Shown: positions 1 to 32,562 of the stretch, piece after piece | How the letters are laid out: each line of letters begins with the position of its first letter | How positions within the stretch are numbered: position 1 is the first letter of the stretch | Source: Clostridia bacterium | GTDB lineage: Bacteria; Bacillota; DSM-12270; Thermacetogeniales; Thermacetogeniaceae | Length of the DNA stretch: 32,562 nt | NCBI GenBank assembly: GCA_902812435.1 | Contig: CADDZA010000011.1 | Span: 1-32,562 of the forward strand | Direction: 5' to 3' | Program-made: the position numbers and the translations under genes | Notes under the pieces: model-generated | Seen by the model: only the letters and a program-made list of their open reading frames with translations | What the model was told of the DNA's origin: nothing | Database searches by the model: none

Positions 1-2
1 AC

Positions 3-296
3 GCCCGGGTCGGGGAGAGGCGCCGGGTCTGGGCCAGCTGCCTGCATGAGGACTTCACGGCCATGGCCGGCGGCCTTGGCTTCCGGGCTACCCCTGGGGA
101 GCGGCTGCGCTTCCGAACCCTCCATAAAGTCTATGACTATAAGGCCAGGTTTAAGGAGGAGCAGATGTGTGTGGGGTGCGGGCGCTGTGATGACAGATGC
201 CCTGAATTCATCTCCTTTGCGACCATCATCAACCGTCTGAGCGATGAAGTGGAACGACTGAATAAAGAGGCGTCCCAGGAGGTGGCGGGCCAATGA
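3..296 (+). CDS. asrA: Anaerobic sulfite reductase subunit A, C-terminal part (partial)
   Basis: This is the last 97 codons of a gene that begins before the window; the frame is open from base 3. AsrA is the iron-sulfur subunit that passes electrons to the sulfite reductase core in the cytoplasm. The visible part ends with a cysteine cluster, [13 protein letters not shown], typical of a 4Fe-4S dicluster domain, preceded by [10 protein letters not shown]. Its stop overlaps the asrB start (ATGA), so translation is probably coupled. Identification rests on the cysteine motif and on the gene order with asrB and asrC. Confidence 0.85.
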
Positions 297-1084
297 GTAC
301 CAATATACTGCTGCCCAGGCCGCATCGAATCCTGGCAATCAACCAGGAGACCGAGCATGAGTACACCTTCCGGGTGGAGTCAGGGGCCGCGGCCAAGCAC
401 GGACAGTTTTATCAGCTCTCCCTACCGAAGATCGGCGAGGCGCCCATTTCGGTCAGCGCCATGGGGGACGGCTGGCTGGAGTTCACCATCAGGAAGGTGG
501 GCAAGCTTACCAGTGAGGTCTTCAGGCTGCGGCCGGGTGATCGGCTGTTTATGCGGGGGCCCTACGGCAAGCCATTCCCAATTGATGACTTTAAACACGG
601 GGATCTGGTAGTAATCGCCGGGGGTACCGGGGTGGCCCCGGTGCGCAGCACCTTAAGGTATTTCTATGAACACCCGGAGGAAATAAAGGAAGTTTATTTC
701 CTGGCCGGCTTCCGGGATGAGGGGAGCATCCTCTTCCGGGCAGACCTGGAGCGGTTTAAGGCCAGGTTCCACACCATCTATACTCTGGACCGGGACCGGG
801 TGGACGGTTTTGAGACCGGTCTGGTCACCCGGCACCTAGGAAGGATCCCCTTCAGCACCCTTACCCGCTATCACGTGATTATCGTGGGGCCCCCGGTGAT
901 GATGCACCACACCGCCCTGAAGTGTTTGGAGTACGGGGTGCCTGAGGAGAAGATCTGGGTCTCCTTCGAGCGGAGGATGTCCTGTGCTGTGGGCAAGTGC
1001 GGTCACTGTAAAATCAACGAAACCTATGTCTGCCTTGAGGGGCCGGTGTTCAACTATACCAAAGCTAAAGAGCTCTGGGATTGA
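293..1084 (+). CDS. asrB: Anaerobic sulfite reductase subunit B (FAD/NAD-binding)
   Basis: A 263-residue flavoprotein of the ferredoxin-NADP reductase / dihydroorotate dehydrogenase electron-transfer family. It would take electrons from NAD(P)H and feed them through AsrA to the siroheme subunit. Visible features are an N-terminal FAD-binding barrel, the nucleotide-binding [10 protein letters not shown] near residue 107, and a C-terminal cysteine cluster ([12 protein letters not shown], then a further Cys in ETYVCLEG) for a 2Fe-2S centre. Length is normal for the family. The ATG overlaps the asrA stop, and asrC follows after 15 bases. Confidence 0.93.
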
Positions 1085-1099
1085 GGGGGAGGGACATCT

Positions 1100-2125
1100 G
1101 TGAATCACGATCTCGATATTAAAAAGCTGCGCAACCACTGTTATCGCCAGTCCAAGGTCCCGGGGGAATTCATGCTGCAGATGCGCGCCCCCGGCGGGGT
1201 CATCGAGGCCCGGTACCTGTCCCTGGTGCAGCACATTGCCGATACCTGGGGGAACGGCCTGTTTCACCTGGGGATGCGCCAGACCCTGTCCATTCCAGGG
1301 ATCAAATACGAGGACATTCCGGCAGTCAACCGCTATATCAAACAATATATTCAGGAGATTGAGGTGGACCTCTGCGGGGTGGATATGGAGGTCACCGAGG
1401 AAGGCTACCCGGCCATCGGGGCGCGCAACATCATGGCCTGTATCGGCAACACCCACTGCATTAAGGCCAATATCAACACCACCGCCCTGGCCCGCAAGCT
1501 GGAAAGGGTCATCTACCCCAGCCCTTACCACATCAAGATCAGTGTGGCCGGCTGCCCCAACGACTGTGCCAAAGGCCATTTCAACGATTTCGGCATCATC
1601 GGACTGGCCAAAACCGAATACGACTACGACCGCTGCATCGGGTGCAAGAAGTGTATTGAGGCCTGTGCCAAACATGCCACCGGGGTTTTATCCATGGAAA
1701 ACGGGAAAATCGTCAAAGATACCTGCTGCTGTGTCGGGTGTGGGGAGTGCGCCCTGGTTTGTCCCACCGGTGCCTGGACGCGGAACACCACCAAATTTTA
1801 CCGGGTCTTGATCGGCGGCAGGACCGGTAAACAGACCCCCCGCATGGGGAAGGTATTCCTGAACTGGGTCACCGAAGAGGTGGTGCTGGGGGTTATCAAG
1901 AACTGGAAGGACTTTTCCGCCGAGGTGCTGGAGCACAAACCGGTCTACCTGCACGGCGGGCACCTCATCGACCGGGCCGGCTACAACCGGTTCAAGGAGA
2001 TGATCCTGAAGGGGGTGCAGCTCAACCCGGAGGCTATGGTGGCCCAGCGTATTCTATGGACCGAAACCGAATACAGGTCCAATTTCAACGTCAGGCCCAT
2101 CAATGGGGTCAGGGCTGAAGGCTGA
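1100..2125 (+). CDS. asrC: Anaerobic sulfite reductase subunit C (siroheme/4Fe-4S)
   Basis: The catalytic subunit that reduces sulfite to sulfide, 341 residues. A nitrite/sulfite reductase half-domain is followed by the siroheme/4Fe-4S signature, with CIGNTHC near residue 115 and AGCPNDCAKGHFNDFG near residue 150. Two ferredoxin-type clusters come next, CIGCKKCIEAC and CCCVGCGECALVCP. The start is GTG, chosen because a GAGGGA ribosome-binding site lies 6 bases upstream. A strong hairpin overlaps the stop codon and ends the operon. AsrABC is known from Salmonella and clostridia; whether it serves respiration or detoxification here cannot be read from the window. Confidence 0.95.
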   Translation: MNHDLDIKKLRNHCYRQSKVPGEFMLQMRAPGGVIEARYLSLVQHIADTWGNGLFHLGMRQTLSIPGIKYEDIPAVNRYIKQYIQEIEVDLCGVDMEVTEEGYPAIGARNIMACIGNTHCIKANINTTALARKLERVIYPSPYHIKISVAGCPNDCAKGHFNDFGIIGLAKTEYDYDRCIGCKKCIEACAKHATGVLSMENGKIVKDTCCCVGCGECALVCPTGAWTRNTTKFYRVLIGGRTGKQTPRMGKVFLNWVTEEVVLGVIKNWKDFSAEVLEHKPVYLHGGHLIDRAGYNRFKEMILKGVQLNPEAMVAQRILWTETEYRSNFNVRPINGVRAEG

Positions 2126-2146
2126 GAGGCCTTCAGCCCCTTCTCT
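2112..2146 (+). terminator. Rho-independent terminator of asrABC
   Basis: An 11-bp perfect stem (GGGCTGAAGGC at 2112-2122 with GCCTTCAGCCC at 2129-2139) and a 6-base loop are followed by a T-rich tail, TTCTCTT. The asrC stop codon lies at the stem-loop boundary. Confidence 0.8.
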
Positions 2147-2296
2147 TATCTGCCGGTTTTCACCTGCATCCGGTTGGTGAGGATGCAGCGCTTGAAACTG
2201 CTAAGATTACCATTCGCCGGTGGAAAAGAAACCGGGGGCGGTCGATGATGCGTTGACCGTCCTCCTATTATTAAACGATAACTGTTGAACGGCAGC

Positions 2297-2659
2297 TTAC
2301 ACTCCCACCGGGGTGACGATCCGGTTCCTCTCATCCACGAAGACCACCTTTGGCCGGTGATTTCTCGCCTCCGCATCGGGCAACTGGACGTAGGAGAGGA
2401 TGATCAGGATGTCGCCGGGGTGGCCGAGCCTGGCGGCGGCGCCGTTCAGGCAGACCTTTCCGGAGCCCCGCTCCCCCTCGATAACGTAAGTCTCGAACCG
2501 CGCCCCGTTGTTGTTGTTGACCACCTGCACCCGCTCGAAGGGGAGGATGTCGGCGGCATCCATCAGGTCCCGGTCGATGGTGATGCTCCCCATGTAGTTC
2601 AAATCGGCTTCGGTCAGCACCGCCCGGTGGATTTTGGACTTCAGCATGATGCGCAGCAC
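2297..2659 (-). CDS. panD: Aspartate 1-decarboxylase precursor
   Basis: A 120-residue pyruvoyl enzyme that makes beta-alanine from L-aspartate for pantothenate synthesis. The self-cleavage site Gly24-Ser25 sits in NYMGSITID, where Ser25 becomes the pyruvoyl group. Other family landmarks are the N-terminal [16 protein letters not shown] and the late [10 protein letters not shown]. Length is typical. Its start overlaps the end of panC by 19 bases, so it is the last gene of the pan operon. The 170 bases between panD and asrC hold an 8-bp hairpin (2164-2188) without a T-run and no gene. Confidence 0.96.
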
Positions 2660-3510
2660 GGTTCCACCTCCATGTCGATGTTGTCGATCAACCGGGTTTT
2701 CCCCACGTAAACCGCGGCAGCCAGGAGCACCGGTCCCCCCAGGACCTCCATTTCCGACAGGTCCCTCCCGCTGCAGACCTCCACATAGTCAACCCTGACA
2801 CCGGGAGCACCGTTCAGGGCCTCCAGGATTTTCTCCCGCACCTTCCGGGGGTCCCGCTCTCCTCTTTCGATCAGCTCCCTGCCCGCCGCCAGGGCCCGGG
2901 GCAAGGCAAGGGCCTGCCGGCGCTCCTCGGGGCTGAGGTAGGTGTTCCGGGAGCTCATGGCCAGGCCGTCAGCCTCCCGCACGATGGGGCAGGTGACGAT
3001 TTCCAGGGGGAGGTTCAGGTCCGTCACCATCTTCTTGATGACTATGGCCTGCTGGGCGTCCTTCTGGCCGAAGTAGGCCCGGTCGGGCTGGACGATGTTG
3101 AAGAGCTTCAGGACCACGGTGGTCACCCCCCGGAAGTGCCCGGGGCGCGACCTGGCGCACATCTTCTCCGTTATTTCTCCCAGCACCTCCACGTAGGTGT
3201 TGTACCCCTGCGGGTACATCTCCTCCCCGTCCGGGGCGAACACGTAATCCACCCCCACGGCTTCGGCCATCCTGCAGTCCCGCTCCAGGTCCCGGGGGTA
3301 GGTGGCGAAGTCCTCCCGCGGGCCGAACTGCAGGGGGTTCACGAAGTTGCTCATCACCACCAGGTCGTTCTCCGCCCGGGCGGCCCGGGCGAGGCTGAGG
3401 TGCCCCTCGTGCAGGTAGCCCATGGTCGGCACCAGGCCGATGCCCTTACCCTCTCGCCGCGCCTGCAGGCAGATCCCCTGCATCTCGCTCGCTTTTCTAA
3501 TGATTTCCAT
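2641..3510 (-). CDS. panC: Pantothenate synthetase (pantoate-beta-alanine ligase)
   Basis: A 289-residue cytoplasmic ligase that joins pantoate and beta-alanine through a pantoyl-adenylate. The ATP-binding [13 protein letters not shown] is at residues 28-40, with FGQKDAQQ and the KMSKS-like SSRNTYL further on. The usual SIFVNPTQF reads SNFVNPLQF here. The protein ends in a short cysteine-rich tail (EPCCASC) that is not part of the catalytic fold. AGGGGG lies 7 bases before the ATG. It sits between panB and panD and overlaps panD. Confidence 0.96.
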
Positions 3511-3531
3511 CCCTCTGCCCCCTACTATCCG

Positions 3532-4344
3532 TCATTCCTTCGGAACATTGTAGCAGTGCTCGGGCCCGGGGAAAACGCCTTGCTGCACTTCGGTCTTGAA
3601 GGTTTTGAGGGCCTCCAGCATCTCATCGTAAAGCCGGGCGTACTGCTTGACGAATTTGGGCACCTTTTTGCCGGTCAGTCCCATCATGTCATGGAACACC
3701 AGGACCTGTCCGTCGCAGTCCGGGCCGGCCCCGATCCCCAGGGTGGGGATGTGCAGCTGCTTCGTCACCTCCGCTGCCACATGGGCCGGCACGGCTTCCA
3801 GGACCAGGGAGAAGATGCCCGCCTCCTCCAGAATCTGGGCGTCCTCTAGCAGCCGCCGGGCTGCATCCTCGCTCTTGCCCTGCACCTTGAAGCCGCCCAA
3901 CTGGTGCACCGACTGGGGGGTGAGGCCCAGGTGGCCCATTACCGGGATACCGGTTTCCACCAGGGCGCGGATCACCTCGGCCCGTTCCCTGCCCCCTTCA
4001 AGCTTTACCGCCTGGGCCCCAGCTTCCTTGAGGTAGCGCCCGCCGTTAAGTACTGCGTCGGCAACGGTGGTCTGGTAGGAGAGGAAGGGCATATCCCCCA
4101 CCACCATCGCCCGTTTCGCCCCCCGGGCCACCGCCCTGGTATGATGCAGGCTCTCCTCCATGGTTACCGGCAGGGTGTTTTCGTACCCCAGGACCACGTT
4201 CCCGAGAGAATCCCCCACCAGCAGGATGTCAATGCCGGCTTCGTCCAGCAGACAGGCGGTGGGATAGTCGTAAGCAGTCAGCAGTGTGATTTTTTCGCCT
4301 TTCGCCTTCATATCAAGCAGGGTACTCGTTGTTACACGCGCCAT
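3532..4344 (-). CDS. panB: 3-methyl-2-oxobutanoate hydroxymethyltransferase
   Basis: A 270-residue TIM-barrel enzyme that adds a hydroxymethyl group from methylene-tetrahydrofolate to 2-oxoisovalerate, giving ketopantoate. Landmarks are LTAYDYPTA at the start, the metal-binding VGDSLGNV, KLEGG, GHLGLTPQSVHQLGGF and GIGAGPDCDGQVLV. The start is supported by AGGAGG 8 bases upstream. It follows the DUF2520 oxidoreductase gene and precedes panC. Its folate cofactor links it to the folate genes next door. Confidence 0.96.
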   Translation of the reverse strand: MARVTTSTLLDMKAKGEKITLLTAYDYPTACLLDEAGIDILLVGDSLGNVVLGYENTLPVTMEESLHHTRAVARGAKRAMVVGDMPFLSYQTTVADAVLNGGRYLKEAGAQAVKLEGGRERAEVIRALVETGIPVMGHLGLTPQSVHQLGGFKVQGKSEDAARRLLEDAQILEEAGIFSLVLEAVPAHVAAEVTKQLHIPTLGIGAGPDCDGQVLVFHDMMGLTGKKVPKFVKQYARLYDEMLEALKTFKTEVQQGVFPGPEHCYNVPKE

Positions 4345-4430
4345 CGTCGCAGCCTCCTGTTATGATGGTTTACCGGTTTGCCCGACACTCAAAGTAACTG
4401 CACTCGAATAAGCAGCCTTCAGTTCATAAT

Positions 4431-5342
4431 TCATTTTGCGCTTGTTTCAGTTAACGTCGCCGCGTTAGATGTCGGGTAACTCTCCAGGAGAGACCGCAGT
4501 TTCGCCGCCTGCTCCCGGGAGACGGTTCCCTTGGCAAGGGCGATGTCAACCGTCACAAGGCCGAGGGCAGTGTAAACCGCCAGTTGCCGGGGCATTCCTC
4601 TAAGAGCAGCCAGGTGCTTCTCTAAGGTTCCGATGTCCCCCCGGGCGATGGGCCCTGTCAGAGCACCGGGGATGCCCAGAGCCCTGACGTTCTCGAAGGT
4701 GCCCGTCACCAGAGGAAGGAAGGCGGGCAGGCCGACCTCCTCCGGAACCCCCGCCGCTTCCAGCATCTGCATGCTGCAGCCCAGCAGCCCCACCAGGTAA
4801 TTGCAGGCCGTCACCGCGGCGGCATGATACAGCACCTTCGCCCCGGAGTCCAAGAAGAAACTATAACCTTCCAGATCCTCCACCAGCTTCCTGGCGAACC
4901 CGTAACCCCGCTCATCCCCTTCGATGCTGAAGTAGGAACCGGGAATCAGGGCCAGGGCCTTTTCCACGGTGGCAAAGGACTGGATGGGGTGAAGGGAGAG
5001 GGTTATCGCTCCCTGTGCTGCAGCGGGTTCCAATGCCCAGGAGGTAAGGGCCCCGCTCATGTGCAGGACAAACTGTCCCGCGTGAAACGCTCCTTCCTGC
5101 GCAATTTCGGCAGCTACACGGGCGATGGCGTCGTCAGAGGTGGTGATAAACAGGCACTCTGCCCGCCTGGAAACCTCTGCCGCCGGAAGCACGGGACAGC
5201 CAAGCTGGGACGCAAGCTTCTCCGCCGACGCCCAAGTGCGGCTGGCGACACCGACCACCTCGTAGCCGGCCCTTTGCAGCAGCAGTGCTACCGCCGAGCC
5301 CACTTTCCCGGCTCCGACAAAACCGATTCTCAAAATCCCCAC
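4431..5342 (-). CDS. Rossmann-fold DUF2520 oxidoreductase, candidate ketopantoate reductase
   Basis: A 303-residue NAD(P)-binding protein. The dinucleotide fold is at the N terminus (GFVGAGKVGSAVA, residues 8-20). A DUF2520-type helical C-terminal domain follows, with LHPIQSFA and YHAAAVTACNYLVGL. The overall plan resembles ketopantoate and pyrroline-5-carboxylate reductases. The window has panB, panC and panD but neither panE nor ilvC, so this gene at the head of the pan cluster may supply the ketopantoate-to-pantoate step, as reported for the PanG class in Francisella. Family assignment is confident; the reaction is inference from position. Confidence 0.8.
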   Translation of the reverse strand: MGILRIGFVGAGKVGSAVALLLQRAGYEVVGVASRTWASAEKLASQLGCPVLPAAEVSRRAECLFITTSDDAIARVAAEIAQEGAFHAGQFVLHMSGALTSWALEPAAAQGAITLSLHPIQSFATVEKALALIPGSYFSIEGDERGYGFARKLVEDLEGYSFFLDSGAKVLYHAAAVTACNYLVGLLGCSMQMLEAAGVPEEVGLPAFLPLVTGTFENVRALGIPGALTGPIARGDIGTLEKHLAALRGMPRQLAVYTALGLVTVDIALAKGTVSREQAAKLRSLLESYPTSNAATLTETSAK

Positions 5343-5404
5343 CTGCCTTTAATAGAAGTCGCAATCAGAAAAGCCGGCGGTCGCTGCTGTGTTCATCATT
5401 CCGT

Positions 5405-5439
5405 CAAAAAATAAAGCCTTCTGAACATACTCAGAAGGC
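5405..5439 (-). terminator. Rho-independent terminator between folK and the pan cluster
   Basis: On the minus strand a 9-bp stem (GCCTTCTGA paired with TCAGAAGGC, plus-strand 5416-5439, 6-base loop) is followed by TTTATTTTTTG. It lies 150 bases after folK and 70 bases before the DUF2520 gene. It could end the folate operon or act as an attenuator in the leader of the pan operon. No clear promoter was seen between the hairpin and the DUF2520 start. Confidence 0.8.
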
Positions 5440-5589
5440 GGATCAAGCCTTTAATTGCGTTCACCTTCCGTCTCAGTCCTGTTCAGGTACAAGCGGTTGG
5501 TTATCTGGTTTTCAATTGAAAATGGCTTGCTGCAACTCACCCGGTATAGTGCAAGCCTGTTCTATCCGGTGTTGCTCGCGACCAGTATA

Positions 5590-6111
5590 TCACATCTCTT
5601 CCCCGGTCCACAACCTGATTTTTTCCGCCGGGGCTGTGGCCAAGTACACCTGCAAATGCTCCGCCGTCGTCCGGCCGTCGGGGTGCCGGTATTTCGGTGC
5701 GATTTCGTTTAACGGGATCAGCACAAAATTGCGCTCGTACATGCGCGGGTGGGGAACGGTCAGTTCCCTGGTCCTCAGAACCAGATTCCCGAAAAGCAGC
5801 AGGTCCAGGTCGATCACCCGGGGGCCCCACCTGATCAGCCGCCTTCTCCCCAGCCTGTTTTCGATCCCCTGGAGCACGTGGAGCAGTTCGAGGGGCGCCA
5901 GGGTAGTTTCCACCTCAACCACCCGGTTGATAAACCAGTCCTGATCGAGGTAGCCCACCGGCTCCGATTCGTAGCAGGACGATGCCTTGAGCAGCCTGAT
6001 TCCAGGCTGCGCAGTGATCTCCCGAAGCGCTGCCTCCAGGTAAGCCATACGGTCTCCCATGTTGGAGCCAAGTCCAATGAATGCGTGGTGCAGCTTCTCC
6101 TCCCCGGTCAT
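5590..6111 (-). CDS. folK: 2-amino-4-hydroxy-6-hydroxymethyldihydropteridine pyrophosphokinase
   Basis: Transfers pyrophosphate from ATP to hydroxymethyldihydropterin in folate synthesis; 173 residues from the chosen start. Family motifs are FIGLGSNMGDR at the N terminus and the signature GPRVIDLDLLLF, with a VPHPRMYERNFVL segment before the C terminus. The open frame extends 19 codons further upstream inside folB. The ATG at 6111 is preferred because it falls one base after the folB stop, has AAGGAGG upstream, and begins right before the conserved core. Last gene of the folate operon. Confidence 0.94.
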   Translation of the reverse strand: MTGEEKLHHAFIGLGSNMGDRMAYLEAALREITAQPGIRLLKASSCYESEPVGYLDQDWFINRVVEVETTLAPLELLHVLQGIENRLGRRRLIRWGPRVIDLDLLLFGNLVLRTRELTVPHPRMYERNFVLIPLNEIAPKYRHPDGRTTAEHLQVYLATAPAEKIRLWTGEEM

Positions 6112-6112
6112 C

Positions 6113-6487
6113 TCAGGCGTGCCGCCTCCTTGCAATCTCCACCGCCACCCAGGAAAAGACCCCGCCAAGGGGGGCCTGGGGCTTTTTTATCCGGACCAGC
6201 ACCTCATCCACGGCAAAGCCCTCCAGGATCTCCCGGGCAATGCGCTCCGCTAGGGCTTCGATCAGTTTGCAGGGCGTTCCGGTGACCACGTCGGCGACTA
6301 AATTAAACACCCGGCTGTAGTCAATGGTCATGGCCAGATCGTCGCTGCGGCCGGCGGCTTCCAGGTCACAGGTCATTTCCACATCCACGCTGAAGCGCTG
6401 CCCCAGTTCCTGCTCGGCAGGCAGCGCCCCATGGTAGCCGTAAAACTCCATTCCGCTGATAATGATTTTGTCCCGGTGCTTCTTCAT
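6113..6487 (-). CDS. folB: Dihydroneopterin aldolase
   Basis: A 124-residue enzyme that cleaves dihydroneopterin to hydroxymethyldihydropterin and glycolaldehyde. Visible landmarks are GMEFYGYHGALPAEQELGQRF near the N terminus, DYSRVFNLV, and LIEALAERIA. The lysine-containing RIKKPQAPL near residue 100 carries the expected catalytic Lys. It is 17 bases downstream of folP and one base upstream of folK, so the three are almost certainly co-transcribed. Confidence 0.94.
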   Translation of the reverse strand: MKKHRDKIIISGMEFYGYHGALPAEQELGQRFSVDVEMTCDLEAAGRSDDLAMTIDYSRVFNLVADVVTGTPCKLIEALAERIAREILEGFAVDEVLVRIKKPQAPLGGVFSWVAVEIARRRHA

Positions 6488-6504
6488 TGAAGGACCGACC
6501 GCCT

Positions 6505-7737
6505 TTAGCTGTTGATAATGGCGTCGGTCATCCGTGCCACCCGCACCATTTCCTTCACGTCGTGCACCCGCACGATGTCCGCACCGCCGGCGATTCCAAG
6601 GGCTACTGTTGCCGCCGTTCCCTCCACCCGCTGGTCCGGAGGGAGGTTTAATGTCCTGCCGATCACCGACTTCCGGGAGGTTCCCAGCAGGATGGGCTTG
6701 CCAAGAGAGCGGAACTCCCGCAGCCTACGCAGCACCTCCAGGTTCTGCTCCAGGGTCTTTCCGAAACCGATCCCGGGATCAATGATGATCTGCTCGGACC
6801 GCACCCCGGCATCCTCGGCAATCTTGATGCTTTTGCGCAGGAAGGCCATCATCTCCCCCATCAGGTTACGGTATTCTGTGCCCTGCCGGTTGTGCATCAA
6901 GATTACAGGCACGTCATACTCTGCAGCCACCTCCGCAAGGCGGGGATCGTACTGGAAGCCCCATACATCATTGATCATGTGCGCCCCGGCCTGAAGGGCG
7001 GCTTTTGCTGTTTCCGCCTTGTAAGTATCGATGGAAATAGGAACTCTGATCTCCTTCAGGAGGCGTTCGAGCACGGGCATGATCCTGCGGAGTTCTTCCT
7101 CCACCGGCAGGGGCTCCCACGACCAGGGACGGGAGGGATCACCGTAATAGACCGGATTGGCCTGGACCCGGGTGGACTCTCCTCCCAGGTCGATAATGTC
7201 CGCCCCATCCTCCACCATCTGCCTGGCATGGGAGACGGCGGCTTCGACGTCGATGAATTTCCCCCCGTCCGAAAAGGAATCCGGGGTGACGTTGAGGATT
7301 CCCATGACCAGAGTGCGCTTGCCGATGGTGAGGGACAGGTCCCGGCAGCGCAGGGTGAAGGGCTTACGCTTTTCCAGGTTGTTCAGTACGGCTTTGATCT
7401 CCCCGGCAAGCCCGGACAGGCCAAAGGGCTGCATGCGCAGCTTCTTGCACACATCCTCGTACTGCCTGAGGGTGCCCATCAGGAGGACGTCCGTCTTTTC
7501 GGCCTTGAGCCCCCCTGCGTTCCTGCTGATAGCCGCATCCCCTCCCCGGGATAACATTTCCTGCTTTAATATTACCGCCGCCCGGGTAGAGAGCCCCTCT
7601 ACTTTCAAGACCCGATGAACAGCCTTGGGAGCCATCCACCTGATACCGGCAGCATCGGCCCCTACTTCCTTGATGGCAGGGCGCGCCTCGGAGCAGTCGT
7701 TGATTTCCACAACCCTGACATTATGCCCTAGATCCAT
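6505..7737 (-). CDS. folP: Dihydropteroate synthase with N-terminal extension
   Basis: Condenses the pterin pyrophosphate with p-aminobenzoate. The catalytic TIM barrel occupies about residues 140-410, with VMGILNVTPDSFSDGG (144-159), DIIDLGGESTR and GTSRKSVIG. At 410 residues it is about 130 longer than typical DHPS. The first 125 residues form a separate region (WMAPKAVHRVLKVEGLS, VLLMGTLRQYEDVCKKL) whose function I do not recognise. There is also a short insert after the ESTR motif (VYYGDPSRPWSWEP). AAAGGTGG precedes the ATG. It sits between the HD-domain gene and folB. Confidence 0.95.
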   Translation of the reverse strand: MDLGHNVRVVEINDCSEARPAIKEVGADAAGIRWMAPKAVHRVLKVEGLSTRAAVILKQEMLSRGGDAAISRNAGGLKAEKTDVLLMGTLRQYEDVCKKLRMQPFGLSGLAGEIKAVLNNLEKRKPFTLRCRDLSLTIGKRTLVMGILNVTPDSFSDGGKFIDVEAAVSHARQMVEDGADIIDLGGESTRVQANPVYYGDPSRPWSWEPLPVEEELRRIMPVLERLLKEIRVPISIDTYKAETAKAALQAGAHMINDVWGFQYDPRLAEVAAEYDVPVILMHNRQGTEYRNLMGEMMAFLRKSIKIAEDAGVRSEQIIIDPGIGFGKTLEQNLEVLRRLREFRSLGKPILLGTSRKSVIGRTLNLPPDQRVEGTAATVALGIAGGADIVRVHDVKEMVRVARMTDAIINS

Positions 7738-7759
7738 AGAAAGACCACCTTTACGATAC

Positions 7760-8284
7760 TTAGTAGATTAATACGAGATTGCCTGTCTCCATTATGGGAA
7801 ACTTATAGCACTTATCCTGGGCGCTGCACTCGTGGCAGGCCCGGGAGAGATTGTCCGCCCTGTGAAGCAGTTCCCCGAGGGTCGTCATCTGGGTGCTCTG
7901 CTCCCGGTGCTCGTGGATGGCGTTGACGACCACCCGTCTTTCCTCGGGTGTAAACCCCGTCCGTTCAAGGATTTCCTGTGCGAGGGCCGCCCCGACGGGG
8001 GCGTGGTCCTCTCCCGTCTCGTACTCGCGCCACCTGCCGATATCGTGAAGAATGCCGGCTGCGTAAACGACCTCCTTTGCCGCACTGGGCCCGCTCAAGC
8101 CGTTTTCGGTGATGAAACTAGGCAGGTAACCGGATTCCAGTATCAAGATATAGGTTATGCGCGCCACGTCAACGAAGTGCTGCAGGTCGTGTTTGCAGAA
8201 CTCCCTGTCCCTTTCCGCCGCTTTGTTTTTCTCAAGACACTCTTGAAATAGGGGATCCCTGACAATCGCGTCAATCCGCTTCAT
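7760..8284 (-). CDS. HD-domain metal-dependent phosphohydrolase
   Basis: A 174-residue cytoplasmic protein with HD-superfamily spacing: an early His in KHDLQHFVDVARI, the HD pair in GILHDIGRW near residue 100, HAPVGA, AIHEHRE and a late Asp in LLHRADNLSR. HD proteins hydrolyse phosphoester or nucleotide substrates; the substrate here is unknown. The C terminus adds a cysteine motif CHECSAQDKC (C-x2-C-x5-C) not required by the fold. It is the first gene of the folate operon, 22 bases ahead of folP, suggesting removal of phosphate from a pterin intermediate, but that is conjecture. Confidence 0.82.
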   Translation of the reverse strand: MKRIDAIVRDPLFQECLEKNKAAERDREFCKHDLQHFVDVARITYILILESGYLPSFITENGLSGPSAAKEVVYAAGILHDIGRWREYETGEDHAPVGAALAQEILERTGFTPEERRVVVNAIHEHREQSTQMTTLGELLHRADNLSRACHECSAQDKCYKFPIMETGNLVLIY

Positions 8285-8327
8285 ATATCTCTCCTTATCC
8301 TTTTATCAAGTAGTCAATACTGTAATT

Positions 8328-8357
8328 ATTATAACCCGGCACGGTTTTTCCCTGCAA
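8328..8357 (-). promoter_or_regulatory. Candidate promoter of the HD-folP-folB-folK operon
   Basis: On the minus strand a perfect -10 (TATAAT, plus-strand 8328-8333) lies 18 bases after a weak -35 (TTGCAG, 8352-8357). It is 44 bases upstream of the HD-gene ATG. The -35 matches only three of six consensus positions. Confidence 0.45.
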
Positions 8358-8365
8358 TTAATAGA

Positions 8366-8392
8366 TGAGAAAAGCCCCGATCGCTCGGGGCT
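8366..8392 (-). terminator. Rho-independent terminator of fhs
   Basis: On the minus strand an 8-bp stem (AGCCCCGA with TCGGGGCT, plus-strand 8373-8392) with a 4-base loop is followed by TTTCTCA. It begins 18 bases after the fhs stop. Confidence 0.82.
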
Positions 8393-8410
8393 CTAGTGAA
8401 CATCCGGTAA

Positions 8411-10171
8411 TTAGAACAGTCCGCTCACCTTGCCGGTCTTGACGTCTACATCGATCCTTCTGTAAGCCGGGTCGGAGCTGGTACCGGGCATGAGGCTGAT
8501 GGCACCGGCCATCGGGCAGAGGAACTTGGCTCCACCGTAGACCAGGATGTCGCGGATCGGGAGTCTCCAGCCCTTGGGCACACCCTTCCAGGTGGGCTCG
8601 TGGCTGAGGGACAGGTGGGTCTTCACCATCATGGTGGCGAAATCGGCATACTTCGGATCGGACTCGAACTTCTTAGCCTTTTCCTCGGCCAGCGGAGCCC
8701 AGTCGACACCGTCTGCTCCATAGACCTCCTTGGCGATGATCTCAACACGCTGCCGCAGCGGCATCTCGAGCGGATACAGGTACTTGAAGTCGACCTCTTC
8801 CTTGCAGGCATCCATGACGGCATCGGTCAGTTCGAGGGCGCCTTCGCCGCCCTTGAGCCAGTGCTCGGAGACGGCTGCACGGGCGCCGGCCTGCTCGGCA
8901 ATCCTCTTCACCAGGGCATGCTCTGCCGGGGTATCGGTGTAGAAGCTGTTGATGCAGACCACCGGTTTGATTCCGGATTTCTTGATCACGTTGATGAGGT
9001 GCACCATGTTCTCGCAGCCCTTCTCCAGGAGCCCCAGGTTTTCCTTGGTGTACTCTTCCGGAATCGGACGGCCGGGCACAACGGTCGGGCCACCACCGTG
9101 CATCTTGAGGGCACGGACGGTTGCCACCAGGATGGATACGTTCGGCTTCAGTCCGCTCAGGCGGCACTTCACATTCCAGAATTTCTCGAATCCAATGTCG
9201 GCGGCAAATCCGGACTCTGTGACGTGGTAATCGAACAGCTTCAGGCCGAGACGGTCGGCGATGATGGAGGACTGTCCGATGGCAATGTTCGCAAACGGGC
9301 CGGCATGGACGAATACAGGCTGATGCTCAATGGTGCAGCAGAGGGTCGGATTGATGGTGTTGCGCATCCAGGCGCACATTGCGCCGTCAACTTCCAGATC
9401 GGCCGTTGTGATCGGGTTGCCCTTCTTGTCATATGCCACAACAATCTTGCTGAGCCGGTCTCTTAGATCAGCCAGGTCCTTGGCAACCGCCAGAATGGCC
9501 ATTAACTCGGAGCTAACGGTAATGCCGAACTTGGACTGCATCAGGAAACCGTCTTTCTTTCCGCCGAGGCCGATGATGATGTTGCGCAACCCCTGGGCGG
9601 CGAAGTCGATGACCCAGCCCATTTCCACATTCTTCGGGTCGATGTCGAGTCTTCTGAGGTTGCGTTTTGCCAGTTCCTCATCTGTATAGTTCGCCTCGTG
9701 CTGCATCCTGGCGTTGAGGGCAACCATCGCCAGGTTGTGGGCGTTAGTGATGTCGTTGATATCCCCGGTCAGGCCGAGGGAAAACTCGGTCATCGGAATT
9801 AAGAGAGCATTTCCGCCGCCGGCAGCGGTACCCTTGATGTTCATGGTCGGACCGCCGGAGGGCTGGCGAATGGCGCCGCCAACGTTTTGGCCACGCTTGC
9901 CGAGACCTTCAATTATACCCATGGTGGTCGTTGTCTTGCCTTCGCCCAGCGGGGTCGGGGTGATGGCGGTGACTTCGATGTACTTGCCGTCGGGTTTGTC
10001 CTTCAGGCGCTCCATCACCTTCATGAAGTCAACCTTCGGTGTCCTCCCGTAAGGAATCAGTTCGTCTTTCTGGAGTCCCAGCATCTCCATGTACTTCTCT
10101 GGAGTGGGCATATCCTTTTCTGCTTCTTCGGCAATCTGCCAGTCTTTTAAAACAGTTGGATCCCAAGGCAT
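8411..10171 (-). CDS. fhs: Formate-tetrahydrofolate ligase, long form
   Basis: Joins formate to tetrahydrofolate using ATP, a step of the methyl branch of the Wood-Ljungdahl pathway and of one-carbon metabolism. The P-loop [11 protein letters not shown] is near residues 72-82, followed by [34 protein letters not shown] and [11 protein letters not shown]. At 586 residues it is about 30 longer than the acetogen enzyme, with extra segments after [10 protein letters not shown], after [11 protein letters not shown] and around [13 protein letters not shown]. The ATG at 10171 is chosen over one three codons earlier because GGGAG lies 9 bases before it and abuts the earlier ATG. It is monocistronic, with its own terminator. 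Confidence 0.94.
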
Positions 10172-10180
10172 AAACAGCAT

Positions 10181-10510
10181 CTCCCTTCAACCAAAGTATG
10201 TTTCTAATTTCCGTCCAGGCTGCTTAAAACCAGAATAACTCGACCCCTATTCCTCCCAAAGAACACCCCCTTACTAACTTATCTAACGGTTGTTACCCCA
10301 TTTCTTGACGTATATTTTTCCCGGTTTTTAGGGTAACCACAAATGCGTATTCTACCGCCAAACCTGGTTGATATATCTTATTTTGATATATCTTAAGTGA
10401 AATTATATAAATACATATTCGCTGCTTATTTAAAATTTCCTACTTGTAGTAATATTAATTTTTTGTGACAAGCTTAGCAAGAAGCAACTTCAACATAGAG
10501 GATGCACCAT
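10181..10510. other. AT-rich intergenic region upstream of fhs
   Basis: About 330 bases without a gene. It holds a tandem 13-bp repeat (10368-10395, listed separately) and a short inverted repeat (GTTACCC 10292-10298 with GGGTAAC 10331-10337). The base composition is much richer in A/T than the neighbouring genes. I could not identify a convincing sigma-A promoter for fhs in it. Confidence 0.5.
10368..10395. repeat. Tandem 13-bp repeat upstream of fhs
   Basis: TTGATATATCTTA occurs exactly twice, at 10368-10380 and 10383-10395, a period of 15 bases. Each copy contains the palindrome GATATATC. The position, about 200 bases before the fhs start, fits a regulator-binding site, but no regulator is known. 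Confidence 0.6.
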
Positions 10511-10546
10511 GAAAAAAGAGCAACTCCAGATCATTTGGAATTGCTC
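10511..10546 (-). terminator. Rho-independent terminator after ndk
   Basis: On the minus strand a 10-bp stem with one G-T pair (GAGCAATTCC with GGAGTTGCTC, plus-strand 10518-10546) is followed by six T. It lies about 70 bases after the ndk stop and would end the spoIIE-tilS-ftsH-ndk gene string. Confidence 0.85.
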
Positions 10547-10614
10547 CGGTTGACGCCGGTGGATTCAACCGCGACTTTTGAAGGAAGCTGAAGGTCCACC
10601 CTTTTTAGTTTGTA

Positions 10615-11064
10615 TTATTCGTAGATCCAGGACTCCAGAGAAAGCCCGTAATCTAAGAGCTCGGACTCGTCAAAAAAAAGAGAGATCTCCCTGGCGGCGC
10701 TTTCCGGCGAATCCGACCCGTGGATGACGTTCCTCCCGACATCGATGCCGAAGCTTGCGCGAATCGTGCCGGGAGCCGCCTTGGCCGGGTCGGTGGCGCC
10801 CATCATCTGGCGCACGAGGCTGATACAGTTCCGCCCCTCTAGGACCATGGCTACCACCGGGGCTGAGGTGATGTACTCCACAAGCCCGTTGAAGAAGGGC
10901 TTGCCCTGGTGCTCGGCATAGTGCCGGGAAGCAAGTTCCTTCGTTATCCTGAGCATCTTCAAACCGACGAGCTTCAAGCCCCGGCGTTCAAAGCTGCGGA
11001 TGATTTCTCCCACCAGGTGACGCTGGACGCCGTCCGGCTTTACCATGACAAAGGTCCTTTCCAT
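10615..11064 (-). CDS. ndk: Nucleoside diphosphate kinase
   Basis: A 149-residue enzyme that balances nucleoside triphosphate pools by a ping-pong mechanism through a phosphohistidine. The catalytic His115 lies in NVIHGSDS, and the N terminus [12 protein letters not shown] is the usual first strand and loop. Length is typical. The GAGGA 9 bases upstream supports the start. It lies 15 bases downstream of ftsH and is followed by a terminator. Confidence 0.97.
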
Positions 11065-11079
11065 CTTCCGGAATCCTCC

Positions 11080-12900
11080 TCATGCCTGCTGCATCAGAAG
11101 CTCGAACTCCTGGCGTTCGATGGTCTCTTTCTCCATCAGGGTTCTGGCGATCAGATGCAGTTTATTCATGTTGTTTTCCAGGATCTCTTTCGCTCTCTGG
11201 TAGCACTTCTCGATCATCCGGTGCGCCTCCCTGTCGATGGAGTAGGCGATCTCCTCGCTGTAGTTCCGGTCGCGGGCGATGTCCCGCCCCAGGAACACCT
11301 GCTCCTCGGGACGGCCAAAAGTCATCGGGCCCAACTCCTCGGACATTCCGTACTCGGTGATCATCTGGCGCACGATACCGGTAGCCCGCTCCAGATCGTT
11401 CTTGGCGCCGGTGCTGATATCGTCCAGCACGAGGCTCTCCGATACACGCCCGCCCAGCAGGGTGGTGACCTCGTCGAGCAGGTGGGACCTGGTCAGGTAG
11501 TTCCTGTCCTCGGTCGGCAGCAGGAGGGTGTACCCGCCTGCTCTGCCTCGCGGGATAATCGAGATCTTGTGCACCGGATCCGTATGAGGCAGGAGACTCC
11601 CGACCACGGCGTGCCCCGCCTCATGGTAGGCCACCAGTCTCTTCTCTTCCTCGCTCATGACCCGGGACTTCTTCTCCGGCCCTGCGATTACCCGTTCTGT
11701 AGCATCCTCCAGGTCCTTCATGGAGATCTTTTTCCGGCCGCGCCTGGCGGCCAAGAGCGCCGCTTCATTCACCACGTTTGCCAGGTCGGCCCCTGTAAAG
11801 CCGGGGGTGCGGCGTGCCAGCACTTCGATGTCCACATCCTCCTCAAAGGACTTGCCGCGGAAGTGCACCTTCAGGATCTCCGTTCTTCCTTTGATGTCCG
11901 GCTTGTCAACGACCACATGCCTGTCGAAGCGGCCGGGACGCAGGAGGGCGGGATCGAGAATATCCGGCCTGTTGGTGGCTGCAATGATAATGATCCCCTC
12001 GTTGGAGTTAAAGCCGTCCATCTCCACAAGCAGCTGGTTCAGGGTTTGCTCACGCTCATCGTGGCCTCCACCCAACCCGGCGCCCCGGTGCCGGCCGACG
12101 GCGTCGATCTCGTCAACGAAGACAATGCACGGGGCGTTCTTCTTTGCCTGCTCGAAAAGGTCCCGCACCCTTGCGGCCCCAACCCCCACGAACATCTCCA
12201 CGAAATCGGAGCCGCTGATGCTGAAGAAGGGAACACCCGCCTCCCCGGCAACGGCGCGCGCCAGGAGGGTCTTGCCCGTACCGGGAGGGCCGTAAAGCAG
12301 TACCCCTTTGGGGATCTTCGCCCCGATGTCATTGTAACGTTTCGGGTCCTTGAGGAAATCCACTACTTCGTGCAATTCCTCTACAGCTTCGTCAACCCCC
12401 GCAACGTCGGCAAAGGTAACCCTCTTCTTGTCGGGTTCGAGCAGTCTCGCCCGGCTCCGGCCGAACTGCATCACCCGGTTGCCGCTCCCCTGGGTCTGCT
12501 GAAACATAAAAAGTACGAAGCCAACGATCAACAAGATCGGTAAAAACGTCGAAATCAGTCCCGCCCACCAGGGGGTACCCTGGTTCGGAACATATTTCAC
12601 CACTGTCTTGCCGGCACTCATTTTATCCGCCAGCAGTTTATGCAGGTTCGGATCATTGGCCGGGGCATAGGTGGTAAACTTCTCCTTATCTGCGGTCACA
12701 CCCTCGACGTGGAAGCCCCCTTCACCGTCATTCTTCAAGGTTATTTCCTTAATTTTTCCCTCATTAAGTTGCGTATAAAAATGATTATAAGTCCAATCCT
12801 TCGTTTCGGTTTGGGGTGGCATCGCCAGCTTGATGGCAAATACGGCAAATAAAATGACCATCAGATAGATCATGAGATTTTTCAGGACGCGACTCACCAT
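11080..12900 (-). CDS. ftsH: ATP-dependent zinc metalloprotease FtsH
   Basis: A membrane-anchored AAA+ protease that degrades misfolded and regulatory membrane proteins. From the chosen start it has 606 residues: a first membrane helix (about residues 9-26), an extracytoplasmic domain, a second helix (about 112-133), Walker A GPPGTGKT (204-211), Walker [10 protein letters not shown], the arginine-finger region LLRPGRFDR, and the zinc site HEAGH (426-430). The frame extends 19 codons upstream, but GGAGG sits just before the ATG at 12900 and the longer N terminus looks non-native. A GTG one codon later would give better spacing. Confidence 0.96.
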
Positions 12901-12973
12901 ACCCCTCCTTTCTATTGCATTCTTTAGATCTGCAGTCCATCCTTTGAATTTTAACATGTTTCAACAATAAATT

Positions 12974-14383
12974 TCAATTTTTAATAAAATGCAGCATGAG
13001 CACACGCCTGGTTTCAGGAGTGACAAGAGCATCCCGGCTTCTCCGGCAGCCCACCGCCCAGTAGATCTCCCCGTCGGAGGCAACAAGGGGCACCTGTTCC
13101 CTCTCTTCCCGGGGAATCTTCAGGTCGCCGAAGAGCTTCTTGATCTTCTTGCTGCCTTCCATTCCGAAAGGGCGTATCCGGTCCCCCGGCCGGCGTGTCC
13201 GTACGTAAAGGGGGAGTTTGATTTTATCGTAATCGAAAAAAGCCCGGTGGCTCGAGCCGCGGAAATTGAGCAAACCCATTTCCTGCCCGGGCTCCCGGTC
13301 AATGATACTGGCGTGCACGGTAACCCCCAATGCAGGCACACGGGTCTCGCCGGGTATTGCGATTTGCTGCTCCACAAACGGGTGAGGCGAAAAACTCTCC
13401 GGGACTTTATGAATGATGAAATCCTGATAGCTCTTCCGCACCCTGACTCCGCCCGGCAGGTGTATCTCTCCTCCAACCGGCCCCCCGGCCAGCAGGGCAA
13501 GGCAATCTTCCACGTGCAGGTAACCGAAATCCTTCATGTTTCCGGCTGCATCCAACACGGCAGCGCGAAGCAGGCGTCGCTGTACTGCAAGGGGAAGACC
13601 AAGGAAGCCGGGGAGGTCAAGCCTGACTTCCTCTGCCCGCCTTTCTTTTACCAGTTTCCCGGCGATCTTAAGGGCGTAATCATTCAAAAAGCTGTCCTCC
13701 TCCCCTATAATATCGCCGAGCCGGAGCAGTGCCTGCTCCACTTGAGGGTTGAATTCCTTCTTCAGTAAAGGAAGCAGTTGATGCCTAACCTTATTGCGAA
13801 GGTAATTCGTTGACAGGTTGGAGGGATCGATGCGCCAGGTGAGCCCCGCCCTCCTGCAGTAGTCCTCGATCTCCTCCCTGGTTGCGCAGAGCAGGGGGCG
13901 CACCACCGGGCCGTTTTGCACCGGGATGCCCGATAGACCCGAGGGCCCCGTCCCGCGCAGGAGGTTCAAAAGAATTGTTTCCACCCGGTCGCCGGCATGG
14001 TGCGCCACTGCGATCCTTTCCGCACCGACCTTCCGGGCCACATAGTGGAGAAACCGGTAACGGGCAAACCTGCCGGCGTCCTCGATGCCGGTCTTCATTC
14101 TTGCAGCAAGCTGCTTCACGTCGGCGTAACCGATGGTTACAGGGACCCCCAAGCGGTGTGCGAGCCTCTGCACGAAGCGGGCATCATCCCCGGCCTCGGG
14201 GCGCAGGAGGTGGTTGAGATGGGCCACGTGGAGTGACAGGGAAAGGGAGTCCAGTTCCTTTAAGACATGAAGCAGGGCAACCGAATCCGCCCCGCCGGAA
14301 ACGCCGACCACAACCCTCATCCCGGGTCTCAGGAGTTGGTGGCTCTCAATAAATCTTAATATCCTTTCCTGAAAATCCCCCAT
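12974..14383 (-). CDS. tilS: tRNA(Ile)-lysidine synthase
   Basis: Modifies the wobble cytidine of tRNA-Ile(CAU) to lysidine so that it reads AUA and is charged with isoleucine. The PP-loop SGGADS is at residues 29-34, followed by HVAHLNHLLRPEAG, the HHAGDRVETILLNLLRGTG segment and GPVVRPLL. The C-terminal TilS domain includes RRPGDRIRPFG and KKIKKLFGDLKIPREER. At 469 residues it is of full length. AAGGAG precedes the ATG. It lies between spoIIE and ftsH; the hpt gene often found between tilS and ftsH is absent. Confidence 0.96.
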   Translation of the reverse strand: MGDFQERILRFIESHQLLRPGMRVVVGVSGGADSVALLHVLKELDSLSLSLHVAHLNHLLRPEAGDDARFVQRLAHRLGVPVTIGYADVKQLAARMKTGIEDAGRFARYRFLHYVARKVGAERIAVAHHAGDRVETILLNLLRGTGPSGLSGIPVQNGPVVRPLLCATREEIEDYCRRAGLTWRIDPSNLSTNYLRNKVRHQLLPLLKKEFNPQVEQALLRLGDIIGEEDSFLNDYALKIAGKLVKERRAEEVRLDLPGFLGLPLAVQRRLLRAAVLDAAGNMKDFGYLHVEDCLALLAGGPVGGEIHLPGGVRVRKSYQDFIIHKVPESFSPHPFVEQQIAIPGETRVPALGVTVHASIIDREPGQEMGLLNFRGSSHRAFFDYDKIKLPLYVRTRRPGDRIRPFGMEGSKKIKKLFGDLKIPREEREQVPLVASDGEIYWAVGCRRSRDALVTPETRRVLMLHFIKN

Positions 14384-14398
14384 ATCGGATATTCTCCT

Positions 14399-16015
14399 TC
14401 ACCCCACTTCGCACTCGCCGCAGAAACGGGCCACCAGGACGGTCATGTCATCCCGGTTTTGGGAACCACCGTTTTTCAGGGCACGCTTCAGGATCAGATC
14501 GGCGACGACCTGGGGTTCTTCAACGGGGATCTCCTGAAGAAAACTGTAAAGCCAGCCGCCCGGGGCGGTCCCTTCCTGTTCCGCCTCGGTTATCCCGTCG
14601 GTCACCATGACCAGTATATCTCCCGGCAGGATCTCTCTCCTCAACACCTCTGTCTCAAGCCTGTCCAGGATCCCCGCCGGCCAGCAGGCAGACCTGACCA
14701 TCTCCACGCTGTCGTTCCTTTTGATAAAACTGGGAGGCGCACCCGCCTTTAAAAAATCTACCGACCTGGCGCTCAGGTCTATCAGGGCGAGATCGATGGT
14801 AGCCGCACTCTCTTCGCCGCCCCGCAGGTAGAGACCGGTGTTCACAACCCCCGCCGCCACCTCCGGCGGGTTACCATTACCTATTAATTGTTCCATCATT
14901 TTTATCACAATCCTGCTTTCCCGTGCAGCATTGATCCCCGCCCCCATTCCGTCGCTCACGATCAGCAAGAGGCGCTGCAGGTCAAGGTGTGCGATCGCAA
15001 GGCTGTCTCCGCAGAGGGGTTCGGCGGGCTTTGCCCTCTGGGAAAAGCCGATCTCCGCCTGGAGTTGCGCTAATTTACCGGGCAGTTTAGGCTTTTCTTT
15101 TCCAAGCAACCGTTCCAGAAAGGGCGAGCATAACAGGTACAACCCCGCCGCGAAACCGCTGGCGATCAGGTGGCCGGCCAGTGTCACCTGGGTTTCGTAA
15201 AAAAAAGAAAACAGGAGGCCCGCCAGGACAAAACCGAACAGCACACCGGTACGCCCCAGGTTTTTCAGAATGCCGGAGCAGAAACCGGTCCCGGCGTAAA
15301 AGCCTATCCGAGGAAGCATCTGCCAGAGATCCCCAACCAGCAGGCCGAGAAGGACTCCCGCCGCCGCACCCCAGGGTGCTCCCCAGCCAGCGGCAATAAG
15401 CAACAACAGGCCGCGCACCAGTACCTCCCGGATTTCCACAGGGCCTATCCGCAGGTTCCCCAGACCGCACAAAACCAGGAACAATAGGAGAAGGGGGCGG
15501 GCGAATTCTTTTTTCTCTAACCTGAAATCTGTTAAAACGTAATAGAAGGGAAGGGTGAACAGTCCGGCCAGCACCGATTCGCTCAACAGGCCGGGGAAAA
15601 CCCCGGTACTTTTTTTCAAGAATAGGTGAAGGCCTGTTTTGATCAAAAGATTAATGCCTCCGGCGGTTACAGGGAGAGTAGCGAGGGGAACCCTGCTACC
15701 ACTTTTCTGCAGCCGGAGGGTCAGAAAAGCCGCAGCCACCGCTGTCAGGGCGTCACCCAGGGGATTTATCAGCGAATAGGCGTCGCCTCTTGTAAAAATT
15801 CCGAGCAGCAAGCCCCCAAGCAGCGGCCACGCCGGCCGTTCCGGGAGGAAGGGCGAAACCACCGCCAGAGCGGTTGAAAAGGGGGCGAGTCCTCCCAGGA
15901 TCGACCGGCCTGCAGCCAAACCTATTACAAAATGGAACAGGTACTGGCAGATGGCCAGGCGCTGCGCCAGAAATCCGTCTATGGCCTGCCGAAATCGGAC
16001 ATAACCTGCATTCAT
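14399..16015 (-). CDS. spoIIE: Stage II sporulation protein E, compact form
   Basis: A PP2C-type serine phosphatase that dephosphorylates SpoIIAA and so activates sigma-F in the forespore. Residues 1-300 are a polytopic membrane domain of about ten hydrophobic segments. The phosphatase covers about 320-538: GDSLAIAHL, SDGMGAG (355-361), TIDLALIDL, GAPPSFIKR, VTDGITEAE and RDDMTVLVARF. Bacillus subtilis SpoIIE has about 827 residues, with a long central region for self-assembly and FtsZ contact. Here only a linker of about 20 residues separates membrane and phosphatase domains. The frame is intact, so this is a shorter protein, not a broken gene. Confidence 0.93.
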   Translation of the reverse strand: MNAGYVRFRQAIDGFLAQRLAICQYLFHFVIGLAAGRSILGGLAPFSTALAVVSPFLPERPAWPLLGGLLLGIFTRGDAYSLINPLGDALTAVAAAFLTLRLQKSGSRVPLATLPVTAGGINLLIKTGLHLFLKKSTGVFPGLLSESVLAGLFTLPFYYVLTDFRLEKKEFARPLLLLFLVLCGLGNLRIGPVEIREVLVRGLLLLIAAGWGAPWGAAAGVLLGLLVGDLWQMLPRIGFYAGTGFCSGILKNLGRTGVLFGFVLAGLLFSFFYETQVTLAGHLIASGFAAGLYLLCSPFLERLLGKEKPKLPGKLAQLQAEIGFSQRAKPAEPLCGDSLAIAHLDLQRLLLIVSDGMGAGINAARESRIVIKMMEQLIGNGNPPEVAAGVVNTGLYLRGGEESAATIDLALIDLSARSVDFLKAGAPPSFIKRNDSVEMVRSACWPAGILDRLETEVLRREILPGDILVMVTDGITEAEQEGTAPGGWLYSFLQEIPVEEPQVVADLILKRALKNGGSQNRDDMTVLVARFCGECEVG

Positions 16016-16058
16016 GCGGCTGCTCCTAGCTGGATTATTTTGTCTCTCAATTTAAATC

Positions 16059-16125
16059 ATTATAATATACGGGGATCCAGAAATAAGTAGTATCCTGGCG
16101 GACAGGATGAAAAAAGGCCGACAAA
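16059..16125 (-). promoter_or_regulatory. Candidate spoIIE promoter with a Spo0A-box-like site
   Basis: A perfect -10 TATAAT (plus-strand 16059-16064) lies 43 bases before the spoIIE start on the minus strand. No good -35 stands at 17-18 bases. About 55 bases upstream the minus strand reads TTTTGTCGG (around 16119-16126), close to the Spo0A box TTTTGTCGAA. That arrangement would fit Spo0A-dependent control as known for spoIIE in Bacillus. The T-run of the tRNA terminator overlaps the box, so it may be chance. Confidence 0.35.
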
Positions 16126-16156
16126 AAACAACAATCCCCGTCTCTTTCAGACGGGG
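16120..16156 (-). terminator. Rho-independent terminator of the tRNA cluster
   Basis: On the minus strand an 8-bp stem (CCCCGTCT with AGACGGGG, plus-strand 16136-16156) with a 5-base loop is followed by ATTGTTGTTTTTTG. It starts 8 bases after the tRNA-Glu CCA. Confidence 0.88.
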
Positions 16157-16164
16157 AAAATATC

Positions 16165-16240
16165 TGGTGACCCGTAGGGGATTCGAACCCCTGTTACCGG
16201 CGTGAAAGGCCGGTGTCTTAGACCGCTTGACTAACGGGCC
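16165..16240 (-). tRNA. tRNA-Glu(TTC)
   Basis: A 76-base cloverleaf with encoded CCA. The 7-bp acceptor stem pairs GGCCCGT with ACGGGTC. The anticodon loop CTTTCAC on a CCGGC/GCCGG stem gives anticodon TTC. The T-arm contains GGTTCGAATCC. Last of three tRNA genes on the minus strand. Confidence 0.97.
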
Positions 16241-16254
16241 ACTTCTTTTCTTTT

Positions 16255-16331
16255 TGGTAGCGGCGGCTGGATTCGAACCAGCGACACTGCGGGTATGAAC
16301 CGCATGCTCTGACCAGCTGAGCTACGCCGCC
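16255..16331 (-). tRNA. tRNA-Met(CAT), elongator
   Basis: A 77-base cloverleaf with encoded CCA. The acceptor stem GGCGGCG pairs with CGCCGCT, with a G1-U72 wobble as in the Bacillus elongator tRNA-Met. The anticodon loop TTCATAC on a TGCGG/CCGCA stem gives CAT. It lacks the three G-C pairs of the initiator, and the acceptor differs from tRNA-Ile(CAT). Confidence 0.93.
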
Positions 16332-16342
16332 GCAGTATACTT

Positions 16343-16418
16343 TGGTAGCGGGGGCTGGATTCGAACCAGCGACCTTCGGGTTATGAGCCCGACGAGCTGA
16401 CCGCTGCTCCACCCCGCA
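16343..16418 (-). tRNA. Initiator tRNA-fMet(CAT)
   Basis: A 76-base cloverleaf with encoded CCA. Three consecutive G-C pairs flank the anticodon loop (GGG CTCATAA CCC), the hallmark of initiator tRNA, and the D-stem has A11-U24. The acceptor stem from position 2 pairs GCGGGG with CCCCGC. Position 1 is T and position 72 is T, so the end is unpaired; most bacterial initiators have C1-A72. Confidence 0.95.
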
Positions 16419-16437
16419 CCGTCTTTCACAGTTATAA

Positions 16438-16466
16438 ATTATGCCCGAAAACAAAATTCCTGTCAA
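16438..16466 (-). promoter_or_regulatory. Sigma-A promoter of the tRNA cluster
   Basis: On the minus strand a perfect TTGACA (plus-strand 16461-16466) and CATAAT (16438-16443) are separated by 17 bases. The -10 lies 20 bases upstream of the mature initiator tRNA. Confidence 0.85.
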
Positions 16467-16962
16467 GTGGTTGTCGCACTGAGCTATCCCCACTTTTTTA
16501 GCCAGTCCTGCCTAAGAGATCCGCCACGTACCTGAAAGCTAAGAACTTTAAGAAAGAGTAGTTTACTTACTTAAGTTTCTTCAGGCAGGTTAGATTTGTT
16601 TGAGCAATCCATCTCCCCTTCGGTAAGATTTTTCCACGAGTTGACACGCTGCGTGACGATAAAATTCTCTCTTAATGCAGCAGGAAATCTCGTTGTGAAA
16701 GCGAAAGTAATACCTTATATACCAGCCAGGCGAAACCGGCAGCATAGCGGTTCCCATTAAAGCAGAGATAAGGGAAGCCACGAAGGTCTACCGCGAGATA
16801 CATCAGTTTTTATGGCCTTTGTTTTTTACAAGCTATGGAAGCTAAATAGTGCGGTAGAAAAGCGGAAAGGAGCGTGAGGGTCGAAAGTAGCCGTAACATT
16901 GGTCTACCGGTGATATTAAGGATTTCGCGGCTTTTCTAACTAGGCACAAGGGAGGAGAAAGA
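16467..16962. other. Long non-coding leader upstream of the [FeFe] hydrogenase
   Basis: About 500 bases with no credible gene. A candidate sigma-A promoter on the plus strand is TTGTGA (16693-16698), 17 bases, TATATA (16716-16721). GGTCTACCG occurs at 16785-16793 and again at 16901-16909, with a shorter inverted copy (GCGGTAGA, 16851-16858). An imperfect hairpin joins 16531-16552 with 16570-16585, and CCTGCCT (16507-16513) can pair with AGGCAGG (16583-16589) instead, so two structures compete. A strong AGGGAGGAG precedes the hydrogenase ATG. Confidence 0.5.
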
Positions 16963-18363
16963 ATGAGTGTCGCAAAGGTGCGTACGTTTACCGAACCGCC
17001 GAATGCGCGTGTTGGCAGCAGTTCTTTCCGGACGGGCGAACTCAAAGGAATAATCCATATTAATCACCGACACTGTGTCGGCTGCGACACATGCACGAAA
17101 GTTTGCCCGGCCGGGGCTATCAGCGGTGGGATCGGAACAACCCATAGAATAGAGATAGACCGGTGCATCAACTGCGGTCAATGCCTGACTAACTGCCCGT
17201 TTGGGGCAATCGAGCAGATGGCGTTCATAGAAGAGGTTTTGCGAAAGCTGAGAGATAAGGAGACCCTGACGGTTGCGATCATTGCCCCGGCGGTAAGGGT
17301 GGCAATATCCGAAGAATTTGGCGCTCCGCCCGGCACGCTCACTGTCGGTAGACTTCACAAGGCTCTAAAAGAGGCGGGTTTTGTAATCTACGAAAACAAT
17401 TTTGCTGCGGACCAAACCATTTTGGAAGAAGGAACGGAACTTTTGGGGCGGATCGCCTACTGGCTCCTCGGGTTAAAGGAGTTCGAGATCGAGGTCTGGG
17501 GCAAGAAGATTAAAGTCGGTCTTGAGCATTTCAAGCATAAGCCGCTGCCGCAGTTTACAAGCTGTTGCCCGGGGTGGGTAAGGTATGCCGAGTTATATTA
17601 CCCGAAGGTTCTGCCCCATCTTTCAAGCTGTAAGTCCCCACAGCAGATGGCCGGCGCATCGGCAAAGACATATGGTGCGCTAGACATCTGGAAACACGAT
17701 CCAGCCAAGGTGTATACTGTCGGTATAATGCCATGCACGGCAAAGATTTTCGAAGCATCCCGCCCGGAGTTCTGTCACGCGCAGAAATGGTTGGAAGAGC
17801 ACGGCCGTTTACCCCAACGTTCTCAAAGAATACCGGATGTTGATGCGGTGCTGACCACGAGGGATCTCGCGGCGCTGTTCAAAAAGCTGAACATAAACCC
17901 GATGCGATTCTCGGAGGCGGAGACCCCGCAGGATTTTGAGTGGTACAGTGGCGGCGCCACCATCTTTGGCACCAGCGGCGGCGTGATGGAGGCGGCGGTC
18001 AGGTTCGCCTTCCACATCCTTTCGGGGGAGGAGCCTGATGCCTTAAGTTCAGCGTGGGACTTCAAACAAGTGCGTGGATATACCAATCCCGTGGTTGAAG
18101 CGACTATCCAAGTGCCACTCAAACCTGCATACCGAGAACTGCTCGGAAGCGACCGGTTTGAACTGCGGGTGTGCACGGTTAACGGTATCGGGACGGATGG
18201 CAGCCACCTCAAGCCGATAATCAACGACGCAATCGCCGGCAGGAGTAATTTCCACTTCATCGAGGTTATGACGTGTTCGGGCGGTTGTTTAAACGGCGGG
18301 GGGCAGCCCGTCAATCCGATGGGAACCTCGTGGATCGACCCCCTACTACCGCTCAGATTGTAG
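16963..18363 (+). CDS. [FeFe] hydrogenase large (catalytic) subunit
   Basis: Catalyses reversible reduction of protons to H2; 466 residues. Two 4Fe-4S clusters come first (CVGCDTCTKVCP at 38-49 and CINCGQCLTNCP at 68-79). The three H-cluster motifs follow: TSCCPGW (199-205), MPCTAKIFE (256-264) and EVMTCSGGCLNGGG (434-447). The usual third motif reads ACPGGC; here it is TCSGGC, with both cysteines kept. No signal peptide is visible. The next gene encodes a Tat-signal small subunit, so the complex is probably exported as a folded pair. The cytochrome b gene after that would anchor it to the membrane and link it to quinones. Confidence 0.95.
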   Translation: MSVAKVRTFTEPPNARVGSSSFRTGELKGIIHINHRHCVGCDTCTKVCPAGAISGGIGTTHRIEIDRCINCGQCLTNCPFGAIEQMAFIEEVLRKLRDKETLTVAIIAPAVRVAISEEFGAPPGTLTVGRLHKALKEAGFVIYENNFAADQTILEEGTELLGRIAYWLLGLKEFEIEVWGKKIKVGLEHFKHKPLPQFTSCCPGWVRYAELYYPKVLPHLSSCKSPQQMAGASAKTYGALDIWKHDPAKVYTVGIMPCTAKIFEASRPEFCHAQKWLEEHGRLPQRSQRIPDVDAVLTTRDLAALFKKLNINPMRFSEAETPQDFEWYSGGATIFGTSGGVMEAAVRFAFHILSGEEPDALSSAWDFKQVRGYTNPVVEATIQVPLKPAYRELLGSDRFELRVCTVNGIGTDGSHLKPIINDAIAGRSNFHFIEVMTCSGGCLNGGGQPVNPMGTSWIDPLLPLRL

Positions 18364-18394
18364 GCGCTTAACTAATTAAGGAGGGAAAAAGTGC

Positions 18395-18748
18395 ATGTCC
18401 TGCATGTCCGAAGGCAAAGTGTACGTTGAGAAGCCCGCTTCGGCTGTAATCTCGCGGCGTACCTTTTTGAAGATATGTGGTGTGGGTGTAGCGGTCACAG
18501 CTCTTGCGGCTTATAAACTAACAGATATTGTCCTTCAGCGGAATAAATATATCAAGCTACGGCAAAGAGCCCAATACCAAGATGATAAGGGGGTCAGGGA
18601 GCGTTATCGCCTTGCCGTTTCCCACCAGAACCCGATGTTAAAGCGGTTCTACGGCGAGTTCACAACCCATCCGCTTAGCGAAACAAGCGAATTGTTACTC
18701 CACACGGGTTATGCACCGCGAGTAAAAACCTTTCCGATGGAGGTGTGA
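18395..18748 (+). CDS. [FeFe] hydrogenase small subunit with Tat signal
   Basis: A 117-residue protein. The N terminus carries a twin-arginine signal, SRRTFLK, followed by a hydrophobic stretch (ICGVGVAVTALAAYKL). The remainder matches the iron-hydrogenase small-subunit domain of Desulfovibrio HydB, with VRERYRLAVSHQNPMLKRFY and HPLSETSELLLHTGY. In that family the small chain wraps the catalytic subunit and its signal exports both. The ATG has GGAGGG 9 bases upstream. It lies 31 bases after the large-subunit gene and 3 bases before the cytochrome gene. Confidence 0.92.
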   Translation: MSCMSEGKVYVEKPASAVISRRTFLKICGVGVAVTALAAYKLTDIVLQRNKYIKLRQRAQYQDDKGVRERYRLAVSHQNPMLKRFYGEFTTHPLSETSELLLHTGYAPRVKTFPMEV

Positions 18749-18751
18749 TGC

Positions 18752-19429
18752 ATGAAGAAGATGGTGGTACTACGCCACTCCACCCCCAGCAGGATTATGC
18801 ATAACGTGCATATGATCTGCTGGATTGTTCTGGCAGTAACGGGGTTTGCCGTGTACTTTAAACTTGTCGGTGAGGAAGTAAGGGCAGCGTTTATGCAGTG
18901 GCACATCTATTTTGCCATCCCTTTGACCTTAGTGACGTTAGGCTACCTTGTAGTGACGCCTGACCGAGCGTTTATGTTTGCTAAAGAGCTACTTAGTTGG
19001 GATCGGGATACAATCGCTTGGTGGAAAAACCTAGGCGGCTACCCCTATAAGTTTTTTAAAATTGGTTCTCCTGGCTGCCCGCCGCAGTCGAAGTATAACG
19101 CAGGCCAAAAGGCTTTTGCACTGTCCGTAGTTGCCACCCTTGCAATATTGATAGTAACCGGCTGGTCGCTGTACTTTGTTCCCCAAGCGCTGGGAAAACT
19201 CTGGACCTACATCTTTTTCATGTTGCACGTCTGGCTCTCATTCCTTGTGACGCTCTCCTTGCTGTTTGTCCACGTTCCGTTGTCAATTTACTACTGGCCG
19301 GACTTCAAGGCGATGTTTAGGCTCGGTCCGGGCACGGTACCGTTAGAATATGCCAGAGAGCACAACCCGAAATGGGTGGAAAAAGAATTGGCCTTGCTCA
19401 AGGAGGAGGGTGGCAGCCCCGGTCACTAG
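18752..19429 (+). CDS. Hydrogenase membrane anchor, di-heme cytochrome b
   Basis: A 225-residue integral membrane protein of the cytochrome b561 / formate dehydrogenase gamma / NiFe-hydrogenase cytochrome b type. Four membrane segments lie near residues 20-41, 50-68, 124-146 and 156-185. Candidate heme ligands are His17 and His20 (RIMHNVH), the His in QWHIYFAIP, FMLHVWLSF and LLFVHVPLS. It would pass electrons between the outward-facing hydrogenase and the quinone pool. In a syntroph this could support H2 release from reduced menaquinone by reverse electron transport; direction cannot be read from sequence. Confidence 0.88.
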   Translation: MKKMVVLRHSTPSRIMHNVHMICWIVLAVTGFAVYFKLVGEEVRAAFMQWHIYFAIPLTLVTLGYLVVTPDRAFMFAKELLSWDRDTIAWWKNLGGYPYKFFKIGSPGCPPQSKYNAGQKAFALSVVATLAILIVTGWSLYFVPQALGKLWTYIFFMLHVWLSFLVTLSLLFVHVPLSIYYWPDFKAMFRLGPGTVPLEYAREHNPKWVEKELALLKEEGGSPGH

Positions 19430-19570
19430 ATACCGCAGCGGCTACACCGGTAAGCAAAAATTTCAACGCTTGAGGGGGCGCCAAGATTATACGCGCCGAT
19501 CTACCCATTAAAAACGTAACGTCCTGCGGCGAGGGTTTTGGACTGACAGCAAAGGACAGCGGTGATGAGC

Positions 19571-19608
19571 GGCCCGCCCTTTGCCCGGCGGGCCCTTAAG
19601 TTTTATTA
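19571..19608 (+). terminator. Terminator or attenuator between the hydrogenase operon and crcB
   Basis: An 8-bp GC stem (GGCCCGCC 19571-19578 with GGCGGGCC 19587-19594) is followed by CTTAAGTTTTATT, an interrupted T-run. It lies 140 bases after the cytochrome gene and 34 bases before the first crcB. The upstream bases include GGTGATGAGC, recalling a fluoride riboswitch, but no complete aptamer can be drawn. Confidence 0.6.
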
Positions 19609-19627
19609 TATGGAAGGATGAAATAAT

Positions 19628-20047
19628 TTGGTATATATCTGGGTGGGTCTGGGCGGCCTGCTGGGCGCCGTAACCCGCTTTCTTGCGGGGCAACTGTTCT
19701 CTTGTTATTTTGGTTCAAGTTTACCCTACGGTACCTTACTTATCAACATCACCGGCAGCATGCTATTGGGCATGATCCAAGTGATGGCCTTGGAAAGGCT
19801 GACCTTCAGTGAGCGGATACGCCAGTTTTCAGCAGTCGGGTTTTGCGGAGCCTATACCACTTTTTCCACTTTTACGAAAGAAACCCTTGATCTGCTTCAG
19901 CATAGCCACCTGGCGAATGCTCTGCTATACACGGGATGCTCGGTATTCTTTTGCCTGCTTGGAGCATGGTTTGGCATGGTCTGGGTGCGTGTAATCGGAG
20001 CGTGGCTTAGCGGGGTCGGCGGGCGTGTAATCAGCAACCGGAAGTAA
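19628..20047 (+). CDS. crcB: Fluoride channel CrcB/Fluc, first copy
   Basis: A 139-residue four-helix membrane protein of the Fluc fluoride channel family, exporting fluoride passively. Motifs are GLGGLLGAVTRF at the N terminus, GTLLINITGSMLLG in helix 2 and the GFCGAYTTFSTF break in helix 3 with the conserved aromatic residues. The start is TTG: AAGGA lies 9 bases upstream, and the nearby ATG at 19618 runs into a stop after one codon. A second crcB follows after 31 bases, so the pair probably forms a heterodimeric channel, as in other Gram-positive bacteria with two adjacent copies. Confidence 0.93.
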   Translation: MVYIWVGLGGLLGAVTRFLAGQLFSCYFGSSLPYGTLLINITGSMLLGMIQVMALERLTFSERIRQFSAVGFCGAYTTFSTFTKETLDLLQHSHLANALLYTGCSVFFCLLGAWFGMVWVRVIGAWLSGVGGRVISNRK

Positions 20048-20078
20048 AAAGACAAATTACAGGAGTGCAATTTCAGTT

Positions 20079-20456
20079 ATGACGTTTTCTTTGATCGGCA
20101 TTGGTGCCGGAGGGGCTCTGGGAGCAATTACTCGGTTTTATCTGGGCCGGGTCACTATGAGAAAGTGGGGCAGGTCTTTCCCCCTTGGGACCTTCCTCAT
20201 CAACCTTACCGGGTCCTTTTTATTGTGCCTGTTTTCAGCCTGGACATCATGGAACACCAATGCTCCATCATTCCTGCGCTCAGGTATCACCGTTGGTTTT
20301 CTCGGGTCATATACCACCTTTTCCACCTTCTCCTATGAAACAATTAAGCTCTTGGAAGACGGGGAATTCATAACCGCTTTTGCTTACCTGCTTGGGAGTA
20401 TCCTACTTGGACTTGTTGCGGCTTGGCTGGGATTCTTGACCGGCTATCATCTCTAG
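20079..20456 (+). CDS. crcB: Fluoride channel CrcB/Fluc, second copy
   Basis: A 125-residue paralog of the preceding gene, with GAGGALGAITRFYLG, GTFLINLTGSFLL and GFLGSYTTFSTFSYE. Four membrane helices fill nearly the whole chain. Paired crcB genes are common in Gram-positive bacteria, where both subunits may be needed for one antiparallel dimeric channel. The DUF190 gene starts 10 bases downstream, and the three form one operon. Confidence 0.93.
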   Translation: MTFSLIGIGAGGALGAITRFYLGRVTMRKWGRSFPLGTFLINLTGSFLLCLFSAWTSWNTNAPSFLRSGITVGFLGSYTTFSTFSYETIKLLEDGEFITAFAYLLGSILLGLVAAWLGFLTGYHL

Positions 20457-20466
20457 GAGGGATATA

Positions 20467-20787
20467 ATGGAACCGGGACATCTTAAAATGTTAAAAATCT
20501 ATACGGGTGAAAATGAACGCTGGCAGGGAAAGGCTCTTTATCACGCCCTGGTGCTAAAATTTCGCGAAGCCGGCCTGGCGGGGGTTACAGTCTACCGGGG
20601 AATTGAGGGGTACGGTCCGGAAAAGATGCTACGAACAAGTAGAATCCTTGATCTTTCGGTGGATTTACCTGTTATCCTGGAAGCAGTTGATACGGCGGAG
20701 AATATCAACCGGGTTCTCCCCATGGTCAAGGAGATGGTCAAAAAAGGGCTGGTAATTATACAAGATGTTGAATCAAAAGAGCTCTGA
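20467..20787 (+). CDS. DUF190 family protein
   Basis: A 106-residue soluble protein of the DUF190 family, whose fold resembles PII/CutA trimers. Typical features are LKIYTGENERWQGKALYHAL, the GLAGVTVYRGIEGYG segment and DLPVILEAVDT. DUF190 genes commonly accompany crcB; a regulatory or accessory role for the channel is likely but not established. AGGAGG stands 6 bases before the ATG. It is the last gene of the crcB operon, and the 146 bases to the convergent MFS gene hold only a weak hairpin (ACCTG/CAGGT near 20787). Confidence 0.9.
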   Translation: MEPGHLKMLKIYTGENERWQGKALYHALVLKFREAGLAGVTVYRGIEGYGPEKMLRTSRILDLSVDLPVILEAVDTAENINRVLPMVKEMVKKGLVIIQDVESKEL

Positions 20788-20933
20788 ACCTGCGATCAGG
20801 TAAAAAATCGTTTCGTCTCGAACCGTATGCTTTGTGACAGGGGCGCCTCAATTTCAAATATGCTGGGCAGAACCCAAATTAACTAAAATGTTATACTCAT
20901 ACCCTGTCCTGCTGTTCAATTCTTTACACCGGG

Positions 20934-22133
20934 TTATGCGGGGGAATAAGTTTTTCTGACCATGAGCAGCAAAGGGATGGCGGAAAGCTGCACTACTATA
21001 GAAAATACAATTAGAGCAACAAGGGATTTATCGTACAACACTCCCATCAAGGCACTCCCCAGGAACCAGAAAACTCCGTAACCGGTATTAAAGACACCGT
21101 AGGCGGTGCCGCGCCTGTCCGGTGGTACCATCCCGGCAATTGCCGCTCTCATGATCGATTCCTGGGCTCCCATGCCGATACCCCAGAGCACCATTCCTAT
21201 GATGGCTAACTCAAAGCCTCCCCAAAAGACCAGGGGGGCGAAAAGAGACGACAGAAAGGTGACAAATACCAGAATGGAGATGCCCTTTCTATCAAACAAC
21301 CGTCCGAATAAAAGGGCGGCAAGGGCATCGATTCCCATGGCGACAGAATAAAAAATGGGTATCCATTTATCAGAGGCGATCGCCACCTTCTTGAAATGAA
21401 AGGAAATAAGCGGGAAGTCGGCGTAGCCCGCTGCGATCAGGGCTACAGCCGCCATATAAAGCCAGTAAGCCTGCCGCAGCCCCTGGGTCTCGATTTTTGG
21501 CACCTTTATCTCCAGATCCCGGGGACGGGGGTAGAGCATACGCGCCGACAAAAGGACGATTAAGGCAATCAAAGCCGGCGCAAGCAGGACGCCGAATCCC
21601 GCCCGGTAGCTGTGCTTGAAAGCGAGTACGGCGGCAACGATCAAGGGGCCGGCCACGGCGCCTATTTGGTCCATGGCTTCGTGCAGGCCAAATCCCCAGC
21701 CTCGGCCGATCCCGGTCACGGCATGTGAAAGCATGGCATCCCGTGCAGGTGTGCGGATCGCTTTCCCCATGCGCTCGATGATCAGGAGAAGTGCGGCTAT
21801 TTCCCAGCGACCGGCGAGGGCCAAAAGGGGAACCGCAAGCAAATTCATCCCGTACCCGATCAGCGTTATCGCCCAGTATCTCCCCGTGCGATCGCTGATC
21901 AAGCCTGAGGCAAGCCGCAGGGCGTAGCCGACTAACTCTCCAAACCCTGCTACAATCCCAACGACAGTTCCACTCGCCCCAAGTATGGCGAGAAACTGCC
22001 CTGTAACGCTGCGAGCCCCTTCGTAGGTCATATCGGCGAAAAGACTGACAACACCCAGCAAAACTACAAAACCCACGGCGGTTTTTTGAGAGATCTGTAC
22101 CCCTTCCTTTGTTGTATACTGTCTATATGGCAT
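20934..22133 (-). CDS. MFS transporter under fluoride riboswitch control
   Basis: A 399-residue major facilitator with about 12 membrane segments and the loop motif GLISDRTGRYW between helices 2 and 3, echoed by LFGRLFDRKG in the second half. Substrate unknown. Its start overlaps the end of the dynamin-like gene by 11 bases, with AAGGGGGA before the ATG, so the two are co-transcribed behind the fluoride riboswitch. Export of fluoride or of a fluoride-related toxic product is possible. Similarity beyond general MFS features is not clear to me. Confidence 0.85.
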   Translation of the reverse strand: MPYRQYTTKEGVQISQKTAVGFVVLLGVVSLFADMTYEGARSVTGQFLAILGASGTVVGIVAGFGELVGYALRLASGLISDRTGRYWAITLIGYGMNLLAVPLLALAGRWEIAALLLIIERMGKAIRTPARDAMLSHAVTGIGRGWGFGLHEAMDQIGAVAGPLIVAAVLAFKHSYRAGFGVLLAPALIALIVLLSARMLYPRPRDLEIKVPKIETQGLRQAYWLYMAAVALIAAGYADFPLISFHFKKVAIASDKWIPIFYSVAMGIDALAALLFGRLFDRKGISILVFVTFLSSLFAPLVFWGGFELAIIGMVLWGIGMGAQESIMRAAIAGMVPPDRRGTAYGVFNTGYGVFWFLGSALMGVLYDKSLVALIVFSIVVQLSAIPLLLMVRKTYSPA

Positions 22134-23922
22134 CGCTAATCCCCCTTTTCAATTCTTTCAATTTTTCTTGAATTTCCTTCAATTCATCAGCGACCTTTTC
22201 CAATCGGGCCACTTCCGGGGCAACAGCCTCGCTTTGATCCAGGCGTTTTGAACGGGCCGACTGAACGGCGCCCCTGGTAGCAGCAATAGTCTCCCGGAGG
22301 CGTTCCTCCAAACCGGCACGAAACCGGCGGAATGCCTCATCGAGGCTCTGCAGCATCGCCCAGCGCAGGTTTTCTACGTTATAAGTAACCAATTCCCGTA
22401 TCTGGTCACTTAATCGTTTGATTAACCTCTTTCTTCTAAGTTTGACAGGCAGGAACCGGTCGATAAAATTTTCGGGAAGCAGCCTCAGGTTGGCATCCCA
22501 TCTGTGCGTTACCCAGGAAGGTCGGCGTCCTAATTCCAAACCACCCGGTGTGTGCAAGGCCAGGTAAGGTATTTCAAAAATATCCGCCGCCGTTTTACGA
22601 ATCGTCTCAACGAGGTCATTCACCTTTTGCTGGTAGGAACGCAGCACATCGCTGAGCCTGCTGTCAAAAGCGTGCGAGATATTGCCGAGTTCATGTTCAA
22701 AAAAACCGGGGATGGCGTTTTTCAGGGCTTCAAGAGCCTCATTTTCATCAAATTTATTGTCCAAAGAATCGTGCACTACTTTCTCAAAATGGTTATGGGC
22801 AGCCTTGCGAAGGCTATCGGCCTGCTCTTCGAGATGTTCCGCCATCCGATTCCTCTCAGCAACCAGGAGATCCCCAATTATCATGCGCTCCCGTTCTGCT
22901 TCCTTAAGTTTTTTTTCGAAAACCTGAAGCCGTTCACCCAACTCAGCGACAGGCATTTGCAGAGAACGGATTGTAAGCCGTATAGTCATTACCACATCCG
23001 CAATCAAGTCTTGTGTTTTTTTGGCCACAGCTTCGTTCAGGGCATCTGCCTTATCCCTGGCCAGAAAATCGATCAGATGGCTCCGTACTTCTTCAAGTCC
23101 ACTCAATTTCCACAGATCTTCGTTACCGGTTTTCCGTGCCTCCAACCCCTGCCGGGCCGATATACAAAAGATTGGGTTATCATCCTTTACATCCGCCCGT
23201 TCCCGGAGCACATTCCTGATAAAATCCAGAAGCGTCTTTCGTTCCCCTTCACTAAGGTAATCAATCTTATTCAAGATGAAGAAAAGACGGGTAACTTTGG
23301 CGCGAACCGCCTTCAAGAATTCCAATTCAACCTCGGTAACCGGAGGGTCCGCGGAAACCAGGAACAGAGCGGCGTCGCACTGGGACAGAAAGCTGAGTGT
23401 CACTTCAGTATTGTGCTGGTATGTGGAACCGATACCGGGGGTGTCAATTAAAACGACTCCTTGCTCAAGCAGCGGAGATGGATAAAAAACTTCAACGTGG
23501 GAAACGCCTTTAATATTACGGGGGTTGTTTGATTCCGTAACGTACTGCGAAAGGAAGGCAGCCAGCTCTCCTACAGAGCTATTTGAGAATTCCTCTCCAG
23601 GATGAGCGTCCAGATATAGTACACGGGCTTTCATAGTGCGCCCCCAGAGAATGAAAGTAGGTATTGCCGTTAGAGGCACCACGGAGGTGGGTAACAGTTC
23701 AGCACCGAGCAGAGCGTTTAATAGTGTACTTTTACCGCGTTTGAACTGCCCCAGAACTGCGAGGTGAAAGCGTTCGGTCGCCAGCCTCTCATGGAGCCGC
23801 CGGATTTCCCGGCGATAGCCGTCAAATTCCTTCCCCAGTAAATCCAGGCAAGCCATGGTCTTTTGAAGAAGAACCGGCAGTTCGAAATTACTTTCGCGAT
23901 TTGTGTGGATCACCCGGCTCAT
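22123..23922 (-). CDS. Bacterial dynamin-like GTPase
   Basis: A large GTPase of 599 residues. G1 is GQFKRGKSTLLNALLG (58-73), with a candidate G2 Thr in TSVVPLTAIPT. G3 is DTPGIGS (160-166) and G4 NKID (218-221). The rest is mainly helical, with predicted coiled coils near 330-390 and at the C terminus (about 560-595). This matches dynamin-like proteins that tubulate, fuse or repair membranes. There is no clear transmembrane helix. The open frame reaches 57 codons further up, but that part is the riboswitch; GGGAGGGG lies 7 bases before the ATG at 23922. It is first in an operon with the MFS gene. Confidence 0.9.
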   Translation of the reverse strand: MSRVIHTNRESNFELPVLLQKTMACLDLLGKEFDGYRREIRRLHERLATERFHLAVLGQFKRGKSTLLNALLGAELLPTSVVPLTAIPTFILWGRTMKARVLYLDAHPGEEFSNSSVGELAAFLSQYVTESNNPRNIKGVSHVEVFYPSPLLEQGVVLIDTPGIGSTYQHNTEVTLSFLSQCDAALFLVSADPPVTEVELEFLKAVRAKVTRLFFILNKIDYLSEGERKTLLDFIRNVLRERADVKDDNPIFCISARQGLEARKTGNEDLWKLSGLEEVRSHLIDFLARDKADALNEAVAKKTQDLIADVVMTIRLTIRSLQMPVAELGERLQVFEKKLKEAERERMIIGDLLVAERNRMAEHLEEQADSLRKAAHNHFEKVVHDSLDNKFDENEALEALKNAIPGFFEHELGNISHAFDSRLSDVLRSYQQKVNDLVETIRKTAADIFEIPYLALHTPGGLELGRRPSWVTHRWDANLRLLPENFIDRFLPVKLRRKRLIKRLSDQIRELVTYNVENLRWAMLQSLDEAFRRFRAGLEERLRETIAATRGAVQSARSKRLDQSEAVAPEVARLEKVADELKEIQEKLKELKRGISDAI

Positions 23923-23957
23923 AAAAAAACCCCTCCCAGTTGTTCTTCTGGCAGGAG
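23923..23957 (-). terminator. Riboswitch expression-platform terminator
   Basis: On the minus strand CTCCTGCCAG (plus-strand 23948-23957) pairs with CTGGGAGGGG (23930-23939), with one G-G mismatch and one G-T pair. Seven T then run directly to the start codon. The 5' arm overlaps the ACTCC strand of the aptamer pseudoknot, so ligand binding and termination exclude each other. The 3' arm also contains the ribosome-binding site of the GTPase gene. Confidence 0.85.
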
Positions 23958-24000
23958 TCATCAACCCTTTCGGGTGGTTACCGGTGGACTCCATCACCGC
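23951..24000 (-). promoter_or_regulatory. Fluoride riboswitch aptamer (crcB motif)
   Basis: On the minus strand the element reads GGTGATGGAGTCCACC, then GGTAACC, ACCC-GAAA-GGGT, and TGATGACTCCTGCC. This follows the fluoride aptamer consensus: a GGNG/CNCC stem, GATG, a GGAGT strand that pseudoknots with ACTCC, the AAC joining segment, a closed hairpin and TGATGACTCC. The stem differs from the Bacillus cereus example by a compensated pair. The terminator just downstream makes it a transcriptional ON switch for fluoride. Confidence 0.93.
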
Positions 24001-24060
24001 TTGGAGTATGGTGCCCAATGCGGGATAACGATTTATTGATTTACTGATCAACTGCTGAAA

Positions 24061-24083
24061 AATTATATCATATCGATATAATT
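24061..24083. repeat. Perfect inverted repeat upstream of the fluoride riboswitch
   Basis: AATTATATC (24061-24069) and GATATAATT (24075-24083) are 9-bp perfect arms around ATATC. The repeat sits between the candidate promoter (24093-24120) and the aptamer. It could be an operator or a second -10 region. Confidence 0.55.
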
Positions 24084-24092
24084 CCCCACGCA

Positions 24093-24120
24093 ACCTAATT
24101 TATCACACAACTAAATCATG
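24093..24120 (-). promoter_or_regulatory. Candidate promoter of the riboswitch-dynamin-MFS transcript
   Basis: On the minus strand a perfect -35 TTGACA is followed after 16 bases by TAAATT. It lies about 95 bases upstream of the aptamer, directly downstream of the stop of the minus-strand gene arriving from the hypAB side. Confidence 0.5.
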
Positions 24121-24141
24121 TCAAGCCAAAATTGTAATTCC

Positions 24142-25344
24142 TTAACTTGAAGTCGTTTCCTTATTCCTCCGGGACAGCTCCTCCCTGCCCGGGAGCAGCA
24201 GCGTCAGCAGCAGGCCGATCACAGGAAAGATGATCATCGCATGAAACGCCGCCGGGAGGCCCCAGTGGTCGGCCACCCACCCCAGCAGGGTTGTGCCTAC
24301 ACCGCCCATCCCGATCCCGAAACCCAGGGTGAGGCCTGAGGCGAGCCCGACATTGTGCGGCAGGAGTTCCTGACCTAAAACCACCGTCACCGCAAAGGTG
24401 GAAATGATGGTGAACCCTGCCAGAGCCACTATCAAAATTAACCAGCTGCCTGTCAGGTGACCTAACAGGTATAAGAGGGGAACAAGCAGGGCCATAGACA
24501 GCATGATCATGGTTTTAAGCCCCCAGCGGTCGGCCAGCGGCCCCCCCACCAGGGTTCCGAAGGCTCCTGCCAGGAGAAACAGCGAAGTCACTGTCGCGGC
24601 GTAGGTGTTGGTGTGATGCAGGTAGCGGACGTAATACTGGGGCAGGAAGGTGACAATCCCAAGATGGGTCCAGGAACGCATGATTATCACCAGAACCAGC
24701 AGGAAAACTGGAATAAGTGTCTTCCCGATATCTCCCGGCGTCTTTTTGGAGAAGGTGTGCCGGACGGCGGCCGCCACGGGCATCCGGTCGGCAGTTTGAG
24801 TGCGCACGATAGCCGGGAGATTTATCCAGAGAAGCAGGGCCATGATCCCTCCCAGCACCAGAAAACCCGCCGTGCCGTGCGGTCCTGCCAGTTTGTAGAA
24901 CAACCCGGCCAGGACGGGGCCCGCGGCAAAACCGAAGTTGCCCCCCACCGAAAAGAGAGACATCCCCGAGGCCTTGCGTTCCCCGCTGGCGAACCGGGCG
25001 AACTTGGAGCCCTCCGGGTGGTAGGCGGCCACCCCCAGCCCGCTGATAAGGGCGGCCAGAAGCAGGGGGTCATAGCCGCCGGTGAAACCGGTGAAGGCCA
25101 TCCCCAGCCCGGCAAACAGGCAGCCCACTGGTATCAGCCAGGCGGCCTTGAAGCGGTCGCTGAAAATGCCGAAAAGAGGCTGGATCACCGAGGAACTGAG
25201 GTTGAAGGCGAGCATTGCCGCTCCAACCTGGAGCTGGCTGAGGTGGGGAAAGAAGGTCAGGATAACGGGAAGCGCCCCCTGGTTGATGTCGGTAATCGCA
25301 TGTCCTGTCCCAAGCAGGCCGAGCAGCTTTTTGTTCATCTTCAT
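24142..25344 (-). CDS. MFS transporter, fosmidomycin-resistance (Fsr) type
   Basis: A 400-residue major facilitator with about 12 membrane segments. The N-terminal GTGHAITDINQGALPVIL resembles the Fsr family, and GIFSDRFKAAW and GPLADRWGLK are the paired cytoplasmic loops. AYHPEGSKFA is also typical of the group. Fsr exports fosmidomycin in Escherichia coli; the native substrate here is unknown. The frame extends 20 codons upstream, but the ATG at 25344 overlaps the hypB stop (ATGA) and has AAGGAG 9 bases upstream. It is the third gene after hypA and hypB. Confidence 0.87.
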   Translation of the reverse strand: MKMNKKLLGLLGTGHAITDINQGALPVILTFFPHLSQLQVGAAMLAFNLSSSVIQPLFGIFSDRFKAAWLIPVGCLFAGLGMAFTGFTGGYDPLLLAALISGLGVAAYHPEGSKFARFASGERKASGMSLFSVGGNFGFAAGPVLAGLFYKLAGPHGTAGFLVLGGIMALLLWINLPAIVRTQTADRMPVAAAVRHTFSKKTPGDIGKTLIPVFLLVLVIIMRSWTHLGIVTFLPQYYVRYLHHTNTYAATVTSLFLLAGAFGTLVGGPLADRWGLKTMIMLSMALLVPLLYLLGHLTGSWLILIVALAGFTIISTFAVTVVLGQELLPHNVGLASGLTLGFGIGMGGVGTTLLGWVADHWGLPAAFHAMIIFPVIGLLLTLLLPGREELSRRNKETTSS

Positions 25345-26027
25345 AACGGTTGACTCCTTGTGCGCAGCTCCGTCTTTTTCTCCTGCACCTTTTTCTGCAG
25401 CCACTCTATCCAGGGCTCGAACCCCTCGTCGAGCCGGGCGGATACCCGGAAAAGCCGCAGTTCCGGGTTGATCAGCTTCAAGTCCCTTTCCATCTGGGAG
25501 ATATCGCAGTCGGTGTAGGGCAGCAGGTCCACCTTGTTGATGAGCACCACCTCCGACTGGCGAAAAACAAGCGGGTACTTCATGGGTTTGTCGTTTCCTT
25601 CGGTGATGCTCAAAACGGCCACCCGGGCGTCCTCCCCAAGGTCAAACTCTGCCGGGCAGACAAGGTTCCCCACATTCTCAACTATAAGGAGGTCGAGGTT
25701 GTCCAGGTCGAAATCCTCCAGGGCGGGCCTGATCATCCTGGCGTCCAGGTGGCAGGAGCCGGCCGTATTGATCTGGACCACAGGGACCCCCTGGGCCTCG
25801 ACTCTTTCGGCATCCTTTGTAGTGTAAATATCCCCCTCGATGACTCCCATCCTGAGGCGGCCCGCCAGGTGCCCGATGGTGCGTTCCAGGGTGCTCGTCT
25901 TGCCTGAACCGGGAGAACTCATGAGGTTCAGCACAAAAATGCCGTGCTTCCGGAAACGCTCCCGGTTTTCCCGGGCGACCTCGTTGTTTTCCTGAAGCAC
26001 CGGAGTAGCCAGCCTAACCTTGACCAT
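25341..26027 (-). CDS. hypB: Hydrogenase nickel-incorporation GTPase HypB
   Basis: Supplies nickel to [NiFe] hydrogenase with HypA, using GTP hydrolysis; 228 residues. The P-loop SSPGSGKTS is at 37-45, with EGDIYTTKDAERVE, NTAGSCHLDARM and ENVGNLVCPAEFDLGE carrying the Cys and His ligands of the dimer metal site, and NKVDL for guanine. It lacks the His-rich N-terminal nickel store found in some homologs. It begins 3 bases after hypA. No [NiFe] hydrogenase is in the window, so the partner enzyme lies elsewhere. Confidence 0.96.
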   Translation of the reverse strand: MVKVRLATPVLQENNEVARENRERFRKHGIFVLNLMSSPGSGKTSTLERTIGHLAGRLRMGVIEGDIYTTKDAERVEAQGVPVVQINTAGSCHLDARMIRPALEDFDLDNLDLLIVENVGNLVCPAEFDLGEDARVAVLSITEGNDKPMKYPLVFRQSEVVLINKVDLLPYTDCDISQMERDLKLINPELRLFRVSARLDEGFEPWIEWLQKKVQEKKTELRTRSQPL

Positions 26028-26030
26028 AGC

Positions 26031-26375
26031 TTAATCCCCTTCGTAAAAATCGATGTAAAGCTCCCGCCCCCCGACAATTTTGACATTGGGGCCGGAGCAG
26101 GACGGACAAAGGAATTCGTGGTTCTCAATATCAAAAACGTGGTGACAGTCCCTGCACTCGCCCCGTATGGGCTCATCCCTGATCTCCAGGACGGCGTCCT
26201 TGAGAAGTTCATCCTCTTTCTGAAGAACCTCGAAGGCAAACTGCAGAGCGTCCGGCACCGCCATTGTCATTTTACCGACTACCAGTAAAACCCTGGTTAT
26301 CTTTTTTATGTCATTTTCCGCAGCACTGGCGCGCAGCTGCCTGACAACGCTTTCCATGAGAGAAAGCTCATGCAT
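26031..26375 (-). CDS. hypA: Hydrogenase nickel-insertion protein HypA
   Basis: A 114-residue metallochaperone. The mature N terminus MHELSLMESVV carries the nickel ligand His2. The zinc site uses CRDCHHVF and CPSC. The open frame continues 22 codons upstream, but HypA must start at Met-His, and the promoter -10 at 26440-26445 overlaps that upstream start, so the ATG at 26375 is chosen. A purine-rich GGGGAAAAC precedes it. hypB follows after 3 bases. Confidence 0.95.
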   Translation of the reverse strand: MHELSLMESVVRQLRASAAENDIKKITRVLLVVGKMTMAVPDALQFAFEVLQKEDELLKDAVLEIRDEPIRGECRDCHHVFDIENHEFLCPSCSGPNVKIVGGRELYIDFYEGD

Positions 26376-26439
26376 GTTTTCCCCGCCGTTCATCTTTATC
26401 GCTTGTTTTTGCACGGGTCGTAAAATATCAAACAAGTTC

Positions 26440-26468
26440 ATTTTAAGCTAAGATTGTGAAGTTAGCAA
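26440..26468 (-). promoter_or_regulatory. Candidate promoter of hypA-hypB
   Basis: On the minus strand TTGCTA (plus-strand 26463-26468) and TAAAAT (26440-26445) are separated by 17 bases, giving a transcript start about 60 bases before the hypA ATG. The sequence GGTCTACCGC (26494-26503, minus strand) lies 25 bases upstream of the -35 and matches a site in the hydrogenase leader. Confidence 0.6.
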
Positions 26469-26501
26469 GCGCTTGGAACAAGACTTATATGAAGCGGTAG
26501 A

Positions 26502-26533
26502 CCGACGGATGAACTTGATGCATTTTCAGGGCA
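26502..26533 (+). repeat. Dispersed 32-bp repeat, copy 1
   Basis: This stretch matches 29740-29771 in reverse complement at 31 of 32 positions; the one difference is C versus T at the 19th base. Shared landmarks are GACGGATGAACTTGATG and ATTTTCAGGGCA. The flanks do not match. It lies in the intergenic region upstream of hypA. Confidence 0.88.
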
Positions 26534-26589
26534 AAGGAAGACAAAGGAAGACATTTTTCTTATGCCTCGCGACCCGGGCCCATTGCAAC

Positions 26590-26607
26590 GGGGGGCTAGA
26601 GCCCCCC
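26590..26607. repeat. GC-rich perfect palindrome
   Basis: GGGGGGCT and AGCCCCCC form 8-bp perfect arms around AG. No T-run stands on either side, so it is not a standard terminator. It is in the hypA-DUF606 intergenic region. Confidence 0.6.
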
Positions 26608-26616
26608 TGGCTTGTA

Positions 26617-26652
26617 TCCAAAACAAAAGCCTCCAGATTTTCCCTGAAGGCT
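26617..26652 (-). terminator. Rho-independent terminator after the DUF606 gene
   Basis: On the minus strand AGCCTTCAG pairs with CTGGAGGCT (plus-strand 26628-26652, one G-T pair), followed by TTTGTTTTGG. It ends the string of genes from yabP to the DUF606 permease. Confidence 0.82.
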
Positions 26653-26707
26653 CATGTCTGGAACCGATCTGCCGACAACCTCCAGAGGCGACACAGGCAA
26701 AAGCATC

Positions 26708-27148
26708 TCAGTTCAGCATCAGTTTCGCCCCTGTGGCCAGGAAGATCAGACCGAGCAGCTTCCACCAGGTGAAGGGAATCGCCCGGAGCCCGAACAGCCC
26801 AAAGTGATCGATCAGGAGGGCGGTAGACACCTGGCCGACAACAATTGCGGTTGTTGCGATAGCCACACCCAGCCTGGAGATGCTGGCCTGCACCAGATAA
26901 ATGATCGCCACACCCAGGATGCCCCCAAGGTAAACGTACCAGGGCGCCTGAGCATAGCGCCCCAGGTTTCCCTGTCCCAACCCGAGCAACAGCAGGACAA
27001 CAAGCGCAACCGTTCCTATTACATGAACAAAAAAAGTAGCCTCGAGCAGCCCGACGACCTTTCCCAGGACGGTGTTCAGAGAACCCTGTAGGGCCATCGT
27101 GACGCCTGCTGCGAGGGCTAACAATAAGGGAATAAGGGCAAGATGCAT
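26708..27148 (-). CDS. DMT-superfamily DUF606 (YdcZ-type) membrane protein
   Basis: A 146-residue, five-helix membrane protein. The pattern ALAAGVTMALQGSLNTVLG at the start and GVAIATTAIVVGQVSTALLIDHFG in the last third is typical of the DUF606/YdcZ half-size members of the drug/metabolite transporter superfamily. Substrate unknown. It follows the Ppx/GppA gene by 19 bases and precedes a terminator, so it is the last gene of the divIC-side transcript. Confidence 0.88.
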   Translation of the reverse strand: MHLALIPLLLALAAGVTMALQGSLNTVLGKVVGLLEATFFVHVIGTVALVVLLLLGLGQGNLGRYAQAPWYVYLGGILGVAIIYLVQASISRLGVAIATTAIVVGQVSTALLIDHFGLFGLRAIPFTWWKLLGLIFLATGAKLMLN

Positions 27149-27167
27149 GAAATGGCTCCTTCCACGA

Positions 27168-28067
27168 TTAGCTTAATTCAAGGATGATCCCGTGCAGAAG
27201 ATCGGCCTCGCTGACCGTTATTTCCGGCGCTGCGAGATAGCCCAGGATCGCCCAGAGAATGGTTGTCCCCGCCACGATAATGTCCGCCCGTTCGGGCTGA
27301 AGGCCGGGAACCTCTCTCCTTTCTCTTGTATTCTTTGCAGCGAGAGAGAACAATATTCTTTCTATCGCAGCCTTCGACAGACAGTAACCGTGGACCCGTT
27401 CCCACTCGTAAGTTACCAGGGATTGATCCACCGCCGCCAGGGTCGTAATCGTCCCTCCCACCCCAATTATATTATCTACTCGAAGCCCTTTGATTTCGTC
27501 CAGAACTTCTTTCATTAATGCAAGAAGATCGCTAAGCAGAAGCGGCCGCTCGGTCAACCGGACGGCTCCAACAGGAATGCTACGGCACCGCAGCGTCTTT
27601 TCATGGGTCCCGCCGGGTCTGCGGTATGTGAACTCCGTGCTTCCCCCTCCGATGTCCAGTACCACGCCGCAATCGATTCCCGGCAGGGCACGGCAGGCAC
27701 CGATGTAACTCAAATAGGCCTCTTCCTCACCGCTGATGACGTCGAGCCGTAGGCCGGTTTCCTCCCGCACCCTTGCAGCGAATTCCGCAGCATTGGAAGC
27801 CTCACGGACGGCGCTGGTAGCCACTACCCTCCAGCGGGTAACCCCGTGTCGCTCGATCAAATGGCCAAACTCCTGCAATGCCCGGATCGTCCGGTTAACC
27901 GGTTCCGGCTGGAGTCCCTCCCCTTTCACCATACCTTCTCCCACACGGCTCATCCGCAAAACAGCCAGCTTTGGACGCACTTTGCCATCTTCCACTTGGG
28001 CGATCAGCAGTCGAGTAGAATTGGTGCCTATATCTATTGCAGCATATGTCTTGCCAAGTTGGGACAT
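27168..28067 (-). CDS. Ppx/GppA family phosphatase
   Basis: An exopolyphosphatase / guanosine pentaphosphatase of about 299 residues in the ASKHA fold. The phosphate loops are YAAIDIGTNSTRLLIA at the N terminus and CGVVLDIGGGSTEFTYR near residue 140, with GVGGTITTLAAVD near 205. It lacks the C-terminal HD extension of long Ppx proteins, so it is the short form. Two starts are possible: GTG at 28076 or ATG at 28067; the ATG with AAGG 8 bases upstream is preferred slightly. Ppx/GppA enzymes link polyphosphate and (p)ppGpp metabolism. Confidence 0.93.
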   Translation of the reverse strand: MSQLGKTYAAIDIGTNSTRLLIAQVEDGKVRPKLAVLRMSRVGEGMVKGEGLQPEPVNRTIRALQEFGHLIERHGVTRWRVVATSAVREASNAAEFAARVREETGLRLDVISGEEEAYLSYIGACRALPGIDCGVVLDIGGGSTEFTYRRPGGTHEKTLRCRSIPVGAVRLTERPLLLSDLLALMKEVLDEIKGLRVDNIIGVGGTITTLAAVDQSLVTYEWERVHGYCLSKAAIERILFSLAAKNTRERREVPGLQPERADIIVAGTTILWAILGYLAAPEITVSEADLLHGIILELS

Positions 28068-28088
28068 GAGTGACACCTTGCCTTTATT

Positions 28089-28430
28089 CTAGTCGCCGTA
28101 AGGCTTATCATTTAATATCTTCGGAGGCGGCTGGACCCTTCCGGGAACTGCGGGTAAAACAGGGACCTCCCCCGGTTTTACAAGCCCCAGGTCCCTCCTG
28201 GCCGCTTCCTCGACGTAGGCATCGCTCGAATAAAACCGGACCCTTTCCTTCATCTCCTTTTGCTTCTGCAGGAGCGCCTTTTCTTCCCTCTGGAGTTGCC
28301 TCAGTTCTCCCTGCATCCTCAGGATCTTGACCTCGGTCGGAAGAAACAGGGTGCATAAACCGAGCCCCAAAAGACCAAAGGTTAGAAAGCGGCGTTTATT
28401 GATGCAGCCTCTCCTGCGCCTGCGCGCCAT
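28089..28430 (-). CDS. Septum formation initiator, DivIC/FtsB family
   Basis: A 113-residue single-pass protein. A basic N terminus (MARRRRRGCINKRR) is followed by one membrane helix (about 15-30). A coiled coil (residues 36-66, with LRQLQREEKALLQKQKEMKERV) and a DAYVEEAARRDLGLVKPGE segment typical of FtsB/DivIC come next. A proline-rich tail ends the chain. This protein bridges the division complex. AGGAGG precedes the ATG. Its place after yabP and yabQ matches divIC in Bacillus. Confidence 0.92.
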   Translation of the reverse strand: MARRRRRGCINKRRFLTFGLLGLGLCTLFLPTEVKILRMQGELRQLQREEKALLQKQKEMKERVRFYSSDAYVEEAARRDLGLVKPGEVPVLPAVPGRVQPPPKILNDKPYGD

Positions 28431-28433
28431 GCT

Positions 28434-28661
28434 TCAGGCCTCCTCCTCACTGTCCCCTCCAAACAATCCGAGCGTGGTCGGGAGGATAATCACAACCTCG
28501 TACCCCTTGGCCCGCGCCCGGTTTAGCAGGGTTGCCACTGTTGTGGCGTTGACACCCATTCTTTTTGCTATCTCTTCATTGCTATTTCCCATTTCTTTCA
28601 GCACTACAGCCTGTTTTTCACGAAAACTGAGTTTTTCCGCCCCGCGTATTTCCAGGTGCAC
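28434..28661 (-). CDS. Small helix-turn-helix protein, sigma-70 region 4-like
   Basis: A 75-residue protein with an HTH: KLSFREKQAVVLKEMGNSNEEIAKRMGVNATTVATLLNRAR resembles the LuxR / sigma region 4 fold. A hydrophobic strand EVVIILPTTLGLFG and an acidic tail follow. It is short, so it is probably a regulator or an anti-/pseudo-sigma fragment and not a full sigma factor. The GTG at 28661 is preferred because AGGTGGGG lies 5 bases upstream, inside the longer frame that starts at an ATG (28685). Three DnaA-box-like sites lie immediately upstream. It sits between yabQ and divIC. Confidence 0.75.
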   Translation of the reverse strand: MHLEIRGAEKLSFREKQAVVLKEMGNSNEEIAKRMGVNATTVATLLNRARAKGYEVVIILPTTLGLFGGDSEEEA

Positions 28662-28675
28662 GTATTCCCCACCTA

Positions 28676-28707
28676 TTATCCACATATTGTGGACATTTTG
28701 TGGATAT
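28676..28707. promoter_or_regulatory. Cluster of three DnaA-box-like sites
   Basis: TTATCCACA, the exact consensus box, is at 28676-28684 on the plus strand. TGTGGACAT (28688-28696) and TGTGGATAT (28699-28707) are reverse-strand boxes with two and one mismatches. The latter two are spaced 11 bases, one helical turn. They fill the region upstream of the small HTH gene. Confidence 0.6.
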
Positions 28708-28816
28708 TTTTAGTACAAAAAAATTCTCCACCGGAATAAAAAATCCTTCTTCCGGCAGGAGAAATTTCAATAAGATAGCCCACCTTCGCCTCAAAGATTA
28801 GACGAGTGCGGGCAGG

Positions 28817-29356
28817 TCAGGCAGGCGGGGCATGAGGCGGCCGGCGGTTCCTTATAAACCTCCAGAACTCACAGAACTTGCGCCGCAGCCAGCGCAGCAA
28901 CAGCCGTACCGGCAGGAAAGAAAGGCGAAGCAAACCGAGTATGGTTTGAAACACAAAAACCAGCACATACTTGAGAAACCCGAAAGGAAGCAGGATCAGC
29001 CGACGGCAAAATGCAAGGATCCGCAGGCAGAACCGGTATAGGCTTCCCAGCAGGGAAAAGAATTTGTAAAGCGGCCACCGCACCCGGCGGCTGGCGAACT
29101 TCAAATACAAGGCCATCCCGACCGGGATGACGAGGAGCGTGGTTAAGCGCACTTCCCCTTCCATTAGGGAAAAGTAAAGGCCAAAGACAAGCACGGCACA
29201 GACTATCCAGAACAACAAGTCGGCCACCTGGGTCAAAAACCAACCAGGCCGGGCATAGTTGCGCAGGAAGCGATAGCAATCAAAAATAACCCCGATCCCC
29301 ATTCCGATGATCAGGTTTAAAAACAGGGCAATAAATTCCTGTGCTACTCCTTTCAT
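28817..29356 (-). CDS. yabQ: Spore cortex biosynthesis membrane protein YabQ
   Basis: A 179-residue membrane protein. The N-terminal half has about four hydrophobic segments, with FLNLIIGMGIGVIFDCYRFLRN typical of the YabQ family. The C-terminal half is strongly basic and hydrophobic (repeated RFCLRIL, RLILLPFG, LRRKF). In Bacillus YabQ is made in the mother cell and is needed for cortex formation. Its ATG overlaps the yabP stop (ATGA), with no strong ribosome-binding site, indicating translational coupling. The 155 bases between yabQ and the HTH gene hold the DnaA-box cluster and no gene. Confidence 0.9.
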   Translation of the reverse strand: MKGVAQEFIALFLNLIIGMGIGVIFDCYRFLRNYARPGWFLTQVADLLFWIVCAVLVFGLYFSLMEGEVRLTTLLVIPVGMALYLKFASRRVRWPLYKFFSLLGSLYRFCLRILAFCRRLILLPFGFLKYVLVFVFQTILGLLRLSFLPVRLLLRWLRRKFCEFWRFIRNRRPPHAPPA

Positions 29357-29631
29357 TTGAGAAGGCGGTCGAGGATGTTCTTGCCTTTTGCTTTCAGTTT
29401 TTTACCCCTGTCCTCGGTGTATTCCATGGATGTGAGCAGCCCATGCACCACAAGCTCGCCGGCGCCCAGATCCAGGTGGGTTATGTTCATTCCTTCCCCC
29501 TTTAAAACCAGAACCCCGATCTGTGTTTCCAGGACGATCTCCCTATCATCAAAACTGACAACTTGATGCACACCAGTCGCCTCTAACTTTTCCCGGTTTG
29601 TGAGAATCAACTGCTGTCCCGTTTGCTGCAT
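29353..29631 (-). CDS. yabP: Sporulation protein YabP
   Basis: A 92-residue cytoplasmic protein of the YabP/YqfC family. Recognisable are NREKLEATGVHQVVSFDDREIVLETQIGVLVLKGEGMNITHLDL and the LVVHGLLTSMEYTED strand. In Bacillus it is part of the sigma-E regulon and acts in spore cortex formation with YabQ. GGGGGAGGG precedes the ATG. It leads a minus-strand string of yabQ, HTH gene, divIC-like and ppx-like genes. Confidence 0.92.
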   Translation of the reverse strand: MQQTGQQLILTNREKLEATGVHQVVSFDDREIVLETQIGVLVLKGEGMNITHLDLGAGELVVHGLLTSMEYTEDRGKKLKAKGKNILDRLLK

Positions 29632-29663
29632 CTCTTTCCCTCCCCCCGTGCGTCCTTATTCCA

Positions 29664-29692
29664 TAACTATGACCCTGTGCAGTTTTTTATAC
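29664..29692 (-). promoter_or_regulatory. Candidate sigma-E-type promoter of yabP
   Basis: On the minus strand GTATAA (plus-strand 29687-29692) and CATAGTTA (29664-29671) are 15 bases apart, resembling the sigma-E -35 (GNATA) and -10 (CATANNNT). It ends 33 bases before the yabP ATG. Confidence 0.4.
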
Positions 29693-29739
29693 TTTAGCGG
29701 GCTCTTTCGTTTTTCTTCACTGCTGACGGTAAATAACAC

Positions 29740-29771
29740 TGCCCTGAAAATACATCAAGTTCATCCGTCGG
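29740..29771 (-). repeat. Dispersed 32-bp repeat, copy 2
   Basis: The reverse complement of this stretch matches 26502-26533 at 31 of 32 positions. It is followed after 6 bases by the hairpin repeat module at 29778-29818, and both lie in an open minus-strand frame (29717-29863) with CSNC and RRMNLM landmarks. Confidence 0.88.
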
Positions 29772-29777
29772 GTATTT

Positions 29778-29818
29778 TCATCCTCTGTTGGTGTCACCAG
29801 AAGTGACGTGAAAGTTTG
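29778..29818. repeat. Hairpin repeat module, copy 1
   Basis: It shares its first 16 bases, TCATCCTCTGTTGGTG, exactly with 30479-30519, and 31 of 41 positions overall. The hairpin here is GTCAC (29793-29797) with GTGAC (29803-29807). Two base pairs differ from copy 2 in a compensated way. Confidence 0.8.
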
Positions 29819-29861
29819 ATGGCAATTACTACAATATATGTTATTGATTCCATCGGTGTTC

Positions 29862-29895
29862 ACGCAAATATAAACCCCGGACCAAATCCGGGGTT
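29862..29895 (-). terminator. Rho-independent terminator of the flagellar operon
   Basis: On the minus strand AACCCCGGA pairs with TCCGGGGTT (plus-strand 29873-29895, short loop, 7-9 bp), followed by TATATTTG. It lies 8 bases after the flgJ-like stop. Confidence 0.85.
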
Positions 29896-29902
29896 CGTAT
29901 AA

Positions 29903-30229
29903 CTACCCTCTCCGGCGCAGCTGTTCGTACAGGATCCTGCCGATCCCGGCCTTATCCTGCCTGGCCAGCAGCATTGCATACTGTTCGTCCAGCAGGTCCT
30001 GGTAGATCCTCTCCTCGGAGCTTTGGCCGAGGAACCCGCCGTCCGGTATCGTCTTTCGCATGGACCTCAACAGCAGGTGCCAGAAAACGCCCTCAAGCTG
30101 CTGGCACGCTTCCCTAAGCCTTCCGTCTGCCAGTTCCTTGTCCTTATCCGCAGGCACACCCGGCTTCTCTCCGGCACCGGCCGGGGTGCCTTTAATCCCG
30201 GTAACAGGCAGTCCTGCAACACCCAACAT
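29903..30229 (-). CDS. Flagellar rod-binding protein, FlgJ N-terminal type
   Basis: A 108-residue protein. The conserved part runs from CQQLEGVFWHLLLRSMRKTI to the end (GGFLGQSSEERIYQDLLDEQYA and the QDKAGIGRILYEQL tail), matching the rod-binding domain of FlgJ. The muramidase domain of the proteobacterial protein is absent, as usual in Gram-positive bacteria. The N terminus is low-complexity. The ATG at 30229 with GGGGAGGTG 10 bases upstream is preferred over a GTG four codons earlier. Last gene of the flgF-flgG-flgJ string, separated from flgG by a 290-base structured region. Confidence 0.88.
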   Translation of the reverse strand: MLGVAGLPVTGIKGTPAGAGEKPGVPADKDKELADGRLREACQQLEGVFWHLLLRSMRKTIPDGGFLGQSSEERIYQDLLDEQYAMLLARQDKAGIGRILYEQLRRRG

Positions 30230-30269
30230 GTAAACAGTCACCTCCCCGCTGCCCCGAAAATACGTTTAT

Positions 30270-30474
30270 TGGTTATCCTTGCAGGCGTAGCGACCTACGG
30301 AGGTTGTTACTCGCCCTTGACGAAGGAGCAGCTAACGGCAGCCGAAGCGAAACAGGATGTTGAGCTGGGCGACTCTGCGCCATGGATGGCGTCATAGGAG
30401 CCGGTCGGCTGCCGTCTGCGACGAGTTTTAGGGCGAGTTCAACCGGAGTCCGGGAGCAAGCGCAAGGATAACCA
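30270..30474. repeat. 205-bp multi-stem palindromic element
   Basis: Perfect 13-bp terminal inverted repeats (TGGTTATCCTTGC 30270-30282, GCAAGGATAACCA 30462-30474) enclose further paired arms: ACTCGCCCT (30309-30317) with AGGGCGAGT (30430-30438), ACGGCAGCCG (30335-30344) with CGGCTGCCGT (30406-30415), and GCAG with CTGC beside it. Local hairpins are CGTAG/CTACG (30286-30299), CCGG/CCGG (30443-30453), and one around GCGCCATGGATGGCG (30378-30391). Together these make a branched cruciform or structured RNA between flgG and flgJ. No coding capacity is apparent. Confidence 0.8.
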
Positions 30475-30478
30475 GATC

Positions 30479-30519
30479 TCATCCTCTGTTGGTGCCGCCG
30501 GAGGCGGCGTGGTGGTCTG
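30479..30519. repeat. Hairpin repeat module, copy 2
   Basis: It begins 4 bases after the 205-bp element and shares 16 leading bases with 29778-29818. The hairpin is GCCGCC (30494-30499) with GGCGGC (30503-30508). It ends 15 bases before the flgG stop. Confidence 0.8.
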
Positions 30520-30534
30520 CCCTGTTAATAAGGC

Positions 30535-31332
30535 CTAGCGGCGGAGGTTGTTGGCAATGCTCAGCATCTCGTCCGAGGCCTGGATCGCCTTGGAGTTCAA
30601 TTCATAAGCACGCTGGGCAGTAATCAGGTTGACCATTTCCTCCACCACCTGAACATTGGAGGACTCCAGAAAGCCCTGCTCCACCGTCACACTCCGGCCG
30701 GTTGTTTTGTCAACCGCCTGAGCCTCGCCCGAGGCGGCCGTCGCCCGGTAAAGGTTGCGGCCGAGCCTGTCGAGGCCGGCAGGGTTAGCAAACTGGACGA
30801 TTCTGAGCTTTCCCGCCGATCCAGGCTTGGTTTCCCCAGGAGCGAGGTAGCTGATAGTGCCATCCCTGGCAACGCTGATCTCCGTGGCCGTGGGCGGAAT
30901 GGTAATATTTCCTCCGTCCCCCTGCACGTAATACCCATCTGTGGTAACCAGGTTGCCTTTGGCATCAAGCTTGAAGCTTCCATCACGGGTGTAGAGCAAC
31001 TGTTCGTTGGGATCCTTTACAACAAAGAAGCCGGGCCCAGAAAGGGCCAGGTCAAGCGGGTTTGAGGTGGGCTGCAGGTTCCCCTGTTCAAAGATGGCCT
31101 GGGAACCGGCTGCCCTTACCCCCAGGCCCAGGCTCAGACCCACGGGGGAGCCACCCGCCCCCCTTTCCGGGGCAACCGGGCGGTTGATGGTCAAATACAA
31201 CAGGTCCTGAAACTCCGGCCTGACCTTCTTAAAGCCTGTGGTATTCACGTTGGCCAGGTTGTGGGAAATGGTGTCAATGTTGAACTGCTGCGCCGTCATG
31301 CCTGAAGCAGCAGTGTAAAGGGATCTCAGCAT
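30535..31332 (-). CDS. flgG: Flagellar distal rod protein FlgG
   Basis: A 265-residue rod protein assembled outside the cell membrane. The N-terminal heptad region is MLRSLYTAASGMTAQQFNIDTISHNLANVNTTGFKK, the central domain contains NPLDLALSGPGFFVV, and the C-terminal helix is VEEMVNLITAQRAYELNSKAIQASDEML. The frame extends 34 codons upstream, but the ATG at 31332 has AGGAGG 7 bases before it and starts at the family N terminus. About 180 bases separate it from the flgF-like gene; they contain only short inverted repeats (GGAGGC/GCCTCC). Confidence 0.95.
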   Translation of the reverse strand: MLRSLYTAASGMTAQQFNIDTISHNLANVNTTGFKKVRPEFQDLLYLTINRPVAPERGAGGSPVGLSLGLGVRAAGSQAIFEQGNLQPTSNPLDLALSGPGFFVVKDPNEQLLYTRDGSFKLDAKGNLVTTDGYYVQGDGGNITIPPTATEISVARDGTISYLAPGETKPGSAGKLRIVQFANPAGLDRLGRNLYRATAASGEAQAVDKTTGRSVTVEQGFLESSNVQVVEEMVNLITAQRAYELNSKAIQASDEMLSIANNLRR

Positions 31333-31511
31333 GCTCATGCCTCCTCTTGGCCTTATAAGGCTGATAAAAAGCTGTAAATTAAGAGAAATCGCGGCGTCCT
31401 CACTACCGAACGGAAGTGCAAAGAACAGGTTCATCCAGATAAGATGTTATCCGGCACCTCGGTCGTTCGGCACCGGGGGAGGCTTCTGCTAAACAGTCCG
31501 GCCTCCTTCCG

Positions 31512-32297
31512 CTAAACCCTTCCTACCTCGTTGGCCGCCTTTTCCAGGGTAGTGTCCGTGGCCTGGATCACCTTCTGATTTGCCTCATAGGCGCGCATGG
31601 CGGCAATCATTTTCACCATTTCCTCTACGGGATTGACATTGGAGCCCTCCCGGTACCCCTGCCTCACCTCGTAGCCCTGCGCCAGGGCCGGTGGAGCATT
31701 GCCCCGGAAAAGGGTATCCCCCACCTTTTGCCACACCTCTCCCGGTTGCGGCCCCCCCACCAGGGCCAGCCTTTGGACCGTCTGTCCTGCGGCAGTTACG
31801 GCCCCCCGTAAGGTTCCATCCAGAGCCACTTCAAGCTTTCCAGCCGGCACGTAGATTTCCTCCAACCGGCCGTTGTTCTCACCCAGCACGGCCAACCCGG
31901 ATAAGGTGACCAACTCCCCTGCCTGATTAAGGGTAAAACCGCCGTTTCTGGTATAGAACTCCTGCCCCAGGCCGTCGCGCACCACAAAGAACGCATTGCC
32001 GTGCAGGGCAAGGTCAAGGGGGTTCCCGGTCTCCTGCAGCGTACCTTCACGGTATGAGGTGTAAATCCCGTCCACCACACTTCCCGTGCCCACGGGTCCG
32101 ATTTCTACCGCAACCTGCCCCCGGACGGCAGGCAGACTCTCGTAGCGGCTGAGGAGCATCTGGGGGAATGACCTGAGCGCCGCTTCGTCCCTGCGGTAAC
32201 CGGAGGTGCCGGCATTGGCCATGTTCTGGGAGATCACGTCCAACTGCACCTGCCTTGCCATCATCCCCGCGGCAGCCGTATAGAGCCCTCTGACCAC
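31512..32297 (-). CDS. Flagellar basal-body rod protein, FlgF/FlhO type
   Basis: A 261-residue relative of FlgG. Landmarks are the N-terminal RGLYTAAAGMMARQVQLDVISQNMANAGTSGYRR, the central NPLDLALHGNAFFVV and the C-terminal VEEMVKMIAAMRAYEANQKVIQATDTTLEKAA. In Bacillus the equivalent pair flhO-flhP lies next to mbl, away from the main flagellar cluster, so FlgF or FlhO are both suitable names. The start is GTG with GGGGGTGAATAA upstream. First gene of this flagellar string. Confidence 0.92.
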   Translation of the reverse strand: MVRGLYTAAAGMMARQVQLDVISQNMANAGTSGYRRDEAALRSFPQMLLSRYESLPAVRGQVAVEIGPVGTGSVVDGIYTSYREGTLQETGNPLDLALHGNAFFVVRDGLGQEFYTRNGGFTLNQAGELVTLSGLAVLGENNGRLEEIYVPAGKLEVALDGTLRGAVTAAGQTVQRLALVGGPQPGEVWQKVGDTLFRGNAPPALAQGYEVRQGYREGSNVNPVEEMVKMIAAMRAYEANQKVIQATDTTLEKAANEVGRV

Positions 32298-32337
32298 TTA
32301 TTCACCCCCTTCCCCTGAAACATCTGTCAGTATTAGC

Positions 32338-32493
32338 TTATACTACCTCTTGCGGCGAATTCCTGCTTTGGCTAAACAAAAATTTCCTGCCACGGTCCCA
32401 ATAACCGGTGCAGGAAATCCCTCCTACAATTATCCAGTAGTTTCTCGGAAACTCCACTTGCTTGCGGCTAAAGCATATTTCTAGCCACATCAT
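32338..32493 (-). CDS. Candidate 51-residue leader ORF upstream of the flgF-like gene
   Basis: The minus strand holds an ATG-ATG start with GGAGGTG 7 bases upstream, followed by 51 codons (MMWLEICFSRKQVEF, ending SPQEVV) and a TAA. No family is recognised. A terminator hairpin (32383-32417) lies inside it, and the stop is about 40 bases before the flgF-like GTG. A 10-bp inverted repeat (TCCAATATCT with AGATATTGGA, plus-strand 32505-32551) overlaps its ribosome-binding site. It may be a regulatory leader peptide or chance. Confidence 0.3.
   Translation of the reverse strand: MMWLEICFSRKQVEFPRNYWIIVGGISCTGYWDRGRKFLFSQSRNSPQEVV
32372..32417 (-). terminator. Rho-independent terminator upstream of the flgF-like gene
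   Basis: On the minus strand TTTCCTGC-ACCGGT pairs with ACCGTGGCAGGAAA (plus-strand 32383-32417), followed by TTTTTGTTTAG. It would end transcription coming from beyond the window or attenuate the flagellar transcript. Confidence 0.85.
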
Positions 32494-32562
32494 TTGGTTT
32501 CACCTCCAATATCTTTGGGTGCGTAAAACTACGTAAGAACGAGATATTGGAAGTTACTCAAA

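Follow-up and report, generated by a model that had tools for sequence, protein, structure and literature searches.

Sequence comparison supports the conclusion that control of a dynamin by a fluoride switch is a recurrent arrangement, found across phyla. The case examined here lies in the window, i.e., the whole stretch of 32,562 nucleotides of Clostridia bacterium DNA that was analysed. A fluoride riboswitch stands there directly before the gene for a dynamin-like GTPase, which is followed by a transporter gene of the major facilitator superfamily (MFS). The aptamer, its overlap with a terminator, the gene order, the intact GTPase motifs, and the linkage across phyla are all supported by the sequence. 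The dynamin subfamily concerned is widespread and appears to be switched on by fluoride, as it presumably is in the window organism.

Riboswitch and genes of the window locus

The fluoride riboswitch family RF01734 matches positions 23945-24007 of the minus strand with 55.2 bits (cmscan; gathering score 34, E 7e-13), and the model is matched end to end (1-64). The terminator, a hairpin followed by seven T (23923-23959, minus strand), has a stem at 23959-23928, in which the 3′ arm of the aptamer, ACTCCTGCCAG, pairs with CTGGGAGGGG (RNAfold, -17.0 kcal/mol). The expression platform, thus, overlaps the aptamer, the 3′ strand of the latter being the 5′ arm of the terminator, and the same layout is found in relatives. 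As the stem has a G.G mismatch, this terminator was left unflagged by a simple consensus scan. The dynamin ATG (23922) directly adjoins the T run, and the 3′ arm of the terminator, GGGAGGGG, is apparently the Shine-Dalgarno sequence, or ribosome-binding site, of the dynamin gene. Because one element would, therefore, act as terminator arm and ribosome-binding site, the switch may gate translation as well as transcription. A GGAG-type arm, a T run, and an immediate ATG are also found at eight other loci (L013, L014, L015, L017, L018, L049, L051, and L052), and at L056 with one extra base. A candidate promoter, TTGACA-16-TAAATT with an extended -10 TG, lies at 24097-24124 of the minus strand (10/12 in a consensus scan, which is not proof).

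Both genes of the operon are on the minus strand. The dynamin-like GTPase has 599 aa (22123-23922; PF00350, E 4e-30; BDLP/IniA fold) and the MFS transporter 399 aa (20934-22133; PF07690, E 3e-36), the start of the MFS gene overlapping the end of the dynamin gene by 11 bases. The original prediction, made from the letters of the window, had described a complete fluoride aptamer at 23951-24000, a terminator downstream of it, and a dynamin-like GTPase gene overlapping an MFS gene. Each of these elements is borne out: the predicted aptamer lies inside the RF01734 match, and the proposed covariance-model check gave a score far above the Rfam threshold.

On the plus strand, a crcB-crcB-DUF190 unit (19628-20787), absent from that prediction, converges on the dynamin-MFS operon. 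It encodes two CrcB/FluC fluoride channels (copy 1, 19628-20047, PF02537 E 1e-26; copy 2, 20079-20456, PF02537 E 9e-29), which score 99.9 and 98.0 bits against TIGR00494 (curated cut-off 80.45), and a DUF190 protein (20467-20787; PF02641, E 8e-37), a recurrent neighbour of crcB and dynamin that is clustered in 9 loci. These genes make the fluoride context explicit, and the window locus is a fluoride-resistance island. For the crcB pair itself, no fluoride aptamer was found down to E 1 within 18300-24800. Upstream of the crcB genes, the same island also holds a [FeFe] hydrogenase large subunit, a Tat-signal small subunit, and a b-type cytochrome (16963-19429).

Conservation of the aptamer-dynamin pairing

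Relatives were gathered by the dynamin protein sequence alone. A scan of GTDB contigs yielded seven distant homologues (42-49% identity), from Planctomycetota, Spirochaetota, Zymogenaceae, a proteobacterial MAG, and others, each with an RF01734 match just upstream (47-58 bits). In protein searches at E 1e-40, the dynamin was found in 35 of 398 genomes of the window's phylum, in 31 of 297 from the phylum of the Zymogenaceae genome, and in 16 of 294 from that of the Sedimentisphaerales genome. Rfam's own model, at its own threshold and with flanks of +/-1.5 kb, detected the aptamer at 24/30 loci in the second phylum and 13/16 in the third.

The subfamily was defined by a score of at least 270 against an eight-member profile, a cut chosen after seeing the score gap, and comprises 79 distinct loci from at least four phyla. 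A fluoride aptamer lies on the same strand within 600 nt upstream at 58 of these loci, and within 2.4 kb, in operon-like order, at 12 others (70/79 in total), as counted with a model (R1) that was trained on 28 of the same aptamers. The nine remaining loci showed no upstream same-strand aptamer, partly owing to short flanks or contig edges: at L050 an aptamer heads a cluster 7 kb away, at L055 it is divergent, L061 begins close to the edge of its contig, and for six the upstream sequence covers only some 1.4 kb. Several other dynamins outside the cut have no aptamer, nor was one found near the double-headed DynA-type dynamins of the same phylum, taken as a control (L199-L209). Five lower-scoring outsiders (L196, L197, L198, L215, and L110), in contrast, carry an aptamer and fall on the aptamer-bearing side of the tree; the chosen cut, therefore, somewhat understates the extent of the subfamily. 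In this tree, which includes long branches, the aptamer-bearing dynamins group together (SH-aLRT 96), and the window dynamin is placed with seven others of its phylum (support 99).

At the genome level, a fluoride riboswitch is present in 34 of the 35 dynamin genomes of the window's phylum vs. 121 of 361 others (Fisher 3e-14, a test that, like the locus counts, ignores kinship and shared ancestry). The dynamin is an accessory, since 121 of the 155 fluoride-riboswitch genomes of this phylum do without a member of the subfamily. That an aptamer of this class should lie by chance next to an ordinary dynamin has a negligible probability: with the 1-6 aptamers found per genome, about 0.008 aptamers directly next to a dynamin (600 nt) would be expected in 33 own-phylum genomes, and the conservation observed (7/7, 24/30, 13/16, and 58/79 loci) led to the rejection of this explanation.

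Neighbouring genes and the MFS transporter

One of the two conditions under which the original prediction would have failed was the lack, in relatives, of a conserved link of the aptamer to dynamin and MFS genes. The dynamin part of this link proved strongly conserved, in several phyla, while the MFS part is weaker. The same MFS occurs near dynamin in nine loci (L049-L052, L067, L071, L072, L015, and L074, the last at 40% identity), and at L015 it is 61% identical to that of the window and stands beside the dynamin. Among the best 30 relatives of the window MFS in the phylum, only three have a clear aptamer within 1.5 kb (L177, L192, and L178), and two have a weak one (L194 and L175). The MFS as a general riboswitch partner was, therefore, rejected, only a minority of its relatives having an aptamer nearby. 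A second MFS, 66% identical to that of the window, is encoded outside the window (G000:C7:35916-37091), with copies in both same-genus genomes.

The gene clusters at 44 dynamin loci include Na+/H+ exchangers (18), Usp (14), MFS (13), DUF6062 (13), HEAT/zinc-ribbon proteins (11), DUF190 (9), enolase (6), tandem MutS_V pairs (6), CrcB (5), and H+-pyrophosphatase (H+-PPase, 3). For example, L018 has the order riboswitch-exchanger-Usp-riboswitch-dynamin-enolase, and L074 has six fluoride aptamers within 19 kb around the dynamin. The exchanger, Usp, enolase, crcB, and MutS all have a known connection with fluoride. In E. cloacae, Usp, enolase, and crcB belong to a proven fluoride operon and proved important for resistance to fluoride (PMC5533749), and mutS is among the crcB-motif genes first listed (PMC2864571).

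Several side observations concern these neighbourhoods. A DUF6062 protein with CxxC pairs occurs in 13 fluoride-riboswitch clusters (L049, L050, L054, L057-L059, L063, L066, L068, L070, and L075-L077) and is the first gene behind the aptamer in several loci. A small HEAT-repeat protein, often with an N-terminal zinc ribbon, stands beside the dynamin at L016, L050, L051, L057, L058, L066, L071, L072, L074, L076, and L077. These two protein types are flagged as additional fluoride-regulon members, so far unstudied. Divergent, back-to-back pairs of fluoride aptamers were seen at L065, L072, L098, L100, L102, L106, L108, and L112. Frames of 110-118 aa also cluster with the dynamin (blastp; L066:10123-10461, L070:8238-8588, and L074:12777-13130), and the one of the three that was scanned has no Pfam match.

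Origin of the island

No dynamin was found in the two same-genus genomes or in the other genomes of the family that were searched. The gene was, therefore, probably acquired, and its descent within the family was rejected. In one of the same-genus genomes (G010), the genes on either side share 89-92% DNA identity with those of the window, and the slot between them (L083) holds riboswitch-exchanger-Usp in place of the window's 7.7-kb island (16469-24156), which contains the hydrogenase, the crcB pair, DUF190, MFS, dynamin, and riboswitch. As the flanks match while the contents of the slot differ, a swap of fluoride units has taken place at this site. The leaders of the two units give no clear alignment outside the aptamer. 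A phage or plasmid origin was rejected, the phage and plasmid matches having 24-35% identity over part of the protein, and no close relatives of the dynamin were found in viral contigs.

A sister species has another fluoride unit in the place that the island takes in the window, which indicates that the island moves. Mobile fluoride islands may then carry the dynamin for another stress, with the riboswitch incidental, and the MFS at L015 is indeed followed by genes that, read from their sequences, resemble arsR, arsC, and an arsenite transporter. Nevertheless, an aptamer directly upstream of the dynamin at 58/79 loci, in several phyla and among varied neighbours, makes such hitch-hiking improbable, as does its absence from other dynamins of the same phylum.

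The dynamin protein

Among eight close members, G58-QFKRGKS, T85, D160TPG, and N218K-D221 are invariant, and the GTPase motifs (P-loop, switch I Thr, DTPG, and NKxD) are nearly invariant across the 79 subfamily members. A structure model from one sequence was of no use (pLDDT 47); AlphaFold with eight sequences gave a model of medium confidence (pLDDT 76.8, pTM 0.54). The top Foldseek matches of this model are BDLP and IniA (E 1e-21 to 1e-19), with global TM-scores of about 0.3-0.4, low whole-chain values that probably reflect a different pose of the hinged helical domains. In the model, a loop at 450-492, which includes a conserved LP (491-492), separates helices 276-449 and 493-598 and is predicted to lie where these long helices turn, at the position of the lipid-binding loop of IniA. 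No clear transmembrane segment was detected in the dynamin (max KD 1.48).

No curated NCBIfam family covers this dynamin. The score against the LeoA/HP0731 dynamins (NF041922) is 37.8 bits, below the curated cut-off of 325, and an anti-phage role was rejected, PADLOC giving only weak Leo-type matches.

GTPases bind AlF4- or MgF3- together with GDP. Fluoride might, thus, poison the dynamin, GDP with Mg- or Al-fluoride mimicking the transition state, and the riboswitch would make more of it, as for enolase and pyrophosphatase. Enolase and pyrophosphatases do occur in the same clusters as the dynamin, and for other bacteria enolase overproduction is an accepted reading (PMC11139923). This target overproduction is, nevertheless, unlikely for the dynamin: enolase has a housekeeping job, whereas the subfamily dynamin is an accessory that two same-genus genomes lack, and the remaining weak Dynamin_N matches in the genome seem to be short P-loop hits in other GTPases rather than a second dynamin.

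The same chemistry could also be put to use. GDP with Mg- or Al-fluoride would lock the membrane-bound dynamin assembly, as a coat that seals or scaffolds the membrane. GDP-AlFx is used to stabilise assembled lattices of the dynamin family (e.g., OPA1, PDB 8eew, among the Foldseek results), and the conserved catalytic motifs of the subfamily are compatible with such a locked coat; however, this needs a sufficient intracellular fluoride level, and we give it a low probability. It is just as doubtful that fluoride acts on the GTPase twice, through the riboswitch and through a direct transition-state lock, so that the toxin itself would trigger a protective membrane coat.

Proposed mechanism and significance

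The reading that we favour, and hold to be reasonably probable, is that a fluoride-inducible operon makes a dedicated dynamin and transporter, and that the dynamin protects or remodels the membrane under fluoride. Rising cytoplasmic fluoride, as a Mg-fluoride complex, would lock the aptamer and hold its 3′ strand out of the terminator, so that transcription continues. The ribosome-binding site in the terminator arm would be freed, and dynamin and MFS would be made alongside the FluC channels of the convergent crcB genes. We predict that the dynamin attaches to the membrane from the cytoplasmic side, by the tip of its helical stalk, and uses GTP to keep the membrane intact or to remodel it during the entry of HF and the acidification of the cell. 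Such a role would be like that of IniA and DynA under membrane-active drugs. By this analogy, the most likely job of the dynamin is the GTP-driven protection or repair of the cell membrane. The alternative of the original prediction, assembly of the dynamin with the transporter, finds no support. Fluoride induction in the window organism, membrane binding by the dynamin, and its protective role are what we infer.

The targets so far ascribed to fluoride riboswitches are export, pH homeostasis, and fluoride-poisoned enzymes. To our knowledge, no signal is known for most bacterial dynamins. A dynamin subfamily directly behind the aptamer in several phyla would, on the one hand, add membrane remodelling to the fluoride response and, on the other, provide fluoride as a clear inducer for a subfamily of bacterial dynamins. 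As the pairing recurs in several phyla, membrane protection or reshaping is probably a regular element of how bacteria survive fluoride. Fluoride is, moreover, reported to alter the expression of genes for membrane structure and integrity (PMC11139923).

Comparison with known systems

Full-text searches returned no paper that treats a fluoride riboswitch and a dynamin together, although the supplements of the original riboswitch papers may already tabulate the association, and pairing crcB, riboswitch, or fluoride resistance with dynamin gave only papers that are unrelated by their titles and abstracts. The texts examined on these riboswitches (PMC2864571, PMC7266159, and PMC11139923) mention mutS, K+/Cl- transport, formate hydrogen lyase, eriC, enolase, and others, and dynamin is not among the genes that they name.

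BDLP of Nostoc (PDB 2j68/2j69) is the best PDB match to the window dynamin in sequence and fold, with 18-19% identity and no known link to fluoride. The second-best structural match, IniA of mycobacteria (PDB 6j72; PMC6715688), likewise has a single dynamin GTPase domain and two helical bundles; it is 18% identical to the window dynamin, has no known riboswitch, is induced by drug treatment, and splits membranes (PMC6715688). DynA of Bacillus subtilis also belongs to the dynamin superfamily and serves in membrane surveillance, gathering at membrane damage (PMC8844932), but it is double-headed: against its 1187-position model (NF052648), the window dynamin scores 91.5 bits, where the cut-off is 1600. 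Finally, the ppaC-uspA-eno-gpmA-crcB operon of E. cloacae FRM, although without a dynamin, unlike the window, likewise combines the same aptamer class and terminator overlap with Usp, enolase, and crcB (PMC5533749).
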